IMG/VR virus record: IMGVR_UViG_3300031972_002446
Location: 101,941-165,940 of that record
DNA from: a virus
Length of the DNA stretch: 64,000 nucleotides
Strand: one strand, 5' to 3'
The position numbers were made by a program, and so were the translations under genes. The notes below the pieces were generated by a model. That model was not told where the DNA came from, ran no database searches, and worked only from the letters and a program-made list of their open reading frames with translations. How positions within the stretch are numbered: position 1 is the first letter of the stretch; each line of letters opens with the position of its first letter. This document shows positions 1-64,000 of the stretch, piece after piece.

Positions 1-440
1 TATTAAGACGTCAAAATATTAATTTTGGCGCCGCATCCGCTGTTTTACCTACAGAAGTAGATGGTAAAAATATCACAAGTATTAGTATTAGTGCTGATCT
101 TGGTCGTGAAAGTATGTATAAACTTGGTTCTTTGAAACCATTCCATCGTTTCGTTAATTTCCCACTTGAAGTTACTTGTGAGTTCGAAGTTAGCGCTACA
201 GATCTTGATGGTGTTGAAGTCGATGTACCAGATACAGCTTGTAGCGGTTTGGCTAGTAATGACCGTGAAATTGTTGTTGTAGTTTGTGGCACAGATGGTA
301 ACGACGCATACACGTTTGATCTCGGTGATAAATGTAAGTTAACAAGTGTTAATTATAGTGGTGGAGATACTGGTGGTGGTAATGCAACCATTACTTACTC
401 TTTTAGTACTTATAATGAACTTGAAATTACAGACGCTTAA
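1..440 (+). CDS. tail-tube-like virion protein, C-terminal part (5' cut by window edge)
   Basis: The frame is open from the window edge (first full codon at base 3) to the stop at 438-440, so the gene begins outside; the ATG at 114 is internal. The visible 145 residues align over their whole length with the C-terminal half of the next gene: shared blocks are NIxSISISA, the EVSATxxDGxxV region and GGDTGGGNATITxxxxxYN near the end. The two genes are therefore tandem paralogues. Position directly upstream of chaperone-like genes and a tape measure, and the beta-rich composition, fit a tail tube or tube-like structural protein. The role is inferred from synteny; homology between the two copies is seen directly. 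Confidence 0.72.
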   Translation, partial: LRRQNINFGAASAVLPTEVDGKNITSISISADLGRESMYKLGSLKPFHRFVNFPLEVTCEFEVSATDLDGVEVDVPDTACSGLASNDREIVVVVCGTDGNDAYTFDLGDKCKLTSVNYSGGDTGGGNATITYSFSTYNELEITDA

Positions 441-470
441 TCATTAAGTAAGCAGTGTAGGGAATACTAT

Positions 471-498
471 GCTGGGGGTAATATTGCCCCCAGCTTTT
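471..498 (+). terminator. intrinsic terminator between the two tail-tube paralogues
   Basis: A perfect 8-bp stem (GCTGGGGG at 471-478, CCCCCAGC at 487-494) encloses an 8-base loop and is followed by TTTTAATT. It lies 31 bases after the first paralogue's stop and 23 before the next ATG. It probably ends or attenuates transcription of the upstream structural gene, as is common after highly expressed phage tube or capsid genes. Confidence 0.75.
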
Positions 499-517
499 AA
501 TTCAATGGAGAATAAAA

Positions 518-1366
518 ATGGCGAATAGAATTTTTTATGCTTGTCACGCCTTGGCTGTTGATGGAAGTTTTGTCGCCGGTGCTCAAAGCGCTGCTATCAC
601 TACATCTTTTGACCTTGAGCCAGTATTTCAATTAGGTCAATTAGAAGCTGTAGATGTTTTAAATCTATCTCCTAATGTTGAAGTTACAGTAACTAGGGCT
701 CTGACCGATAGTAGCGGTACTATTTTTAGTGGTAGTTTTATTGATAATGTTGGAGATAATAATAAAACAGTTTGCTTAGGTATTGGAGATGATCAGGAGG
801 AGCTATTAACCTCAACATCTTCTATTCATTGTACAGGTATGGGTATTAGTGGTGTTACATATAACTTTCCTGTAGATGGAATATTTACAGAAGAAGTTAG
901 TTTTTCAGGAACTAGCAAGACTGTTGGTGGTTGTAGTGTGAGCGCTTCAGAAGACACAACCTCTAAAGCTTTAGTCAGATATAGTTATCAAAGCGGTGTT
1001 CCTGCTACAGTTACAAACGCTGGTAATTTAACCAATATTAGTATTAGCGCTTCGATTAGTAGAGAAAATTTATTTAGATTAGGTGAATATAAAGCTTATC
1101 ATAATTTTGCAAGTTTGCCTTCTGAAATTACAGTTGATTTTGAAGTTAGTGCTACCAGTGTAGATGGTATCGCAATAGCTGCTGCTGCTGGCTGTAATGG
1201 CCCTACAGACAATAAAGAAGATATTACTATTGCTTTGTGTGGATATAGTTTTGCGATTGAAAATGCTCGTTTAAGTAATGTTGCGTATGGAGGTGGAGAT
1301 ACTGGCGGTGGGAACGCTACTATCACATTCACGTACACATCATATAACAGCTTGACGGTTACGTAA
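518..1366 (+). CDS. tail-tube-like virion structural protein (282 aa)
   Basis: The start is supported by a GGAG ribosome site about eight bases upstream. The N-terminal part has a FQLGQLExxDV-NLSPNVEVTVTR pattern of the kind seen in tail-tube subunits, and the C-terminal part repeats the upstream partial gene (NISISASISREN, EVSATSVDG, GGDTGGGNATITFTY). There is no signal peptide or membrane segment. The gene follows a strong terminator and precedes the chaperone/tape-measure genes, the normal place for the tube subunit. Two copies could mean a major and a minor tube protein, or a tube protein and a tail terminator. Function is inferred from position and weak motif resemblance. Confidence 0.68.
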   Translation: MANRIFYACHALAVDGSFVAGAQSAAITTSFDLEPVFQLGQLEAVDVLNLSPNVEVTVTRALTDSSGTIFSGSFIDNVGDNNKTVCLGIGDDQEELLTSTSSIHCTGMGISGVTYNFPVDGIFTEEVSFSGTSKTVGGCSVSASEDTTSKALVRYSYQSGVPATVTNAGNLTNISISASISRENLFRLGEYKAYHNFASLPSEITVDFEVSATSVDGIAIAAAAGCNGPTDNKEDITIALCGYSFAIENARLSNVAYGGGDTGGGNATITFTYTSYNSLTVT

Positions 1367-1401
1367 TTTAAATTTTAATAAATTAAATTAAAAGTCAAAA
1401 A

Positions 1402-2451
1402 ATGGACATAGAAGGAAATATATACAGGATTATTACAGGACACTACTATATATCTGTTGATAATACAGATTATAGAGTTGTTTCACCCAATATTCAAATC
1501 AAACAAAAAGCTCATTATATATATAATAATATACTTAATAGTAATAAATTTGATACTAAATACTGGCTTAAGAAAAAACAAGCTGATAGAATATTAGAGA
1601 CTAATGGCATTTGGAATTCAACCAAAGAAGAAAGCCTAAAAGTTTTAAACAACAGGCTAGACGATATGAAAATTGAGTTGTATCTAAAATACGACGATCC
1701 TACTATGAGGAAAAAAATTAAAGCTAGCTTATCTACTGGTAGAATAAAGATTAGTGAGTTAGAAACAAAAAAAACATCGATGGACACCTTAACTTTAGAA
1801 TACTATGCTAATTCAGCAAAAAATGAATATATAGTTTTGAATACGGTGTATAAAGATGAAGAGTTGGTTTTTAAAGGTAAAGATGATACTAGTATTAATA
1901 CAGAGTTTTTGGATAGTATTATCACAGAAGTAAATAGGAACGGTTTAAGTATGGAAGATTTAAGGATTGTAGCTAGAAGTGATCTTTGGAAATCTTACTG
2001 GGATGCTGCCAAAGGTAATATATTTGCACCACCCGCATACGCATGGAATGATGAGCAAAGATTATTGGTGAACCTTAGTAAAATGTATGATTCGGTTCAT
2101 GAACATCCTGAAGCTCCAGATGATAATGTTATTGCTGACGACGATGCTTTAGATGGATGGATGTTGGCCACAAGAAGAAAAGCTGAAAAAGAACGTAAGA
2201 AAACTAAATTAATGGATTCCATAGGTGGTAAATATAAAAATGCAGGAGAAATATTTATTGTTACTCAATCGCAAGAAGAAGCCAAAGGTATTTACGGTCT
2301 GAATGACGCAGAAGGAATGGCTGAAATTAATCATTTGAAAACTATAGCTAAAACCAGTCAAGAACCAGTTCAATGGCAAGATATGCCACATGTTCGTACT
2401 AAGCTAGAAAGTCAATTAAAACAAAGAAACGCTATGAAAAAAGGTGAATAA
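1402..2451 (+). CDS. conserved phage protein in the tail-assembly chaperone position (349 aa)
   Basis: I do not recognise a named domain. The protein is hydrophilic and mixed-charge. A central segment reads WKSYWDAAKGNIF, then LLVNLSKMYDSV and a DDxALDGWM stretch, a pattern I associate with conserved hypothetical proteins in phage tail regions. The C-terminus is rich in Lys, Glu and Gln and ends three bases before the next ATG. There is no good Shine-Dalgarno in front of the ATG. An A-rich run at the 3' end (ATGAAAAAAGG) resembles a slippery site, but the -1 frame meets TGA at once, so no fusion product is possible there. Probably involved in tail morphogenesis. Confidence 0.6.
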   Translation: MDIEGNIYRIITGHYYISVDNTDYRVVSPNIQIKQKAHYIYNNILNSNKFDTKYWLKKKQADRILETNGIWNSTKEESLKVLNNRLDDMKIELYLKYDDPTMRKKIKASLSTGRIKISELETKKTSMDTLTLEYYANSAKNEYIVLNTVYKDEELVFKGKDDTSINTEFLDSIITEVNRNGLSMEDLRIVARSDLWKSYWDAAKGNIFAPPAYAWNDEQRLLVNLSKMYDSVHEHPEAPDDNVIADDDALDGWMLATRRKAEKERKKTKLMDSIGGKYKNAGEIFIVTQSQEEAKGIYGLNDAEGMAEINHLKTIAKTSQEPVQWQDMPHVRTKLESQLKQRNAMKKGE

Positions 2452-2453
2452 CA

Positions 2454-2753
2454 ATGCAGAGAAAAATACATAGTAGAAGACTAATTATAGAACAATTAGA
2501 AAAAAGATTTAAGACAATCATGATAGGTTCTTTAGCTAGATTTGAAAAAGAATTTGGATATTTATGGAATAATGATGAAGATCCTAATACTGATCAAGAA
2601 GTTTTTTTTAGAGATAAATGGGAGGATTTGAGACACGAATTATTGGATCACGGAAACGACCAAATGAGAAATGGAGTACAGGATTTGAATGATTATTTGA
2701 ATCATGTAGAAAAGTATAATTTACAAATTTATTATAACAGAGGAGAAGAATAA
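2454..2753 (+). CDS. small tail-region protein, possible chaperone (99 aa)
   Basis: A 99-residue, highly charged, predicted all-helical protein with no signal peptide. The stop overlaps the next start (TAATG at 2751-2755), so it is probably translationally coupled to the following gene. Its place between the tube genes and the tape measure is where tail assembly chaperones (gpG/gpGT-like) sit in siphophages, but I see no diagnostic motif and no frameshift site, so the chaperone role is only positional. Confidence 0.55.
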   Translation: MQRKIHSRRLIIEQLEKRFKTIMIGSLARFEKEFGYLWNNDEDPNTDQEVFFRDKWEDLRHELLDHGNDQMRNGVQDLNDYLNHVEKYNLQIYYNRGEE

Positions 2754-3679
2754 TGGCTGAGACTTTTAAAATGACAGTAAATGGTAAAAATCAGGAATTT
2801 TTGGTACAGTCTCCAAATTTAGCTCAACAAAGAGAAGGTCAGAAAGTTTACAATCAGGCATTTTCTGATGCTGTAAAGTCTGGGTCTATAGTTCGTGCTA
2901 AATTAGATGATTTGCTTAAAGATCAAGGATTATGGGATGATGAAAAGCAAGCTCGTTTTTTAGCTATTCAAGAAGAGTTAAACAATAACGAAAAAAGCCT
3001 AGCTACTGGAGGTATTTCTCTTGAGAACGCTAAAGCCCAGGCTTTAAAAATGAGAGATCTTAGAGAAGAGCTTAAAGAGTTAATTTCTGTTAGAACCAAT
3101 TTAGATACACACACAGCAGAAGGCCAAGCTGATAATGCTAGATTCAACTACTTAGTTTCATCTTGTGTGGTGTATAATAATACCAAGAAAGTTTATTTTC
3201 GTAATTATGAAGATTACCTGAATAAATCTTCTGATCCGGTTGCGGTGATTGGTGCTCAAAAATTAGCAGCTATGCTTTATGGCTTAGACTCTGAATTTGA
3301 GAAAAAATTACCAGAAAATAAGTTTTTGTTAGAATATAAGTTTGTTAATGATGATTTAAGATTCATTAATAAAGATGGTAAGTATGTTGATCAAGACGGT
3401 AGGTTAGTAGATGAAATTGGTAGGTATATCGACGAGGAAGGTAAATATGTAGATAAGGATGGAAATCTGGTTGATGAGTCGGGAGAATATTTAGTAGATT
3501 TTGTTCCTTTTACTGATGATGATGGTAAACCTGTAGTTTTGGAAAAGGGTAAAGATGAAAAACAATCAGAATCACAACAGGATAAACCTAAGGAAGAATC
3601 TACAACTGAACCTGAAGTCACACCTCAGAACACCTCTACCAATCAAGAGGTTCCTACCGAGGAAACTAACACAGAATAA
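2753..3679 (+). CDS. tail-region protein with acidic heptapeptide repeats (308 aa)
   Basis: Good ribosome site (AGAGGAG). Residues 1-200 are helical and charged. Residues 206-247 are six tandem heptads of the form D-x-D/E-G-x-Y/L-V/I (such as DKDGNLV), and the last ~50 residues are a low-complexity tail rich in Glu, Pro, Thr and Gln. It lies immediately before the tape measure, where the longer chaperone (gpGT-like) or a tape-measure partner would be expected. The DxDG repeats recall calcium-loop motifs, but the seven-residue spacing is not that of EF-hands or RTX repeats. Function unknown. Confidence 0.6.
   Translation: MAETFKMTVNGKNQEFLVQSPNLAQQREGQKVYNQAFSDAVKSGSIVRAKLDDLLKDQGLWDDEKQARFLAIQEELNNNEKSLATGGISLENAKAQALKMRDLREELKELISVRTNLDTHTAEGQADNARFNYLVSSCVVYNNTKKVYFRNYEDYLNKSSDPVAVIGAQKLAAMLYGLDSEFEKKLPENKFLLEYKFVNDDLRFINKDGKYVDQDGRLVDEIGRYIDEEGKYVDKDGNLVDESGEYLVDFVPFTDDDGKPVVLEKGKDEKQSESQQDKPKEESTTEPEVTPQNTSTNQEVPTEETNTE
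3368..3493 (+). repeat. six in-frame 21-bp repeats (DxDGxYV heptads)
   Basis: Six consecutive degenerate 21-base units encode the heptads of the preceding gene (residues 206-247). Asp is at position 1 and Gly at position 4 in five units; the first unit starts with Asn. Position 6 is Tyr or Leu, and 7 is Val, Ile or Leu. DNA identity between units is modest, so the array is old and kept at protein level. Confidence 0.8.
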
Positions 3680-3719
3680 ACTTTTTGATTATTTGTATAT
3701 TATACTCCTTTCTTTGCAG

Positions 3720-3737
3720 CCCTCTGGAAACAGAGGG
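3720..3737 (+). promoter_or_regulatory. GAAA-tetraloop hairpin upstream of the tape measure gene
   Basis: A perfect 7-bp stem, CCCTCTG / CAGAGGG, closes a GAAA (GNRA-type) tetraloop. No T-run follows, so a plain intrinsic terminator is unlikely. It sits 40 bases before the tape-measure ATG in the longest gap of this block and could stabilise or process the mRNA, or be a protein-binding site. The ribosome site of the tape measure (AAAGG) lies downstream of it. Confidence 0.55.
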
Positions 3738-3777
3738 TATGCTTATATATAAACGACACACAAAGGTATAAATAATT

Positions 3778-6700
3778 ATGGCAGCAGCTTTTAATTTAAC
3801 GGCACAAATTAATTTAAGAGGACCTAGTAATACTAAGGTTATTGCTTCTCAAATTAGAAAGCAATTATCTAATATTAAAGTAAAAGTTAATCTTGATTTA
3901 AAAGGATCAGCAGCTAAAAATGTTACTAAGGTTAACAAGCAGTTACAGTTGTTACAGCAAAATGCTGCTAAAGCTAATGCTAGTGTTGCTAGTTTAAGTG
4001 CTACAGTATCTCAGTTAGGGGCCGGTTTAAATAATTTAGGTGGCTCTGGAGGCGTTCAGTCTCTTAACAAAGTGCAAAAACAAGTGCAAAGTACTGGGAG
4101 TGCTATTAGCTCAGCTACTACCCAAGTTCAAGAATTTGGAAAACAATCAGGCTTAGCTATTCGTAGATTCGCTGCTTTTAGTGCTGTTACTGGTGTTGTT
4201 TATAGTTTAACTAACGCTATTAATAGTGCTTTCAAAGAATTTGTAGCTTTTGATAAACAAATTGTTCGATTAAGTCAGGTAACAGGAACGACTGTTAGTG
4301 GCCTTTCTGGTATTACAAAAGAAATCTCTAATCTATCTAGCAATTTAGGTGTTGCGTCTTCTGATTTAGCTCAAGTATCTGTTACACTTTCTCAAGCTGG
4401 TTTAAGCGCTCAAGAAACTAAAATAGCATTAGAAGCCTTAGCCAAATCTGCATTAGCTCCTTCTTTTGATAATCTTAATAATACTGTTGAAGGTAGTATT
4501 GCTTTAATGCGTCAGTTTAGTATTAGTTCTGGGGAGTTAGAAGCTGCTCTTGGTAGTGTGAATGCTGTAGCTGCTAGTTTTGCTGTTGAAGCTGGCGATA
4601 TCATTGCTGCTATTCAGCGTACTGGTGGTGTGTTTGCTTCTTCTAGTAGGGGTATTAGTGAAGGTACGGCTGCTCTTAATGAATTTGTAGCTTTGTTTAC
4701 TAGTGTTAGAGCGACTACTCGTGAAAGTGCAGAAACTATTGCTACTGGTTTAAGAACTATCTTTACTAGAATACAAAGAGGTTCTACTATAGAGTCTTTG
4801 AAAGAGTTTGGTATTACGCTTACAGACTTACAAGGGAAATTTGTTGGACCCTTTGAAGCTGTTAAACGATTAAGCGAAGGTCTTAAAGGTTTAGATCCAA
4901 GAGATTTGCGTTTTGGTCAAATTGTCGAAGAGCTTGGTGGTTTCCGTCAAATTGGTAAAGTTATTCCTTTAATTCAACAGTTCGCCACTGCTCAAAAAGC
5001 TTTAGGGGTAGCTCAATCTGGGCAAGGCAGTTTATCTAAAGCGGCTATACAAGCTCAAGCATCTTTAGCAGTTCAATTTGAAAAAACCAGACAGTCTTTT
5101 GTTTCTTTAGTTAGAGATATAGGTAATAGCACAACTTTCAGAGGCATTGCTAAAGTTGCTTTAACAACAGCAAATGCATTTATAACATTGGCTTCAGCAT
5201 TAAAACCTTTATTGCCTATGATAACGGCCTTAGCTGCTTTTAAGGGAGTTTCGGCATTAAGTGAATTTGGTGGTGGTTTTCTTGGTGGGTTTGGAGGTAA
5301 AGGCGGAGGCGGAGGAGGCGGAGGTGGTCCATCAGGCCCAATGGGTCCAATAGGTCCTTCTTCTGGCGGTAGTGTTAGTGGTAGAGGTAGTGGTCGTAGG
5401 AATAAAGGCTCGGCTTCTAACAACAAAGCTTTAGCTAAAAATTCAGCAGCTTTAAACGCTAATACAACAGCACTAGGCTCTGTAAATACTAGTATGGCTA
5501 GCTTACTTCAGTCTATTGATGCTTTGTCTGAAGCTATTAATAATAAACAATCTGGAGTTAATACTCAAGGCTTTGCTAGTGGTGGTTTGGTTCCTGGAAG
5601 TGGTAATAGAGACACTGTATCTGCTATGCTAACTCCTGGTGAATATGTTATTCGTAAAAAAGCTGTTGAAAAAATAGGCGCAGATAATCTTAAAAAACTT
5701 AATCGTGGAGGTAGAGTACAAAGATTTACCGGTGGTGGTGGAGCTGAAGCTTTGACTGTAGACGATATTAAAATATTTGAATCTGGTCAAAACGCAGGAG
5801 GAATTCCTAAGGGACAATTAAAAAACATGCCGAGTAGCCTAGCACAATCTGTAATAGATCGTTATAAAGGTAAAGGTAAACTTAATCAAGAAACATTTAA
5901 AGCCTTAAAAGAAAAAGTAGCATTAAAAGCAGCACAAGATAAAGCAGTACCTTATGCACTAGTTGGCCTGAGAGGAACTGCTAAAGAAGTGTTTGCAGAA
6001 GCTGATGACGGAACTATGGTAAAGCTTATTGGCAGAACTTTAGGCGAGACTGATGATAATAAACCTTATGAAGATACTATGTTTAAGGATTTCAAAGACA
6101 CGGTAGCTAAAGTGGCTAATCAGATGGCTACAAAAGTACAAGCTCAGCCAGTATCGCCAGGCGATCTGAATAAAGATGCTATGGAAAAAGCAGGTTTCTT
6201 TAATGCTGTAGGAGCTTATCTCGAAGCGGCTGTAGCAAGTATTGGTGCTCCTTACGATAAAGATCAGTCTAATGATCCACTAGATTTTGCGCAAGGTTTG
6301 GGTTCTGCTTCTGGTTTATTTGGCTTACCATCGGACATGCCTGCTGATACCACAAGAACAGTTTTTAGTAGTGGTAAAAGTCCTGCAGATTTTCTGAAAC
6401 AAGTGAATAATTATAGAGCAAAATTAGCTGGAGGAGGCTCTGTTAGCGACACGGTTCCTGCATTATTAACTCCTGGTGAGTATGTAATCAATGAAAAGTC
6501 TGCAAAAAAATTAGGATCTCAAAAATTAGATCAACTTAATAGAGCAGATAGGATTCAAGGTTATGCTAGTGGCGGCCCTGTTGGTTTTGTTCAACGTTTA
6601 GCTAGTGGTGGTAGTCCTAGAGCAGATAAAATGGAATATCTGGAAAGAGTAGCTAAAAAACTTGGAATGACTGTTTCACAATACGAAAAAAGTATTAGAA

Positions 6701-9700
6701 GTAGAATTCTTCAAGGAGCAGAAACTAGAGCTACCGAGAAAACAGGTATGCAAGGAGATCTAAAGGATGTTATTGTTAAAAATATACAATCTATTGGAGA
6801 TGCAGATGTAGAGGGTATGGTTAGAACAGAAGTATCTGATCTAGTTAAGAAAATTTATACGGGATATGATGAGATTGATCCAGATTTGTTGAATCAGGGT
6901 ATAGATGAACTTGTTCAAGGTATGAAGGCAGGACTATCTCTTGATGAAATTAAAAATATGTCTGATGGGTTTAAAGAAATTTTAGACGCACAAATTACTG
7001 CTGGTGATGAACTATCTGGTGTTACAGAAGAGATGGCTAAGAAATTAGGATTTTTGACATCTAGAATGAAAGTTCGAGATATTGATATGAAAGCTTCAGG
7101 TTCTCAAAAAGCCGGGAAGTTTGGAGCTTTAGATGACGATCTTAGAAAAGCACAAAAGAGTATCGAGTCTGGTGTCGGTTCTATATTAGATGGTTTTTCA
7201 GAAGCTGTTTCTTTACAAAATCTTCCAGGTATGAAGAAATTATCTAGTGCTTATCCAGAATTGACTAAAAAGATTACGACAGCCGGTGATAAATTAGGTG
7301 GTACTTTTGGCTTAATAGGTACTGGGGCAACACTACTAAGCTCTAAAATGCCAGAGCTGGGTCATGCTTTTGATGAATTAGCTGGTACGGTTAGTGACCA
7401 AAGCGCAGCATTCGCAGGCTTCACTGGAGCTTTACAAAAAGGCGGCTCTTTAGGTATGAGCGCAGGAATAGTTGGAGGTCAAGCTTTTGGTAGAAGAGGT
7501 GCTGCTGTAGGAGGTGCTGCTGGCTTAGCTGCTGGAGCTGTCACAGGTTTTATTGACGCTTCTATTGTAAAAGAGACAGAATTAGCCTTTAAAGGTATCG
7601 CAGCAGCTTCGGCAGAGCTGGACAAAACTTTTAATAGGTTGGATACTGCTGTAACTGTTGAAGAAAGAGCAGCATTACAAGAGCAGGCGGCAGAAGATTA
7701 TAATAAACTTAATGCTGCTATACAAAGAGCAACTGATACAATTGATGGTAATAGATTGTGGAAATCTTTTAGTGCTGGTATTAGTGGTATGACAACAGCT
7801 ATGATTAGTTTAATTGGTGTCATTAATGCTGTTAAATTAGCACAAGTAGCCTCTGCTCTTCTACCAGGTAAAGTTTCCGGTGGCATTGTTAAAGGTTATG
7901 CTTCTGGTGGTTTTGCTAAAGGTGGTCAGTCTAGTGGTATGGGGGTTCCTGTTAGGTTAGCTTCTGGAGAAGCTGTATTTACGCCTCCTTTACCTGGCAC
8001 TCTTTCTGAAATGAAACAATTGAATCAGATTGATCGTGGTGGTTCTTCAAGTTTAAGCCGAAAAGGTCAGACAGGTGGTTCTTTTATTGTTCCGGGTAAT
8101 AGTAGTGGTAAGGTAGATAATCAAAGCGCTATTTTACCAGAAAACAGTTTTGTTTTAAGAAGAGATGCTACAGATACTCTTAAAGCTATGAGAGGAGGTC
8201 CGATATCTGCTGCTACAGGTGGATTAATAGGTAGTGGTAGTGTTGGTTTCGGTGGTAGCGGAGGTATTCGTGGTTATTCTGTTGGTGGAAATATACAAGG
8301 TTATTTTGGCGGAGGTAGAGTTGCTTCTGCTCTATTAGCAAAACTAGTGGCTAATCTGGGTCGTTTAGGTCCAGCAATAACTGCTGGATTTGGTAGAATG
8401 TCACCAGCACTCAAAGCAATAACAGGCCAACTCGCTACAATGGTAGGTATTAGTGCTTTGGCAGGACTTTTTTCAGGCTTTTTTAGCTTTTTTATGGGTT
8501 CGGCTGAACGAGACAGGGCTATTCTACAACAACAATTGCAACAATTAGAGAATTTAAATACATTGGTTGGTAATCAGCAGTCTATGGATGTAAGAAATGA
8601 AGCTTTCGCTGATAGACTAATACCTGCTGTAGATGCAATCGAAAATTCTGGTTTGTCTATGGATCAGAAAGAAATGCAATTTGGTAGATTTAGAACTCCT
8701 GGTGGTAGAATGAATGATGCTAATCTTTTAGGAGAGATGACAGCTCGTCAAGCTATCGGAGCAGATGCAGACCTAGAAGCTGTAGGACAGAATCAGTCTG
8801 TACAAGAATATTTAGATAGTCTAGATCCTACACAAAGACAAAAAGCTAACGCAGCTATTGATAAAGCTCAAGGAGAGTTATTAAGAAGTACTTTTATAGA
8901 AAAAAGAAAAAGAGAAGGAATGGATGAAGTTGAGGCTTCGAGAGCTTATGATTCTGATCCTCAGGCTGCCAAAGCAGAGGCTCAAGAAGCTCTTGGAGAA
9001 AAGTCTAGGGCTGAGGGATTAGCTAAACGTATGCAAATTATCAATAGGTCTATTAATAAATTTACTCTTAATTTAGTAGATGTAATGAATCGATTAGGCA
9101 GCGTTATGAATCGAACAATCGGAGATTTAAATGCTAATATAGATAAAATGAGTCAGGTTTCTGATATTTACAGCGGAGGTCAAGCGGGTTCGCTAAATCC
9201 TAACGAAGATAATGTAAGAATTTTATCTAATATTACTGCTGCTAGTAATGCAGAATTAGCGCAAGCTGTTGGTCAAATTAATAAAGATCTTGGAGATACT
9301 AAAGAAACCCAAACGATGGCAGGTCTTATCAAGGGTATTCAAGTCTTGCAAAAAGAGCTGCCTTTAATTCTTAGACAAACAGGAACTGGTGGAGATTTAG
9401 ACGCTGGTTCAGAAACTAGTATTCGTGGTAGATTAGACACTATGTTTCAAGGTTTAGATATTGGTGAAAATTTAAAAAGAGATCTTAAGAGTAATGTTAT
9501 TAATTTTATTAATGATAAAACAGGTTCGAGACAAGGAGACTCTTTTGAAGATTTAGCAAACTATATAGATGGACTGAAGGAATTAGATGAGGCTGCTGAG
9601 CAAGCCAGAGCAACTTTTGAAAAGTATGCTAAAGAACAAGCTGATTTTAATAGAAAACTTGGAGGCTTATCTAATCAACTAAGCGCTCAACTATCTAAAC

Positions 9701-12700
9701 TTGCAGATAACGCTATTAGAGTTAAAGATATTCAATTAAATAGTGCTTTACAATTATCAGAAAAATTTAATAAAACATTATCGTTAAGTAGTCTTAATGC
9801 ACCATTCATGAATTCTGTATCAGGATTAACCGGAGGTACCACAGATCCTGAAAAAATTGGTAGAGAGTTAGCTTCTGCTATCGAAAGACAAAGACAAATT
9901 GAAGCTGATCCTAATTCCCAAACGACTGCTTTAGGCTCTGGTGAAGTTGCTAAATTAACTTCTAAAATTAATAAATATCAAAAAGCTTTAGATATATTAG
10001 CAACTAGTACAGATAGAGCATCTAATGCATTGAAAAAGATTGATGAGCAACAAAGAATTTCTTCTGGACGAAGAAGTGGTGTTATGAGTTTTCTTTCTAA
10101 CATAAATAACCCAGAAGCTTTGTTAGGTATGAGGCAAGAACAACAGTCTTATTCTAATGTTATGGCAGGTACAGGAACTATTACAGATATTGCTAGAGGT
10201 ACTAATAGTCTTAATATGATGGAGTCAACTCAAACTCCTGAGCAGTTCCAGAAAACGCAACAAAAATTCTTTGAAAATGCTATGCGTATTTTAGAGGCTA
10301 ATGGTGCTAATCCCGCTGTCTTTAAACAATTTAGAGAATCATTCGCTGGTGATTTCGCCGCTCCTGATGCAAATCCTGCTGTTAAACCATTTATTGATGC
10401 GTATCAAGAAGCTGCTAGAATACAAACAGAAGCTGTTAAGCAACAATCTAATTTATTAAATAGTGGAGCAGTAATAGCAGCGGATACTTTAAAGAAAAGC
10501 GCAGACGCTTTCGCTACTAAAATGAAAGAAGCCACTGCAGAAATTGTTAAAGAGTTTAACGCAGTTGCTGATAGACTAGGTTTAGGCAAACCTAAGGACT
10601 CTAATAAAATGTCTAGTGGAGGTGTGGTATATGCTTCTGCTGGTCAATTTGTTAATTTTACGCCTAAAGGCACCGATACTGTTCCTGCTATGTTAACGCC
10701 TGGTGAGTTTGTTGTTAATCGATCAGCAACTTCTAAGAATTTACCTTTATTAAAATCTATTAATAGTGGTGGCTATAGTAGTGGTGGTAGTGTTGGTTAT
10801 TATGCTGATGGTGGACAAATCGGACCAGGTTTAAAAACTGTTAATCGTAATTTTAATCTTTTATCTCCTTATCCAGAAAAAAGTTTAGACAATTTCCAAG
10901 AATATAAAGATCATGTACCATATGGGTATATGGATAGGTATTTTGGAAATAAAGATAGTGCTGTTTCTGAACGAGAGCTTAAATCAATGAATCAAGCTAT
11001 TCAGAAACATCAAAAACAATACTTTACCACAACTAAGGTTAATCGCTATAAAAGCTTAAGATCATTAGTGCCTGAATGGGAGAAAAACGAGAAAAACCAA
11101 GACAAACAAGCTAGTTTTTGGGATTGGATTACAGGGTCTAGTCCTGATAGAGGCATGAAATTTAATTCTGGTAATTTTAAAAGTGTTAAAGATGCTAAAA
11201 TTTTTGCTGGAACAATGGAAGCTGCTCATGGTATTCCTTTAGGGCGGGGTGTTGGTACTGGGGATATAGGAAGTTCTACATATAGTGGTAGATTTTATGG
11301 TGGCGATTCTTCATTTCCTATGGATAGTGCTACAAGTCAAGGATTTGGAGAGCTTTTACAACAAAGAATTATACAATCTCGTTCTACAGATTGGGAAGCG
11401 TTTTTCTATGGTTTAGCTTCAAAGGCATTGCCTACTATTGGAGGTATTATTGGCGGTGGTATTGGTGCTGTTTTAGGTGGTACGGCTGCGGTAGCTTCAG
11501 GAGGTCTGGGTGCGTGGGGTGTTCCCATCTTTACTGTAGCAGGTGCTATGGGTGGTAATATGGCTGGTCATGCGGTTAATAGTTTTGCATACAGTATGTT
11601 ACCTGATTCATGGCAAAAGCGTATTGAGCAAAAGGTTAATGACAATCCTGGTTCGTATAATGCCGGACAATGGTTAGGCTTCGGAGCTGATGTGGTAGCA
11701 GGTGGTATGGGCGCCAATGCTGTTGCGAAAGGTATTAGCAGATCTATACCTCCAAGAGCAATAGTTCAACAATTTGTCAGACAGGGTGGTACTACAGGAG
11801 TTAATGCGGCTCGCCCGACTGTAGAAGATGCTATTGATATGGCTACAAAATCTGCTGGAACTAAAGCTGCTAATAATTCTAGAAATATTGGTAATAAAAT
11901 ACCAGTTACAGGTCAGCCAAATGCTACATTAAATATTGGTTCTGTAGATGATATATTGAGTTTACCACCAGGAATAAAACCATCTGGAGGAGCTAGACCT
12001 ACTGGGTTACCTGGAGGAGGAGCTAGACCTACTGGGTTACCTGGACCTACTGGGGCATCTGGTGCTACTGGTGGTGCAGCATCTGCTACTGCTAGAGCTG
12101 GTGCAATTCAAATGAAAAAATTAGCTATGGCTCTAGAAGAAACTTTGTATGCAGGTAAACCGCAACAATTAGTAGATGATATTATGTCTCCTAATGGTAA
12201 AGGTATATATGAGGTATTAGGTAGAGACCCTCAAATTCAAAGTGCTACTTTTAGAAAATTACAAAAACTTCTACATCCAGATATGATGAGACATTCTAAA
12301 ATGTTTGATGGTATGGGTTTAGATGATGCTGCAATAAAACTTTTCCAAAAACGATTGAGCTCAATGAAAACTGTTTTAGATAATAGTCTCATGCGAGCAG
12401 ATTATGATCAGCTTTTAGGGAGAGGTCATTATGCTGACGATCTTTTAGATAATTTATCGCGTAATGGATTTAATGTTAGACAACTGTTGCAGCCAGGGTC
12501 GAGAGCTGCCGCAGCAACACCTAAACCTAAACCAGGTAGCCAAGCGCCGCCAAAACCAAAGGCTGAATCACCAAAACCTAAACCAGATCAACCTAAACCG
12601 GGTCAGCCTAAACCTAAACCAGATCAACCTAAGCCAGGGCAATCTTCTAAACCTAAGCCAGGACAATCGTCTAAACCTAAGCCAGGACAATCGTCTAAAC

Positions 12701-15700
12701 CTAAGCCAGGACAATCGTCTAAACCTAAGCCGGGTGAAACACCTAAGCCGAGTCAACCTAAACCACCTACTGGTAGCGGGTCAAGGACTTGGTCACAATT
12801 TCTGGACGATTGGATGGGTGGTAGCGTTGGTCGGGGTTACTATACCGGTTCAGGTATTGGTGAAATGCTTAGTGGCATGCTCGGTTTTGGTTTAACACCT
12901 GATCCGTCTAAAAGATCATCATCACAAAGCGAATCACCTAAGCCTTTACCTGGTGGTTATCCAGATAAATCTTCTAAAGCTAAAGATCAAGCAGCTAAAG
13001 ACGCTATTGAGCAAATGACAGAAAAAACCAAAAGAACATTTGGAACAACAGATAGGGGTATTATGGACCAAGTTCAATTTGGAACAGACGGTCAATACAA
13101 GTTCGGCCAGGTTCAAAATGCTGCAGCCTCTTTAAAGCTAAAAGATCCACTTAAAAGAGTTAATTTCTTATATAGAAATATTAGTATTCCTGAATTTGAA
13201 CTAGGTATGGGTGGTCAGGGTTCTACAGGCGTAGCTGAGGGTCAGTTATTGACACAAAAACAGCGTAAAGATGCCGAAGAAGAATATTTATTCATTAATA
13301 AAAAAGTCTCAGATATGTATAGTAACCCTTCTGCTCATGGGAATACCTTACAAGCTTACCTCCAAAGAAGAGGTCAGCTTAAGACTATGCTAGATAGTGA
13401 TTTTAGAGCTCAATATAATCTTGGTGTTCCTACAGGAGATAAGCCTACATTTAATCTGAAACCTCCTGTAAAACCCAATACAGAACCGCCTACAGAGAAA
13501 GAAAAAAGAATGCTTAGAGATGGTGTTATAGATGATAATGCCACTCTTCAAGGGCTATTAGCACAGCAAGATACTGGAACAGCAAATAGAAAAAACTCAA
13601 CTGTTATGGCTGGTTTTACACAAAGATTTTCAGATCTTGAAGAGACTAAAAATACAGAAGGCGCTAGCTTTGCTCTCTTAAAGAAATTTAATTCTGTCAA
13701 ATTAGATTATATTAAAGCTTTTGGTCAAGTTAAAGGAGTTAGTGATAAAGCTATAGACCCAGGTTTATTAAGCGTTGCTTCTACTCAAGAACAGGTAGAT
13801 GCTGAAGTAAAAGCTTTAAAAACAGATATATCTTCTAAGACTAATAATAAAGATTGGATGGCTGGAAACTCACAAGCTCAAGCTACAGATAAGCAAAAGA
13901 TTAAAACAAAAGCAGATATAGCAAAAATGGTTGCAAAATATTCTGAACAATCTGGAGTTACAGATCCTAAAAAACTTAAAGATTGGTTACAGAAACAATC
14001 AGGAATTCGTCAAGAGCTTAAAGGTAGACATTCTTTATGGGATAATTATTATACAAAAGAAAAGGAATTTAAAGACAAAGAATTAGAACATTTATTCCAA
14101 ACAGAACGATGGGGATATAGAGATGAGTTAAAGAAAAACCCTGAAGGAAGAATGTATGGTGATGGTAGTATGGGTATGAATAGTTTAGAGTATTTACTAT
14201 TTAATCATCCTGCTAAAGTTGCTCATAATTTTATTAATCCTTTTAATCAAAACAAAAGTACGGATGAATTATTATACGGGGCTCCTCTAGGCACTGTTAA
14301 ACCAGAAACACATGCTACCAGAACTCAAAATGCTATTAGAAAATATCTCAAATCTTTTGGTAAATCTTTAGGCATACAAGCTCCTATCGATGAAAACACC
14401 AATGTCGATGAATGGTTTAAGAATTTAGATCCTAATTTAATGACAGACTTAAATGCTGAAGGAAATCTAAACCAATTAATGAAGGTAGGCAATGAAAGTC
14501 AAGGCGCTACCATGTTAGATATTCTCAAAAATATGTATCAGCCAGGTAGTCAAGAAGTCACAGACAATGTTGCTGCTCGTTTTGGTCTTTGGTCTGTGGT
14601 TGGTGCTGATGATGCTAGAAACAAAGATTTTGGTAAAGAATATCAATCAGAATTCTTAAGAAGACTATACAAATATGTGGAGAGTACATCTACACAGAAA
14701 AGTAAAGAGTCTTTCCAAATGACTGAAAGTGTTGATACATATCTTAAGATGATCGATGCTTTAGCTGCTTATACGGGTCAAATGGATCCTGCTATTTATG
14801 GTAAAGCTTCTGATAATTTCGGACCTTTAGTAATTCCAAAACAATTAAAAGGTAAAACCGAAAAAGAACAAATGAAAAATCTTTCTAGAGTTATTGGGAG
14901 AGATTTTTATAAATATACAAGATCAACATTTGATTATGAATTTGGTGGCATCACGAGTGCTGAAGATTATGGTAAGGTTGGAGATCGCTTAGGTATTCAG
15001 GGTTACAGTCCAGAAGATCTTAGAAGAACAGTTTTTGCTGATAGAAATACTTTAAGACGTATATATGAGCGTAAAGCTTATAGCGTTGGTGGAGGTTTAA
15101 CAACTGCTGATACTTTAGTTAATACTGGTATGGCCACATTATTTAATGCTAATAAAGACAAAACCGTTGATTCTGGGGATTTAGCTAATTTTTATGATTT
15201 AGATGGTAATGTCTTGAGCGAAGGCACTACTATAATGGGTTTGATATCTAAAGCTTTAGATTTTGGAAAAAGAATGCCTGTTGCCAATAGACAGGGTATG
15301 ATTGATTATGCTAAAGACTTCGATTTCAAGGGAAACCTAGCAGACGATAGTTACGCTAAATATGAGGAAAATCTTGATAATAATTTACACGCTTTAAAAT
15401 CCACATATAAACTTTGGGATTCGCTTGTTTATTACAGTAAGCCTAACCCTGGAACAACCAAAGCAGAGACTGTTGATTTAAACGCAGCAGGACCTGTTCT
15501 ACAATCAGCTACGGCGGGAGGTTCTATAAACATTGCTGGTACTCAGATTCCTTCAGTAGATTTCTTAAGTAAGTATCAAAACGCATTGGAAACTACTGGC
15601 GCTAAGGCTTATGGTCAAATTGTAGAAGCTGGTAGTATTTTCAATGATCATGTAGGAGGTAGTAGCAACTTTACATTAGCTGGTGCTCCAAATCCGTTTG

Positions 15701-16395
15701 ATAATCCAGAATTTATTGCTTTAAAGAAATTCAAACAATTACAAGAAGTTGGTACTGTTAATGCTGCTACCGGTGGTCATATTTCTGGAGGTATGGGTGC
15801 AGGCAAAGCGTCTCTAGTAAACTACAAACCTGTAGGAACCGATACTGTACCAGCCATGCTCACCCCAGGTGAATACGTTATCAATAGAAGTGCAACGCAA
15901 CAGCACTTACCTTTATTAAAAGCTATTAATAATGGTGGACTATCTTATGCTAGTAATGGAGGAATGATTCAACCTCAGTATAAAAACATTGGAGGTTTAG
16001 CATCGTCTGCTCTTAGTTATATGGGTGGTGGAGGTTTGGATATGGGGAATGCTTCCAGAGTATTTGACGGCTTCGTGTCAAGTTTTAGTAAAGAAATTGC
16101 ATCTTTTGGTGGTTTAATTAATAATTTAGCCAAAGTATTCCCAGCACTATCCGGTCCTGTTAATAATTTTGGTAATCATGTAGATAAGTTAGCTAAATCC
16201 TTAAATGATCTGCAAAATATTGAGATTAAAGGACCGAACATCCCAGAAACCATTAGGTTGAATAGTGATGCTATTAGGGTTGAGATAGACTATGTTCCTG
16301 GATCTAATAAGCTCTCACCAGATGCTGAGGATAAATTAGCAAGCCAGGTAGCAGCTAAACTTAAGACATTAGTTGATTTGGGTAGAATAAGTTGA
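3778..16395 (+). CDS. giant tail tape measure protein with embedded J domain (4,205 aa)
   Basis: Sets tail length and is expected to occupy the tail lumen and be ejected with DNA. Residues ~120-450 match the TP901-type tape-measure domain (minor-tail region with IATGLRTIFTRIQRG and ELGGFRQIGKVIPLIQQ). Hydrophobic segments lie near 462-505, 1239-1265, 1554-1577 and 2552-2600. A motif of the form DTVPAMLTPGEYVI recurs at about 612, 891, 2300 and 4022, with two degenerate copies near 1380-1480. Residues ~2809-2875 form a DnaJ-like J domain (YEVLG, HPD at 2833-2835, ADYDQLLG). Collagen-like Gly-X-Y stretches (near 515-530 and 2735-2765) and a Pro-Lys linker (2915-2998) break up the helices. At about 0.15 nm per residue it predicts a tail near 0.6 micrometre. 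No lytic or peptidase motif was recognised. Confidence 0.95.
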   Translation: MAAAFNLTAQINLRGPSNTKVIASQIRKQLSNIKVKVNLDLKGSAAKNVTKVNKQLQLLQQNAAKANASVASLSATVSQLGAGLNNLGGSGGVQSLNKVQKQVQSTGSAISSATTQVQEFGKQSGLAIRRFAAFSAVTGVVYSLTNAINSAFKEFVAFDKQIVRLSQVTGTTVSGLSGITKEISNLSSNLGVASSDLAQVSVTLSQAGLSAQETKIALEALAKSALAPSFDNLNNTVEGSIALMRQFSISSGELEAALGSVNAVAASFAVEAGDIIAAIQRTGGVFASSSRGISEGTAALNEFVALFTSVRATTRESAETIATGLRTIFTRIQRGSTIESLKEFGITLTDLQGKFVGPFEAVKRLSEGLKGLDPRDLRFGQIVEELGGFRQIGKVIPLIQQFATAQKALGVAQSGQGSLSKAAIQAQASLAVQFEKTRQSFVSLVRDIGNSTTFRGIAKVALTTANAFITLASALKPLLPMITALAAFKGVSALSEFGGGFLGGFGGKGGGGGGGGGPSGPMGPIGPSSGGSVSGRGSGRRNKGSASNNKALAKNSAALNANTTALGSVNTSMASLLQSIDALSEAINNKQSGVNTQGFASGGLVPGSGNRDTVSAMLTPGEYVIRKKAVEKIGADNLKKLNRGGRVQRFTGGGGAEALTVDDIKIFESGQNAGGIPKGQLKNMPSSLAQSVIDRYKGKGKLNQETFKALKEKVALKAAQDKAVPYALVGLRGTAKEVFAEADDGTMVKLIGRTLGETDDNKPYEDTMFKDFKDTVAKVANQMATKVQAQPVSPGDLNKDAMEKAGFFNAVGAYLEAAVASIGAPYDKDQSNDPLDFAQGLGSASGLFGLPSDMPADTTRTVFSSGKSPADFLKQVNNYRAKLAGGGSVSDTVPALLTPGEYVINEKSAKKLGSQKLDQLNRADRIQGYASGGPVGFVQRLASGGSPRADKMEYLERVAKKLGMTVSQYEKSIRSRILQGAETRATEKTGMQGDLKDVIVKNIQSIGDADVEGMVRTEVSDLVKKIYTGYDEIDPDLLNQGIDELVQGMKAGLSLDEIKNMSDGFKEILDAQITAGDELSGVTEEMAKKLGFLTSRMKVRDIDMKASGSQKAGKFGALDDDLRKAQKSIESGVGSILDGFSEAVSLQNLPGMKKLSSAYPELTKKITTAGDKLGGTFGLIGTGATLLSSKMPELGHAFDELAGTVSDQSAAFAGFTGALQKGGSLGMSAGIVGGQAFGRRGAAVGGAAGLAAGAVTGFIDASIVKETELAFKGIAAASAELDKTFNRLDTAVTVEERAALQEQAAEDYNKLNAAIQRATDTIDGNRLWKSFSAGISGMTTAMISLIGVINAVKLAQVASALLPGKVSGGIVKGYASGGFAKGGQSSGMGVPVRLASGEAVFTPPLPGTLSEMKQLNQIDRGGSSSLSRKGQTGGSFIVPGNSSGKVDNQSAILPENSFVLRRDATDTLKAMRGGPISAATGGLIGSGSVGFGGSGGIRGYSVGGNIQGYFGGGRVASALLAKLVANLGRLGPAITAGFGRMSPALKAITGQLATMVGISALAGLFSGFFSFFMGSAERDRAILQQQLQQLENLNTLVGNQQSMDVRNEAFADRLIPAVDAIENSGLSMDQKEMQFGRFRTPGGRMNDANLLGEMTARQAIGADADLEAVGQNQSVQEYLDSLDPTQRQKANAAIDKAQGELLRSTFIEKRKREGMDEVEASRAYDSDPQAAKAEAQEALGEKSRAEGLAKRMQIINRSINKFTLNLVDVMNRLGSVMNRTIGDLNANIDKMSQVSDIYSGGQAGSLNPNEDNVRILSNITAASNAELAQAVGQINKDLGDTKETQTMAGLIKGIQVLQKELPLILRQTGTGGDLDAGSETSIRGRLDTMFQGLDIGENLKRDLKSNVINFINDKTGSRQGDSFEDLANYIDGLKELDEAAEQARATFEKYAKEQADFNRKLGGLSNQLSAQLSKLADNAIRVKDIQLNSALQLSEKFNKTLSLSSLNAPFMNSVSGLTGGTTDPEKIGRELASAIERQRQIEADPNSQTTALGSGEVAKLTSKINKYQKALDILATSTDRASNALKKIDEQQRISSGRRSGVMSFLSNINNPEALLGMRQEQQSYSNVMAGTGTITDIARGTNSLNMMESTQTPEQFQKTQQKFFENAMRILEANGANPAVFKQFRESFAGDFAAPDANPAVKPFIDAYQEAARIQTEAVKQQSNLLNSGAVIAADTLKKSADAFATKMKEATAEIVKEFNAVADRLGLGKPKDSNKMSSGGVVYASAGQFVNFTPKGTDTVPAMLTPGEFVVNRSATSKNLPLLKSINSGGYSSGGSVGYYADGGQIGPGLKTVNRNFNLLSPYPEKSLDNFQEYKDHVPYGYMDRYFGNKDSAVSERELKSMNQAIQKHQKQYFTTTKVNRYKSLRSLVPEWEKNEKNQDKQASFWDWITGSSPDRGMKFNSGNFKSVKDAKIFAGTMEAAHGIPLGRGVGTGDIGSSTYSGRFYGGDSSFPMDSATSQGFGELLQQRIIQSRSTDWEAFFYGLASKALPTIGGIIGGGIGAVLGGTAAVASGGLGAWGVPIFTVAGAMGGNMAGHAVNSFAYSMLPDSWQKRIEQKVNDNPGSYNAGQWLGFGADVVAGGMGANAVAKGISRSIPPRAIVQQFVRQGGTTGVNAARPTVEDAIDMATKSAGTKAANNSRNIGNKIPVTGQPNATLNIGSVDDILSLPPGIKPSGGARPTGLPGGGARPTGLPGPTGASGATGGAASATARAGAIQMKKLAMALEETLYAGKPQQLVDDIMSPNGKGIYEVLGRDPQIQSATFRKLQKLLHPDMMRHSKMFDGMGLDDAAIKLFQKRLSSMKTVLDNSLMRADYDQLLGRGHYADDLLDNLSRNGFNVRQLLQPGSRAAAATPKPKPGSQAPPKPKAESPKPKPDQPKPGQPKPKPDQPKPGQSSKPKPGQSSKPKPGQSSKPKPGQSSKPKPGETPKPSQPKPPTGSGSRTWSQFLDDWMGGSVGRGYYTGSGIGEMLSGMLGFGLTPDPSKRSSSQSESPKPLPGGYPDKSSKAKDQAAKDAIEQMTEKTKRTFGTTDRGIMDQVQFGTDGQYKFGQVQNAAASLKLKDPLKRVNFLYRNISIPEFELGMGGQGSTGVAEGQLLTQKQRKDAEEEYLFINKKVSDMYSNPSAHGNTLQAYLQRRGQLKTMLDSDFRAQYNLGVPTGDKPTFNLKPPVKPNTEPPTEKEKRMLRDGVIDDNATLQGLLAQQDTGTANRKNSTVMAGFTQRFSDLEETKNTEGASFALLKKFNSVKLDYIKAFGQVKGVSDKAIDPGLLSVASTQEQVDAEVKALKTDISSKTNNKDWMAGNSQAQATDKQKIKTKADIAKMVAKYSEQSGVTDPKKLKDWLQKQSGIRQELKGRHSLWDNYYTKEKEFKDKELEHLFQTERWGYRDELKKNPEGRMYGDGSMGMNSLEYLLFNHPAKVAHNFINPFNQNKSTDELLYGAPLGTVKPETHATRTQNAIRKYLKSFGKSLGIQAPIDENTNVDEWFKNLDPNLMTDLNAEGNLNQLMKVGNESQGATMLDILKNMYQPGSQEVTDNVAARFGLWSVVGADDARNKDFGKEYQSEFLRRLYKYVESTSTQKSKESFQMTESVDTYLKMIDALAAYTGQMDPAIYGKASDNFGPLVIPKQLKGKTEKEQMKNLSRVIGRDFYKYTRSTFDYEFGGITSAEDYGKVGDRLGIQGYSPEDLRRTVFADRNTLRRIYERKAYSVGGGLTTADTLVNTGMATLFNANKDKTVDSGDLANFYDLDGNVLSEGTTIMGLISKALDFGKRMPVANRQGMIDYAKDFDFKGNLADDSYAKYEENLDNNLHALKSTYKLWDSLVYYSKPNPGTTKAETVDLNAAGPVLQSATAGGSINIAGTQIPSVDFLSKYQNALETTGAKAYGQIVEAGSIFNDHVGGSSNFTLAGAPNPFDNPEFIALKKFKQLQEVGTVNAATGGHISGGMGAGKASLVNYKPVGTDTVPAMLTPGEYVINRSATQQHLPLLKAINNGGLSYASNGGMIQPQYKNIGGLASSALSYMGGGGLDMGNASRVFDGFVSSFSKEIASFGGLINNLAKVFPALSGPVNNFGNHVDKLAKSLNDLQNIEIKGPNIPETIRLNSDAIRVEIDYVPGSNKLSPDAEDKLASQVAAKLKTLVDLGRIS
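11986..12042 (+). repeat. two 27-bp identical units at 30-bp period (collagen-like coding)
   Basis: The 27-base unit at 11986-12012 is repeated exactly at 12016-12042. It encodes GGARPTGLP twice and is followed by PGPTGASGATGG, a Gly-X-Y-like stretch inside the tape measure. Exact DNA identity indicates recent duplication. Confidence 0.85.
12645..12734 (+). repeat. 24-bp tandem repeat, about 3.7 copies (SKPKPGQS linker)
   Basis: The units at 12645-12668, 12669-12692 and 12693-12716 are identical, and a fourth degenerates after about 15 bases. Each encodes SKPKPGQS. They sit in a longer Pro-Lys-rich segment (about 12,520-12,770) that joins the J domain to the next part of the tape measure. 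Exact copies suggest slippage, so copy number probably varies between relatives. Confidence 0.88.
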
Positions 16396-16420
16396 CAAAG
16401 ATAAAAAATAACCATAATAT
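16392..16420 (+). promoter_or_regulatory. sigma-70-like promoter for the distal tail genes
   Basis: TTGACA at 16392-16397, overlapping the tape-measure stop codon, lies 17 bases before TAATAT at 16415-16420. The expected start near 16427 leaves a short leader with an AAAGGA ribosome site before the ATG at 16449. The -35 box is perfect; the -10 box matches 4 of 6. Confidence 0.55.
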
Positions 16421-16448
16421 ATATTATATATAAAGAAAAGGATATTTA

Positions 16449-18044
16449 ATGTATAAAGTTCAAAATGAAACCACCACAGAAAATGTATCTACACAGGCTA
16501 TAACTCCCGGAGGAGCTTCTGTAAGTGTTAACGGATCTAATTTATCACCTTCTCCTTTTGTTTCTATTTCTATAGACCAGTTTAGGTCTGGAGAATTAGT
16601 TTTGGGTGGAGTTATGAATGTGTCTTTGAACGGAACTGTTACAGGTGATAGCTTCTCTGAGGTTGTGAGTGCAGTTAAAAATGTTTTAGCTATAGGTAAG
16701 TCCGGGGATTGTGTAAATGTAAATATTAACTGCGGGGGAACTCAATTAGTAAATGGTTATGGTACAATTAAAACTATTAGCGCTAATGAAGGACCTGATC
16801 CTACTTGGGTTCAAGTTGCAACATATAATATAGAAATAGAATTATATGTTAATGAATCAGATTTAGTTGTTAGACCTAATACTAACGCCAGCTCACATGT
16901 AACTGCTAATGAAATTATTAAAGATTTGAGTGAGTCTGTTTCATTAAACTTAGATAATGATGGTTTTGAAACAGATAATATGAATGGTAGTTATGTAGGT
17001 AAAGCTCATGCCAAATATAATTTTTCTATTAGCGCAACAGGGGCTGCTGTGGGTTGCTCTGCTGCCGGTAAATTAGTTGGTATTGAAGCAGCAGAACAGG
17101 TTTTACAAAGAAGAATTAATTCTATTAGCAATGGCAATATAAGTAGCGGTCTGGGTAATACTCCGAATATCTCAAGTCAATTAAGCACATACCATAGTGG
17201 TCAAAAGTTTGCTCACGTTAGAAGTGTAGACGTAGACCCTGTTACCGGAACTGTTAGTGCCTCTGGAGAGGTTATAATGAGACCTTCCGGCTCTCTTTTC
17301 CCTCAAGTTTTTATAGATGTTAGTGTAGACTCTCGCAGTGATAGCACTCAGGTTGGTAGGGTGGTTGTAATTTCTGGTACTATAGAGGGTTTACATGCTC
17401 ACGATTTTAGCTCTATTATTAGTAACGGAACTTTTCATGGAGCAAGCACTGATAGAGTTGGTGTTGCTATTAACGCTTACAACACTTTGAAATCATCTTT
17501 TCCTTCTATTGCCAACGCTTATCAAGAGGCAGAAATTGAAGATGCTTGTTCATTATCAGATCTTTATAATATATGCTTTTCTCAGGTGGATCAAACAGAA
17601 TGTACTATGAGAGAAGTTAATAGTAATGTTACTAGAAATTTTGGTACTGGTAGTGTTTCTTTTACTACAGAGTTCTCTACTGTTCAAAACTGTACTATAG
17701 TAGGAGCCGCTAAAGTAGAGTTGGAGTGTACTCACACATACCCCACAGATGTATTCGCAGAATTTGTGATACCGTTCAGGTCATCAGGCCCTTTAACTCA
17801 AGATTTAGGCACATCAACCAAGGAAGTAATTAGTTGCACAGGTTCTGCTCAAGTAGAAAACCAAGGCTGTGACTCAAGAGATTTATCTAATATTTCTAGT
17901 TGTCTAGAAGGAGCAGTTGATAGTAAGGCTTACGGAGAGGGTGCTGATGCTAGTTGGTATATTACACAAAGAACCAAAACTTATTCGAATACCGGTGTAT
18001 TAAGAATAACTAAGGAATGGACCAAGAGATACGATTGTTCTTAA
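16449..18044 (+). CDS. distal-tail or baseplate structural protein (531 aa)
   Basis: First gene after the tape measure, with an AAAGGA ribosome site. It is beta-rich, high in Ser, Thr, Asn and Val, with scattered Cys. Two related halves can be seen: a first (residues ~30-220) with VSISIDQF and YNFSISATGAAVGC, and a second (~280-500) with VFIDVSVDSR and RNFGTGSVSFTTEFST. The order tape measure / distal tail protein / hub suggests a Dit-like or baseplate component. I do not recognise a named family. Confidence 0.65.
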   Translation: MYKVQNETTTENVSTQAITPGGASVSVNGSNLSPSPFVSISIDQFRSGELVLGGVMNVSLNGTVTGDSFSEVVSAVKNVLAIGKSGDCVNVNINCGGTQLVNGYGTIKTISANEGPDPTWVQVATYNIEIELYVNESDLVVRPNTNASSHVTANEIIKDLSESVSLNLDNDGFETDNMNGSYVGKAHAKYNFSISATGAAVGCSAAGKLVGIEAAEQVLQRRINSISNGNISSGLGNTPNISSQLSTYHSGQKFAHVRSVDVDPVTGTVSASGEVIMRPSGSLFPQVFIDVSVDSRSDSTQVGRVVVISGTIEGLHAHDFSSIISNGTFHGASTDRVGVAINAYNTLKSSFPSIANAYQEAEIEDACSLSDLYNICFSQVDQTECTMREVNSNVTRNFGTGSVSFTTEFSTVQNCTIVGAAKVELECTHTYPTDVFAEFVIPFRSSGPLTQDLGTSTKEVISCTGSAQVENQGCDSRDLSNISSCLEGAVDSKAYGEGADASWYITQRTKTYSNTGVLRITKEWTKRYDCS

Positions 18045-18061
18045 AGGAATTTAAATAGGAT

Positions 18062-20002
18062 ATGAATAAAAAATATGAAATAAACTACACTTTTCCTAAT
18101 TGCTTATCAGAATATAGTGGTACTATATCTATCACAGATTTAACGAATGGTAATTTATCCATGACATGGTTGAATTTACCAGAAACAGCTGTGATAAATA
18201 GTAAAGGTATGTCTGTTAATAATTTACAATGCGGCATATATGAATTGGATATATACGACACTAGCACAGATCAAAACCACAAAGAAATTATAGATATTAC
18301 ATGCTTTAACGACCTAACCCTCGATCTTGTACAAATAGATGACTTAAATTGTATAAATGATATGGGCGTTTTAAATATTAGTTGGTCTGGAGGACAGGCT
18401 CCTTATAAAGTGTCTTTAAATTCTGATAGTGTCTCAACTAACGATACTCATTTATCTTATGATATTATAGCTAATAAAAAATACAAATTAACTATTAAAG
18501 ATAGTAATAACTGCATACTGAGCAAATCAGATATTATAAAAACTATTAAACCCATGAAAGTTGAAATAGGTTGGGAATCTATTAAACATAATGGTGGTGT
18601 TTCTGGAGATGTTTTTTATAAAATTCAAGGAGGTGTTGAGCCATATAAAGTAGCTTGGTTTACCCAAAAAGATACCAATCATCCATTAATTATAAATCAA
18701 AATCATATTCAAAATAAACTACAAAGTAATCATTATAAACTAATGGTAACAGACTCTGTTGGATGTTCTATAGATAAATCTTTCTATATTTCAGAACCAC
18801 CTCCTATTATTGTACAAACTAAAGAATCTGCTGATTATAGTTTTAAAGCAACTTATCCTAATATCAAATCAAAAAGTTTCTATAATTTAATATTATTAAA
18901 TAATTATGATAAACCTATAAAATATTTATTAAATAAAAAAATTACTTTAAAACATAAAAATATTAATAGTAAACAAAAAATTATTATGAATTATGGAAAT
19001 ATAACACTAGATGGTGTTGATTATCAGTACTTTTATATTAATCCAGGAATACCTGCTCTTAAAAGCTCGAACTCTGAATTGATAATAGAAGATGGTGATG
19101 ATTCAGAAGCATTGCTTTTATCTCATGATATAAATTTTAATAATCAAAATAAATTGCTGGTAGGTTCTGTTATATTATCAGATATTTATGATTATATATT
19201 TCATGATAATGATATAGTAGAAATTATAGATAATGATGGAAATACGCTAAAAACTTGTATAGATCAAGCACATAACCAGGCTCAATTGTATGACAATATT
19301 AATGCTTCTACAGTAATTAATTTTATTAATAGGGATAATTCTGAATCAGAAGATATTCTTAAATTATTAAATAATAGAAAATCACTTAATAATAATCAAA
19401 TTAAATGCTTAACAACAAAATATAATAATAAGATGGGTGAACTACATTGTTTAATTCACGGTGGGGACAAACAGACTCTTAAGTTAGATATTCTATATTC
19501 AGATGGTAATGTTGATACTTATGATATAGACAATAATAGTATTATTTTAAAGAATTTAACACATGGTACGTATAGAATTAAAGTTTATGATAAGTATAAT
19601 ATAGCGCATGAATATAATAGAATATATACAGGTGAATATTATGAATTCGACATTATGTCTTCTTTTGATGAAGAACAGGAAAATTGTAAGATAGCAGCTA
19701 TATCTAAGTATAATTTAGATCCTAGTTTTCTGAATAGATATGATCAAACTCCTAGTAAATTATTATTTACATCACCAGAATTCAAAAACGGGGTATTAAT
19801 TAATATATCTCCTTCAGAGTCTTGTTATGATATTATTGATGATGAAGGTAATGTTATAGAGGATTGTGGATATAAGGTTATAAATTTGGAATATGGTAAG
19901 TATAAAATATATGCACAGCACGAAGGACATGAATCTGTTGAAAAAGTGTTTTTCGTAAATTCTCCTAAGGAATTAGTAACTATAGTATTAGAAAAGGAAT
20001 AG
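18062..20002 (+). CDS. tail protein with SprB-like Ig repeats (646 aa)
   Basis: At least two clear SprB-type repeats are visible: GGQAPYKV with KLTIKDSNNC (about residues 95-165) and GGVEPYKVAW with YKLMVTDSVGC (about 175-250). Each has the family pattern GGxxPY...W...Y.l.v.D..gC. A related N-terminal unit (CGIYELDIYD) and two later Ig-like units (GTYRIKVYD; GKYKIYAQHEG) make about five domains. Such repeats occur in adhesins and surface proteins, so this is likely a tail tip or fibre-like component exposed to the host. No signal peptide. The middle (about 260-480) is Asn/Ile/Asp-rich without recognised motif. Confidence 0.62.
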   Translation: MNKKYEINYTFPNCLSEYSGTISITDLTNGNLSMTWLNLPETAVINSKGMSVNNLQCGIYELDIYDTSTDQNHKEIIDITCFNDLTLDLVQIDDLNCINDMGVLNISWSGGQAPYKVSLNSDSVSTNDTHLSYDIIANKKYKLTIKDSNNCILSKSDIIKTIKPMKVEIGWESIKHNGGVSGDVFYKIQGGVEPYKVAWFTQKDTNHPLIINQNHIQNKLQSNHYKLMVTDSVGCSIDKSFYISEPPPIIVQTKESADYSFKATYPNIKSKSFYNLILLNNYDKPIKYLLNKKITLKHKNINSKQKIIMNYGNITLDGVDYQYFYINPGIPALKSSNSELIIEDGDDSEALLLSHDINFNNQNKLLVGSVILSDIYDYIFHDNDIVEIIDNDGNTLKTCIDQAHNQAQLYDNINASTVINFINRDNSESEDILKLLNNRKSLNNNQIKCLTTKYNNKMGELHCLIHGGDKQTLKLDILYSDGNVDTYDIDNNSIILKNLTHGTYRIKVYDKYNIAHEYNRIYTGEYYEFDIMSSFDEEQENCKIAAISKYNLDPSFLNRYDQTPSKLLFTSPEFKNGVLINISPSESCYDIIDDEGNVIEDCGYKVINLEYGKYKIYAQHEGHESVEKVFFVNSPKELVTIVLEKE

Positions 20003-20004
20003 TA

Positions 20005-20931
20005 ATGTCTAGCTCTAAAGCTTTTAATTGTGAAATTGTAAATATATCATGTAATTTAGGTTTTGGTGCCAGTGAGTCTAGTGTAAATTTAACATTAGTA
20101 GAGTGTGGTACTCCTTATGATGGCTCTTTAGGTTGTGTATATACTATTAATGTTGGTGGTTTTAATTTTACTGGTGTTTTAGCTGATCATACTTATCAAC
20201 AGTCTTCTTCAGGTTTGGTGTGGACAGTTAGACTTACTGATGGTAGGCAAAGTTTAACAAATGTTTCGGTGATACTAAATGACTATTACTGTAATATTGA
20301 TACTCCTAATTTAATTAATGTTTTAGCTTTGTTGGAGCCTTCTATTTGTGAATTCAGTTGCAGTGACTTTATGGCGTCTTTAAAAGACGATACCGGAATA
20401 TTAATGCTGTATATTCTAAGAGCTCTTAATGGTCAATCATGTTTATTACCCGTTTGTGGTGTTACGCTTAATATAGATTTGTCTCAGGTGATTGATATAT
20501 GTCCGGCATATTTAAAGATTAATGATACGCACTCTAATGTTTTAAACATAATAGATCAAGCTTGCCAGGAAGCTGGTTATGACTTTTTTATTCAAATTGA
20601 AGGCAGTTCTTTTGTAGCTGTTCCTATTAGTAAAAAAGTTGCTCCTCCATCCGGAGCTTTACAAACTTTATTAAATACTATCTCTGCAAGTAACTGTGGT
20701 GGTGAAGCCAATATTGATTTTAGATATGGTGAAGAAGCAGCTTATGAACCAAGCAAAAAATTTGTCATTGGAGAAAATATACACTATTTAATGCAAATAG
20801 ATAAAGCGGGGGATTGTGATAATAAACCCAATGACGGAACAATTGGAGGCGTTCCCGATACTGGTGTCATTGACGATCCGGTTGTTACAGGTTTAGCTCT
20901 AACACCATTACCAGAATATAAAGGAGATTAA
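20005..20931 (+). CDS. Cys-containing distal tail / hub-like protein (308 aa)
   Basis: Starts two bases after the previous stop with an AAAAGG ribosome site. Beta-rich N-terminus; residues ~115-215 include MLYILRALNGQSCLLPVCG and a VLNIIDQACQEAGYDFFIQIEG segment. The latter resembles the fold of tail hub proteins in which a small alpha/beta domain precedes the tip complex. About a dozen Cys residues occur although the protein has no signal peptide. The Pro/Gly/Asp-rich C-terminus is probably flexible. Assigned to the tail tip from context. Confidence 0.55.
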   Translation: MSSSKAFNCEIVNISCNLGFGASESSVNLTLVECGTPYDGSLGCVYTINVGGFNFTGVLADHTYQQSSSGLVWTVRLTDGRQSLTNVSVILNDYYCNIDTPNLINVLALLEPSICEFSCSDFMASLKDDTGILMLYILRALNGQSCLLPVCGVTLNIDLSQVIDICPAYLKINDTHSNVLNIIDQACQEAGYDFFIQIEGSSFVAVPISKKVAPPSGALQTLLNTISASNCGGEANIDFRYGEEAAYEPSKKFVIGENIHYLMQIDKAGDCDNKPNDGTIGGVPDTGVIDDPVVTGLALTPLPEYKGD

Positions 20932-20934
20932 AGT

Positions 20935-23900
20935 ATGGCATGTTCAGTCAATATGTTTTTTGGTGAAAGGTTATTAGCCAATGGCACTTTTGAAATATTC
21001 ATGTCTGAGCAAGATCAAGTATATATAGAGAATTATGATTGTACCATGATATCTAAAGCTCTTGGTTTAAATTTTACAGATTTTACATTAACAGAGGAAG
21101 AACTTTTAGCCACTGCTAGTATGTCGTGTTGGACTTCTTACATAGGAACCCCTACCGCCAACCAAACAGAGCTTTTTGGGTATAAGGTTTTTGAATCTCT
21201 TTTTGGTGCTGACGGCTTAGCTAAGCTGCGTGACCTAGTAGCAGATAATTTTGAAGATTTAGCATTAAACCAAAATACTGGAGCTATGAATTCTCATATG
21301 AACTCTATAGCTAAAGAAGATGCGGCTGTTAATATCCCTAAATTAGAACAAGCTCATGCTTGGATTTCTAGTATACATAGTGATTTTTATGGAAAACAAT
21401 ACTTAATACAAATAGGAGACGATACGGCTGGGGTTTGTATTAAAGATAGATTTGGTAATATTCCAGCAGGTAATATTAAAATTGAGTCTGAGGGTGGTTT
21501 ATATTATTCTAGCGACTCTCCTGCTTCTGGTGGGGCGTGGCCAAATGCTGGACAGGTTCAGGTATTAGGTTTAAATGTAGGTTCTGAAACTTTATTATTT
21601 CAAGAATCGGATAATCGTATAGGCGCTTTTGTTAAACTATCAGATTATAAAAATGTTTCTAAGTATAATCATACATGGGAAGTTGATTTATCTTCTTTAA
21701 GTGATGATAATTTTTATAAACAGGGAGAAGACTTATTTATTAAAGCTGGCTTATCAGACGCCTTGTATCAGTATGATAACAAACAATATATTTTACTAGA
21801 AATGTCTGCTGTCCCCAGATTGCAGATTAAAGGGGATGGTGAGCTATGCCCGGCTAATCTTATGAGTCAAGGCGCTATTGCTGTGATGGCTTTATTTGAA
21901 AGTCATTACAGTGATGTTGATACAGCTCTTCAGGATATATTTTGTGATGACCCAAATAACACTAAGAACGGTACTGTTCCTAATAGATCAGCATTTAATG
22001 TTTTAAATAGTAATAAGCCTTCTATAGTTCCAGATAATTTTATCTGTCCTATGAAAAGCAATTTATTTGTATATGGTCCCTGGTTTCATCAAACAAATCC
22101 AGTTGGAGGCACAATAGTAGATCCTAATAAAGAATTATGTCCTTGGAGATTTAGCGATGGTAATGATGATGGTTATACTAGAATGGATGTATATGGAAAC
22201 TTAATAGCAAATGATGGACCTAGAGGTTTACAGAAGCAAGAATCTGGTTCTATTACAGTAGCAGCATTACCTTCTTATAATCTCGGTCATATAGTTGCAC
22301 AAAATGCGGCTACTCTTACTGATATTAGTATTAGCATAGGTGAAAGTGGTTATACAACTACTTATAATTTTCAAACATATACTCCAAAATTCGGTAGTCC
22401 TGGTAGAGCATTAAAGGATTTATGGTCTAAAAGCTATCAATCGATGTCTTATTTAAATAAATATTTTAAAGATCAAAAATTAGAATTAAATAAATTAATT
22501 AATAATAATGATATCAGATTACAAGATGCACAAGCTAGAAGATTTGATGTTGATGGTGCTGTTAGTAGTGGCGTTTCTGAAGATGCTGGTAAAGGAGCTA
22601 CAACATCATCAAGTAGTCCGGGTGTTATTTTATTTTCTGGATTTTTCTACAGAGATAAAGAAGATAATGCGCAAGGAGGTGCGGATTCACATGATGGATC
22701 GTCAGTTGAGATGACTCCTTGTTCTAAATGTAGAGACAGCACTACTGACCAAAACATCCCTGAGAAATCTGTAGACTCTGACGGTAATATTTTACAGAAT
22801 AGACCATTTTCTATGTTGGAGAAAGCATATAGTTGGGAACATATTAAAGAAAATACTTTTAAAAGATTAGCTTTATCAAGTTTAGATTTAATTTTTGGAG
22901 GCATTAGCACGAAAACTCAAGAGGATCAAGAAGCAGAACTACCCAGACTATCATTATATACAAATTATGATGCCGATTATTCAGAATGGTCGGATAAAGA
23001 AGATGATGAGGATCCTGGAAGACCACCTAAGTCTAGACCAAGATTAGAAATACCTCCTTTTGAATTTATGAATGAATTAGAGTACGACCTACCCATACAT
23101 CAGCAATATTTAAATAGTGTTACTTCGGGAACCATGTTAAGTAGCTGGGACGATAGATCTAATTCTAGCACTAAAGGATTTATTGCGTATTTAATTAGTG
23201 CTGGTGAAACATATGAAGATTTTAAATTAACTATTTTAGATGAAAATGAAACCGATAGACAAGAATTTGATAATTTTAGATATAATGCTTTAAGAGGACC
23301 TTTAACTCTACAGTCTTGGGGTTACGACACATCTGGAAAACCTATCCCTAACGCCATAGACTCAGCTAACAACACAGAACGAGGTAAGTTTAGAAGAAAA
23401 GGACTCAAAGACAAGTTTTTAAAAGATTGGCTTGAAAATCCCAAATCATGGCCTGTAGGACCTATAGATTTAAGATGGGACAGAGAAAGAGGGGTTTGGG
23501 TATCTCCTCCAGCCAATAAAATTGTGGTAGCTAGATTGACGCAAAATTTGAATAAATTTGGTGTCGCAGAAGCTGAGCTTATAGATCCAGAAGCTGGTTC
23601 AGCTTCGTTCTACGAGTATTATGATATATGGGATAAAGATGGCAGAAATATTAAAGTTGCATTAACTAAAACTAAAATTAAAGTATATGATTTTCTTGGT
23701 ATCGACTTATGTAAATGCGATCATGTTTATGCTTACTATGACGATAATAGATATATCGTTTTAGAAAGTAGTAGAGCTTATAAAGACCCCAATGAGCTAT
23801 GTTGTACAACAGCAACTCCTGTTCCTTCGCCTCACACAACAATACCAACTTCGTGTTGGTGTAATTTAGAATGTCTACAGACTCTTAAAGGATATCAAGA

Positions 23901-24012
23901 AGGTAAGCATCAAGCTTTGGTTCATAAGTCTGAAACTGGTGGTCCCGATTGTTTAGTTTGGGAAGATATTGTTGAATGCTATACACCCCCTCCTGAGCAT
24001 TTTATAGAATAA
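20935..24012 (+). CDS. large tail-tip / hub protein (1,025 aa)
   Basis: Ends the tail operon, just before the convergent terminator. Near residues 465-490 it has SISIGESGYTTTYNFQTYTPKFG, then a long helix, and near 845-870 a PIDLRWDRERGVWV segment followed by VARLTQNLNKFGVAEAEL. These blocks look like those conserved in large uncharacterised phage tail proteins. The C-terminus (from ~915) is Cys-rich (LCKCDHVYAYYDD, CWCNLEC), suggesting metal-bound or disulphide-stabilised small domains. It may be the central tip or receptor-binding platform. No enzymatic motif was seen. Confidence 0.6.
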   Translation: MACSVNMFFGERLLANGTFEIFMSEQDQVYIENYDCTMISKALGLNFTDFTLTEEELLATASMSCWTSYIGTPTANQTELFGYKVFESLFGADGLAKLRDLVADNFEDLALNQNTGAMNSHMNSIAKEDAAVNIPKLEQAHAWISSIHSDFYGKQYLIQIGDDTAGVCIKDRFGNIPAGNIKIESEGGLYYSSDSPASGGAWPNAGQVQVLGLNVGSETLLFQESDNRIGAFVKLSDYKNVSKYNHTWEVDLSSLSDDNFYKQGEDLFIKAGLSDALYQYDNKQYILLEMSAVPRLQIKGDGELCPANLMSQGAIAVMALFESHYSDVDTALQDIFCDDPNNTKNGTVPNRSAFNVLNSNKPSIVPDNFICPMKSNLFVYGPWFHQTNPVGGTIVDPNKELCPWRFSDGNDDGYTRMDVYGNLIANDGPRGLQKQESGSITVAALPSYNLGHIVAQNAATLTDISISIGESGYTTTYNFQTYTPKFGSPGRALKDLWSKSYQSMSYLNKYFKDQKLELNKLINNNDIRLQDAQARRFDVDGAVSSGVSEDAGKGATTSSSSPGVILFSGFFYRDKEDNAQGGADSHDGSSVEMTPCSKCRDSTTDQNIPEKSVDSDGNILQNRPFSMLEKAYSWEHIKENTFKRLALSSLDLIFGGISTKTQEDQEAELPRLSLYTNYDADYSEWSDKEDDEDPGRPPKSRPRLEIPPFEFMNELEYDLPIHQQYLNSVTSGTMLSSWDDRSNSSTKGFIAYLISAGETYEDFKLTILDENETDRQEFDNFRYNALRGPLTLQSWGYDTSGKPIPNAIDSANNTERGKFRRKGLKDKFLKDWLENPKSWPVGPIDLRWDRERGVWVSPPANKIVVARLTQNLNKFGVAEAELIDPEAGSASFYEYYDIWDKDGRNIKVALTKTKIKVYDFLGIDLCKCDHVYAYYDDNRYIVLESSRAYKDPNELCCTTATPVPSPHTTIPTSCWCNLECLQTLKGYQEGKHQALVHKSETGGPDCLVWEDIVECYTPPPEHFIE

Positions 24013-24037
24013 ATTTATACATTTCAAAGTATAAAAA

Positions 24038-24065
24038 AAAGGCAACAGAATTAACTGCTGCCTTT
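24038..24065. terminator. bidirectional terminator between convergent gene blocks
   Basis: AAAGGCAACAG (24038-24048) pairs with CTGCTGCCTTT (24055-24065) with one mismatch around a six-base loop. A-runs on the left and T-rich sequence on the right give a U-tract in either direction. It lies between the plus-strand tail block and the minus-strand block. Confidence 0.8.
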
Positions 24066-24092
24066 AAAATATACTATAAAGAGATAATAGTA

Positions 24093-24416
24093 TTATTTTT
24101 TATTAGGCTCCCATTTGTACCAGCCGTTATTAGGAAGGTATTTACCATCTGCATCTTTTCTTTTAGGAAAGAGAGTTCCTCCTTTTTTGTGCTGGCCATA
24201 CGATAGAAGAGCGCCACAATCCATGCATCTTAATTCATAATATTCGTTGTCATCTACAACCCTTACTACAAATTTGATATTCTCAGATCCACATACTCCA
24301 CATTTTTTTTCAGAAAAAATTTCTTGAACCATTGCAAGTTCTTTGAAAATCTCTTTCTGACCAGTTCCTTCTAGTTCGAATTCCAATTTATCATTAGGTT
24401 TAAATTTTAATTTCAT
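24093..24416 (-). CDS. zinc-ribbon protein (107 aa)
   Basis: Two CxxC knuckles (C39/C42 and C64/C67) around a beta-hairpin make a zinc ribbon, followed by a Gly/Lys/Trp-rich tail (GGTLFPKRKD, NNGWYKW). The N-terminal 35 residues are acidic and helical. Its start overlaps the upstream stop by four bases, so it is coupled to the possible annealing protein. The pairing and the ribbon suggest a nucleic-acid-binding helper in recombination, but that is inference. Confidence 0.7.
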   Translation of the reverse strand: MKLKFKPNDKLEFELEGTGQKEIFKELAMVQEIFSEKKCGVCGSENIKFVVRVVDDNEYYELRCMDCGALLSYGQHKKGGTLFPKRKDADGKYLPNNGWYKWEPNKK

Positions 24417-25147
24417 ATTATACTCCAGTTGTTAACGTATCCTCGAAATACAGTAGGTATTTCTTCTGTTTTTTGTTGATATCCAGATAACTCTCTAATA
24501 ACCTTCAGAGCGTCCCCATGCAATATGCTTTTTATATTATCTGTTTTTATATCTAATGATTTAATAATTTCTAATACATTAATATCTAATCTTTTAGCTA
24601 TTACATCAATAAAATTGATCTGATTATTAGTAATTTTGGTAACATTATCTGCACCGATGTCGTCTTCTGTAGTATCTACAACCTCTTCAGCAGCAACAAC
24701 TTTTCTTAATCTTAAACCTCGTCGTAATGCCCTACCTTCTGCTCTAGTTTCAGCTACCGCAACAGGATGATTTCGAAAAACCTTGTCGCAATTACCCCAA
24801 TATACATCTGCTGCGCCATTAATAGTTCTAATTCTCAAAGAATCGTTTAAAGATTTATCGTTTAGGTAATAACTTAAAGAGTGTATGACAGTAGCTCTTT
24901 TTTCATTACTTGGTTGAGGAGACTGCACAACTTCTGATGTAGATTCTATAATAACACAATCTAGTGCTAATTCAAATATTCTCCTCAATCCATCGGTTGT
25001 TGGGTTACCACTGATTTTCTCATCTTCCGATAAAAAACCTAAAACATGGTCTGTCCATCCTATATCTGTGATTTTAGGCTCTTCTAGTTTAGTAGCCTTA
25101 GTCGTTGTTGTGGGTTCTTCTTTTTTAACCGCTTTAGTTCTAGGCAT
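24413..25147 (-). CDS. possible single-strand annealing / recombination protein (244 aa)
   Basis: The central part (about residues 45-145) has a Gly-Ala-Ala-Asp turn followed by AVAETRAEGRALRRGLRLR. This resembles the xETRAxGRALRxAL signature common in Rad52/Erf/RecT-like phage annealing proteins. The C-terminal ~60 residues (ITNNQINFIDVIAKRL to LHGDALKVIREL) look like the small helical C-terminal module often attached to such proteins. The first 30 residues are Lys/Thr-rich and disordered. It is followed by a coupled zinc-ribbon gene and lies in the same block as SSB and polymerase. Function is inferred; no catalytic test residue exists. Confidence 0.5.
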   Translation of the reverse strand: MPRTKAVKKEEPTTTTKATKLEEPKITDIGWTDHVLGFLSEDEKISGNPTTDGLRRIFELALDCVIIESTSEVVQSPQPSNEKRATVIHSLSYYLNDKSLNDSLRIRTINGAADVYWGNCDKVFRNHPVAVAETRAEGRALRRGLRLRKVVAAEEVVDTTEDDIGADNVTKITNNQINFIDVIAKRLDINVLEIIKSLDIKTDNIKSILHGDALKVIRELSGYQQKTEEIPTVFRGYVNNWSII

Positions 25148-25932
25148 TATTTGTCCTCTATTTCTATAGATGTAGTTGAAGATTTGTTTATAGTATTAAT
25201 CGCCTCAATAAGTTTATGGTACAACATTAAAGATCTAGAATTAGAAAAATCATTGGTTTGCTTCACTCTAACTAACTTCCAACCCCTACCTATGATAAGC
25301 CCGCTTTTCTTTTGGTCGTATTTTCGATTTCTATCGAGAACATCTTGACCCCAAACTGGCAGAAAGTGTGAAGGACCATCAACCTCTATTGCTATATTCA
25401 TTGTAGGTAGAAATAGGTCAATTTGCAATTTAGTATTTGCTAATACTTGTTCTTTATGAAATTCTACTTTATATCCGTCTTTGATAAGTTCTTGTAGGAT
25501 AAAGTGTTCAAGCTTCGAGCCTATTTTACTACTATTTCTTACAGCATCATTCGCTTTAGCAAGCATATCAGCTTTTTGCTCTTCGCTTTTTTGTTCCCAT
25601 AATATTTTAGACTTTGCTCTTTTTTCGTCCTTAGTTTTCTGATCGGCCTTCGCCCAATTCTGTAAAATTTTAGTACCTATTTTATCTTTTTCCTCTTGAG
25701 ATCTTTGTTTACCTTTTGTTGGATGTTTATGAACACCCTTTTCTAAGGCATTCTTTTGAGCTTGTGATTTACTTCTAATTGGTATATGAAGTCTCTTTGC
25801 GTCTCGCAAAATCTTATTAGTATAAGTATCAAATTGTTTTGCAATAGCCTGAAAACTTTTAGACTCGTCTAGATATAAGTCTGTAATAATTTTTAATTTT
25901 TCTTTATCGTTTAATGAATCATATTTACTCAT
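25147..25932 (-). CDS. free-standing PD-(D/E)XK homing endonuclease-like protein (261 aa)
   Basis: Residues ~1-60 form a helix-turn-helix of the homing-endonuclease-associated type (QAIAKQFDTYTNKILRDAKRL). Residues ~60-135 are a Lys-rich linker with NUMOD3-like KGKQRSQEEK repeats. Residues ~138-250 are a Vsr/DUF559-like nuclease domain with E142, D172 (IDLFLP), EVDG at 183-186 and H189. This resembles the EDxHD class of phage homing enzymes such as I-Bth0305I. No intron or intein is visible beside it, so it is probably a mobile free-standing gene inserted between the glycosylation cluster and the recombination genes. GGAG ribosome site upstream. Confidence 0.78.
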   Translation of the reverse strand: MSKYDSLNDKEKLKIITDLYLDESKSFQAIAKQFDTYTNKILRDAKRLHIPIRSKSQAQKNALEKGVHKHPTKGKQRSQEEKDKIGTKILQNWAKADQKTKDEKRAKSKILWEQKSEEQKADMLAKANDAVRNSSKIGSKLEHFILQELIKDGYKVEFHKEQVLANTKLQIDLFLPTMNIAIEVDGPSHFLPVWGQDVLDRNRKYDQKKSGLIIGRGWKLVRVKQTNDFSNSRSLMLYHKLIEAINTINKSSTTSIEIEDK

Positions 25933-26296
25933 TAATAATCTCCTGAATACTTTTTATAAAATTTTCATCTTCTTGTTTCACAGATACAGTCCTATAGTCT
26001 TTTAGTTTATCCCCACCTTCATCTTCTGATAATAAAATTATATTATCTTTAGTGAACCCTAAATCTACAAGTACTTGAGCATCCTTTTTGTCTGCAACAA
26101 TGATATAGCTTGATGCTTTGTTTATATACTGTAAATAAAATGTATGAAAAATAACTATATTTTGTTTATAAATTTCATACTTATCACAAACAACTATACT
26201 AGAACCAATGCTTATATTTGATGTTATAAATTCAAATATTTTTAATAAATTATCGTCTGTTTTCTGTATACAGTTTTTATAAAGAATAAGTGTCAT
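25925..26296 (-). CDS. unknown protein of the glycosylation cluster (123 aa)
   Basis: A short alpha/beta protein with no motif I recognise. Hydrophobic strands alternate with charged helices (IGSSIVVCDKYEIYK, SSYIIVADKKDAQVLVDLGF), as in Rossmann-like or GT-B half domains. It overlaps the upstream gene by 20 bases and the downstream endonuclease by 8, so it belongs to the same transcript. May be a degenerate glycosyltransferase part. Confidence 0.5.
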   Translation of the reverse strand: MTLILYKNCIQKTDDNLLKIFEFITSNISIGSSIVVCDKYEIYKQNIVIFHTFYLQYINKASSYIIVADKKDAQVLVDLGFTKDNIILLSEDEGGDKLKDYRTVSVKQEDENFIKSIQEIINE

Positions 26297-26975
26297 ATTT
26301 TTTTATCAATCTTTTAATTTTTTTTAGTTGTTTGCTATCATATAAATGTAGTATATCTTCATTAATGTCATAACCCTGTATATCAACCCCGTGTTGTATC
26401 AGAGTATTTATAATCTCAAATAGGTACATTCCCTTCTTACTATATTGTTTAATAATATGTTTAAAAACATGAATATCTTTTTTATGTATATAAAGGAATT
26501 CACATACTTTATTTTCTAAATCATAAAATACAAAGTTTACTTTTTTATCACGGTCTACTGTACAACCTATTTTCGATTCGAATTTCTTATGTTTACTAAT
26601 CATAATTGCCGTACTCATAAGTTTCAAATTAGACATAAGATTGGGATTAAAAAACATACATAGGTTCATTATTGCTATATGACTATTAGGGAATTGCTCT
26701 ATGGCACTATTTAAATAACTACCAACATTACTCATGTCATCATGAGATTGTTCTAAGTAACTAACTCTATTAGTTTTTATCCCCTCCCGCACTTCTGCAA
26801 TAGACTTTGCATCACTAATCACCATTACTTTTGATCTTTGATGAAATTTTAATATATTTTTAATTTGATGGGTTAAGAAAAAATCCTCACCAATTTTATA
26901 GGTGATATCGTTTTTAGTAATGTTTTGACATATATTAGGATTAGCTAATAATATAAAACATGTTTGTTTATTCAT
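26277..26975 (-). CDS. nucleotidyltransferase-like (GT-A fold) protein (232 aa)
   Basis: I start it at ATG 26975, which gives an 8-base overlap with the upstream gene; the longer frame would need a TTG. The order of elements resembles sugar-phosphate nucleotidyltransferases of the GT-A fold: an N-terminal strand (CFILLANP), a helix with FFLTHQIKNIL, a strand KVMVISDAKS, and AIEQFPNSHIAIMNLCMFF where the metal-binding Asp motif would be. The Gly-rich nucleotide loop and the expected Asp are not evident, so it may be inactive or divergent. Cluster context supports sugar metabolism. Confidence 0.42.
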   Translation of the reverse strand: MNKQTCFILLANPNICQNITKNDITYKIGEDFFLTHQIKNILKFHQRSKVMVISDAKSIAEVREGIKTNRVSYLEQSHDDMSNVGSYLNSAIEQFPNSHIAIMNLCMFFNPNLMSNLKLMSTAIMISKHKKFESKIGCTVDRDKKVNFVFYDLENKVCEFLYIHKKDIHVFKHIIKQYSKKGMYLFEIINTLIQHGVDIQGYDINEDILHLYDSKQLKKIKRLIKKYDTYSL

Positions 26976-27393
26976 GTTTATAAGCTTTAATGTAGTATTC
27001 AAATACGTTAATATATTTTTTATTACTGACTCTAAAATCTAAATCTTTTAAATATTTAAGAATATCTGACATATTGCGTATTGATTTTTTATTAGGGTAT
27101 AAAACTTTTTTAATTATATTTTCATCAACCATACTAAAAGTAACAGCAATACATAACTGCTTTAAATCTGAAGCTTGTATATATAAATTACCATTAGAAT
27201 TAAGTTTTTGAAATATTTTACCCAAAAGGTTAGGGACCTCGTCTTCGGTCAAATAATCGCATAAATCTTGAATAATAATTTCATCAATACTATTATCTTT
27301 ATATTCATCTATTTTAGATATGTGGCAATAGTCACTATTAGAAGGAGATAGCTCCTGTTCGGCAACGTGAAATAATATTGATTTTTTATCCAT
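26968..27393 (-). CDS. methyltransferase-like protein, shortened (141 aa)
   Basis: I start it at ATG 27393 (MDKKSILFHVAEQ), overlapping the previous stop by 8 bases; the longer frame adds 20 residues inside the upstream gene. The pattern SIDEIIIQDLCDYL, then EVPNLLGKIFQKLNSNGNLYIQASD matches the second half of class I SAM methyltransferases (strand 4, the 'L-k-p-G-G-l' turn, strand 5). The SAM-binding GxGxG loop is missing, so it is either truncated or uses an unusual site. Likely acts on, or is a relic of, the glycan pathway. Confidence 0.45.
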   Translation of the reverse strand: MDKKSILFHVAEQELSPSNSDYCHISKIDEYKDNSIDEIIIQDLCDYLTEDEVPNLLGKIFQKLNSNGNLYIQASDLKQLCIAVTFSMVDENIIKKVLYPNKKSIRNMSDILKYLKDLDFRVSNKKYINVFEYYIKAYKHE

Positions 27394-27862
27394 AATACTT
27401 AAATATTCTCTTTGAAGTTTTGAATATAATATCAGACCACATAGCCTGATCATAATCTTTTGATTCTAATACGTAGTCATACCGAGTTGATTTTTCCCAA
27501 GACTCTGCTATTTCCTTTGACATGGCCACATTTATAGAGCATGGTAGGTCATATCTAATGATAGAGCTTTCCTTATCACTCGTCATTGTAGAAGGTTGTT
27601 TTAAATGATCTATTAATAATACAGGTATATGAAATTGTATTGATATATTTTTACATGTTTGGTGATATAGGATTTTATTATTACACACTATGAGTTGAGG
27701 TATTTCTTTTCCGAAATATAATTGATCCATAGTAATTAATTTATGTTTAAGTTTTTTAATTTTATCTTCAAATAATATATTATCTACATTAGTCCATAAT
27801 ATATTTATACTATCTGATTTTGTTATGTATTCTCTAGAAAGTATTCCTGATACTGAGTTCAT
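27386..27862 (-). CDS. GT-B N-terminal-like protein (158 aa)
   Basis: Alpha/beta protein with QLIVCNNKILYHQTCKNI, HIPVLLIDHLKQP and SINVAMSKEIAESW, the order seen in the N-terminal half of GT-B glycosyltransferases (donor half absent). It overlaps its upstream neighbour by an ATGA and its downstream one by 8 bases. It could be a half-domain working with the adjacent GT4 enzymes, or a decayed enzyme. I do not recognise a specific family. Confidence 0.45.
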   Translation of the reverse strand: MNSVSGILSREYITKSDSINILWTNVDNILFEDKIKKLKHKLITMDQLYFGKEIPQLIVCNNKILYHQTCKNISIQFHIPVLLIDHLKQPSTMTSDKESSIIRYDLPCSINVAMSKEIAESWEKSTRYDYVLESKDYDQAMWSDIIFKTSKRIFKYYG

Positions 27863-28965
27863 TTAAAAAGCTCTTTTAAAAAGTGTTGTTCTGTAAATAT
27901 TTGTTTATCAAAATTATTAAGTTTATCTTGTTTTTGTTTTTGATCCATTTCGTATGCTTCTCGCATAGAGCTTCTGATTGAATCTAAGAATGGCTCTCTC
28001 CACTTTTCATATATTGTGAATGTATTTTCCATATAAAAGTCTTTACTGTACACATTCGTTAATATGCTTTCTATTTCGATACCGTTTTGGTTATTAATAT
28101 ATGTATTGGCACCGGTTCCAGAATTTACTATTGTAATATTATCAAATAACATAGATTCTATAGAGCTTGCTCCAAAATTTTGAGCTTTACAAACATCTAC
28201 ATAACAGTCGCACTGGTTATGCATTCTCATAATATATTCTTGTTCGTAATGCCCTACTATAATTCTTGGTATTTGGGATGTTTTAGCATCTATTCTTAGC
28301 GACCTTTCTATCTGCTTTATGTCATAGGCTATCATTCTTTCACTTTCCTGATCATCAAAACCCTGCATATCAGTTTTAATTAACAACTTAACATCATCGT
28401 TTTTAGTAAACTCCATTAAAAAAGCCGCTATTAAAGCTTTTATATTATTTTTATCTTTATGTTTCGCAATATAGTAAAAAACAAAATCATTATCTTGATT
28501 ATCAAATAGATCAGGATGATCTTTATTAAAATGCTCCATATTAAATGGCTCAGGTATTATATTGGTTTTAATATTTACACCAGCATCTAGAATAGATTGA
28601 CGAGACCAAACAGAAGGAACAATCACCCTATCCATCATATTGATTCTTTCAGCCCATCCCGTATGTCCAATATTGTATGTATCTACTATAGGTATGCATA
28701 CATTTTCACCAAATTCTTCTCTATATTCAAAACAATTAGCAAAACCATGCTGAATAACCATATCATAATTTTGACTGATATTATCTTCAAATTCCACATA
28801 GTCTTTACCTGCTTCGTTACTATTATCTAAGTAGGGAGTAAAATATATGGGCCTAATAGATAAGTTTATATCAAAATCATAGCCTAAAGCATCTATGTAT
28901 CTTCTAGCAGATCTTCCCAGACCAGTATTTTCTTTATAGGGTCCTATATATAGTATATTCTTCAT
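27859..28965 (-). CDS. GT4-family glycosyltransferase (368 aa)
   Basis: A GT-B glycosyltransferase. The N-terminus (ILYIGPYKENTGLGRSARR) has the Gly-rich acceptor loop. RVIVPSVWSRQSILDAGV is the classic end of the first Rossmann half, and FGASSIESMLFDN gives the donor-binding E..E region near residues 270-280. It should transfer a sugar from an activated donor in the cytoplasm. It lies eight bases after a second GT4 gene and precedes the smaller cluster members by an ATGA overlap. Donor and acceptor cannot be deduced; candidates are phage DNA, virion protein or host envelope. Confidence 0.85.
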   Translation of the reverse strand: MKNILYIGPYKENTGLGRSARRYIDALGYDFDINLSIRPIYFTPYLDNSNEAGKDYVEFEDNISQNYDMVIQHGFANCFEYREEFGENVCIPIVDTYNIGHTGWAERINMMDRVIVPSVWSRQSILDAGVNIKTNIIPEPFNMEHFNKDHPDLFDNQDNDFVFYYIAKHKDKNNIKALIAAFLMEFTKNDDVKLLIKTDMQGFDDQESERMIAYDIKQIERSLRIDAKTSQIPRIIVGHYEQEYIMRMHNQCDCYVDVCKAQNFGASSIESMLFDNITIVNSGTGANTYINNQNGIEIESILTNVYSKDFYMENTFTIYEKWREPFLDSIRSSMREAYEMDQKQKQDKLNNFDKQIFTEQHFLKELFK

Positions 28966-28973
28966 ATTGTCTT

Positions 28974-30584
28974 TTAATAGTTAAGAAAGTCTTTTTGAGC
29001 AATAATATTTCGATCTTTTAAGAATCCATTAAGCATTTTTTTATTATTAAACCATACTTCCAATACTTTTTTAGCATCTTCTCTACCATAGGGTTGAGAT
29101 TGATTATCTCCGTTTAGAATATAACCTAAATCCAGAGCTTTAACCATTTGCTGTATAAAAAAACTATCTTTAAGAGATTGCTCTTGAATAATATTATCTA
29201 TAATGTAGTATATAAACTCACGATTATTCTCTAGATCTGGTACGGACTTGTTGATTTGATCGAAATAGGAACCAGGTAAAGGTTTCCATCTTTTATATGA
29301 TAGTTTCTCAGTATTATCAAAAATTTCTTCAAATATATTACAAGTCTTATCCCATGAGTGTTTATCTAACACACTTTGCCTTATTTTAGTTTTAATATCT
29401 AACATATCTATATGTGGCATGTTTAGATAATTTTCTATAATCTTTACACAATCTTTGTTGTTGGGTAAAACTCTTATAGCACTACTTTCCTGCTCTGTAA
29501 ATAATGACTGCACGCTCACAGAAGCACAACTTAAATCTTCTGCAAGCTCTTGCATTGCTCCGTGGTCTATATTAATAAAAGGTATCCCGCACGACGCTGC
29601 TTCTAAAGGAGGTATACCAAATCCTTCGCATATGGCGTATTGTAAGTATACATCGAATATATTGTATATCTGACATAAATCTACATCTTCGACCCCATGA
29701 GATACTTGCGATAATATCATGGATTTATTACCGCATTTAGGACAGATAGATTTTTCACCTTTCCAAACCATAGGTTGCCAATTCTTGCATTTTTTGCAAA
29801 AATATGTGAAAAAGACTTTATTGCAAATGTCGTATCTTAATAAAAGCTCTGGTATGTCCCAACCATGAGTCTCTGGGTAGCTGGTATGTAAATATAAGTA
29901 CGCATTGTCATGCTTGGCGCTAATTTGAGAAAACACATCTAATACGTCTGGTATGAGTTTTCTTTTCTGATTTCTCATAACACTCCCTATTACAAATGCA
30001 TCAAGAGGAATATTATGTTTTTGACGTACTGTGATTTTGTTTTGAGGTTTAAAAATATCAGTATCTATAGAATCTTTTACGACACCGTCAACCCTTAGAT
30101 TATATCTATTTTCTATCTCTTTTTTTGCCCACAGGGTATGAGTTAATAGGGTGTCGCAGTTTTTAATACAATCCAACCACTCTGCTCGAACAGGGAAGCT
30201 ATCTATCGTTGGTGCTAATATCCAGTGAAATTTCTCTCTAAAAACAGAAGCTCTTTGAAAAAGAGCCATCATCACATCTCTGAAATCTACAACAATATCT
30301 GGTTGAAAATCCGCCACCACTAGATCAAAACGCCATTGACCAAATTGATTAGAAAAATTAGATGAATAAGAATTAAATCTTTCGTCTTTTTGGTCTACTG
30401 CATTGGGGTAGATCTTCCATTTTTCCGATTCTGCTTTTGAAGTCTCCACTGTTCTATAACAGGAGAGTTCCGCTATATCGTATTTATTGGTTTTATATAA
30501 TCTACTCAGTATAGATTTAGTATAATTACCATAGCCAGAGTTTACTTGACCCGATTCGGTGCAAAAAAGTATTTTCTTTTTCAT
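28974..30584 (-). CDS. GT4-family glycosyltransferase with inserted zinc ribbon (536 aa)
   Basis: GT-B fold: N-terminal loop near NSGYGNYTKSIL, CDTLLTHTLWAKKEIE at the end of the first half, donor half beginning FVIGSVMRNQKRK, and CEGFGIPPLEAASCGIPF at 319-336 with the conserved Glu pair. Inside the donor half, residues 263-284 carry two CxxC knuckles (C263/C266, C281/C284), a small zinc ribbon not part of ordinary GT4 enzymes. About 110 residues follow the catalytic core and are helical. It is the first gene of the glycosylation cluster, after a terminator that ends the SSB transcript. Confidence 0.85.
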   Translation of the reverse strand: MKKKILFCTESGQVNSGYGNYTKSILSRLYKTNKYDIAELSCYRTVETSKAESEKWKIYPNAVDQKDERFNSYSSNFSNQFGQWRFDLVVADFQPDIVVDFRDVMMALFQRASVFREKFHWILAPTIDSFPVRAEWLDCIKNCDTLLTHTLWAKKEIENRYNLRVDGVVKDSIDTDIFKPQNKITVRQKHNIPLDAFVIGSVMRNQKRKLIPDVLDVFSQISAKHDNAYLYLHTSYPETHGWDIPELLLRYDICNKVFFTYFCKKCKNWQPMVWKGEKSICPKCGNKSMILSQVSHGVEDVDLCQIYNIFDVYLQYAICEGFGIPPLEAASCGIPFINIDHGAMQELAEDLSCASVSVQSLFTEQESSAIRVLPNNKDCVKIIENYLNMPHIDMLDIKTKIRQSVLDKHSWDKTCNIFEEIFDNTEKLSYKRWKPLPGSYFDQINKSVPDLENNREFIYYIIDNIIQEQSLKDSFFIQQMVKALDLGYILNGDNQSQPYGREDAKKVLEVWFNNKKMLNGFLKDRNIIAQKDFLNY

Positions 30585-30613
30585 ATTAATAAATATAATA
30601 ATGTTGAGTATAT

Positions 30614-30652
30614 AAAAAATGTATGGGGGCCTATCATATTAATAAACCCCCA
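30614..30652 (-). terminator. intrinsic terminator downstream of SSB
   Basis: On the minus strand TGGGGG (30652-30647) pairs with CCCCCA (30629-30624) around a 17-base AT-rich loop, followed by TACATTTTTTA. It lies 25 bases after the SSB stop codon. Confidence 0.65.
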
Positions 30653-30677
30653 CACATCAACAACAACACACTAAAAC

Positions 30678-31073
30678 CTAAAAAGCAACTGCTTCCTCGG
30701 TAGTCTCTGTCGTACCACTAGTTGTGGGCTTATTGCTAGATTTAGCAACCTTTTGAATTCGAGCAAAATTATTTACTCTGATCTTCATGGTTGATCGTTT
30801 TACACCATCTTTTTCCCAGGAGTCATTTCTAAGAGAGCCTTCAATCATAACTAAGTCTCCCTTCCTGAAAGATGAGGCAATAGCCTCTGCCCCAGTATCC
30901 CATGCTTCACAATTAACAAAAGTTGTAACCTTATCTCTTTCTCCATTATTTTTAGTAAATTCTCTAGAAACAGCTACAGTAAAATTTACTACGGCGGTTT
31001 CTTTACCTGACGGATTTACATATCTAATCTCAGGATCTCTAGCGAGGTTACCTCTCAAAATTACTAAATTCAT
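30678..31073 (-). CDS. ssb: single-stranded DNA-binding protein (131 aa)
   Basis: A bacterial-type SSB. It starts MNLVILRGNLARDPEIRY, and the OB fold runs to about residue 107 with TTFVNCEAWDTGAEAIASSFRKGDLVMIEGSL, all canonical. The tail is short and Thr/Ser-rich and ends EEAVAF: the final Phe is kept, but the usual acidic DDDIPF-type tip is weak, so recruitment of host SSB partners may be altered. It coats ssDNA during phage replication. A strong promoter and GGAAGGA ribosome site lie upstream, and a terminator follows, so it is a single-gene unit. Confidence 0.97.
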   Translation of the reverse strand: MNLVILRGNLARDPEIRYVNPSGKETAVVNFTVAVSREFTKNNGERDKVTTFVNCEAWDTGAEAIASSFRKGDLVMIEGSLRNDSWEKDGVKRSTMKIRVNNFARIQKVAKSSNKPTTSGTTETTEEAVAF

Positions 31074-31109
31074 AATAAATTCCTTCCAATCTATAAAGTA
31101 AAGGGTTGC

Positions 31110-31149
31110 TGACTACATTTATTATACGGCGAGATCTAGTCGTAGTCAA
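31110..31149 (-). promoter_or_regulatory. strong sigma-70 promoter of ssb with flanking inverted repeat
   Basis: On the minus strand TTGACT (31149-31144) is 17 bases from a perfect TATAAT (31126-31121). A 7-bp inverted repeat brackets it: GTAGTCA at 31142-31148 overlaps the -35 box and TGACTAC at 31110-31116 covers the start-point area. The leader to the ssb ATG is about 40 bases and has a good ribosome site. The repeat arms look like an operator, but could be chance. Confidence 0.75.
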
Positions 31150-31150
31150 G

Positions 31151-32758
31151 CTAGACTTGCCAACATTTCTTAACAATATAAGAATCACGATTTTTAGATT
31201 TATCTAAAGTTATTAATACGGTATTACCTTCTATCAGTAAATCTTTATATTTGATGTATTCTTCTGGAAATATAACAAGATCGGTGATTCCTGTAGAATC
31301 TGCAATTTTAACAAAAGCCATTTCTTGTCCCGGATTTAAACCTCTTTTAGTTTTTATAACATTAATATCACTAACTTCTGCGCCTACGATAGGTGTTTTG
31401 GGACATTTATCATTATTTAGATCTTTACATTCAGAATTAGCCGAGTAAATATCACACCCATCTATTTTATGGCATGTTAAAGAGGTCCCCAAATGAAACT
31501 TTTCGTTATCTGCTATCCATTCAGGAGTATCGTCAAGATTGTAAGGAGGGTTGTTAATGCTTTTAATAATGGAAGATATTATGTTTTTTCTTTTAGCTGT
31601 AATTTTTTTTACGTCATTATTTATTAATTTATCAAGTATTAACGATATCTCTGTGTTTTTATCAATAAATTGTTCAGCTATAGTAAGCTCTCTATCTGTC
31701 AAACTATTTAAACAATCATAGTAAAATAGCATACGATTTCTTGATATAGTTATATTATCTATAGCTCCTACGGATATTAAGGCTTTAGCTGCTGTAGAGT
31801 TGATATGTCTAAGAAATTTATAATATAATTCAATAAATGTTATATTGTCTAATTCTATATTAGATAATAAATCTTTTATTTTTTCAAAAACAGAGTTGCC
31901 AACTCCTTTAACATTTGTTAAACCAAAACATATATTACCTTTAGTAGATATAAAAAAATCTTTTTCGGGTTGTTGGATAGAGGGTCCATATACTTCTATA
32001 TCCATCTGATTAGCATTGCCTATAAGCTCTTGTATTTCTCTCAAAGGATCCATTTTATCTTTAGCAAATTTTAAGTAAGATGCAAAAAAATGTTTAGGGA
32101 AATGAGCTTTAACATAAGCAGACAGGTAGGCGTTGTAAGCATAGCTAACAGCATGGCTTTTATTAAAAGAATATCTTTGAGATTTTTCAATCCAACCAAA
32201 AATCTGCTCAGCCTCATCTTTATTGATAATTTTGGCACTTGATGACTTTTTCATAAAAAGTTTTTTAATTTTCATCATCTCTTCTGGCTTCTTTTTACCA
32301 ATAGCTTTACGTAGCTTATCTGCTTCTGTCAAGTCAAATTCTGCTACATGTTGACATATTTGCATCGCTTGTTCTTGATATACCATTTCTCCATATGTTG
32401 TTTTTAAAATAGGCTCTAAAGAAGGATGAAAGAAATCTATCTCCTCTTGTAAATTTTTCTTATCTATATAATGATTGCTAACAGATTTACCATCTCTGTA
32501 AGCCTCTAAACAACCCGGTCGCATGATACTAATTAGCGCTGATAATTGTTCTATATTTTCTGGCTTAAGTTTTTTAGACATCATTTGACCCAACCTAGAC
32601 TCTAACTGAAAACACCCCTTAGTGTTTCCTTCAGCTATTAGTCTCCATGTTTGTGGACAATCCAAGTCTATTTTCTCTATATCAATATCTATATCGATAC
32701 CACCATCAGCATTTACATCAAAACAGCAGTTGCACTCATTAAAAGATATATGTTTCAT
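31151..32758 (-). CDS. dnaE: DNA polymerase III alpha subunit, C-terminal half (fingers onward) (535 aa)
   Basis: Second half of a split replicative polymerase. It begins, after ~20 residues, exactly where the first half stops (IDIDIEKIDL in the linker before GNTKGCFQLES). Visible blocks are QLSALISIMRPG (72-82), TTYGEMVYQEQAMQI (120-134), the fingers motif SFNKSHAVSYAY (197-208), HhH-like LTNVKGVGNSVFEKI and a C-terminal OB-like domain (VGAEVSDINVIKTKRG to the end). The fingers bind incoming dNTP, but all three catalytic Asp residues are in the other gene, so the proteins must assemble in trans. Start overlaps the exonuclease stop by ATGA. The ssb promoter overlaps its 3' edge. Confidence 0.93.
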   Translation of the reverse strand: MKHISFNECNCCFDVNADGGIDIDIDIEKIDLDCPQTWRLIAEGNTKGCFQLESRLGQMMSKKLKPENIEQLSALISIMRPGCLEAYRDGKSVSNHYIDKKNLQEEIDFFHPSLEPILKTTYGEMVYQEQAMQICQHVAEFDLTEADKLRKAIGKKKPEEMMKIKKLFMKKSSSAKIINKDEAEQIFGWIEKSQRYSFNKSHAVSYAYNAYLSAYVKAHFPKHFFASYLKFAKDKMDPLREIQELIGNANQMDIEVYGPSIQQPEKDFFISTKGNICFGLTNVKGVGNSVFEKIKDLLSNIELDNITFIELYYKFLRHINSTAAKALISVGAIDNITISRNRMLFYYDCLNSLTDRELTIAEQFIDKNTEISLILDKLINNDVKKITAKRKNIISSIIKSINNPPYNLDDTPEWIADNEKFHLGTSLTCHKIDGCDIYSANSECKDLNNDKCPKTPIVGAEVSDINVIKTKRGLNPGQEMAFVKIADSTGITDLVIFPEEYIKYKDLLIEGNTVLITLDKSKNRDSYIVKKCWQV

Positions 32759-33453
32759 GTTTTAAACGCATCCTTAAATTTAATTTTTTGACTCAAGCTT
32801 TTATGAAGTTTTAAAAATCTAATCAAGATATTAGCACAATCTTCTACATCTTTAATAGCGTCATGAGCATTATCCTTACTAAGACCTAAATAATCTCTCA
32901 TATTATCCAGAGATAACGATTTGACTTCGGAGATATAGGTTGTCCACATAAACATCACATGTAATAAGTCGATTTTATCCCTGGGGTGAAATAGACAAGT
33001 CTCTCCCTCCCTATTAGTATTATCATATTTTTGACTTAGCCTATTTACAATAGTCATGTCAAACCTGAGTATATTATACCCGCAAGCTATAGGTGCTGTA
33101 AACTGTGATTTTTTACCGCCATAACCTTTATAATGATATTTATCTAAATATGATACAAACTGAGCCCATGATTGTTTCTGTTCCGGATATTTTTTCCAGT
33201 CTTTTAAAATCTGTGCTGCCGATACCGATTTAACCTTGCCGTGCCAATCTAAAATATCAGAATCAGTATAAGGGTTATCTATAGAGCAGTCTTCTAGTTT
33301 TTCGGGCTTGATAAATGTATTAAACTGAGATTTATCAATGATTTCTAATCTAATTGGGTCTACCATCACCGATGATAGTTGAACAGGGCTGCACAGCGAT
33401 GGATCCTTGCCATCTGTTTCAAAATCAAAGACACAAATTTTATTTTTAATCAT
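32755..33453 (-). CDS. DnaQ-like 3'-5' exonuclease (232 aa)
   Basis: DEDDh exonuclease: motif I CVFDFETDG with D10 and E12, motif II in GYNILRFDMTIVNRL, motif III AHDAIKDVEDC with H197 and D202. It is expected to proofread for the split phage polymerase. The gene lies between the two polymerase halves and overlaps the downstream half by ATGA and the upstream 58-residue gene by ATGA, so all are probably made in fixed ratio. Length suits a single exonuclease domain with no clamp-binding extension I can see. Confidence 0.93.
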   Translation of the reverse strand: MIKNKICVFDFETDGKDPSLCSPVQLSSVMVDPIRLEIIDKSQFNTFIKPEKLEDCSIDNPYTDSDILDWHGKVKSVSAAQILKDWKKYPEQKQSWAQFVSYLDKYHYKGYGGKKSQFTAPIACGYNILRFDMTIVNRLSQKYDNTNREGETCLFHPRDKIDLLHVMFMWTTYISEVKSLSLDNMRDYLGLSKDNAHDAIKDVEDCANILIRFLKLHKSLSQKIKFKDAFKT

Positions 33454-33626
33454 TTAATCTCTTCTACTTTCTTTTTATATTCGAATAAAACATTTTTGTT
33501 GTTTTCTAAATCGACAGCATTACTTTGTATTTCACAACAACTTTTTTTTATTTCTGGTACCTTCAGATACTCTCTATTTTTATATGTAAATCTTTGTCCA
33601 GTTTTTAGTTTAGAAAAATCTATCAT
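33450..33626 (-). CDS. small conserved-looking protein between polymerase and exonuclease (58 aa)
   Basis: A 58-codon gene joined by ATGA overlaps at both ends: its ATG overlaps the stop of the polymerase N-half and its stop overlaps the exonuclease ATG. The protein begins MIDFSKLKTGQRFTYKNREY and has a CC pair and SNAVDLENNKNVLF, ending KVEEIK. This resembles small phage proteins of the form 'LkxGxxFxYxgxxYxKv...NAVdLxxGxxxxF'. Function unknown; the exact coupling argues it is translated. It fills what would otherwise be a 170-base gap. Confidence 0.8.
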   Translation of the reverse strand: MIDFSKLKTGQRFTYKNREYLKVPEIKKSCCEIQSNAVDLENNKNVLFEYKKKVEEIK

Positions 33627-35494
33627 ACTATAGCCTTTATTTTTAGTGTTCTTTGAGTGTGCATTATTTTATCAAGTAAAGCGATACCTAAAATATCGAA
33701 CTTAATAACACCTATAGATTCTAGATCTCCCATTTCGAAACCAGCGATACTTTGTTTTGTCTTAGTATCCCATAACATAGGACATATAGAGCTTAATTCG
33801 TTATTAGCGATTGCGATACCAGCAGCATGTTTAGATTGATTATATTTCGACCCTTCAAGCCTGATTGCTTGTTCAAACCTTTTTGAAAGAGGACCTTGCA
33901 ATTCTCCTTTATCATCTATATAACACCAGTCTTTTAATTTTTTAGAATTATTTTCCAAAGACCATTTGATAATGGAAGCATCTTCCATTTCCTGTAATTC
34001 GTCTGCAATTTTAGCTTCATCAGGAATATTTTTAGTTATACGATTCATTTCTTCAAAAGAAATATTACCGTATACTCTTAAAACTTCCTTCAGAGCCCCT
34101 CTACCTTTAAGTGTATTAAAAGTTATCATTTGAGAAACTTTGTCATTGCCGTATTTATCTTTAATATAATTAATGATAGATTCTCTATATTCGATAGGGA
34201 CATCTACATCAATATCGGGCATAGATATATGAGATTTAGTGTTTCTGCCTGTGTTATAGAATCTTTCGAAAATTAAATTATATTTAAGAGGATCAATTGC
34301 TGTGATACCAATCAAATAAGAAACCAAGCATCCCGCAGCACTACCCCTACCGGGACCAGGCAAACAGTTTTGAGATTTAACATATTCTACAATATCTCTG
34401 ACAATTAAAAAGTAACTTGCAAGGTTTGCAGCTTCTAGAACTTCAAATTCTTTCTTAACCCTATCTACATATATTTGATGTTTATCTTTGGGTATTATGT
34501 CTTTTATTTTTTGCTTCCAACCTATTCTACATAATTCTCGAATATATTCTATGGGGGTTTGTTTGTTTGGACATCTAAAATCTGGAAGTTGTGGAGAGAT
34601 TAATATATTGTAGTCCTCGCAAAGACTGTCTATTTTTAGAGTATTTTCTAATTCTTCCTTGTCGTGTATTTCAGACATCTCTTCAGCCGAAAGTATATAA
34701 TATTTATCGGAAGTAAAGAATGATGACAAGGGAACTTTTTCTTCATTTATTATTTTTTTTGATATTTCAGGAAGTGTTGTCTTTAAAGAACTACATAACA
34801 AAACTCTTTGATCTACAGCATCCGCCATTTCACAGTAATGAGCGTCTATAGTAGCGACTCTTTGTAAATTATTATCTATTGCTAATTGTCTTAGATTTTT
34901 ACCAATAGTTTGTTGATGGGTATTATCTGTGTCCATAAGCTGTATTTCTACATAGACATTGTCTTTACCAAATACCTCTTGCAATTGCTCAATATGTTTT
35001 AATCCTTTATCTTGCCAATTGTCTACTAAGGATTCTTTTTCGAAACTATAAATTTCATTACCTAGAGTAGAACCCGGATGTCCAGATATACATATCAAAT
35101 TCTGTTTATTTATTATTTTTTTTAATATTTGAATATCGAGTCTTGGTTTATGATAAAAATATTTTTCGTTATTAGATAAAGATACTATCTTAATCAGATC
35201 TTGCCAGCCATCATAATTTTTACAAAGGACTACGAGATGTGATAATGATTTTTTATTTTTATCTTTTATTGATGCGTCGCTATTGGTAATATACAACTCG
35301 CAACCCATAATTGGTTTGATATCATTTTTCTTCATGGTTTTATAGAAATCTACATTTCCAGATATAGTACCATGATCTGTAATAGCACAGGACTTAAAGC
35401 CTAACTTTTTACATCTTTTGGCTATTTGTTCAGGTTTGGAGAGCCCGTCCAATAAGCTATAATGACTATGCACATGTAAAGGGATGTACATCAA
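33623..35494 (-). CDS. dnaE: DNA polymerase III alpha subunit, N-terminal half (PHP and palm) (623 aa)
   Basis: First half of the split C-family polymerase. The PHP domain opens with HVHSHYSLLDG (7-17) and ITDHGTISG, with metal-ligand His and Asp kept. The palm has PGPGRGSAAGC near 376-387, PDIDVD near 425-430 with two catalytic Asp, and IKFDILGI near 598-605 with the third. The protein ends about 20 residues later, in the linker to the fingers, which are encoded by the other gene. No intein sequence is present at the break. It overlaps the upstream nuclease gene by ATGA. Confidence 0.95.
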   Translation of the reverse strand: MMYIPLHVHSHYSLLDGLSKPEQIAKRCKKLGFKSCAITDHGTISGNVDFYKTMKKNDIKPIMGCELYITNSDASIKDKNKKSLSHLVVLCKNYDGWQDLIKIVSLSNNEKYFYHKPRLDIQILKKIINKQNLICISGHPGSTLGNEIYSFEKESLVDNWQDKGLKHIEQLQEVFGKDNVYVEIQLMDTDNTHQQTIGKNLRQLAIDNNLQRVATIDAHYCEMADAVDQRVLLCSSLKTTLPEISKKIINEEKVPLSSFFTSDKYYILSAEEMSEIHDKEELENTLKIDSLCEDYNILISPQLPDFRCPNKQTPIEYIRELCRIGWKQKIKDIIPKDKHQIYVDRVKKEFEVLEAANLASYFLIVRDIVEYVKSQNCLPGPGRGSAAGCLVSYLIGITAIDPLKYNLIFERFYNTGRNTKSHISMPDIDVDVPIEYRESIINYIKDKYGNDKVSQMITFNTLKGRGALKEVLRVYGNISFEEMNRITKNIPDEAKIADELQEMEDASIIKWSLENNSKKLKDWCYIDDKGELQGPLSKRFEQAIRLEGSKYNQSKHAAGIAIANNELSSICPMLWDTKTKQSIAGFEMGDLESIGVIKFDILGIALLDKIMHTQRTLKIKAIV

Positions 35495-36555
35495 ACTTCT
35501 CCTGGGGCTTTATATTTATCAACTGAATGTCCTGGCATGGTATAATTATCAACAACATAATTCATTCCGTTTAACTCTGTATCATGCTTGAGTTGTTCAC
35601 ATTGTGTCATAAGGCCGTCTTTAGGGCTTCTTTGCCCATCTCTGTACTCTATCATAGGCGATACTTCTGGATCATTCAAGAAAGTATTTTTACCAAAGTG
35701 ACATAATTTACTACACTTCCATGTTTTACTTAGCTTGGGTTTTGTGGTCTTCCTAATTCTATCGAATTTTTGTCTAATCATATATTCTGCATGTACGGCG
35801 TTATCTTCATTATCAAAGCATACAGAGAATGGTCCTCCGTCGTTCATAAAATTAATAGTCATAATAATATGTTTAAATTCTGGAAACAATCTATGAATAG
35901 CATAATGATATATTCTTAATTGAGGATCTTGTTCTAATTTTTCCTGTGTTTTTTCTTCACCTGTTGCCCAGTTTAATCTTCTACCTGTTTTCCAATCAAT
36001 GATTTCTAGAGTGTCCTCAGATACTTGCGTAATTAAATCAACTGTTCCTTTGATAGAAAGATTACCTTCTAATTTTTGTTGATTGTTGTCGTAAGTATAT
36101 TTTGCCCACTCTTTTTCAATAGGTATATCAAAATGTTGTTCAGCTCTAAACACATTCCTTAATCTAGGATCAAAAAGCCTATTGTTTCCCCTAAGAGTCT
36201 TGCTGACCCATTCGGTACAATCTTTTCTGTCTTTTTCATACCACTCATGATGTGTAAATTGGGATGTGTAATAGTCGTAGACGGCGTTACATAAATATAA
36301 AACATATTTATTATCAAACATATCGCATTTATCTAGGTCTATATTACCTATGATCTCATCTTCTATTGATGGTTCTTTATCTTGTATGCCTTTTTTCATT
36401 AAAGCTAATATTTCTAATACTTTATGAACTATAGTACCCTTGTCTGCTTTTTTATTTGATAAACCCCTTCTACCAAGAACATATTCGATAAAATATTGCT
36501 GCTCACACATATTATGGGTACCATACGAAGAGCTTCTGAAGTATGTAATTATAAT
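35491..36555 (-). CDS. RecB/Cas4-like PD-(D/E)XK nuclease, probable non-ATG start
   Basis: Nuclease motifs, numbered from the first ATG at 36510: H29 (GTIVHKVLE), D158 (GTVDLI) and DWKTG with D172 and K174. Cys at position 2, a CxxxC near 266-270 and a late Cys (MTQCEQ) recall the Fe-S cluster layout of Cas4/AddB nucleases. The ATG at 36510 would start right at the first Cys. Upstream in frame is ITYFRSSSYGTHN, which looks like the true family N-terminus, and an AAAAGGTG ribosome site lies just before ATT/ATA codons at 36555, 36552 and 36549. There is no ATG, GTG or TTG in between. I place the start at 36555 with uncertainty. Probably processes DNA ends for recombination. Confidence 0.85.
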   Translation of the reverse strand: MIITYFRSSSYGTHNMCEQQYFIEYVLGRRGLSNKKADKGTIVHKVLEILALMKKGIQDKEPSIEDEIIGNIDLDKCDMFDNKYVLYLCNAVYDYYTSQFTHHEWYEKDRKDCTEWVSKTLRGNNRLFDPRLRNVFRAEQHFDIPIEKEWAKYTYDNNQQKLEGNLSIKGTVDLITQVSEDTLEIIDWKTGRRLNWATGEEKTQEKLEQDPQLRIYHYAIHRLFPEFKHIIMTINFMNDGGPFSVCFDNEDNAVHAEYMIRQKFDRIRKTTKPKLSKTWKCSKLCHFGKNTFLNDPEVSPMIEYRDGQRSPKDGLMTQCEQLKHDTELNGMNYVVDNYTMPGHSVDKYKAPGEV

Positions 36556-37145
36556 GATATCACCTTTTCTTGTATGAGTAGATTGTGTATCTGTCCTTCT
36601 TTTTCTTCTATAGATAAGTTTGTATTATCTATAACTAAATCAAAGTTAGACTGATCGTAATTATTTTCATCTAAAGCACTTTCACTTGAGTGCTGTGAAT
36701 TAAAGAGATTTCTATTTAATTTAACAACTAAACCTCCTACAGACTTAACTGCTTCAACTTCGTTGGGAAATCTACAATCTGCAATTAATGCGAGATTCGG
36801 ATTTTCTTTTTCAATGAGTCTTATAGTAGAATCCGCCCAAACATTATTTTGCATAGACCTAAACACATCAGTTCCAACATACTGTAAAACTTCTCTGGCG
36901 GTCATTTCTGCATTTGTTCCAGGCCAATAGCAATTCACTAATTCATTTTTATGATCATCTGTGCCGTAGCATTGATGGCGTTTTAAACCAAAAATATCCA
37001 TACACATTTGTTTTAAAGGATCTGCGAAATTATATATTTTAGCTGTGTTGCTAGTCAATGGCGTGTCGTAAATGCTTTGTACAAATTCACACGAACTGGT
37101 TTTCCCAGATTGTTTTCTACCAGCGAAAGCTATAATTTTAAACAT
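36549..37145 (-). CDS. deoxynucleoside monophosphate kinase (198 aa)
   Basis: P-loop GRKQSGKTSS near residues 8-17; substrate-lid segments NFADPLKQMC, REVLQYVGTDVFR and NVWADSTIRL; and IADCRFPNEVEAV near 120-132, as in phage T4-type dNMP kinases. It phosphorylates dNMPs from host DNA breakdown for dNTP supply, working with the ribonucleotide reductase and dCMP deaminase encoded nearby. A GGAGG ribosome site precedes ATG, and the gene overlaps the primase by 8 bases. Confidence 0.88.
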   Translation of the reverse strand: MFKIIAFAGRKQSGKTSSCEFVQSIYDTPLTSNTAKIYNFADPLKQMCMDIFGLKRHQCYGTDDHKNELVNCYWPGTNAEMTAREVLQYVGTDVFRSMQNNVWADSTIRLIEKENPNLALIADCRFPNEVEAVKSVGGLVVKLNRNLFNSQHSSESALDENNYDQSNFDLVIDNTNLSIEEKEGQIHNLLIQEKVISL

Positions 37146-38304
37146 TGGAAACCTCCGGTGTAATAATATTTTTAATTTCTTCTACAGTCATTTCAGCTAT
37201 ATCGTCTTTAGGTAATTCTATAGTTTTAATATTATAGGTTCTGGAACATTTTTCTTGTATTTTTTTTATACCATCTTGACCTGCTTGATCTGAATCTAAT
37301 AATACTAATAAAGACATAGCTCCAGAACAATCTAATAGCATTTTTTGCCTATCGCTTAATGATGTTCCAAAAATAGCTATTGAGTTGTGTATACCAGCCT
37401 CTTCTAATCTCCATACATTACCTGGGCTTTCAACAATTATAGCTGTGCCAGATTTCATTATATAATCTTTTGCAAACCAGATGTTGTAAAGGTGGTCTTT
37501 GGATTTAAAAGATTTATTATGTTTCCATTTAGAATGTTTCCATGCCCATTTACCATCTACACAATCGGAAGAAGGATTATGGTAATAATCGCATTTATCA
37601 CATTTTTCGTGTATACTCCTACCTGTACAACCAACCATAAATGTGTAATCTTGATTATATACCGGTACAACAATTCTATCATGCATTTCTTTATTGACAT
37701 TATCGCATAAACCGACATCATATTTATCTAGTATTTTTTCTGAGAATCCTCTATCGATATAGTATTTTGCAGGTATCTGTAGGGTCTTTCTTATCAAATT
37801 TTTTGTAACTTTACCAATAGTTTTTATTTCAGGTTGCTCTATCGTTTGAATATGTTTAATAAAATTAATTTTTTCTTTATTGACTTTTTTAACTTTGATA
37901 TCTTTAATATTTTTATTTAATATTTTAAGGGCAAATTCTAGAGTTCTATTAAATGGAAATGTTTCATCTCCTTTTTGTGACCAATTATTTTCTCTAACAG
38001 ATAAAACACCTCGTAAAAAACCTATAATAGAAGGTTGAAAGATTTCTTCACAATGATGGGTTCTACAAACCCAGTTACCACGATAATCTTCTCCTGTATG
38101 ATAAAGATTCAAAGCTGAGGGATTGTCTCCACCGTGTATAGGGCATGACATTGTTAGCATTTTATTACTTTCTTTACAGTCTAACTCAAATATTTCACAA
38201 AGAACATCCAAGTTATCGCAAAGATCATCGCATATAGCTTTAATTTCACTTTGGCTATACGAACGGTATTTCTTCTTTTGGGTCATAGTTTGTATTATCG
38301 TCAT
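37138..38304 (-). CDS. DnaG-like primase with zinc finger and TOPRIM domain (388 aa)
   Basis: The zinc-binding domain has SCPIHGGDNPSALNLY and WVCRTHHCEE (C54, H57, C80, C85), the CHC2-type fold. The core has RIVVPVYNQD; an extra GCTGRSIHEKCDKCDYYHNPSSDC segment adds a second Cys cluster. The TOPRIM domain has AIIVESPGNV and LLVLLDSDQAGQDG. It makes RNA primers for the phage polymerase. It overlaps the helicase gene by about 50 bases; a second in-frame ATG at 38286 could be used instead, giving MTQKKKYRS. No helicase-interaction domain is obvious after TOPRIM. Confidence 0.9.
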   Translation of the reverse strand: MTIIQTMTQKKKYRSYSQSEIKAICDDLCDNLDVLCEIFELDCKESNKMLTMSCPIHGGDNPSALNLYHTGEDYRGNWVCRTHHCEEIFQPSIIGFLRGVLSVRENNWSQKGDETFPFNRTLEFALKILNKNIKDIKVKKVNKEKINFIKHIQTIEQPEIKTIGKVTKNLIRKTLQIPAKYYIDRGFSEKILDKYDVGLCDNVNKEMHDRIVVPVYNQDYTFMVGCTGRSIHEKCDKCDYYHNPSSDCVDGKWAWKHSKWKHNKSFKSKDHLYNIWFAKDYIMKSGTAIIVESPGNVWRLEEAGIHNSIAIFGTSLSDRQKMLLDCSGAMSLLVLLDSDQAGQDGIKKIQEKCSRTYNIKTIELPKDDIAEMTVEEIKNIITPEVSNV

Positions 38305-39742
38305 TATTATCGTTAATCTTAAAAGTATTATTGTTAGAATTTGGGTTGTTTGACAGTTCTAGTTTTGTTTGACCTTCTGTAATTTTAGCACACCACCCTT
38401 TCATATGACAATTGATATAGTCATTGTCATCTAAACCCGCTCCATGTCTACTTGCTAAAGGTAGTAATTTTCTGTTTCCTCCTGTTGGGCCGTCTTCTGC
38501 AATCTCTTCATCTGTTTTTCTTTTAAAGATACTGAAGTTACTACACAACCATATAATTCTATCTGAACCAGAGGCAGTATCTGTGCTTTCCTTCGTAATG
38601 CCGTCACGATTTAATTGCACAAATGCTACTATGGGTAGTTTATATTTTGTGGCAAAATTATGTAATTGTGTCATCATAAAACCAAGAAGTTGGTATTCTT
38701 TAAGGTCTTGAGACATGCCTTGAGTATCCATGAGTTTTACATAATCATAAAAAATTACACAATCTTTGGCACTACCATCATCATTAAGACCAACCTCTTT
38801 TATTAACCATCTACGCATAATAGCTATCTGTTCTTCAAAAGGTTTACCAGCTATAGACTTATAATATAACTTTGTTTCTTTAAGTTCTTTTTTAGCTTCA
38901 TATATTTTAGTTTTAAGATCATTAGAGTCTTTAAATTTACCAGTTTCAATAGTAGACATATCTATTTCTGTTTTCATGGCTAGAACACGGTTTATATGAT
39001 CTTCAGTTGTCATTTCAGTATCCATATTCAATACAGGTATACCATTAGCAGCCAAAAAATGTCCCATGTTATCCGCTAAAAGTGTTTTACCCGTTTTAGG
39101 TCTAGCGGCTATAACATTAACTGTAGATTTACGCAGACCTCCGCCTATAGCTTTATCGTATGTGGGAAAACCAGTAGATAGACCCACTTGTTCTATAGGG
39201 TTATCTTCTAAATTTTGTATATATTCATCAATATGTTCACCAATAGATTCTGGTTCGTTATTATTCTCACCTAATAACTTACCTAAATCAAAAACCTTAT
39301 TCTCTGCTATATTCAGTATGTCTGTAATAGATTCAGAACCACTAATACTATCTACTTCAGTTTGTGCTGAGTGTAGCTGATCTTTAATAAGTCTAGCTAT
39401 TTCTAGTTTTCGTATCTTAATAGCAAATCTTCTTACATTAGAAGACTCTACAGGAAATACTAGAATCGCTTTAATATGCAGAGCCTCCTCCTTAGCTGTT
39501 AAAATATCCGAACAGCCAAGCTCTTGAGAAGCTGATAACAACGAAGCTAAATCTATATTAGACACCTCGGAATGTTCATAGATATGCTTGATGCAACTAA
39601 ATATTAACTGGTTGCTATCTATAGTGAAAGACGATGAAGAAATCAAGTCAGCTATATCCAAATAAGATGTTTCGCCATATCTACAAAGACCGGCCAACAC
39701 AGCTCTTTCTGCGGAGGGATCTGATAAGGTATTTTCTTTCAT
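38255..39742 (-). CDS. DnaB-like replicative helicase (495 aa)
   Basis: I start it at ATG 39742 (MKENTLSDPSAERAVLAGL); the longer frame begins with TTG. The N-terminal helical domain (SDPSAERAVL; QLIFSCIKHIYEH) and RecA-like C-domain are those of DnaB. Walker A is ARPKTGKT at about 214-220, then NMDTEM, KLMDTQG with Walker B region VIFYDYVKLMD, PIVAFVQLNRDG and SDRIIW. The C-terminal 40 residues are Asn-rich. It unwinds DNA ahead of the phage replisome and is encoded beside its primase. Confidence 0.94.
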   Translation of the reverse strand: MKENTLSDPSAERAVLAGLCRYGETSYLDIADLISSSSFTIDSNQLIFSCIKHIYEHSEVSNIDLASLLSASQELGCSDILTAKEEALHIKAILVFPVESSNVRRFAIKIRKLEIARLIKDQLHSAQTEVDSISGSESITDILNIAENKVFDLGKLLGENNNEPESIGEHIDEYIQNLEDNPIEQVGLSTGFPTYDKAIGGGLRKSTVNVIAARPKTGKTLLADNMGHFLAANGIPVLNMDTEMTTEDHINRVLAMKTEIDMSTIETGKFKDSNDLKTKIYEAKKELKETKLYYKSIAGKPFEEQIAIMRRWLIKEVGLNDDGSAKDCVIFYDYVKLMDTQGMSQDLKEYQLLGFMMTQLHNFATKYKLPIVAFVQLNRDGITKESTDTASGSDRIIWLCSNFSIFKRKTDEEIAEDGPTGGNRKLLPLASRHGAGLDDNDYINCHMKGWCAKITEGQTKLELSNNPNSNNNTFKINDNNDDNTNYDPKEEIPFV

Positions 39743-39754
39743 TTTTACTACCAA

Positions 39755-40183
39755 TTAACCTGCGTTAGAACAACATTTGTTACATTTATATCTTCCAGCA
39801 TCACCATGCAATAAACTTGCAGAAATTTCTTCTCTTTTACCACAAATTCTACACGTTGCTGTAATTTTTCTTTTTTGGGGTCTTCTTTTCATAGGCGGTT
39901 GTTGATATAGCTTTTTAGCAATCTTTGGGTCTTCCTTAAACATATTTGCCTCTGGCATGTCTAAAAATTTATTTTCTTTTGCGCTAGCGTTTTGCTTTGT
40001 TGAATGTTTAGCGTTAGCTGTTCTATGAGTTGTTTTTTTTGCAACTTTCTTTGTTGCTTTCTTACGAGTTTTTTTAGGATTATCTTTAGCAGGTTGTTCT
40101 TCTGGAAGCAATCCGCTAAGAAGCGTAATCAATTGTTTAATTTGTTCTGGATTTTTTAATAAATCATCAGGATTGATTGGCAT
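39755..40183 (-). CDS. basic protein with C-terminal zinc ribbon (142 aa)
   Basis: Residues ~30-75 are a Lys/Thr/Ala-rich, histone-H1-like stretch (KKTRKKATKKVAKKTTHRT). The C-terminus has CRICGKREEI and CNKCC, giving a two-knuckle zinc ribbon. It overlaps its upstream neighbour by 17 bases. DNA binding is likely from charge alone; perhaps a helicase loader or accessory factor given its place before dnaB, but nothing proves it. Confidence 0.6.
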   Translation of the reverse strand: MPINPDDLLKNPEQIKQLITLLSGLLPEEQPAKDNPKKTRKKATKKVAKKTTHRTANAKHSTKQNASAKENKFLDMPEANMFKEDPKIAKKLYQQPPMKRRPQKRKITATCRICGKREEISASLLHGDAGRYKCNKCCSNAG

Positions 40184-40661
40184 TTTTCACCTTATTCCTT
40201 TGTATTGCGAGAATAATATCGGAAAGATTCTTTATACTATTCGATAAATAACTTAACCTATCCATTCTCTGTTTGGCATATTTCTGTATTTTATATAAAC
40301 TAGTGGCTTTATCGTTATTTTTTACTGCTTGGTAAAATTTTTCAATATATCCATAACCTTTATAATTGTTTAGATCTTCTGCTATAACAAGTTTAACAGA
40401 ATCTTCTGCCCAATTATGTCTAGCTATTTCACGATTTAAAGTTCTTTGAACGTGAAACGCAACTTGTCCTAATCTATACGATATTTGAGCGCAATCTTCT
40501 GGATTAAGTTTTTCTATAACATCTCTAGACATATTAAGATATTCATCTAATTCTTTACAGTTGTCAGCATTTTGAGCAACGTTAGGTAAACCCACGGAAT
40601 TTTCATATTCATCTAGGATTTGATCCCAATATTCAAGTTCTTCTTTACTAGTTTTAGGCAT
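40167..40661 (-). CDS. helical protein next to recombination genes (164 aa)
   Basis: All-helical, charged protein with YRLGQVAFHVQRTLNREIARHNW and KYAKQRMDRLSYLSNSIKNLSDIILAIQR. Its size and location between the RecA-like gene and the helicase suggest a recombination-mediator or loader role, but I recognise no family signature. Overlaps both neighbours, so it is cotranscribed. Confidence 0.55.
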   Translation of the reverse strand: MPKTSKEELEYWDQILDEYENSVGLPNVAQNADNCKELDEYLNMSRDVIEKLNPEDCAQISYRLGQVAFHVQRTLNREIARHNWAEDSVKLVIAEDLNNYKGYGYIEKFYQAVKNNDKATSLYKIQKYAKQRMDRLSYLSNSIKNLSDIILAIQRNKVKNANQS

Positions 40662-41058
40662 TGTTAATAATCTCTAACCACTCTTCTTGTTTATTGTAAG
40701 GTAATTCTATATATGTGATATTATTAATATAGCACCACTCTTTTTTATCTCTATCTCTTTTTTGTTGTTTTAAGAAATCAATTTTACTTCTATGATAAAA
40801 AGGAATAAATTCATAATGTTGCTCTCCATGAACCTCAATACATTTTTTACTCATAGGTATAAAAAAATCCATATAAAGAGTTTCAGATTTACGTATTTGT
40901 ATCGATACTTCTTCTATAACTTGTAAAGTTGGGTATATATCTTTTAATAAATTTCTAGCAGATAAATGGAAACTGGATTTGTTGTTTAAACTACTCTTGG
41001 CGGTTAAGCCTGTTAGAGTCATATTAAACTCATTACCATCTAAACCAATAGTTTTCAT
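40654..41058 (-). CDS. Vsr-like PD-(D/E)XK endonuclease (134 aa)
   Basis: Small nuclease with the core ETLYMDFFIP (catalytic Asp), CIEVHGEQHYE (Glu and His) and FLKQQKRDRDKKEWCYINNITYIELPYN. This layout is that of Vsr/very-short-patch-repair-like enzymes. It overlaps the RecA-like gene by ATGA, which suggests a job in recombination or repair intermediate cleavage rather than homing. No helix-turn-helix is present. Confidence 0.78.
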   Translation of the reverse strand: MKTIGLDGNEFNMTLTGLTAKSSLNNKSSFHLSARNLLKDIYPTLQVIEEVSIQIRKSETLYMDFFIPMSKKCIEVHGEQHYEFIPFYHRSKIDFLKQQKRDRDKKEWCYINNITYIELPYNKQEEWLEIINNA

Positions 41059-42065
41059 TTTAGTCCCATGGCTTCTTTTGTCTGTAACAGTATTATATCA
41101 TATGCTTTTGGATTGTCAACAAAGAAGTTTCTAAGTTTTTCAGTTCCTTGAAATTTTTGTTTTTCTCCATCGATATCAAAACTATACCACGCTCCACCTT
41201 TAGTAATTAAACCGATATCAATAGCTAACATCATAATCTCTGTAATTTTATCTATACCAGCACCATATCTAATATATGAAGTAGTAACACCACCAGGAGG
41301 ACCTAAAGCAGAACATATTACTTGCCAATCTACTGTTTGTCCTATTTGTGTATTATCGGCGCTTAATGTCCAAGGCTTGAAGGTTTTTGCTCTCAGTTTA
41401 ATGTCTGTTTGGTAAGCTATAGCTTGACCGCTTTTCTCTTTAAATTCAGCACCATATCCTGTAGGATTACCCATTAAGTGAGTAATACCAATTACTATAT
41501 TTCTATTAACAGGAATAACATTGGCTACCTTTCTGCAAAATTTAGCCAAAAGCTTAGCACCATCTGCTCTTTGCATTTTAGACATTTCTGAAGTTATTTC
41601 AGCTTCTGTGCATAAAGCAGAATAAGAATCTATAATAACGATAGATCCCGGTTCTTCATTAATAATTCTTTCTCCGATAGATAGGTATTCCTCTCCACTA
41701 AGTATTTTACCTTCTTGAGATCCAATGATATCAAACCTATCTAAGTCTAAACCTTTAATACCTTCTAAATCCCTTTTTTTTAATCTACCCTCAATATTTA
41801 GGTAATACACATGCCTCGGTTTTTTTAAATCTCCTTGATATTCTGATTTTTGTGCGGTGGCTGCTAGATCTAAAGATGTTGTAGTTTTACCGCATTTAGG
41901 CTGCCCTGTCAGTACTATAAAGCTACCTTCTGGTATGCCTCCACCTAAAATAATATCTAAAGAGGGACTCAAAGGAATAGTGATAGATTCCCTATCAACT
42001 AAAGCTGTAGCGCTTCTCATAATCTCTGTGCCGAAATTTTTCTTTACATCTTCTTTAAGAGCCAT
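41055..42065 (-). CDS. RecA-like recombinase (336 aa)
   Basis: RecA/UvsX-type ATPase: Walker A GQPKCGKTT at 54-62, Walker B SIVIIDSYSAL near 141-151, and NIVIGITHLMGNP at the L1 region. GQAIAYQTDIKLRAKT near 225-240 is typical of phage RecA-like proteins. It drives strand exchange and repair of phage DNA. Length is close to bacterial RecA, but the N-terminal polymerisation helix is short. It overlaps the upstream gene by 11 bases and is coupled to the Vsr-like gene. Confidence 0.92.
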   Translation of the reverse strand: MALKEDVKKNFGTEIMRSATALVDRESITIPLSPSLDIILGGGIPEGSFIVLTGQPKCGKTTTSLDLAATAQKSEYQGDLKKPRHVYYLNIEGRLKKRDLEGIKGLDLDRFDIIGSQEGKILSGEEYLSIGERIINEEPGSIVIIDSYSALCTEAEITSEMSKMQRADGAKLLAKFCRKVANVIPVNRNIVIGITHLMGNPTGYGAEFKEKSGQAIAYQTDIKLRAKTFKPWTLSADNTQIGQTVDWQVICSALGPPGGVTTSYIRYGAGIDKITEIMMLAIDIGLITKGGAWYSFDIDGEKQKFQGTEKLRNFFVDNPKAYDIILLQTKEAMGLK

Positions 42066-42489
42066 TGTCGTCTAGTTCCTTGAGTTTAGAAATAATATTT
42101 GTTTTAATCTTATCTTTACGGAATTTATTATTTTTTATGTTTCTACTTTCAGTATAATCCGCAGTTAATCCTTTACTTTGATTAAAAATGTCTTGTTCTG
42201 TTTCTATGATAGGTATCAAGTGTGGTGCTCGCAAAGAATAAATTTTACGAGCCTTTGTATTTTTTAGCGCTTTGATAATAGCTGTTGAGTCATATTTTTT
42301 AAGTAATTTATGTGCAGACGCTATTTGGCTTCTATAAAAAGATGCCCACTCTTTATTAGTCCAGAATCTATAATGCAAATCTTTTCTATCTTTAATGGCT
42401 TTATTTTCGCATATAATTTCTGTAATAAACTGAGCAGCAGAAACCAGTTTACCATTTGAATATTTAGATGGGAATGTATTTTTACTCAT
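42055..42489 (-). CDS. conserved phage protein upstream of RecA-like gene (144 aa)
   Basis: Contains FITEIICENKA, FWTNKEWASFYRSQIASAHKLLKKY and AIIKALKNTKARKIYSLRAPHL, a pattern I associate with conserved hypothetical proteins beside phage recombinases. Helical, basic, no zinc site. Starts one base inside the previous stop and overlaps the RecA-like start by 11 bases, so it is tightly linked to recombination. Function unknown. Confidence 0.62.
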   Translation of the reverse strand: MSKNTFPSKYSNGKLVSAAQFITEIICENKAIKDRKDLHYRFWTNKEWASFYRSQIASAHKLLKKYDSTAIIKALKNTKARKIYSLRAPHLIPIIETEQDIFNQSKGLTADYTESRNIKNNKFRKDKIKTNIISKLKELDDNGS

Positions 42490-42827
42490 TAGGAATCATT
42501 AGGTCTAAATATGTGTTCTTCTGTCTTTTTTGCAGAGTTGTTATGTGATTTTTTCTTTAGTTCATCATTTAAAGACGAAGCTTCTCCAGTCATAATCGCA
42601 ACACTTTTAGTGCGTTTGCTGGACGTTTCAGTAATCATTAAATCTTTTGATTTAGAACTTTGTTTTTTAGAACTTTGTTTTTTAGCTTGAGTTGGCTCGG
42701 AATGAGTCCTAATAGCAGCTTCAACTTTATCAATAGATATATTGAGTTCCGAAGCTATATCTCCAGATTTTTTATGTTGTGAATGCAACCATAATATAGC
42801 ATACTCTTGATTTTGATTTTTTTTCAT
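42489..42827 (-). CDS. helix-turn-helix-like protein (112 aa)
   Basis: The start at 42827 is chosen because AAGGAG lies six bases before this ATG; the longer frame would overlap the previous gene. Residues ~5-40 (YAILWLHSQHKKSGDIASELNISIDKVEAAI) look like a sigma-70 region 4 or winged-helix type helix-turn-helix. The rest is Ser/Lys-rich and disordered (two KKQSS units in tandem). A small DNA-binding regulator is possible; no target is visible. Confidence 0.58.
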   Translation of the reverse strand: MKKNQNQEYAILWLHSQHKKSGDIASELNISIDKVEAAIRTHSEPTQAKKQSSKKQSSKSKDLMITETSSKRTKSVAIMTGEASSLNDELKKKSHNNSAKKTEEHIFRPNDS

Positions 42828-42847
42828 TATTGCTCCTTGAGTTTGTT

Positions 42848-43201
42848 CTAACGCCACTTAAATTTTTTAGATGGTTTTTTCATACGAGACATTCCTTTAG
42901 GTAGTTCGCTTTTGTATACTGGGTCTTTATATTCATTATGTTTATGATGTATGCTCACTTTCTCATCATCTGATAATCTGTCGCTATTTCTTTTAGCTAA
43001 ATCACCCACTGTTTTCAATTCACTATCTGACTTTTTTACAGACATATTTACATTGAGCGCATCTTCTACATAATTTCTAGACACGTTAACAGATCCACAT
43101 TTATCACAAACTACTTTAGCTTTTTTGTCATACTCACCAAAAGTCATGAAGACTTCAAAAACTTTTTGGCATTCTTGACACTCAAAGGAATATGTAGGCA
43201 A
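42848..43201 (-). CDS. FmdB-family zinc-ribbon protein, TTG start (117 aa)
   Basis: The first residues MPTYSFECQECQKVFEVF and VCDKCGSVNVSR give the CxxC...CxxC putative regulatory-protein (FmdB) fold, and the family always starts MPxYxxxC, which fixes the TTG at 43201. An AGGAG ribosome site lies 11 bases upstream. The long basic C-terminal tail (KPSKKFKWR at the end) is extra. Role in phages is unknown, possibly transcriptional or redox-related. Confidence 0.8.
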   Translation of the reverse strand: MPTYSFECQECQKVFEVFMTFGEYDKKAKVVCDKCGSVNVSRNYVEDALNVNMSVKKSDSELKTVGDLAKRNSDRLSDDEKVSIHHKHNEYKDPVYKSELPKGMSRMKKPSKKFKWR

Positions 43202-43202
43202 T

Positions 43203-43619
43203 TTACTTCAATCTCCTATTGATATCTTTTAGCATTCTTGCATTTTTTGTTTTTAAAAATTCTATATATTGATCAAATATACTTTGGTCAACTTCTTGAA
43301 ATTTTACTTCCTCTTTGCATACTTTATCTATAAAAGCATTCGTCTTCTTCGTTTGAACTGTGGAGTGCAAATCTATTGGATTATACGCTTCATTATTTTG
43401 GTCGCACTGAATGTGATACGTATAATAAGCCTTACGGTCTGTTATATGTTTAGACTTTCTACCATATACAGCTTTAGCACAAGCTTTGTTTACGTCTTTA
43501 GTTCTGGGGAAACCCTTATCGTCTAAAAATTCTTGTGTATCTAACAGTACATAATATTTATCATTTTTACTAGTTATTTTGTGATGGGTTATATTAAATG
43601 ATTTACTATTAATTTTCAT
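43203..43619 (-). CDS. conserved hypothetical protein (138 aa)
   Basis: No recognised domain. N-terminal half is beta-like (YYVLLDTQEFLDDKGFPRT), middle Lys/Tyr-rich (DRKAYYTYHIQ), C-terminus helical (FDQYIEFLKTKNARMLKDINRRL). Its ATG overlaps the HNH stop by ATGA, and its stop lies just before the FmdB start, so it is part of the same operon. Function unknown. Confidence 0.55.
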   Translation of the reverse strand: MKINSKSFNITHHKITSKNDKYYVLLDTQEFLDDKGFPRTKDVNKACAKAVYGRKSKHITDRKAYYTYHIQCDQNNEAYNPIDLHSTVQTKKTNAFIDKVCKEEVKFQEVDQSIFDQYIEFLKTKNARMLKDINRRLK

Positions 43620-44194
43620 TTATAAAATTCCTGGGGTATGAATGTGGACCACTCATCTCTGTATTCTATTCTAGACCAATCAGCGTACCAAGGCAAGTAT
43701 CTTAAATTAAAATTTGGTTGTTTAGGTATATTTAACAATTCCATACCAGCTTCTTTGAGTGTCTTATCTCCCTTTTTACGATTACAAGAGGCACAAGCAG
43801 TTACTATATTAGTCCAAGAAGTTGCTGATTTACGATTATGCCATTTACATTTTGGTATAACATGATCATAGGTTAATTTATTAAAACTATATTTTTTACC
43901 ACAATATTGACATATATTATTATCTCTTAAAAATAAATTTTTACGAGTAAACTTAACACTTTGTCTTTGTGTTTTAACATATCTATTGATTTTAATAACA
44001 CATGGTAATTGAAAATTTTTATTAGATCCAATAATTGTGTCATTAGAATAAAATTGTATAATTTCAATAGCTGGGGTTTTTTGATCTTTAATCTTAAAAT
44101 ACCAAGACATAGCAGTTTTCCAATTAATTATAGATATTGGAGAATAATCTATATTTAAAACCAAACAAGCCTTATGGTTATTGATCGTTTTCAT
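43616..44194 (-). CDS. HNH endonuclease (192 aa)
   Basis: HNH nuclease of the type with a leading LVLNIDYSPISIINWKTA segment. Zinc knuckle CQYC (C95, C98), catalytic DH (D110, H111), a following NRKSATSW..N loop, and CASC (C134, C137). This 190-residue form is widespread in phages and bacteria and need not be a homing enzyme; it could act in replication or packaging. It overlaps the PhoH gene by 17 bases. Confidence 0.9.
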   Translation of the reverse strand: MKTINNHKACLVLNIDYSPISIINWKTAMSWYFKIKDQKTPAIEIIQFYSNDTIIGSNKNFQLPCVIKINRYVKTQRQSVKFTRKNLFLRDNNICQYCGKKYSFNKLTYDHVIPKCKWHNRKSATSWTNIVTACASCNRKKGDKTLKEAGMELLNIPKQPNFNLRYLPWYADWSRIEYRDEWSTFIPQEFYK

Positions 44195-44885
44195 AATTAG
44201 ACAACCTATGGACTATACTTGCTATAATAGGATTACGAACTATATCTGTCGCATATAGTTCAGAAAAACCTATACCTTCAATGTCTTGCAGTCTATCTGT
44301 TAACTTTGTAAAACCTCCTTGTTGTATTTTTTGTAAATCAGATTGTGCTACATCGCCAGTTAAAACCATTTTACTATCCATACCAATTCTTGTTAATAAC
44401 ATTTTTAATTGGTCATACGAAGCATTTTGACACTCATCGGCGACAATAAAAGCATTATGAAAACTTCTACCTCTCATCAAACCCAGAGGAACTACTTGTA
44501 ATTGTTTATTAGACTTTAATTTAGAATAATGTTGTATATGTAAAAAGTGGTTAATTTCATCATATAATGGTAAAAGATAAGGGTGTAGTTTTTCTTCTGC
44601 GGTGCCCGGTAAGAAACCTAAACGCTCTCCAGCTTCTACCACAGGTCTTGTTATAACAATTTTTTCTACTTTATCATCAAGCAAATATTCTAAAGCCATG
44701 CCAACAGCTATATGTGTTTTACCACTGCCAGCCACTCCTTGACAGAAGGTTACAGTGTTTTCAGCTACAGTTCTTATATATTCTTTTTGGTTTATACTCC
44801 TTGGTTTTAAGCGATTTTTGAATCCAACGACAACTTCTTCTGGTTTTGGGATCTTAGGTGTTGAGTTTTTGCTTTTTTTTCTCAA
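44178..44885 (-). CDS. phoH: PhoH-like ATPase, TTG start (235 aa)
   Basis: P-loop protein: GVAGSGKT at 50-57, VITRPVVEAGERLGFLPG, VADECQNASYDQLKMLLTRIG (Walker B), and LTGDVAQSDL. This is the PhoH core shared with RecD-like ATPases. The start is a TTG preceded by AAAGG; no ATG occurs before the ATPase core. phoH is common in phages and its role in infection is unsettled (RNA metabolism or phosphate stress). First gene of the long recombination and replication operon. Confidence 0.93.
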   Translation of the reverse strand: MRKKSKNSTPKIPKPEEVVVGFKNRLKPRSINQKEYIRTVAENTVTFCQGVAGSGKTHIAVGMALEYLLDDKVEKIVITRPVVEAGERLGFLPGTAEEKLHPYLLPLYDEINHFLHIQHYSKLKSNKQLQVVPLGLMRGRSFHNAFIVADECQNASYDQLKMLLTRIGMDSKMVLTGDVAQSDLQKIQQGGFTKLTDRLQDIEGIGFSELYATDIVRNPIIASIVHRLSNYENDQ

Positions 44886-44917
44886 TTGATTAGCCTTTCA
44901 AGGACAAGGAAAAAGGA

Positions 44918-47116
44918 TTAAATTAAACAGGCTCCTCCGGCACAGCTAATTTCCTCTATTCCTACAGTGTTATCCTCTGTTTCTAACAGCTGCGTATAAT
45001 CAACCTTCTGAAAACTTCCATATAGATCTGTATAAATTTTCCAATTATATACATCTTTCATACAGTATGTTAGTCTTCTAATATCTTCATTAAAGTATTT
45101 CTTTGCAAATCTTTTCATTTTGATAGCAAATAATTTCTTATCATCACCATCTTTGTCTGTTTCTTGGTTTAATGTTATGTAATCGCAAGCAGCCCACAAA
45201 TTATTATCAAATGCATTAAGACCTAATTCTATTAAGCCTGAACACCACAAAGAAGCATCCCCATATTCTTTTGCAATCTCTCTACTAGTATAAACTGTAG
45301 TAAAGGGGGCTTGAGGGTAATCTTTATCTCCACTTTGTGGTATTAAGCTAATACCAGCAAAAAACTTTCTATTATTATAAATAAATTTAGTAACATCTCC
45401 CCACTCTTCCGGTTTCACAGTGACTGTGTTACTTACATTATGACTAAGAAAATCTTGTGTACACAGAGATCTGTTTTTACCAGAATGTACCCAATTCTTT
45501 TGAGCATCTTTTACAACACCAAGCATTTCTACGGCAGGTAGTTGATTTTTTAATTTAGAACCATCTGGCACTTCTATCGGGAATTTAACAACCTCATCTG
45601 TATTATTAGCAGACCATGATGATTTCTCGCATGCTTGAGGGTTATAGCTTTTGAAATAAAGATAGGGAGGCTCTAATATATTTGCTTGTACATGACGAAT
45701 ATATCGTTTAGCATGATGTGGATGAATTCCAGAGCTTGTACCTAGCATACTACTACTTGTACCTTCAGGTTTTAAGCAAGTAACTCTTGCTGCTTGATTA
45801 ATATTAATTTGTTGAGCTAATTCTTTATTGGTGTCAACAGCAATTTTTGCGCCTTTCTTAAGTACTTTTTCTGTTAGCACAAGGTCATGTTTTTCCATGA
45901 TACCTGTAAGAGATACTCCTAGAAGAGCCTCTCGTTCAAAGATAGCATTTGTAATATCTCCTAGATATTCTAAATTGGTAAAACCTGCTTGTAAAGTACC
46001 TATAATAGCAGCGGCTTTACATCTTTCATAAAAATCCTCTTCGTCTACGACAGACGAGCAATTGATAGTGGAAAGATTGCAACCTTGCCACCCAGATTTA
46101 CCAGACTTTTCATCCACAGGCCACATACCCACCTCTACGCATGGGTTAAAAGTCATCTCTGTAGAGTCACTCCAGATAAAACCTGGCTCCCCAAACTCCT
46201 TTACGGACTCCATAAGAGCCTTAAACTGCTCAAATGTAGTATCATCTTTAAGCAATAACGCAGAATTGTTGCTCCTGGCTCTTTGAGGATTATCTACATA
46301 CCAATTGCCTGTTTTAGCTTTAGCCATCTCTTCATCATTAGGGCTAAATAACGCTAATGACGCACTTCTACGAACACCACCAGATAATACAGCATCGCTG
46401 CTGTGCATAATAATATCATAAGCATCGATAGGTCGTAATTTTTTTTGTTTGTTTTCAACACATTGCTCCAATAATTCTCGAATTTTTTCTAAACCATTTT
46501 GTAATGGCTCAAAACCTGGCGCTTTACCAACACCAGAAGATAATTGAGAACCTTTTTCTCGAATGTTACTATAGTCAAATACAATGTATTTATCTTTATA
46601 TTCTAAAAATTTTGATTCACTAGGTTTATTAAAATATGAACTTAATAAAACACCTAAAGCATCTGCCCAGCCTTCAATACTATCTTCTATTTTATACTTT
46701 ACACCTTTTCTTTTATCTTTTTTTTCTAATGAAAGATTAGGCAGTTTTGATACATGATGTTTTTGAACGCTAAAACCTGTTCCACTACCACACAACAATA
46801 ACCAAAAACATTCTTGGAAAAATCTTAGCCTATCACAATACGAACTTGTACAATTATAAATTTTTGCATGTCTCTTTAGAATGGGTTCTCCGCCAAATTG
46901 AAGAGCTCTTTGACTACCTAAAACTTTTTTCTTAAACATTAAATCGTAGGACCAGTTAATATCTTCACTAATATTAAAATCAGCATATTGAGTATGCATC
47001 ATATTTTTTACACGATCTACTGCTTCTTTCCATGTCTCTCTTCTGTTTTCACTTTCTATCCAACGAGCGTACTTACTTACAAATGTATAATTCTGTAATT
47101 CATTTAATGCCGACAT
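44918..47116 (-). CDS. nrdJ: class II adenosylcobalamin-dependent ribonucleotide reductase (732 aa)
   Basis: Monomeric RTPR-type enzyme. Active-site Cys near the N-terminus (IYNCTSS, C89), LCGSGTGFSVQ, LSGGVRRSA, NPCVEVG and GWQGCNLSTINCSS are class II landmarks, and CLKPEGTSSSML and the SCAGGACLI C-terminus (redox Cys pair) are kept. It makes deoxyribonucleotides and needs B12 but neither oxygen nor a second subunit. Length matches the family. AAGGAG ribosome site and a candidate promoter upstream. Part of a nucleotide set with dCMP deaminase and dNMP kinase. Confidence 0.96.
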   Translation of the reverse strand: MSALNELQNYTFVSKYARWIESENRRETWKEAVDRVKNMMHTQYADFNISEDINWSYDLMFKKKVLGSQRALQFGGEPILKRHAKIYNCTSSYCDRLRFFQECFWLLLCGSGTGFSVQKHHVSKLPNLSLEKKDKRKGVKYKIEDSIEGWADALGVLLSSYFNKPSESKFLEYKDKYIVFDYSNIREKGSQLSSGVGKAPGFEPLQNGLEKIRELLEQCVENKQKKLRPIDAYDIIMHSSDAVLSGGVRRSASLALFSPNDEEMAKAKTGNWYVDNPQRARSNNSALLLKDDTTFEQFKALMESVKEFGEPGFIWSDSTEMTFNPCVEVGMWPVDEKSGKSGWQGCNLSTINCSSVVDEEDFYERCKAAAIIGTLQAGFTNLEYLGDITNAIFEREALLGVSLTGIMEKHDLVLTEKVLKKGAKIAVDTNKELAQQININQAARVTCLKPEGTSSSMLGTSSGIHPHHAKRYIRHVQANILEPPYLYFKSYNPQACEKSSWSANNTDEVVKFPIEVPDGSKLKNQLPAVEMLGVVKDAQKNWVHSGKNRSLCTQDFLSHNVSNTVTVKPEEWGDVTKFIYNNRKFFAGISLIPQSGDKDYPQAPFTTVYTSREIAKEYGDASLWCSGLIELGLNAFDNNLWAACDYITLNQETDKDGDDKKLFAIKMKRFAKKYFNEDIRRLTYCMKDVYNWKIYTDLYGSFQKVDYTQLLETEDNTVGIEEISCAGGACLI

Positions 47117-47202
47117 ACTTGAGGAACTCCTTGGATTATAGTAAAAATAGAATTTAGCAGATGCCCTTGATGATTAATAGATAACTTCGTTTGATTACTC
47201 AT

Positions 47203-47231
47203 ATGATAACGATCCACAAAGTAAATTACAA
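47203..47231 (-). promoter_or_regulatory. candidate promoter of the ribonucleotide reductase gene
   Basis: On the minus strand TTGTAA (47231-47226) is 17 bases from TATCAT (47208-47203). The predicted start near 47196 gives an 80-base leader to the reductase ATG. Four of six and five of six consensus matches. No cobalamin riboswitch landmarks were seen in the leader. Confidence 0.5.
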
Positions 47232-47267
47232 GGGTATAATAAATAAAAATAATTTGTTTCCGTTATA

Positions 47268-47735
47268 TTATACACCGTCGATATTATGTATCCAGCTATA
47301 GTCTGGAATAATTTTTTCAACTTGCATTTTAGTTTGTTTGATAAATAAATTAAATTTTTTTTCAGCATGTTCGTCGAATAAAATTGTTCCATGTCCTTCA
47401 GCCATAACCACTTTAGAAACACCCTCTTGCCATAAAGCCATAATACAATCATTACAGCATTGACCGGTTACGTACGCTATTCCATTGTCTGGTCTAATTA
47501 CACAGTTAGATAAAGCATTTCTTTCTGCGTGAATCATCCATTCGTATTTACCTGGTCTGTCTTTAGGTAAGACATTATCATCCATGCCTTTGGGGAAACC
47601 ATTATATCCTACTCCAATAATTCTATGTTGTTGATCAGTAATTACACAACCGTGCTGGGTGTGTATATCATGACTACGTTGAGCAACAACCTTAGCGATT
47701 CCTAAAAAATAATTTTCCCATTTTGGTCTTTCCAT
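47268..47735 (-). CDS. dCMP deaminase (155 aa)
   Basis: Zinc-dependent deaminase: HAERNA (H69, E71) and CCNDC (C94, C97, with Cys in place of the usual Pro before the first ligand). The N-terminus WENYFLGIAKVVAQRSHDIHTQHGCVI with GVGYNGFPKG is typical of dCMP deaminases. It makes dUMP for thymidylate synthesis. It has no ribosome binding site but a promoter whose start point falls on the ATG, so it is probably translated from a leaderless mRNA. Confidence 0.93.
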   Translation of the reverse strand: MERPKWENYFLGIAKVVAQRSHDIHTQHGCVITDQQHRIIGVGYNGFPKGMDDNVLPKDRPGKYEWMIHAERNALSNCVIRPDNGIAYVTGQCCNDCIMALWQEGVSKVVMAEGHGTILFDEHAEKKFNLFIKQTKMQVEKIIPDYSWIHNIDGV

Positions 47736-47741
47736 GTCTAT

Positions 47742-47770
47742 ATTGTAAATCTAGATAAGTGTTATGTCAA
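47742..47770 (-). promoter_or_regulatory. near-consensus sigma-70 promoter giving a leaderless dCMP deaminase mRNA
   Basis: On the minus strand TTGACA (47770-47765), 17-base spacer, TACAAT (47747-47742). The seventh base after the -10 box is the A of the deaminase ATG (47735). No Shine-Dalgarno exists in between. Confidence 0.75.
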
Positions 47771-47793
47771 CACAATTTACATTAGAATTTGCA

Positions 47794-48594
47794 TTATTTT
47801 AAATTGATATCGAACGGAAAATCATAATTAAAAAAGTCTATGTCTTTACCGTATATTTTTTCTACCATATCTTTGCAATATTGATTATAAAATAATTTGT
47901 ATTCAGGTATTCCCACAGATAAGTCTTGCATATTGATTAAGCCGTTATGTTCACTAGTAAATCTAAAAGGAGCTACAGAACACGACGTGTCGCTATCTTT
48001 AGTTGTGTATTTACCACTTTGATATGAGGGTTCTACTTCGTTGTCGTTGTAATCTAAATCAAGTCCGTGTGTTTTTTTTAATAAAGCTAAATCATCGACT
48101 ATGTTCTCTATTTTTATAATAAAATCGCAATCAATCATATATTGAGGTAAAAAATGATGTTCTAAAAAACTCCTACTTTTACGGCCCCAACGAGTGCTGT
48201 TTCCTATTATAATTAATTCTAAAAAAGACTGAAAAGATAGAGTAAGATTATTTTGCGCTTGATGTAAGTATTTAATAAAAGAAGAAACAGCTCTAGAATA
48301 AGGATTTCTAACTAGTTGTATGTTAAAGAAATTTTTATAAAATTGCTTATCTTGATTTGGCATATGAGATAAAAAATCTGCTTTGTCTTTATGTGTCTGT
48401 TTTATATTTTTCGTATACTCATCTCTTTGTTTTATACAACTTCTATTGTGATCGTAGCTGTTAATGTGTATTAAAAACATTCTAGCTATTATAGAGCAAC
48501 CAGCTTTTGGAGACCAGTACATAGCTAGTTTATTTTTCGGGTCTGGTAAAACTCTTGGGCAATACTCAGATTCTTGAATAAAGTTATTTCTCAT
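47794..48594 (-). CDS. PAPS-type sulfotransferase (266 aa)
   Basis: The 5'-phosphosulfate loop MYWSPKAGCS at residues 25-34 and the 3'-phosphate motif LVRNPYSRAVSSF at 94-106 are those of carbohydrate sulfotransferases (Sulfotransfer_2-like). YPxCxx-type acceptor elements are not clear, and there is no membrane anchor, so it would act in the cytoplasm. It is the last gene of the glycan cassette, overlapping the glycosyltransferase stop by ATGA. It would transfer sulfate from PAPS to a sugar or protein; the acceptor is unknown. Sulfotransferases are uncommon in phages. Confidence 0.8.
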   Translation of the reverse strand: MRNNFIQESEYCPRVLPDPKNKLAMYWSPKAGCSIIARMFLIHINSYDHNRSCIKQRDEYTKNIKQTHKDKADFLSHMPNQDKQFYKNFFNIQLVRNPYSRAVSSFIKYLHQAQNNLTLSFQSFLELIIIGNSTRWGRKSRSFLEHHFLPQYMIDCDFIIKIENIVDDLALLKKTHGLDLDYNDNEVEPSYQSGKYTTKDSDTSCSVAPFRFTSEHNGLINMQDLSVGIPEYKLFYNQYCKDMVEKIYGKDIDFFNYDFPFDINLK

Positions 48595-51056
48595 GATATT
48601 ACTAAAGCTCCTATGTATCGTTCTAAAGCGTGTTCAAATTGCAAATCCGGAATACCTTTTAATTTATATTTGCTATAAAGTTGCATAAAGTTAAAACAAG
48701 TACCGTCTTTAATGAATTTTTGACTAGAAAAATCTATAGGACTGTTTAGGGATTGATTACTATATTCTTGCATATACCTATTAAAGATAGCGTCATCTTT
48801 CATACATTCTATCCAAAAAGTATCATGTTTTTTAATGCTTGTTAATTGTTTTACTATTTTATCATAATCATCTACCAATGGTTTTAAATTAGATAGTTTT
48901 GATATAAAAGTAGTGCCTTGAATATACTTAAATTGTTTTTTGTGTAGGTTGTGAAAAATATCAGGTTCATTCTCCATTATTTTTCTATTTAAATCATCTG
49001 AGAGACAGTCTGTAGTAAATCTAGATGCTGTTAAAGTATCGTATTTATGTACGTCATTTATATAGAATATAGAGTGTAATATATTTTTCCAAGATTGATT
49101 ATTTTTATTATGTATATAGGCTATTTGGGTATTTGTGTTTATAGTTGTGCTTGATGACTCATAGATATACTTTAACCCCTCTAAAAGACCTCCTATATCA
49201 TATCCACAATTCTTTCTAAATATAACATATCCAAATTTCTTTAAATTTAGTATACTTTTCTCTAAATAGTTTTTAATATTAGGCCCAAAAACATTTACGT
49301 CATCACTACTTATGCAAATCACTGGAACAAAATTACATTTTTGTTGTTGACGCACAATAAATTGATTTATTATATTTATGTAATAATCTATTTCAGTTTT
49401 AGATATATTATTAATATACAAAGATAAGATTATAAAATCTTTTTTAGTATTCCTAGAGGGATTGAACATAATCGGTTGGCTATAATTATCATTAATATAT
49501 TTTGTATTTTTTTGCGTTAGATTAGGTAACACATTAATTGATAATTCTTGAAATTCTTTACGTATATCCTCATTGGTTTGTCCTTTTAAAATAAAATATG
49601 ATTCTAGCTTATTGGTGTCGTGCGATGTGTGTATATTATTTTCTATAACTATTATTTTTTTATTTAATAATAAAGCTTCTAATACAACTATAGGGCAAGG
49701 GTCACTAAGACTAGTTAATATAAAGTAATCTAATCTCTTAATATATTTGTAAGGATTGTCTGTATTAGGAACCCATAAGAAATTTGAGGGGATAGATGTA
49801 TCATCATTTGGGTATAAAATTTGTAATTTTTCTTCAATTTTTTTACCGCCAATCCAAACAAAAATGTATTGCGGATTATCCCTAGCTAATTGCAATAATA
49901 GAATAGGATTTTTTCTTAAAGATAAATCTCCACACATGCCTATGACAGGCTTATCTTTATCTTCTATAATCAAATCACAACCCTCATCAGCTTTTCCTTG
50001 TATTATATTTTGCTTTGTAGTTGGTATAAATGGAGGATCAATTCTAATTTCTTTAAGATTAGGTTTATGCTTTAGAAATTCTTGTTTAATTTTTTCAGAG
50101 ACAACTGAGATTGACTGAATGTTATCTATAGATTGTGTGTCTTGATGTCGACTCTGCATAGGTTTAGCGAAATCTTCATATGTTTCGTGTAAATGCACTA
50201 TGGTTTTATTATGCCAATAATTAAATTTATGTAAGTTATATAAATAATAATTTATTGAGTTGGAATATATCAATACAGGCTGAGTAGTTTCAAATATTTT
50301 TTTGAGTGATTCTATTTCGTTGTAGTGGTATAGTTTTGCTGGGTGGTTCGGTAAAATATTATTAGGAAATGGTTCCACTATGTATATATTTTTGTATATA
50401 TCACTATCGTATAAATAATCATAAAGATCATACAGATAAATGGGTGCTCCAGTAAGAGAGATATCATGATTAATTAGCAGTATACTATTCTTATTAATAT
50501 GGCTATGTGAAATATTATCTTTTTGTTGATATATTTCATCATAAGACATGCCCGTATAATATGTTCTATTTTCGTTTTGCCCGTGAGATATAAAATGCAT
50601 ACTAGCTTGAGCATTACTCATAGCGGATAGATCAGGATTGTATAGCTTGTAAAGTCTAGCATCAAAATCAATAGGTAATAAATCTGATAGTTTTGTTGAA
50701 TAAGCTCTGCGTTCTTGTTTACCATATTCAATATAATGAAGCTTAGCTAATAATTCTGTATTTATATTTTCTTTAGATAAGTCTGGATTTAAAGATAAGT
50801 ATTTGTGCCAATTGAAATCTTTAGGAACAAGAGTGTTAACATAATCTAATTTCATCTCAGGTTTTTTATTTATATTTTCAGTATGTATGTTCGAGTATTG
50901 TCTACCTTCATATCTGCCATATTTAAGAAAGTGAGCTATTAGATGGTGTTCTTCTACGAAACCTAATCGCTCTAAATCGGAATTTAATTTTTTATAAACC
51001 CTCCAATCAAAATCAGCTGGAAGATTTGCTCTGTCTTCATCTGTTATCTTAGACAT
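48591..51056 (-). CDS. multidomain glycosyltransferase with N-terminal repeats and RgpF-like C-domain (821 aa)
   Basis: Residues ~12-55, 77-120 and 127-167 are three copies of a ~45-residue motif (P-x-D-F-D/N ... Y ... N-x-D-L ... Y/H-G-x-x-E-x-R-x-Y), often linked to glycosyltransferases. Residues ~190-540 are a GT-B domain: LINHDISLTGAPIYLYDL, KTIVHLHETYEDF, and the donor half with VIGMCGDLSLRKNP and LTSLSDPCPIVVLEALLL. Residues ~545-815 (ILSLYINNIS, CGYDIGGLLEGL, YIHNKNNQSW) resemble RgpF-type rhamnan synthesis proteins. Probably builds the glycan encoded by this cassette. It overlaps both neighbours. Confidence 0.82.
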   Translation of the reverse strand: MSKITDEDRANLPADFDWRVYKKLNSDLERLGFVEEHHLIAHFLKYGRYEGRQYSNIHTENINKKPEMKLDYVNTLVPKDFNWHKYLSLNPDLSKENINTELLAKLHYIEYGKQERRAYSTKLSDLLPIDFDARLYKLYNPDLSAMSNAQASMHFISHGQNENRTYYTGMSYDEIYQQKDNISHSHINKNSILLINHDISLTGAPIYLYDLYDYLYDSDIYKNIYIVEPFPNNILPNHPAKLYHYNEIESLKKIFETTQPVLIYSNSINYYLYNLHKFNYWHNKTIVHLHETYEDFAKPMQSRHQDTQSIDNIQSISVVSEKIKQEFLKHKPNLKEIRIDPPFIPTTKQNIIQGKADEGCDLIIEDKDKPVIGMCGDLSLRKNPILLLQLARDNPQYIFVWIGGKKIEEKLQILYPNDDTSIPSNFLWVPNTDNPYKYIKRLDYFILTSLSDPCPIVVLEALLLNKKIIVIENNIHTSHDTNKLESYFILKGQTNEDIRKEFQELSINVLPNLTQKNTKYINDNYSQPIMFNPSRNTKKDFIILSLYINNISKTEIDYYINIINQFIVRQQQKCNFVPVICISSDDVNVFGPNIKNYLEKSILNLKKFGYVIFRKNCGYDIGGLLEGLKYIYESSSTTINTNTQIAYIHNKNNQSWKNILHSIFYINDVHKYDTLTASRFTTDCLSDDLNRKIMENEPDIFHNLHKKQFKYIQGTTFISKLSNLKPLVDDYDKIVKQLTSIKKHDTFWIECMKDDAIFNRYMQEYSNQSLNSPIDFSSQKFIKDGTCFNFMQLYSKYKLKGIPDLQFEHALERYIGALVIS

Positions 51057-51546
51057 TATTTAAACAACTACCTTTGTCTTTATTAGATATAATTTCTGGA
51101 TTTATTGGCCATTTAATATCAAAATCTTTATAACAAAACGCCTCATCTGTATTAGGATTGTATATATCTCCCTGCTGGTATAATACTACACTATCAACAG
51201 TTGCAAGAAAAGCATGACCACAAAAACTAGGGATATAAATACTATTTAGTTTTTTTGCATCTAATACCATACCAAAATATTGTCTGTATGTAGGACTGTC
51301 GGTTCTGAGATCTACACAAACATCATAGATTTGACCTTGAACACAGGTAACATATTTTGCATAAGGAGCCCTATGTATACCTCTTAAAACGCCTCTTTTT
51401 GAAAAACTATAGTTAACCTGAGCTATTTTAAATGAGTCTTTAATATGGGGATTTTTAAAAATTTCCGAAACAACACCCCTACTATCTAGATGTATATCAG
51501 GTTTTACCCAATAGCAATATGGTATATGTGTTTTATTAATTTTCAT
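51049..51546 (-). CDS. RmlC-like dTDP-4-dehydrorhamnose 3,5-epimerase (165 aa)
   Basis: Cupin fold with SRGVVSEIFKN, KRGVLRGIHRAPYAKYVTCVQG, DVCVDLRTDSPTY, and IPSFCGHAFLA. The LRGIH His is the catalytic base of RmlC and the VDLR and GHAFL blocks are family markers. It is about 15 residues shorter than the usual 180. With the RmlB-like gene directly upstream (11-base overlap), it would make a 4-keto-6-deoxyhexose and epimerise it. No RmlD reductase is encoded beside them, so the product may be finished by the host or differ from rhamnose. Confidence 0.82.
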   Translation of the reverse strand: MKINKTHIPYCYWVKPDIHLDSRGVVSEIFKNPHIKDSFKIAQVNYSFSKRGVLRGIHRAPYAKYVTCVQGQIYDVCVDLRTDSPTYRQYFGMVLDAKKLNSIYIPSFCGHAFLATVDSVVLYQQGDIYNPNTDEAFCYKDFDIKWPINPEIISNKDKGSCLNNV

Positions 51547-52528
51547 TCAGCATCCAATCGATAGTTTTCTGTAATGATTGATTAAAATCTATAGGCTGTT
51601 TCCATCCCATATTTTGTAATTTAGACCCATCTAGACTATATCTCCTATCATGACCCGGTCTGCTTTTATTGAGATCTACATATTCTAATCTAGCAGGCTT
51701 ATTCATTATTCTAGCTATTTCTTTTACCATGTCGTCATTATACATTTCTCTATCACCGACCACATTATAATGCTCCCCAGGTTTACCGTTTTTGAGCAAA
51801 AACAGAGTTGCATTCGCAGCATTTCTAGCATGTAACCAATGTCTTTGTCCAACATACTCTACATTACCATGATTGTCTAGTTGGGCGTGAATCTTAACTG
51901 GTTGATTTTTATGAATTAAATCTATAGCTAAAGCTATAAACTTTTCTTTGTGTTGCCTCTCTCCAAAAAGATTCATAGTATACGTATGTATAATTGGTAA
52001 ATTATATGTATTGTGATAAGCAATACCAGCAGCACCAGCTCCTGCTTTACTTGCGCTATAAGGATTAGAAGGTCTCCATCTATCGTCTTCTTTAAAATCA
52101 TAACCATCTGGAGCAGGACCAAACACTTCGTCTGTTAAATAATTTATAAACAAAGCTTTAGGAGAATATTTTCTATACCATTCTAATAAGTTTAATGTTC
52201 CCATAACATTATCTTCAAAAAATTGTTTCGGATAATCGATACTTCTCGTAACATGACTATTAGCTGCTATATGCGCTACATAATCTACCTCTCCTATACT
52301 TTCTATAATATGAGGAGGAAAATCAAATTTAAGATCGTGATAAATTATTTTTATTCTTTCTGCATATTTTTGTACATGCAGACTATCTACTATTCTTCGC
52401 ATATCCCCAACGTAAGTTAACCTACACAGGGCGATAATCTCCCAATCGGTATTGATCAAAGTTTCTTCTACAAAATGAGAACCTAAAAAACCAGCAGCTC
52501 CAGTTATTAGGATTTTCTTTTTTGTCAT
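51536..52528 (-). CDS. NAD-dependent sugar 4,6-dehydratase/epimerase (RmlB-like) (330 aa)
   Basis: Short-chain dehydrogenase of the extended type: GxxGxxG at 10-16 (GAAGFLG), HIAANSHVTRSI, TDEVFG at 132-137 and YSASK at 157-161 as catalytic Tyr-Lys. TDEVYG-like motifs are diagnostic of dTDP-glucose 4,6-dehydratases. It makes the 4-keto-6-deoxy sugar nucleotide for the next gene. It overlaps the RgpF-like gene upstream by ATGA and the epimerase by 11 bases. Confidence 0.86.
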   Translation of the reverse strand: MTKKKILITGAAGFLGSHFVEETLINTDWEIIALCRLTYVGDMRRIVDSLHVQKYAERIKIIYHDLKFDFPPHIIESIGEVDYVAHIAANSHVTRSIDYPKQFFEDNVMGTLNLLEWYRKYSPKALFINYLTDEVFGPAPDGYDFKEDDRWRPSNPYSASKAGAGAAGIAYHNTYNLPIIHTYTMNLFGERQHKEKFIALAIDLIHKNQPVKIHAQLDNHGNVEYVGQRHWLHARNAANATLFLLKNGKPGEHYNVVGDREMYNDDMVKEIARIMNKPARLEYVDLNKSRPGHDRRYSLDGSKLQNMGWKQPIDFNQSLQKTIDWMLNEN

Positions 52529-54126
52529 ATGTACAGCACCTTCTGTTTAAGGTTATGAGGTAAAACTCCCGATAAAATTCTTTCCCAGCTATGAGTATAG
52601 GTTGGGTCGTGATTCTTGAAATAACCAGATTCTAAATTTTGATATTCAGATAAAATAGAAATGTTTAGATCCTCTAAAACATTTACAAAAAAATTATATT
52701 TAGCTAAAAACATTGTACCTGCAATAAAATATGTATTATCAGAACTTAATTTATATTTAGAACAGATCTCGGATAGTATCGGTTCATTTATTTGATCCAT
52801 TTGCATCTTGTAATTATTAAGACCTACCATACAAGCTTCATTTTCATTCTCTATCATAGTAATATTGTGTAGTAGATTGTCAACCAAGCCCATGAAAACC
52901 ATTCTACGAAAACCATGATTTGTTTTAGTATGCAGTTTTAATATATAATCATATTCGTCTTTTTTGTGGTGGTTGTGAAGACATTGCATGAATGGGCCTA
53001 TATCCGCTCCTTTGTTAGGTACTATGTACGGTTTAATATTTAATGATTCAATATTATCGTCCGATGTAATAAAGAAGTCTACATCAATAAATGTATAACT
53101 TTGTAATTTGTTTATTACAGCTTTTATATCTTCTATATGTTTATCAGAAGTATTACCAAGATGTATACAACATAGCAATTTTCTAATACTATCAGGAACT
53201 TTATTACTAATTTTATTAAAATCATAAACTTGAGAGTTTAATATAGGTATCTTATGGTGGTCTGTTAGTATCTTATGTTGTAAAATATTATAAGTAAATA
53301 ATTCTTTCCAAAATATTTCTTTTTCGGTAGAAATATAAAAAAAATAACCAATATCAATATTGTTTTCGATACAAAACTTTGTTATATAATATTCAGAATT
53401 ATGTCTATTTAAATTTATAATATTAATTATTTTTGAAAATAATGTCTTTTTAAAAATAAAAAAATTATTGTTTAGACCGTAAAAAGGTTTATTATTCATC
53501 ATGATAGAATATTTATCATGAATGGAGAAAATATTATATTTAGAATTTAGGTATGTTTGTAAGAATTTATCAATATTTTGATATACCACATTGGTGTTAT
53601 CTGCATATAGTATATCCTCAAAAGATTTAGCTTTAATAATATCAATAGTGCTTTTTAAAGAAAATGTATTTTTATAATATTCTCTTATTTTCCTATAATA
53701 TTTTGAATTAATTTCACCATATATAACAATAAATATGTTTTCTATTGGTATGCTTTGAGAAATATTAGATAAAGATAATAATGCTGTATCTGTAGATAAA
53801 TCCGAATCTAAATAACAATAATACACACAAGCCGTATTACTTGTTTTATAAAAATGTTTTATGTCTATGTGAGGACTTTCAAACCACTTTTTATATTGTG
53901 CTCGATTTTCTAGATAATATTGAAGACTATCATCTTTGGTCTTAATGAACGAGGTGTCTGATAAAACCCAATTTAATTTGCTAAAAAATAAACCATAATC
54001 AAAATTATCGTCTAAGATGCAGGGGTGTGTAAATCTACCGTCGTGTATGCAATCTTCTTGAAATTGTTTAAAGTTAGATGCACAACCATAATATTCATTA
54101 TAGAATGCAGTATCAAAAGTTTCCAT
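52525..54126 (-). CDS. RgpF-like polysaccharide synthesis protein (533 aa)
   Basis: The C-terminal ~220 residues (LLCCIHLGNTSDKHIEDIKAV, VPNKGADIGPFMQCL, DYILKLHTKTNHGFRR, YFIAGTMFLAKYNFF) match the rhamnan synthesis protein F pattern, a glycosyltransferase-like family of cell-wall rhamnose polysaccharides. The N-terminus has a degenerate unit (FDTAFYNEYYG) that recalls the repeats of the 821-residue protein. The middle is Ile/Tyr/Asn-rich. First gene of the glycan cassette; its ATG follows a TATAAT box by only ten bases. Confidence 0.72.
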   Translation of the reverse strand: METFDTAFYNEYYGCASNFKQFQEDCIHDGRFTHPCILDDNFDYGLFFSKLNWVLSDTSFIKTKDDSLQYYLENRAQYKKWFESPHIDIKHFYKTSNTACVYYCYLDSDLSTDTALLSLSNISQSIPIENIFIVIYGEINSKYYRKIREYYKNTFSLKSTIDIIKAKSFEDILYADNTNVVYQNIDKFLQTYLNSKYNIFSIHDKYSIMMNNKPFYGLNNNFFIFKKTLFSKIINIINLNRHNSEYYITKFCIENNIDIGYFFYISTEKEIFWKELFTYNILQHKILTDHHKIPILNSQVYDFNKISNKVPDSIRKLLCCIHLGNTSDKHIEDIKAVINKLQSYTFIDVDFFITSDDNIESLNIKPYIVPNKGADIGPFMQCLHNHHKKDEYDYILKLHTKTNHGFRRMVFMGLVDNLLHNITMIENENEACMVGLNNYKMQMDQINEPILSEICSKYKLSSDNTYFIAGTMFLAKYNFFVNVLEDLNISILSEYQNLESGYFKNHDPTYTHSWERILSGVLPHNLKQKVLYI

Positions 54127-54130
54127 TTAT

Positions 54131-54178
54131 GCTCTAATTATAGCTATCGATATTTGGTTATGACTGCTTTAATTATAG
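54131..54178 (-). repeat. direct 13-bp repeat containing TATAAT boxes upstream of glycan cassette
   Basis: On the minus strand CTATAATTAAAGC (54178-54166) and CTATAATTAGAGC (54143-54131) differ by one base and lie 35 bases apart. Each contains a perfect TATAAT. Neither has a convincing -35 box, so they may be activator-dependent promoters or binding sites. The nearer one would give a leader of only about four bases. Confidence 0.45.
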
Positions 54179-54233
54179 TTGTATTTATGTAAAAACCTAT
54201 TGAAAACTATATCTATTTAGCTATGTTTCTTAA

Positions 54234-54482
54234 CTATTTACTCATTAGTTTATTATATAATAATAACGAAACACAAGCGCCGCCAACGCCAGCAAATATT
54301 CCTGCTGGCTCTATGGCGGAATATGAGCCTAGTAAGTATAGTCCAGCCCCACCCATATAAGAACCAGCCACTCCTAATGCTATAGTTTTAACAAAACCGA
54401 AGTTTTCTTCTCCAGGAATTATAGCCTTAGTTATAGAACCTACAAAAATACCATAAACACACCAGGTTAATATACTAATCAT
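54234..54482 (-). CDS. GlsB/YeaQ/YmgE-like small membrane protein (82 aa)
   Basis: Three membrane segments (WCVYGIFVGSITKAI; FVKTIALGVAGSYMGGAGLYLLG; AGIFAGVGGACVSLLLYN) with GVAGSYMGG and a PGEENFG loop, as in the transglycosylase-associated/GlsB family. The family's biochemical role is unclear (acid and envelope stress). In a phage it may sit in the inner membrane and assist host takeover or lysis. Overlaps the previous gene by 8 bases. Confidence 0.75.
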   Translation of the reverse strand: MISILTWCVYGIFVGSITKAIIPGEENFGFVKTIALGVAGSYMGGAGLYLLGSYSAIEPAGIFAGVGGACVSLLLYNKLMSK

Positions 54483-54858
54483 TTATTGCCTCCAGTAAAA
54501 CGGATACTTCTTCGTCCGTGATAAATTCTCCTTTATTAAATATTGCTTTAGATAAAGAATTACCATATAGTTTATAGTCTTCTTTACATAACTCTCTTCT
54601 AATTATTTTTTTTAATCTGATTCTATTAAACCAGCTTTTCTTTATTGATATCTCTTGAATTTTCTTTTTATAAAAATCTAAATCATGTTTTTCAGACTTA
54701 TTACATTCTTGTATTACTCTGATACCGTTAACAAGTATAGCAATCATCATTATTATCATTATTACACTGCCAAACTTATCTGATGGCAATTCCTGATTAG
54801 ATAATATGCTTGAAGCTAAATTTTTTAATTTCTCATCTTTAATTTCATTTTGATTCAT
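54475..54858 (-). CDS. single-pass membrane protein (127 aa)
   Basis: Residues ~30-47 (VIMIIMMIAILVNGI) form one membrane helix. The N-terminus is short and charged, and the C-terminal ~75 residues are basic and helical (KKIQEISIKKSWFNRIRLKKIIRREL), then acidic. No enzyme motif. It overlaps the GlsB-like gene by 8 bases. A scaffold or partner of the envelope cluster is possible. Not recognised. Confidence 0.55.
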   Translation of the reverse strand: MNQNEIKDEKLKNLASSILSNQELPSDKFGSVIMIIMMIAILVNGIRVIQECNKSEKHDLDFYKKKIQEISIKKSWFNRIRLKKIIRRELCKEDYKLYGNSLSKAIFNKGEFITDEEVSVLLEAIND

Positions 54859-54860
54859 AA

Positions 54861-55100
54861 TTATGGCTCACAATACTGACATTGAATTTTTGCTATTCCA
54901 TCACCACTTATGTACCATCCTTTACCCTTGCATACGGGACAATCTTTGCGTTTATACTTCGCGTTTTGTTCTGTAGAGTCTACAGCAATTCTGCCTCCAA
55001 CCATAGTAACAACACTAGTTGTGCTATAGTCATACTTTTCAGAAGACCCTCCGTAAAAAATAGCTGCCACTAAAGTACTAGCAAATAAAAGTTTATTCAT
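54861..55100 (-). CDS. small exported protein with CxxCxGxG zinc motif (79 aa)
   Basis: The N-terminus MNKLLFASTLVAAIFYGGSS is signal-peptide-like. Near residues 54-63 is CPVCKGKGWY and at the C-terminus CQYCEP, so the pair of CxxC knuckles resembles one DnaJ-type zinc finger. It overlaps the serine protease stop by ATGA and is probably exported with it. Could bind or cap the protease or another secreted protein; that is speculation. Confidence 0.6.
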   Translation of the reverse strand: MNKLLFASTLVAAIFYGGSSEKYDYSTTSVVTMVGGRIAVDSTEQNAKYKRKDCPVCKGKGWYISGDGIAKIQCQYCEP

Positions 55101-55942
55101 AATTTACCTATTTTCTCTTTGGGTAATTTATTAAGTTCTTCTAATGTTGGAGCTTTTACACTTGGGTCTAAAGCCCATTCTATATCTTCTGATTTAGACC
55201 ATTTTTGTATTCTTCTCATAGGAACAATAAGATTAAATGTTTCACCAGCGCCACGAACTAACATCCCAATATATTCACCAGTGGTTAGGAAAACTCCACC
55301 ACCAGATGAACCGGGAAAAGCAGTTACTGTTGTTTGGTCAAATAAAATTTTAGTGCTACTATTCAGAGCAAGCATGCGACCTACCTGACTCATAATACCT
55401 GTAGTCATGCTATTAGCTCCACTTTCACCTAATAAAGAACCCACATGATATAATTGAGTACCTAAAGGAAGTCCAGAATTGCTTGTATCTTTTTCAAATC
55501 TTGCTGATACATCTACAAAATCAAACTTTTTAATCATGAGTAAAGCAAGATCCTCTCCATCTGTTGCATCACTATATTTAACAACCACAGCATCCATAGA
55601 TAATTCCCCAACAGTAATACCGTTTTCTATGAGCTTTTTAACTATCTTAACATCTTTAAATACAGGTTTCTTTAGTGTTTTACCTTCAATATCTAAAATA
55701 CTTCTGACACTTCTGATACCCTCTAAAACATGTGCGGCTGTCCATACAAAATTTACATTTTTTTCACCATCGTCTGATTGTATTTTTCTCGTAAATATAA
55801 CACCACTACCAGAACCTCTATCTGTTTTAATGGTCACGCTAATATCTTGTAAGTATTGACTGACAGGAATCTCTTCTGCTTGTAAAATAGATACTGGTAT
55901 TAACATTAATGTGATTATAAATAGTGGGGCTAGTTTAATCAT
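55097..55942 (-). CDS. secreted trypsin-like serine protease (281 aa)
   Basis: The start at 55942 is chosen because AAGGAG lies nine bases before it and the ATG overlaps the stop of the 51-residue gene; the upstream ATG at 55951 directly abuts AAGGAG. A signal peptide (residues 1-22, ending SILQA) precedes a trypsin-fold protease with the triad H71 (WTAAHVLEG), D131 (GEDLALLMI) and S213 (FPGSSGGGVF), as in DegP/HtrA-like proteases without a PDZ domain. It would act outside the cytoplasm. Such a secreted protease in a phage is unusual. Confidence 0.88.
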   Translation of the reverse strand: MIKLAPLFIITLMLIPVSILQAEEIPVSQYLQDISVTIKTDRGSGSGVIFTRKIQSDDGEKNVNFVWTAAHVLEGIRSVRSILDIEGKTLKKPVFKDVKIVKKLIENGITVGELSMDAVVVKYSDATDGEDLALLMIKKFDFVDVSARFEKDTSNSGLPLGTQLYHVGSLLGESGANSMTTGIMSQVGRMLALNSSTKILFDQTTVTAFPGSSGGGVFLTTGEYIGMLVRGAGETFNLIVPMRRIQKWSKSEDIEWALDPSVKAPTLEELNKLPKEKIGKL

Positions 55943-56094
55943 TTTATCCATCTCCTTAGGAAATCTAAAACTGGTCTTTTTTTGTCTGGTACAACATCAT
56001 GTTGTGTAGGTTTAAACATTTTTAAAATTGCTAATATAAAATTAGTAATTGTTTTAATCAGGCTATTTAAAGCTATTTTATCTAATAATTTCAT
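55939..56094 (-). CDS. small amphipathic or membrane protein between the two proteases (51 aa)
   Basis: Translation begins MKLLDKIALNSLIKTITNFI and continues through LAILKMFKP to DFLRRWIK. A hydrophobic, amphipathic helix (~10-27) is followed by a charged tail. ATG overlaps the papain-like stop, and its TGA overlaps the serine protease ATG, so it is coupled to both. The AAGGAG used by the protease lies in its last codons. Function unknown. Confidence 0.7.
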   Translation of the reverse strand: MKLLDKIALNSLIKTITNFILAILKMFKPTQHDVVPDKKRPVLDFLRRWIK

Positions 56095-57017
56095 AAGTAA
56101 TCTACGAAGCCGTAGTCCGGGAGTTTTTGTGGTGGAAATCCGTTAAAGTCACTAAAGGCATAAGCTCCGTTTTGCCTTAACATACCTTCTGCAACATCTG
56201 CATGTATTAAAAAAGATCCATCTGGGATTGGACCCCATTCTGGGTGTCCTCCGCTATTAAATTTACCCCAGCTGTTTTGTATAAGAAAAGCAGGCTCATC
56301 ACCAGTATCGTCACAAGCCGTCCAGGCCATCGCATGATTCCAGGACCCACTTTTTCGAGCAAATCCCTTGCTATTTCTTTTGTTAGAAAATCCATAATTA
56401 CTACAAACACTTAATCCATACCCATTGGCTAGCGCATCTCTAGCTTCTTCAACAGTTCTAATTAGAGAAACTGTTTTTATTTGATGTTCATCAGCTTTAT
56501 CTATTACTTTATCTGGTAAGCCTCTAGCCCCCCATTTAGCACCCATGCTACCGTTATATTTACTAAAATCTGCTACTCCTGGATAATTTTTACGAACTAA
56601 TACCCCACCTGTTTGGCTAACAAAAGTTGCAGCACGACTACAACTCATTCCTTGACCACCATGACCTCTACACCCATAGATAGCCTCCGTAGCGCCTCTA
56701 GCAATCCAGCTCTCTTTATCTCCTTTAACATCTATTTCAATGGCTCTAGTTACATCGCAAGCATTACGAGTAGCATGAGAAACACAATCTCCTGTGGTTT
56801 GTCTTTCTATATAAGCATTTTTATCAAATTTTAAAACCGACTTAAAAGGAGTTGATAATTTACCTTTACCACTATTTTTAATTTTTTTAGCACCATCTTT
56901 GAAATAGGCATACTTAGATGTGCTTATTAACTCATCAAAGATATGTGGTTCTGAAATTGAACCTATAAAACCTTTTTTATATAGATTATATAATTGATCT
57001 GGAGTCATTCTAGACAT
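56091..57017 (-). CDS. papain-like (C1) cysteine protease (308 aa)
   Basis: C1-type fold with Q73 and C78 (RQTTGDCVSHATRNACD), H228 (SGSWNHAMAW) and N248 (FLIQNSWGKF), the full catalytic set. The oxyanion Gln and the QNSWG block are conserved. No signal peptide and no inhibitory propeptide are obvious, but ~65 residues precede the core. Coupled by ATGA overlap to the 51-residue gene and then the serine protease. Potential targets are virion precursors, host surface or immunity proteins. Confidence 0.85.
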   Translation of the reverse strand: MSRMTPDQLYNLYKKGFIGSISEPHIFDELISTSKYAYFKDGAKKIKNSGKGKLSTPFKSVLKFDKNAYIERQTTGDCVSHATRNACDVTRAIEIDVKGDKESWIARGATEAIYGCRGHGGQGMSCSRAATFVSQTGGVLVRKNYPGVADFSKYNGSMGAKWGARGLPDKVIDKADEHQIKTVSLIRTVEEARDALANGYGLSVCSNYGFSNKRNSKGFARKSGSWNHAMAWTACDDTGDEPAFLIQNSWGKFNSGGHPEWGPIPDGSFLIHADVAEGMLRQNGAYAFSDFNGFPPQKLPDYGFVDYL

Positions 57018-57520
57018 TATTTTGAACCCTCATAAAAAGCCCAGCTTAAAGCTCTAAAGGCGTTAACAGATTTTTGTCTCGTTGTATTATCTAAGATAAC
57101 GTCGTCTGAGCCGATAGCTGTAATAAGTAAATCTTTAGCAGACTCCGCTAAATTTGGATATTTGTCTTTAATATCAAGTCTAAGCATTTTACCAGCTAAA
57201 CTATTAGCTGATTTAATACTAGCGGTATCTTTAATAATCTCATCTTCATTATCTAAAGATATTAAAGTTGCCATATCTGAATATAAAGCAGATAATTTCA
57301 TACAGTCGCTAGGCTTGGTTGAATCATTAGATTCTCCAAGTATATTAATTATTATTCTGGCTTTATTTAGTAATTCAGTATCTGCTGGAGCATCTGTCAC
57401 ATATGTCTCCACAGAGCACTTGGGTTCTAAAGCAGGAATACTGAAAGAACTTAAATCTGGTTTAAATAAACCTATCGCTACTAATCCTGTAGCTATAAAA
57501 AGTAATCCTTTGTTATTCAT
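57017..57520 (-). CDS. exported or membrane-anchored protein (167 aa)
   Basis: The start at 57520 is chosen because GGAG lies six bases before it; the longer frame adds 11 residues inside the upstream gene. Residues ~1-20 (MNNKGLLFIATGLVAIGLF) are a signal or membrane anchor. The rest is helical and acidic (LLNKARIIINILG; MKLSALYSDMATLI). It shares a gene border with the papain-like protease. No family recognised; may be a protease partner or inhibitor. Confidence 0.58.
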   Translation of the reverse strand: MNNKGLLFIATGLVAIGLFKPDLSSFSIPALEPKCSVETYVTDAPADTELLNKARIIINILGESNDSTKPSDCMKLSALYSDMATLISLDNEDEIIKDTASIKSANSLAGKMLRLDIKDKYPNLAESAKDLLITAIGSDDVILDNTTRQKSVNAFRALSWAFYEGSK

Positions 57521-57917
57521 TATTATCTCCAGAAAAGGACTGTTTATCTTCACAAATATTTGGACTTAAATACGGAAACATTTGATCAGCGACTTCTACA
57601 GCTTTATCACAACCACTCTTGACCGCTAAATCTCTTGTTTGCTTCCATGAAACTACAAGATCAAAAAATACATCTCTTTCTTCTGAATTAACCTTTGGAG
57701 AAGAAGGAAACGAGTCTGGAATATCTGGTACTACAACCTTAACACTTTCGGGTATTTGGTTTTTTACGCTGTTAAATAAATTTAAAAGCAATTTTTGAAT
57801 TGGGCTTAATTTATCTTTAAACAAAACCCATATTACTATTCCTACCCCAGCATACAACGCTAAATCTGTTACTCCTAATCCAGCGCTAAATTCTTCAAAA
57901 CTTTGTGTAAAATTCAT
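57513..57917 (-). CDS. single-pass membrane protein (134 aa)
   Basis: Membrane helix near residues 18-35 (LALYAGVGIVIWVLF), then basic and proline-rich cytoplasmic or periplasmic parts (VVVPDIPDSFPSS), then a helical C-terminus. Its stop overlaps the following gene by 8 bases. AAAGGA ribosome site. No motif beyond topology; it is one of a run of small membrane proteins encoded here. Confidence 0.57.
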   Translation of the reverse strand: MNFTQSFEEFSAGLGVTDLALYAGVGIVIWVLFKDKLSPIQKLLLNLFNSVKNQIPESVKVVVPDIPDSFPSSPKVNSEERDVFFDLVVSWKQTRDLAVKSGCDKAVEVADQMFPYLSPNICEDKQSFSGDNNE

Positions 57918-57927
57918 AATTGTCCTT

Positions 57928-58356
57928 TCATGGTATATATAAAACTGTTACAGATTGATTTTGATAATCTTCATCGTCTAATTGTTTTTTAAGAAAAATA
58001 CCTGTTTGTCTAAAAGTAGCAACCAAAGCATCAATACTAGATCCTACTAAAATCATTAAAAATGCTTTGACATATTTGTGAATTATAGGTTCTATGATAT
58101 TAGGTATTACTGGTATATTCACAGCTATAAATACTTTATCATAAAAATCTGATAATAATTTTAATGCTAATTCTTTTTTGTCTGGGCTGCTTATATCAGT
58201 ACCAATTTTTTCAATAATTTGAATAACACTAGCTGTAACTACTTGTAAAATTTTCCATGCTTCAGCTACTGCGAATCTTTTGACATTTTTCAAGCTATCC
58301 TTAACTTGATTGGTTAGATTGTCAACTTCATTAGTAATTAATTCTTTACTATTCAT
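57928..58356 (-). CDS. helical, probably membrane-associated protein (142 aa)
   Basis: The start at 58356 is supported by GAGGT four bases upstream and avoids overlap with the previous gene. The first 60 residues are amphipathic helix (NEVDNLTNQVKDSL). Then VFIAVNIPVIPNIIEPIIHKYVKAFLMILVGSSIDALVATF gives one or two hydrophobic segments. It could be a holin-like or peripheral membrane protein, but no signature is seen. Confidence 0.55.
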   Translation of the reverse strand: MNSKELITNEVDNLTNQVKDSLKNVKRFAVAEAWKILQVVTASVIQIIEKIGTDISSPDKKELALKLLSDFYDKVFIAVNIPVIPNIIEPIIHKYVKAFLMILVGSSIDALVATFRQTGIFLKKQLDDEDYQNQSVTVLYIP

Positions 58357-58363
58357 TATTACC

Positions 58364-58843
58364 TCATGTGTGTATATATTTACGAATTTCTTGATAAATT
58401 GAATCACCGATACCGTTAATATTAATCAGTTCTTTAATATCTTTAAATTTTTGATTATTTCTATAGTCTATTATTTTTTGTGCTGTAGCAGGTCCTATGT
58501 GTGGCAATTGAATCAACTCTCCTAAACTTGCTTGGTTTATATTAACTGTAGATATCTTTTTGTCTATTCCTATATAATCTTCTAATTCTTTCCGTTGATT
58601 GTCTTGTTCCTTTTGTTTAGTTATTTCCTGTTGTACTTTTTCTTTTTCTCGTTTCTTAAGATATCTAGATAATACCATACATTGGCCACCCAATAAAATG
58701 ATACTCTCCACACCGTGAGTAACTGCGCTGATAAGATCGTCTTTGGTATCTGGTTCAGTAATTACTCCAATGATAAATAAGCCACTAATAATGAAGCTAA
58801 CTAATGTAAACCAGAATTCACTTGTTTGGTAAGATTTTTTCAT
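58364..58843 (-). CDS. membrane-anchored ComEA-like helix-hairpin-helix protein (159 aa)
   Basis: The start at 58843 has AGAGGA six bases upstream. Two membrane segments (~10-28 and ~40-58) precede a charged coiled linker. The C-terminal ~60 residues are the ComEA-type double helix-hairpin-helix: VNINQASLGELIQLPHIGPATAQKI and FKDIKELININGIGDSI. The HhH binds dsDNA without sequence specificity. Topology would put it near the membrane, so a role in DNA entry, anchoring of phage DNA or exclusion is possible. Confidence 0.8.
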   Translation of the reverse strand: MKKSYQTSEFWFTLVSFIISGLFIIGVITEPDTKDDLISAVTHGVESIILLGGQCMVLSRYLKKREKEKVQQEITKQKEQDNQRKELEDYIGIDKKISTVNINQASLGELIQLPHIGPATAQKIIDYRNNQKFKDIKELININGIGDSIYQEIRKYIHT

Positions 58844-58892
58844 AAGTAGTCCTCTGTTATATCTATACACCAGAGGAGAACTTATGTATTAT

Positions 58893-59084
58893 TTAGGCTG
58901 AGTAATATGTTGGATCATCAAATTTAGTGTCATATTTAGCTTCTATATCAGCTATAACAGGTTTGTTTGATACATATGTATCTATTTTGTCTTTAGCTGT
59001 CGGACCTGTGGGTTTGGTAGATACTACAATAGTACCATTTTTAATAGGATTAGCTGGTATGCTTTTTTGAATATCGTTTGCCAT
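58893..59084 (-). CDS. small hydrophilic protein (63 aa)
   Basis: A short, Pro/Lys/Asp-containing, probably unstructured protein (KNGTIVVSTKPTGPTAKDKI) ending YDTKFDDPTYYSA. ACAGGAG ribosome site supports translation. No motif. Encoded between the membrane-protein run and the Cys-rich virion proteins, so it may be a virion accessory. Confidence 0.5.
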   Translation of the reverse strand: MANDIQKSIPANPIKNGTIVVSTKPTGPTAKDKIDTYVSNKPVIADIEAKYDTKFDDPTYYSA

Positions 59085-59112
59085 AATTTATTCTCCTGTT
59101 GTTATATTTGAT

Positions 59113-60315
59113 TTAGTCAATACTTATAGTGGTATTAGGATCTGGTTGCCTTGAAATTTTTGGGTTTACACCAGGATGGATCTCCGTTTGAATGAAAGGT
59201 CCGTTACCTTTAGCTCCTTTACCCAGTTGGCCGTTACCATTGCCTTCTTGTGGAGCAGCTGCAAATAGAGGAGAACACGTACAGGATCCAGAAAGTATTT
59301 CTATGAAAACTTTTGATGGGCATTTTTTCTGAGAACAAGAATTAATAAAGAGCGCAGCTTTCTCCATAAACCTTGCAATAGATTTTGCACACCCTTCATT
59401 ACCAGCGGCTGCTACAGCTGCTTCGATTGCTGCTGTATAGTCTAGACCTGCAAAAGGATTTGATTGCCTATCATTGTAATAACCTTTACTAAGAGTTACC
59501 TCTTTTGATGCATATGCTTTGACTTCACAAGCATTTGCTGGAGGAGCTATACCTGTAAGATATTGCCAAGATAAATTAGACCCAGGACAAACAGCATAAC
59601 CTGGCAGAGCTCCTTTTGGGTGTAATTGCCATACTGATCTAGTAGGCGCACAACCGCCTTTAATATTTTTCGGCTGTTGGCAACATAAGGTGTAGCCGCC
59701 ACCAATAGCTGATCCAGTATAGCCGTTTGGACATCGCCCTCTAGTTATTTGCATTTCCTGACCAGTGCCGTTGGTTAAGGTATTTTCTCCTTGACAAAAT
59801 GTTTTTACATTAGGAGGCGTTGCTCCTACTGGTGTAATACTGCTAAGACCTGGGTATCCATTAGTATCGGTATCATCATCAGTAGCAGTAAAGCAATGTA
59901 TAGTTATATTAACAACGCAATTGCATTGTATGCTTGCAAATCTAGGAGGATCATCTGCACCCGCCCCTTTTGCACTACAATTTAAACCCATAACATTTGC
60001 AGCATTATACAACTCACTTAAGAATTTTTTCAATAGTTGCGGATTGTCTCTATGTCCTCGAATCACTTTTAGCACTAATGTGCCACTACACAAAGCTCCT
60101 AAACCTCTAGGATTGCATATAGCTCCTGCTGGTTTGGGTTCACATGTTACATTAGGAGGCACAGCATAACTTATAGGTAAGCATTCATCATAACTACAAC
60201 CGACTTCAACTTCTCCTTTAGTTCCGTTTATTTCTTTTAATTTTTCACCATTAAGATCACAATAACTGTGTGTTACTGGCGTATCTTTATTTAGTATTAT
60301 TGTAACACTACCCAT
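59113..60315 (-). CDS. Cys-rich secreted-like or virion protein, paralogue 1 (400 aa)
   Basis: A protein with about 30 Cys residues, Gly/Pro-rich segments and no signal peptide. Blocks shared with the next gene include YNAANVMGLNCSAKGAG, the CNC/C...HC region after it, GGGYTLCC, LPGYAVCPG with QYL, and an AxxNPFAGL segment. The duplication is therefore clear. Such proteins may be virion decoration or fibre proteins with disulphide or zinc stabilisation. Function unknown. The final ~60 residues are Gly/Asn/Pro-rich. Confidence 0.62.
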   Translation of the reverse strand: MGSVTIILNKDTPVTHSYCDLNGEKLKEINGTKGEVEVGCSYDECLPISYAVPPNVTCEPKPAGAICNPRGLGALCSGTLVLKVIRGHRDNPQLLKKFLSELYNAANVMGLNCSAKGAGADDPPRFASIQCNCVVNITIHCFTATDDDTDTNGYPGLSSITPVGATPPNVKTFCQGENTLTNGTGQEMQITRGRCPNGYTGSAIGGGYTLCCQQPKNIKGGCAPTRSVWQLHPKGALPGYAVCPGSNLSWQYLTGIAPPANACEVKAYASKEVTLSKGYYNDRQSNPFAGLDYTAAIEAAVAAAGNEGCAKSIARFMEKAALFINSCSQKKCPSKVFIEILSGSCTCSPLFAAAPQEGNGNGQLGKGAKGNGPFIQTEIHPGVNPKISRQPDPNTTISID

Positions 60316-60333
60316 ATGATTAAATTTCCTTTT

Positions 60334-61566
60334 TTATATGCCACCTGGATCAGATGGTTCTGGATTAGTCGGTACATCAAATTTAGGGTCAGTAACTGTT
60401 GGACCTCCGGGCCCGTTACCTCCATTGCCGCCGCCATCACCGGGCCAGCCTCCCTCAAGAACCGGATCCGAACATGGAGAACAGCTTACACTGACGCTCT
60501 CAACTGACATCAGTACCGCCGCGCATCCAGGTTTTAACTTCTCGCAAGCGCTGGTAAAACTCTGTAGATCTGGGTCGTTCAGGGCCTCACTTACGGCCTT
60601 GTCAGCAGCACTTTGGGCTGATGGTATACAGCCACTCACTATACCATCTTTAAATGTGTCCGCTGTTATACCAGCAAACGGATTTGCACAAGGTTCTGGA
60701 AAATAACCTGATGAGCCGCAAAGATCTGAGCCTGCTAATGCCTCAAACCCGCAAGTATCATTAGGTCCAGGTACCGGTGCTAAATATTGATATGATTGCC
60801 CATTGTTGCAAGTCCAAGGTCCTCCACCCGTGTCATGTTTCGTTAACATAAAAGGACCAACATGTAGAGAACAAGCCATGTTTCCGGGTAAACTAGCAGG
60901 GTTTTTACAGCACAAAATCGAGCCACCTAGAGCCAGAACTGTGGTACCTGCAGGACACTTTGGTGGAATACCCACTGCAGCTGTAATTGCGTTTACATTA
61001 CCTCCTAAAGTGTTACCACCAGTACAACTTACAGGCATAGCAGGAACAGCACCACCTACAGGAGATCCATCCTCATCGTAGCCTGATGCCCCCACCTCAA
61101 TCTGATCCTGCTCTCCTTCATTAGTATGACAATAAGCTTTTACATACGCTGTTGCATTACAACAGCAATCTTTTAATTTACTAGGATTTCTATTACCGTG
61201 ACCCTTAGCCGTACAATTTGCTCCCTGAGTATTAGCTGCATTATATCCATAATTTAGATGCAGAAGTCTGGTCGCTGGATCCCAGGGGGCATTCAGAATT
61301 TTTCTTAAAACATTTCCACCACAACCACTCCATTTACTTACACTACAACCACCGGATTGTCTACCTCCTTTTGGTGTGCATGTAATACCACCGTCACCAC
61401 CCCATTGAATAGGCCAACAAGCGCCTACCGTTACGCTTGCCATAGCTACTTCCTCATCAATAGTGATTTTATTTCGTTTCATTGCCTCCTTAATACAGGC
61501 AGTTTCGGACGATAATGATAATTTGATTGAGTTTGTGTTCACACCGAATTCTATGGTTTCACTCAT
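60334..61566 (-). CDS. Cys-rich secreted-like or virion protein, paralogue 2 (410 aa)
   Basis: Related to the preceding entry: YGYNAANTQGANCTAKGHG, DCCCNATAYVKAYCH, LGGSILCC, QYLAPVPG and CANPFAGI align in order. It has a different N-terminal ~40 residues (NSIKLSLSSETACIKEAM) and a Gly/Pro-rich C-terminal tail. The DNA of this gene is visibly richer in G and C than the neighbourhood, as is usual for Gly/Pro/Cys-rich codons or for transfer. GAGGAG ribosome site. Confidence 0.62.
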   Translation of the reverse strand: MSETIEFGVNTNSIKLSLSSETACIKEAMKRNKITIDEEVAMASVTVGACWPIQWGGDGGITCTPKGGRQSGGCSVSKWSGCGGNVLRKILNAPWDPATRLLHLNYGYNAANTQGANCTAKGHGNRNPSKLKDCCCNATAYVKAYCHTNEGEQDQIEVGASGYDEDGSPVGGAVPAMPVSCTGGNTLGGNVNAITAAVGIPPKCPAGTTVLALGGSILCCKNPASLPGNMACSLHVGPFMLTKHDTGGGPWTCNNGQSYQYLAPVPGPNDTCGFEALAGSDLCGSSGYFPEPCANPFAGITADTFKDGIVSGCIPSAQSAADKAVSEALNDPDLQSFTSACEKLKPGCAAVLMSVESVSVSCSPCSDPVLEGGWPGDGGGNGGNGPGGPTVTDPKFDVPTNPEPSDPGGI

Positions 61567-61569
61567 GTG

Positions 61570-61902
61570 TTACTCCTCTATTCTTTTTTCTAGGTTGTCT
61601 AATGTTTTGCTTAAAGTGGCGATGTTGATTTTTAACTCTGTCATCACCTCTGTATTTTTTTCTAAAGCTCTAAATAAAATATTAGTAGCTTCTTTGCTGT
61701 CGTTTAATCTTTCCATGATAAAATTTCTATCTTTGGCATATTGACTACCTTGAGACTGAGCAGCAATCATTTCTTCTACTTCTTTTTTATTAACTAAATT
61801 TCTAACAAATGTAGTCCAAAAACCTATTAAGGCTATAACTACACTTGCCATGTGTGTGGTAAAGTTATCAAAAAAATGACCCACGGTATTAGGATCTGCC
61901 AT
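61570..61902 (-). CDS. holin-like membrane protein with coiled coil (110 aa)
   Basis: One membrane helix near residues 17-37 (MASVVIALIGFWTTFV), then a basic NKKEV, then a long coiled coil to the end (ALEKNTEVMTELKINIATLSKTLDNLEKRI). The topology resembles XhlA/hemolysin-type phage holin partners or a small spanin-like protein. It starts eight bases before paralogue 2's gene. No lysozyme or amidase is encoded near it in the window, so a lysis function is only suggested. Confidence 0.55.
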   Translation of the reverse strand: MADPNTVGHFFDNFTTHMASVVIALIGFWTTFVRNLVNKKEVEEMIAAQSQGSQYAKDRNFIMERLNDSKEATNILFRALEKNTEVMTELKINIATLSKTLDNLEKRIEE

Positions 61903-61903
61903 A

Positions 61904-62122
61904 TCAATTATCGCATTCTGTACAAAGACCTAAAATCTTATTCCAAAAATTACATTTTGGTGGTTTAATAGTAGACCAACAATCACAACATTTTTTTAAA
62001 TCAATATATTTTTTATTATCAGTAGATAGAGATCGCTCAAAAGCTTGAGCGACCTCGTCTTCTGTTAGTAAAAGATCAATGCATCTATCATCTACATAAA
62101 CTTTAGTATGTATAAATTTCAT
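61904..62122 (-). CDS. small Cys-rich protein (72 aa)
   Basis: The start is placed at ATG 62122 (MKFIHTKVYV); the longer frame begins with TTG directly after the previous stop. The C-terminal half holds CCDC, C and CTEC (KKCCDCWSTIKPPKCNFWNKILGLCTEC), possibly one zinc-binding unit. Acidic middle. No family recognised. Confidence 0.55.
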   Translation of the reverse strand: MKFIHTKVYVDDRCIDLLLTEDEVAQAFERSLSTDNKKYIDLKKCCDCWSTIKPPKCNFWNKILGLCTECDN

Positions 62123-62128
62123 AATCAA

Positions 62129-62641
62129 TTACTTTGCTGGATAATTTTGGGAAGTAGGTTTACTAGCATTAGCTTTAAATGTAATACTACCAGGAATAGC
62201 AGCGTTAGATCTAGCAGCATTGTCGTTACCATAACTATCTGAACTAGTAGCAGGATAACTTAATGCAAAATCTCCAGTAAAGATGTTAAATTTACCGGCT
62301 CTAATAGCAGTAGCTGTTAGAACAGTGCTGGCACTTTCTATATAATTAATACTTCTTACATATGCTGGGTATATGCTACCATTACGCAAAGGTCTTTTAG
62401 ATCCTACAGGATCTGATGATCTTTGAGCTATTAAAGTATTGGTATCTTTACCAAAAGCATATCCTAGAATAGCTTTTTGCGCATCGTCGCCATTATGAGG
62501 AGTTGAGTCAAATACATGAGTCTGATCATAATAATTAGCTGGTTTGTGGATTTTAACATTAGCAGATCCTGAGGAACCTGCAGCGATAGTTGTTTTATTA
62601 GACCCTTCTGTTGACCCAACAACATAGTGAATACTTGCCAT
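62129..62641 (-). CDS. small virion-like protein (170 aa)
   Basis: AAGGAG ribosome site six bases before ATG. Beta-rich, Ser/Ala/Asn-rich composition with no Cys (VVGSTEGSNKTTIAAGSSGSANV; AFGKDTNTLIAQRSSDP; SSDSYGNDNAARSNAAIPGSITF). The N-terminus looks like a small decoration or head-fibre protein, but there is no signature. First gene of the block that runs from here to 54,234. Confidence 0.5.
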   Translation of the reverse strand: MASIHYVVGSTEGSNKTTIAAGSSGSANVKIHKPANYYDQTHVFDSTPHNGDDAQKAILGYAFGKDTNTLIAQRSSDPVGSKRPLRNGSIYPAYVRSINYIESASTVLTATAIRAGKFNIFTGDFALSYPATSSDSYGNDNAARSNAAIPGSITFKANASKPTSQNYPAK

Positions 62642-62705
62642 GATATCTCCTTAATATTCGTTTAGATTGGATGATGATACTGTTTCATATGGTATATACA
62701 CCTTT

Positions 62706-63452
62706 TTATTGAAAAAGTTTATACCAATCAGAATACTCTTCAGGAGAGATTAGTATGTTAGAGCAGCTAGCGTCCAATTGCGTTCTAGATACAAAATCGG
62801 TCCTCACATTCACTATTTTGCGAGTAGAACACAATAAATCAAATTTATCAACATTATCAGAGATACAGCTATCTATTTGTTTATATAAGGGAAATATCGT
62901 GTTCAGTAATTTCTTAGCCCCAGTATTAGATAAAACATATCCGTAAGTTCCAGTAATTAACCCCCTAGGTTTTGAAACAATATTATTTATAACCTTTTTT
63001 TGAAAGCCGGGTATTTCATTACATCCTAAATATAAAATGTCAAAAATATGATTATTGACTTCTATTTCTTCTAATACTCTTGCTAAATCATTATCAAAAT
63101 TTTCATTAATAATAATATCATCTTCTAATACTAAGAAAGGCTTATGGCTATCTTGGCATTCTTGATAAATTAAATGATGAGATAAAGCACAAGCTAATGA
63201 TCCATAAGTTAATGAAATACCATAAACTCTTTGTTTCTTTGCTATAATATCGTTTTTAGCTTTATTGGTAACAATATAATCTGGAACTAATCTGATATCT
63301 AAAAATTTACCAACTACAGCTTCGTATCTTTTACATGTTTTAGATAAAAACTTAGATTTTTTAACTTCTTTTTCAAAGTATACTTTTTTATTTTTATCTT
63401 CATCTAAATTAATATAATAATTTTTATCGAAATATGTATATAAGTCTATCAT
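62706..63452 (-). CDS. GT25-family glycosyltransferase (248 aa)
   Basis: LPS-type GT25 (GT-A fold): NYYINLDEDKNKK at the N-terminus (YxINLDxxxxR type), SLTYGSLACALSHHLIY, and FLVLEDDIIIN with E110-D111-D112 as metal/donor site. FDILYLGCNEIPGF and the GTYGYVLSNTGAKKLL block complete the family pattern. It would glycosylate a cell-surface glycan or virion protein in the cytoplasm. It overlaps the upstream gene by ATGA. Confidence 0.86.
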   Translation of the reverse strand: MIDLYTYFDKNYYINLDEDKNKKVYFEKEVKKSKFLSKTCKRYEAVVGKFLDIRLVPDYIVTNKAKNDIIAKKQRVYGISLTYGSLACALSHHLIYQECQDSHKPFLVLEDDIIINENFDNDLARVLEEIEVNNHIFDILYLGCNEIPGFQKKVINNIVSKPRGLITGTYGYVLSNTGAKKLLNTIFPLYKQIDSCISDNVDKFDLLCSTRKIVNVRTDFVSRTQLDASCSNILISPEEYSDWYKLFQ

Positions 63453-64000
63453 GATTTGGTATATTTAAAAATTTCATTTTTCTTTATAAATTGTTCCACA
63501 GGGTACTTATCCCATTTTATAGTTATCTTTTTAGATGCGTCGTTTATTGATATGTTTCCGTGATCATTATTATTCATATTAGTAATTCTATTGTTTATTT
63601 TATCTATAAAACAGTATGACTCCCAACAAAAATGTTTAAAATAAGCAACTATAAAATCTTGATGCTCTATGTACTCATAATTTTCATCTGTTTGTCGTAT
63701 TAAAAAATGATGAGAAGATATATTATTTCCATGTATATTGTAGATAGCGCAATCAATATTGTCTAATACTTTTGATGTAATATTATTATCTCTCCATTTT
63801 TGACGCCAGCCAGCATCTTCAAAAGGGTGAATTCCCTGTAATTCTTTTGTTGATGTGTTTAACAAAACATTTAAAGCTTTTTTGTTAAATATATAACTAA
63901 AAGGCATACCAAACTTTGTGTTACTGTTTAAATCTTTGTGCCAATAACCACCCACATTATCAAAGTTTCCTGTGTATAATTTATTATTATTTAATTGATA
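63449..64000 (-). CDS. glycosyltransferase-like protein, 5' end beyond window (partial)
   Basis: The frame is open to the window edge; the GTG at 63955 is probably an internal Val, because the upstream in-frame residues (NNNKLYTGNFDN) run straight into VGGYWHKDL. The pattern VGGYW, FGMPFSYIFNKKALNVLL and HPFEDAGWRQKW resembles the second half of fringe/galactosyltransferase-like GT31 enzymes (acidic ED motif). It ends coupled to the GT25 gene. Only the C-terminal ~180 residues are visible. Confidence 0.55.
   Translation of the reverse strand, partial: YQLNNNKLYTGNFDNVGGYWHKDLNSNTKFGMPFSYIFNKKALNVLLNTSTKELQGIHPFEDAGWRQKWRDNNITSKVLDNIDCAIYNIHGNNISSHHFLIRQTDENYEYIEHQDFIVAYFKHFCWESYCFIDKINNRITNMNNNDHGNISINDASKKITIKWDKYPVEQFIKKNEIFKYTKS

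Follow-up and report, generated by a model that had tools for sequence, protein, structure and literature searches.

Does the tape measure protein (TMP) of this phage carry a J domain, and would such a domain engage the DnaK of the host? The window analysed (64,000 nucleotides; bases 101941-165940 of the 165940-base virus record IMGVR_UViG_3300031972_002446) includes an open reading frame of 4205 amino acids, which is a TMP judging from its family matches: PF10145 (PhageMin_Tail; residues 181-375, E 3e-21) and several PHROG tape-measure families. A hydrophobicity scan of this protein gave several hydrophobic stretches, with the peak at residues 2554-2575. The features considered below, all on the + strand, are:

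3778..16395, +, TMP gene, 4205 aa (PF10145 and PHROG tape-measure families)
10915..11958, +, conserved block on the N-terminal side of the slot (residues 2380-2727; 41% identical to L008, 28% to L005)
about 11398-11583, +, Gly-rich hydrophobic stretch containing GxxxG (sequence, hydrophobicity)
11959..13005, +, variable slot (residues 2728-3076; contents differ in related TMPs)
11986..12071, +, linker rich in Gly and Pro, encoded by short tandem repeats and preceding the J module
12112..12189, +, helical stretch just before the J core (alignment; partly common with L088, LVDDI.. P-GKG)
12208..12420, +, putative J-domain core, YEVLG to ADYDQLLG (residues 2811-2881; motifs, profile comparisons, shuffles)
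12274..12282, +, HPD motif (residues 2833-2835; sequence, conserved in L088)
12520..12750, +, PKP-rich linker that follows the J module (approximate limits; tandem repeats 12575-12731)
13006..16392, +, conserved C-terminal TMP block (27-47% identical to the L008, L004, L003 and L005 relatives)

Signature and profile comparisons of the candidate J domain

The preliminary description of this DNA had read a DnaJ-type J domain from three landmarks, all of which lie where it placed them: YEVLG at residues 2811-2815 (12208-12222), HPD at 2833-2835 (12274-12282) and ADYDQLLG at 2874-2881 (12397-12420). HPD occurs once in the TMP (0.04 expected by chance). A J-type spacing pattern, devised after both J-carrying sequences described here had been seen, was absent from all 20000 shuffled versions of the whole TMP; in the 0.99 million ORF residues of all the loci its matches were confined to DnaJ-type phage proteins and the two TMP lineages with the J domain. 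The order of elements is that of the J-domain proteins of PF00226, including HscB: helix I (YEVLG), helix II, HPD, helix III and a closing Y-D, the helix positions around HPD being taken from low-confidence models. The TMP domain differs from those proteins in its sub-threshold scores, in its position inside a 4205-aa tape measure, and in the spacing from helix I to HPD, which is about 4 residues shorter (22 residues from Y to H, compared with 26 in E. coli DnaJ).

The search with PF00226 proposed in that description did find DnaJ, the sole Pfam match of the segment (best E 0.017), but the best score, 15.7 bits, is under the Pfam gathering cut-off of 27.8. NCBIfam gave three weak matches, two of them to J proteins (HscB, E 0.034; DnaJ_bact), and no library match of the window's domain passed the curated cut-offs in Pfam or NCBIfam. 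A two-homologue profile searched against the PDB (E up to 10) matched four chains, of which 1wjz_A and 2ys8_A are J domains, with HPD falling on HPD in the 1wjz_A alignment; this proportion is far above chance, since J sequences make up about 77 of the 177635 distinct PDB sequences (J profile, E 0.001). When compared by hhalign with eight J domains (that of E. coli DnaJ and seven others, taken from phage records), the domain gave 74% over 62 columns, and both HPD and the closing YD were aligned. The whole TMP was compared in the form of 63 overlapping windows: three of them overlap the domain and gave 70, 37 and 3%, and all the others gave at most 0.7%. An HMM built from eight J domains scored the window core at 14.3 bits, against 10.6 bits for the best of about 2800 scored shuffles. 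AlphaFold2 models of the domain, made from just one or two sequences, were of low confidence (pLDDT 49), and Foldseek with these models gave no J domain match.

A diverged second lineage

The TMP of contigs 3300028571_000013 and 3300028569_000016 (L088 and L089, identical over the domain) is encoded in a 5855-aa open frame and has GKGVFEILGKPPQTGSGVLKLQRLLHPD at the matching place. The L088 domain is homologous to that of the window (BLASTP E 7e-12, 30% identity), occupies the slot corresponding to the J slot of the window TMP, and shares with it conserved columns that include L-G, KLQ-LLHPD, F and Y. The HPD is thus kept in a diverged homologous tape measure; a lack of such conservation was one of the outcomes that the preliminary description had named as refuting its reading. 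The two J-carrying lineages are well separated, because the block upstream of the slot is just 28% identical between the window and L088 TMPs. Taken alone, the L088 domain had no Pfam or NCBIfam match, and its core scored 4.0 bits with the J HMM, a value equalled or exceeded by 12 shuffles; it is therefore tied to J domains through the domain of the window, not independently. At L116/L117 (records G048 and G049) the open frame of the TMP is 5855 aa long, for which the usual length scaling would give a very long tail.

The agreement of weak library matches, the profile-profile comparisons and the HPD kept in a homologous tape measure support J-domain identity well at the sequence level. The window domain is probably a J domain, and its homology to J domains we regard as very likely.

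Peptide-pattern scans of viral contigs and genome contigs for further J relatives gave only these two lineages, and a protein search of isolate phages gave no close relative of the domain. PF00226 had no match in 47 related records even with E values up to 1 allowed; this type of search is insensitive, as it does not find the domain of the window either. None of the phage DnaJ matches examined, which cover part of 74 records, lay within a tape measure, and a full-text literature search, in which few subscription journals were covered, found no tape measure with a J domain.

Contents of the variable slot in related tape measures

The alignment of the window TMP with L008 runs to residue 2727 and restarts at 3077. 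The slot so delimited holds nothing but low-complexity sequence in L008, a HExxH domain in L003, and two copies of one repeat in L005, L090 and L098. L088 and L090 have DNA that is 78% identical as far as L088 base 7039 and that diverges over the J module (7123-7512), with protein similarity resuming at L088 residue 2516; as read from the alignments, this difference is a domain replacement in the slot. The J domain appears to be a module bounded by linkers, and the slot that holds it appears to exchange its contents among related phages.

HExxH was found in 6 of 36 related TMP frames (0.12 expected), the frames being non-redundant, of at least 2000 aa and in many cases cut off by the locus ends. 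Downstream stretches gave one further record (L072) and extra copies in L078 (same record as L022), so that the frames with the motif are L003/L067, L014, L020/L077, L022/L078, L032, L057 and L072. Position relative to the J slot was compared for L003 only, and not all the motifs share that slot. Some of these tape measures have an E[VI]FA-type motif downstream. No curated peptidase model passed for the HExxH contents, which gave sub-threshold matches only (for example Peptidase_M4, E 0.095, in L072); from the motif, these domains are probably zinc metallopeptidase-like.

The repeat of about 45 aa (YEA-DTR-G...IEA-SQ-EA--LLKKQGL-VL) is present in two copies in L005, L066, L090 and L098 and has no Pfam match; a GspF (secretion)-like name for the L005/L090 repeats was dropped, as Pfam gave it no support. 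In L093 the TMP lies in two overlapping frames at about 6278-6330, either an assembly error or a real frameshift.

Proposed engagement of host DnaK

Stimulation of Hsp70 by J domains depends on HPD. The HPD loop of the window TMP would bind the host Hsp70 (DnaK) and stimulate its ATPase, and the TMP would in this way recruit DnaK, a recruitment that can reasonably be inferred from the motif; the stimulation of Hsp70 by J domains is described in PMC3486835. Neither Hsp70 nor DnaJ families were detected in the window's own record, which may be incomplete; with no detectable Hsp70 in the phage record, the partner would therefore be host DnaK. If the domain is a J-domain homologue, engagement of DnaK is likely.

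Our overall reading, to which we give a probability of about 0.6, is that the TMP carries a J domain as an exchangeable module and engages host DnaK through it, slightly more probably after ejection than in assembly. After ejection the domain may help to pull in or fold the TMP; alternatively, it may divert DnaK, as Rki of phage RB43 does. We favour action after ejection by a small degree only, because elsewhere the slot holds HExxH domains or, in L008, no recognisable domain. From the L008 slot it follows that the J domain is not generally needed for tail assembly, and the variable contents lean toward an accessory, perhaps host-directed role. Published work that locates TMPs to the inner membrane as injection proceeds (PMC13190303) and the link of Gly zippers to delivery across membranes (PMC10240207) were also counted toward a post-ejection role. 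A more speculative extension, which we consider doubtful, is that in the giant TMPs of this phage group a Gly zipper crosses the membrane and is followed by a slot for exchangeable cargo, one such cargo being the J domain, which would capture DnaK in the host cytoplasm after ejection, either ratcheting the TMP or the genome inward, much as Hsp70 is used in mitochondrial import, or seizing control of the chaperone.

The same domain could instead be a true J domain serving tail assembly, tethering host DnaK to the nascent TMP, which would be kept soluble until the tube polymerises, and remaining as a passenger in the virion. The TMP is made in the cytoplasm, where DnaK resides, it is very long with several hydrophobic stretches, and the record yielded no phage Hsp70, all of which suit such a role; related TMPs nevertheless lack the J domain (low-complexity sequence only in L008, other contents in L003 and L090), and we consider this explanation somewhat improbable. 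Retention of a J-like fold that has no DnaK function and serves, for instance, as a spacer or to bind some different protein is unlikely: the shortened helix I-HPD spacing and the strong divergence of the domain would agree with it, but both lineages retain the HPD, on which Hsp70 stimulation depends, despite 30% identity. Chance resemblance, in which an unrelated helical domain of two TMP lineages happens to contain YEVLG and HPD, would account for the sub-cut-off library matches, the low-confidence AlphaFold2 models without a Foldseek J match and the lack of recognition of L088 alone, but it is very unlikely given that the results from Pfam, NCBIfam, the PDB profile search and hhalign agree in indicating J domains and that shuffles did not reproduce the J HMM score of the window core.

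Comparison with known systems

If a swappable J-domain module does engage host DnaK, the tail of this phage, and perhaps a protein that it injects, would be linked to the Hsp70 machinery of the host, and there would be a testable handle on the host factors acting on tape measures. Some tape measures carry enzymatic domains, e.g. peptidoglycan hydrolases; these are likewise accessory domains, but enzymes rather than co-chaperones. Rki of phage RB43 (PMC3486835) is also a phage-encoded J domain and interacts with host DnaK; it is a separate early protein, whereas the putative J domain of the TMP sits within a tail protein. The DnaJ genes of large phages (PMC7824862, PMC12619734) place J domains in phage genomes, but separate from tape measures. 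Sle1-type effectors of actinobacterial contractile injection systems (PMC13277306) resemble the window TMP in being TMP-like proteins with diverse functional domains; they serve contractile injection systems, whereas the window TMP belongs to a tailed phage and has its domain inside the chain. For contractile injection systems, TMP-related effectors that can be reconfigured are already known (PMC13277306), and the present reading, if true, suggests that tape measures can also carry exchangeable host-directed domains, as those effectors do.

Other observations

By eye, an EF-hand-like stretch (GNKD-S-VS--E) lies at about residues 2386-2402 of the window TMP and is also present in L065; an EF-hand-like loop at about residues 1550-1573 of the L076 TMP frame gave a sub-threshold Pfam match. 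On the - strand of the window (31151-35494), the DNA polymerase is divided between two ORFs (31151-32758 and 33623-35494), and the 232-aa ORF between them has an RNase_T exonuclease match.

Follow-up and report, generated by a model that had tools for sequence, protein, structure and literature searches.

Papain has a Q-to-C spacing of 6, and the surface-layer protease Cwp84 is a secreted bacterial enzyme. Viral cysteine peptidases serving as lysins are described from methanogen viruses, where PeiW and PeiP are pseudomurein endoisopeptidases directed at a non-standard wall (PMC4592898). The locus presented here lies in the last 64 kb (the window) of a 165,940-bp IMG/VR virus contig. It encodes a papain-like protein that, likened to PeiW and PeiP by description, is also a viral cysteine peptidase, for which we propose action against a non-standard wall; it differs in matching C1/papain, and Pfam reports no pseudomurein-binding domain. 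With xylellain and cathepsin H of papain family C1 it shares the predicted fold and the Gln/Cys/His/Asn residues, whereas its Q-to-C spacing is 5, a conserved N-terminal part of ~70 residues precedes the catalytic Cys, and it occurs almost only on viral contigs. Cwp84 has the papain-like fold as well, but the enzyme described here is signal-less and viral.

The surrounding genes resemble a canonical lysis cassette in their compact, overlapping arrangement, in the putatively holin-type TM proteins beside a soluble, signal-less hydrolase, in the paired anchored proteins and, in related phages of ~62 kb, in the neighbouring fibre-like gene. In contrast to such a cassette, the enzyme is papain-like and falls outside the seven peptidoglycan-hydrolase families tested, the paired proteins m134 and m178 are not recognisable spanins, and an exported zinc-ribbon protein belongs to the core. 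Unlike Rz/Rz1 spanins, the m134, m178 and zinc-ribbon proteins of the window include no outer-membrane lipoprotein partner with a lipobox. The genes of the cluster and its conserved neighbours are as follows.

54234..54482, minus strand: GlsB/YeaQ-type (Transgly_assoc, PF04226) small membrane protein, a lineage-restricted partner
54475..54858, minus strand: mem127, single TM and basic C-domain (1 TM in 105/105)
54861..55100, minus strand: small exported zinc-ribbon protein, CxxCxGxG...GDG...CxxC
55097..55951, minus strand: secreted trypsin-like serine protease (PF13365), an optional insertion
55939..56094, minus strand: 51-aa amphipathic/hydrophobic basic peptide, with a homologue in 30/33 full-flank loci
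56091..57017, minus strand: papain-like (C1-type) cysteine peptidase of 308 aa, the proposed lysin
57017..57520, minus strand: m178, N-terminal membrane anchor and all-helical domain (family-supported start 57520)
57513..57917, minus strand: m134, single TM, predicted N-out, with a small conserved cytosolic C-domain
57928..58356, minus strand: m159, membrane/amphipathic protein with up to three hydrophobic segments (family-supported start 58356)
58364..58843, minus strand: two-TM holin-type protein with a basic C-tail, here followed by a C-terminal HhH domain (family-supported start 58843)
58893..59084, minus strand: s63, a small protein preceding the two-TM gene, a conserved neighbour (30/33 full-flank loci)
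61570..61902, minus strand: m110, single TM and coiled coil, BhlA/UviB-like, a conserved upstream neighbour (26/33 loci)

All ten ORFs that the first-pass annotation had listed at 54234-58843 on the minus strand exist; with the family-supported starts, each runs into the next by 1-13 nt or is separated from it by 2-10 nt. The dN/dS ratio was well below 1 for all module genes for which it could be calculated, which indicates purifying selection, and the papain-like gene ranks with the most constrained of the module (dN 0.05-0.09 versus dS of ~0.9-1.5). Since the gene order is moreover kept in essentially every relative, the cluster is far beyond chance. It shares its strand with the replication genes (RNR, PhoH, polymerase), and the main structural genes are on the other strand.

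The residues Q73, C78, H228 and N248 of the papain-like protein were invariant in all 180 distinct sequences. The match to Peptidase_C1 (PF00112) reached 14.4 bits versus a curated cut-off of 20.7 (E 0.04; the best value in the family was 0.0025), and with a score under the Pfam cut-off the sequence points to a divergent relative of C1 rather than a typical member. The structure model, built from 20 sequences, is of low confidence (pLDDT 52). With this model, Foldseek returned the papain family throughout its top rows (probability 1.00), and VIA gave a Z of 13.4 for both xylellain and cathepsin H, and of 13.1 for Cwp84, so that the original designation as papain-like agrees with the structural matches and a papain fold is predicted, from a model with a pLDDT of only 52. 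A profile search of the family against PDB sequences gave nothing convincing. No TM segment was predicted in any of 190 homologues, and the 308-aa protein has no signal peptide. In two divergent homologues, an intein bearing a LAGLIDADG endonuclease is inserted immediately ahead of the catalytic Cys. Inteins favour such sites in essential genes, and in this respect the papain-like gene is typical of essential genes. Some relatives also encode, just downstream, long, Cys-rich and catalytically dead papain paralogues that have no signal peptide.

The remaining proteins of the cluster are mostly membrane-associated, with topology predicted by hydropathy. The protein that had been called a membrane-anchored HhH protein does carry this domain in the window (HHH_3, E 2.5e-17), but HhH was found in only 9 of 62 distinct homologues, and at the core the protein appears from its family to be a two-TM (19-37 and 49-67), basic-tailed holin-type protein (median tail charge +9) to which HhH is an optional addition. 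A DNA-uptake (ComEA-like) role was rejected on the same count. In two other lineages, L110 and L283, the equivalent small two-TM genes of the module have PHROG holin matches with E values of 1e-4 to 4e-4; in the lineage of the window the match to holins is weak, with one homologue (L298) reaching a PHROG holin at E 0.02. The m110 protein matches phrog_1625 (E 1.6e-4), a family whose name we read as BhlA/UviB type, and for its homologue L026 the match to PHROG holins is weak (E 0.016). The m134 gene adjoins m178 across lineages, and its product was predicted N-out with the domain inside in 124 of the 128 homologues with a predicted TM. The AlphaFold2 model of m178 shows a five-helix domain (pLDDT 88.9) behind the N-terminal anchor, and this domain is probably periplasmic. 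The predicted structure had no PDB match, a profile search against PDB sequences likewise yielded nothing convincing, and the BFVD match was a protein of an uncultured phage with no function assigned (A0A6J5QJ56). A lipobox was found in none of the m134, m178 and zinc-ribbon proteins of the window, and a lipobox-like pattern in only 8 of 163 m178 homologues. The GlsB-like assignment held, with PF04226 (Transgly_assoc) scoring 28.6 bits versus a cut-off of 25.3 (E 1.7e-6).

The exported protein described at first as a zinc knuckle has the motif CxxCxGxG...GDG...CxxC, which is of zinc-ribbon/DnaJ type instead, and in the L109 lineage it forms a fusion with thioredoxin. The secreted protease is trypsin-like, as initially annotated (PF13365, E 3e-11). 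Its gene takes differing positions across loci, and was rejected as a core partner because it is present in only 3/33 full-flank loci and can also stand apart from the module (L086).

Relatives of the papain-like protein in IMG/VR numbered 169 by a tblastn-confirmed scan and 559 by an alignment-based scan. Among the 33 full-flank loci, the two-TM gene, m159, m134, m178, papain and zinc-ribbon genes were each present in all, while glsB and the 51-aa gene occurred in 30 each and mem127 in 29. The order m134–m178–papain–[trypsin]–zinc-ribbon–mem127 is kept down to ~45% papain identity, including in phages of ~62 kb that have another type of genome. More lineages were reached using distant relatives as queries and iterated profiles; in these further lineages papain accompanies m134 and m178, the order differs, and zinc-ribbon and holin-type genes lie in between. 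Records of the far lineage span ~47-82 kb; the pair examined measure ~62-65 kb at 63% GC, and one of the pair encodes an SU10-like portal and an ERF recombinase. The window's order is kept here from an m134-like gene through m178 and papain to zinc-ribbon; next come counterparts of mem127 and m110, and after these a fibre-like gene. The m134-like gene and both counterparts were assigned by position and topology, not by profile match. In an unbiased reverse test, papain adjoined m178 in all 65 loci retrieved by m178 alone, and no endolysin substituted for it there. The cluster is thus a real conserved viral module whose core is syntenic in every relative examined, and the proposal of an undescribed membrane-linked system is borne out in that the genes are not scattered among relatives.

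Outside uncultured viruses the module is rare. Searched by tblastn, 50,697 cultured phage records gave no match to the papain-like protein of three lineages, nor any to m178. A search of 84,980 species genomes returned only four loci, from MAGs assigned to Flavobacteriales, SAR202 and Lokiarchaeota; the assignments are implausibly diverse, and these loci look like mis-binned phage DNA.

The statement that no lysin is present holds for the seven hydrolase families tested: Phage_lysozyme, Amidase_2, SLT, M23, CHAP, M15_4 and Amidase_3 (PF00959/01510/01464/01551/05257/13539/01520) were absent from all 20 related records, which are 105-238 kb long and possibly fragments. Amidase_2 was also absent from 13 further records of other lineages. 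Pfam scans of the tail and unknown arms of the window gave no peptidoglycan hydrolase, and there was none among the matches listed (25 of 34 families) for the 47 proteins of a ~62-kb phage. The statement does not extend to the papain-like enzyme, which we read as the likely lysin.

The contig also carries host-type genes, namely a DUF1559 protein with a pilin-type leader, a DUF1501 protein and a PSCyt1-PSCyt2-PSD1 protein. DUF1559 was found in 4 other of the 20 related records and in 0/14 control genomes, and PSCyt2 in one other related record. We take the DUF1559, DUF1501 and PSCyt families to be characteristic of Planctomycetota and their relatives, and the host is probably a member of the Planctomycetota, a suggestion that is strongest for the lineage of the window itself. 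The planctomycete envelope was described in older work as protein-rich and disulfide-stabilised (PMC3035269; see also PMC2754498), and later work showed that planctomycetes also have peptidoglycan (PMC4432640). We found no relevant study of planctomycete phages or their lysis in the open-access literature.

Our preferred reading, which we hold to be evenly balanced between right and wrong, is that the cluster serves as a lysis module in a large, uncultured group of phages, probably of Planctomycetota. We favour it because an intact signal-less hydrolase stands at the core together with holin-type and paired anchored proteins and no lysin of the families tested was found; the recurrence of the same module in ~62-kb phages beside a fibre-like gene also speaks for it. 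In the course of events that we infer, the two-TM protein (58364-58843), and probably also m110, m159 or the 51-aa peptide, would permeabilise the inner membrane late in infection. The papain-like enzyme, made without a signal peptide, would exit through the holin-type holes and cut load-bearing peptide bonds of the wall, be it a protein sacculus, the peptides of peptidoglycan or both. The m134 protein, with its domain inside, and m178, with its helical domain probably outside, would act where spanins do, controlling the rupture of the envelope or bringing it to completion. The exported zinc-ribbon protein may keep periplasmic thiols reduced, and the trypsin would be an optional extra protease. 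Four observations count against lysis: the presence of planctomycete peptidoglycan (PMC4432640), for which a pure protease might not suffice; the location on the replication-gene strand, which is not the classic late position; the weakness of the match between the window's two-TM protein and holin families; and the lack of any visible cell-wall-binding domain.

An entry module, in which a virion-borne or injected papain-like protease opens the envelope at infection and the membrane proteins aid DNA passage, seems to us unlikely. The dead Cys-rich paralogues downstream in some relatives do look like virion proteins, and a putative virion-type gene (g170) often lies nearby, but most partners are membrane proteins, which would be unusual for a non-enveloped virion, and the module is common to very different genome types. 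A device for superinfection exclusion or for takeover of the host envelope, working at the membrane early on and close to the defence or exclusion device that the first-pass annotation had suggested, is in our view improbable. The many small membrane proteins, the GlsB-like protein and the replication-gene strand would suit such a device. Accessory exclusion genes, however, are not usually core and syntenic with invariant catalytic residues, whereas here the module is both core and syntenic in all relatives (33/33 and 65/65) and almost absent from bacterial genomes, and the catalytic site is invariant and carries inteins; because the module is core and syntenic, defence or exclusion was dropped as the lead. 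Intracellular proteolytic maturation or assembly, acting on virion or membrane proteins, is very improbable: a cytosolic papain-like protease beside m134, with its predicted cytosolic C-domain, would be compatible with it, but no evidence favours the virion maturation at the membrane first suggested, nothing connects the module with capsid genes in this genome, and the known prohead-protease classes do not include papain-like enzymes.

Returning to lysis, a further and more tentative proposal, which we regard as rather doubtful, is that the module represents an undescribed lysis machinery, in which papain-like proteolysis, with redox help from the zinc-ribbon protein or thioredoxin and with m134/m178 as a rupture pair, replaces peptidoglycan hydrolysis in attacks on planctomycetes across phage genome types. 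The wall chemistry of planctomycetes was long disputed, and how phages exit from them appears to be undescribed. Hundreds of uncultured phages encode the conserved papain-like protein as a candidate lysin, so that the question of planctomycete lysis becomes directly testable with a single purified enzyme, and the papain-like gene would be a marker for a large phage group unmatched in the cultured-phage collection searched.

Directly after its end, the module of ten genes is adjoined by a glycan block (window 47794-54126) of rmlB/rmlC-like and glycosyltransferase-like genes, which is kept in some relatives and missing in others. Upstream of the module, two large Cys-rich proteins of 400 and 410 aa (window 59113-61566) are encoded between its conserved neighbours m110 and s63. 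These proteins, which gave no match in the Pfam search, are an insertion in the window genome and are absent from most relatives.

Immediately downstream of glsB, some relatives encode Cys-rich paralogues of the papain-like protein, 525-750 aa long, that have lost the catalytic Cys; these are perhaps virion proteins based on a dead protease. In two divergent papain-like proteins, an intein with a LAGLIDADG endonuclease is inserted exactly before the catalytic Cys. The positions, by locus, are:

L026:13263-15002, long paralogue without catalytic Cys
L021:11765-13864, the same
L028:9495-11528, the same
L078:11489-13678, the same
L079:3778-6030, the same
L080:10211-11788, the same
L084:5929-7992, intein-containing protein
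L313:6648-8690, intein-containing protein

Elsewhere on the contig that carries the module, a subtilisin-family protease and a CAP-domain protein are also encoded, as are an actin-like volactin and planctomycete-type host genes:

G000:C1:9643-10572 (L102), subtilisin-family protease (PF00082, E 3e-58)
G000:C1:10882-11886 (L102), volactin (PF25216, E 4e-67)
G000:C1:27405-27785 (L103), CAP-domain protein (PF00188)
G000:C1:51662-55952 (L104) and G000:C1:25084-26091 (L103), the planctomycete-type genes: DUF1501, one PSCyt1-PSCyt2-PSD1 protein and one DUF1559 pilin-like protein

Four module-bearing phage contigs (L108, L109, L110 and L111) were found inside MAGs labelled Flavobacteriales, SAR202 and Lokiarchaeota, into which they were probably mis-binned.
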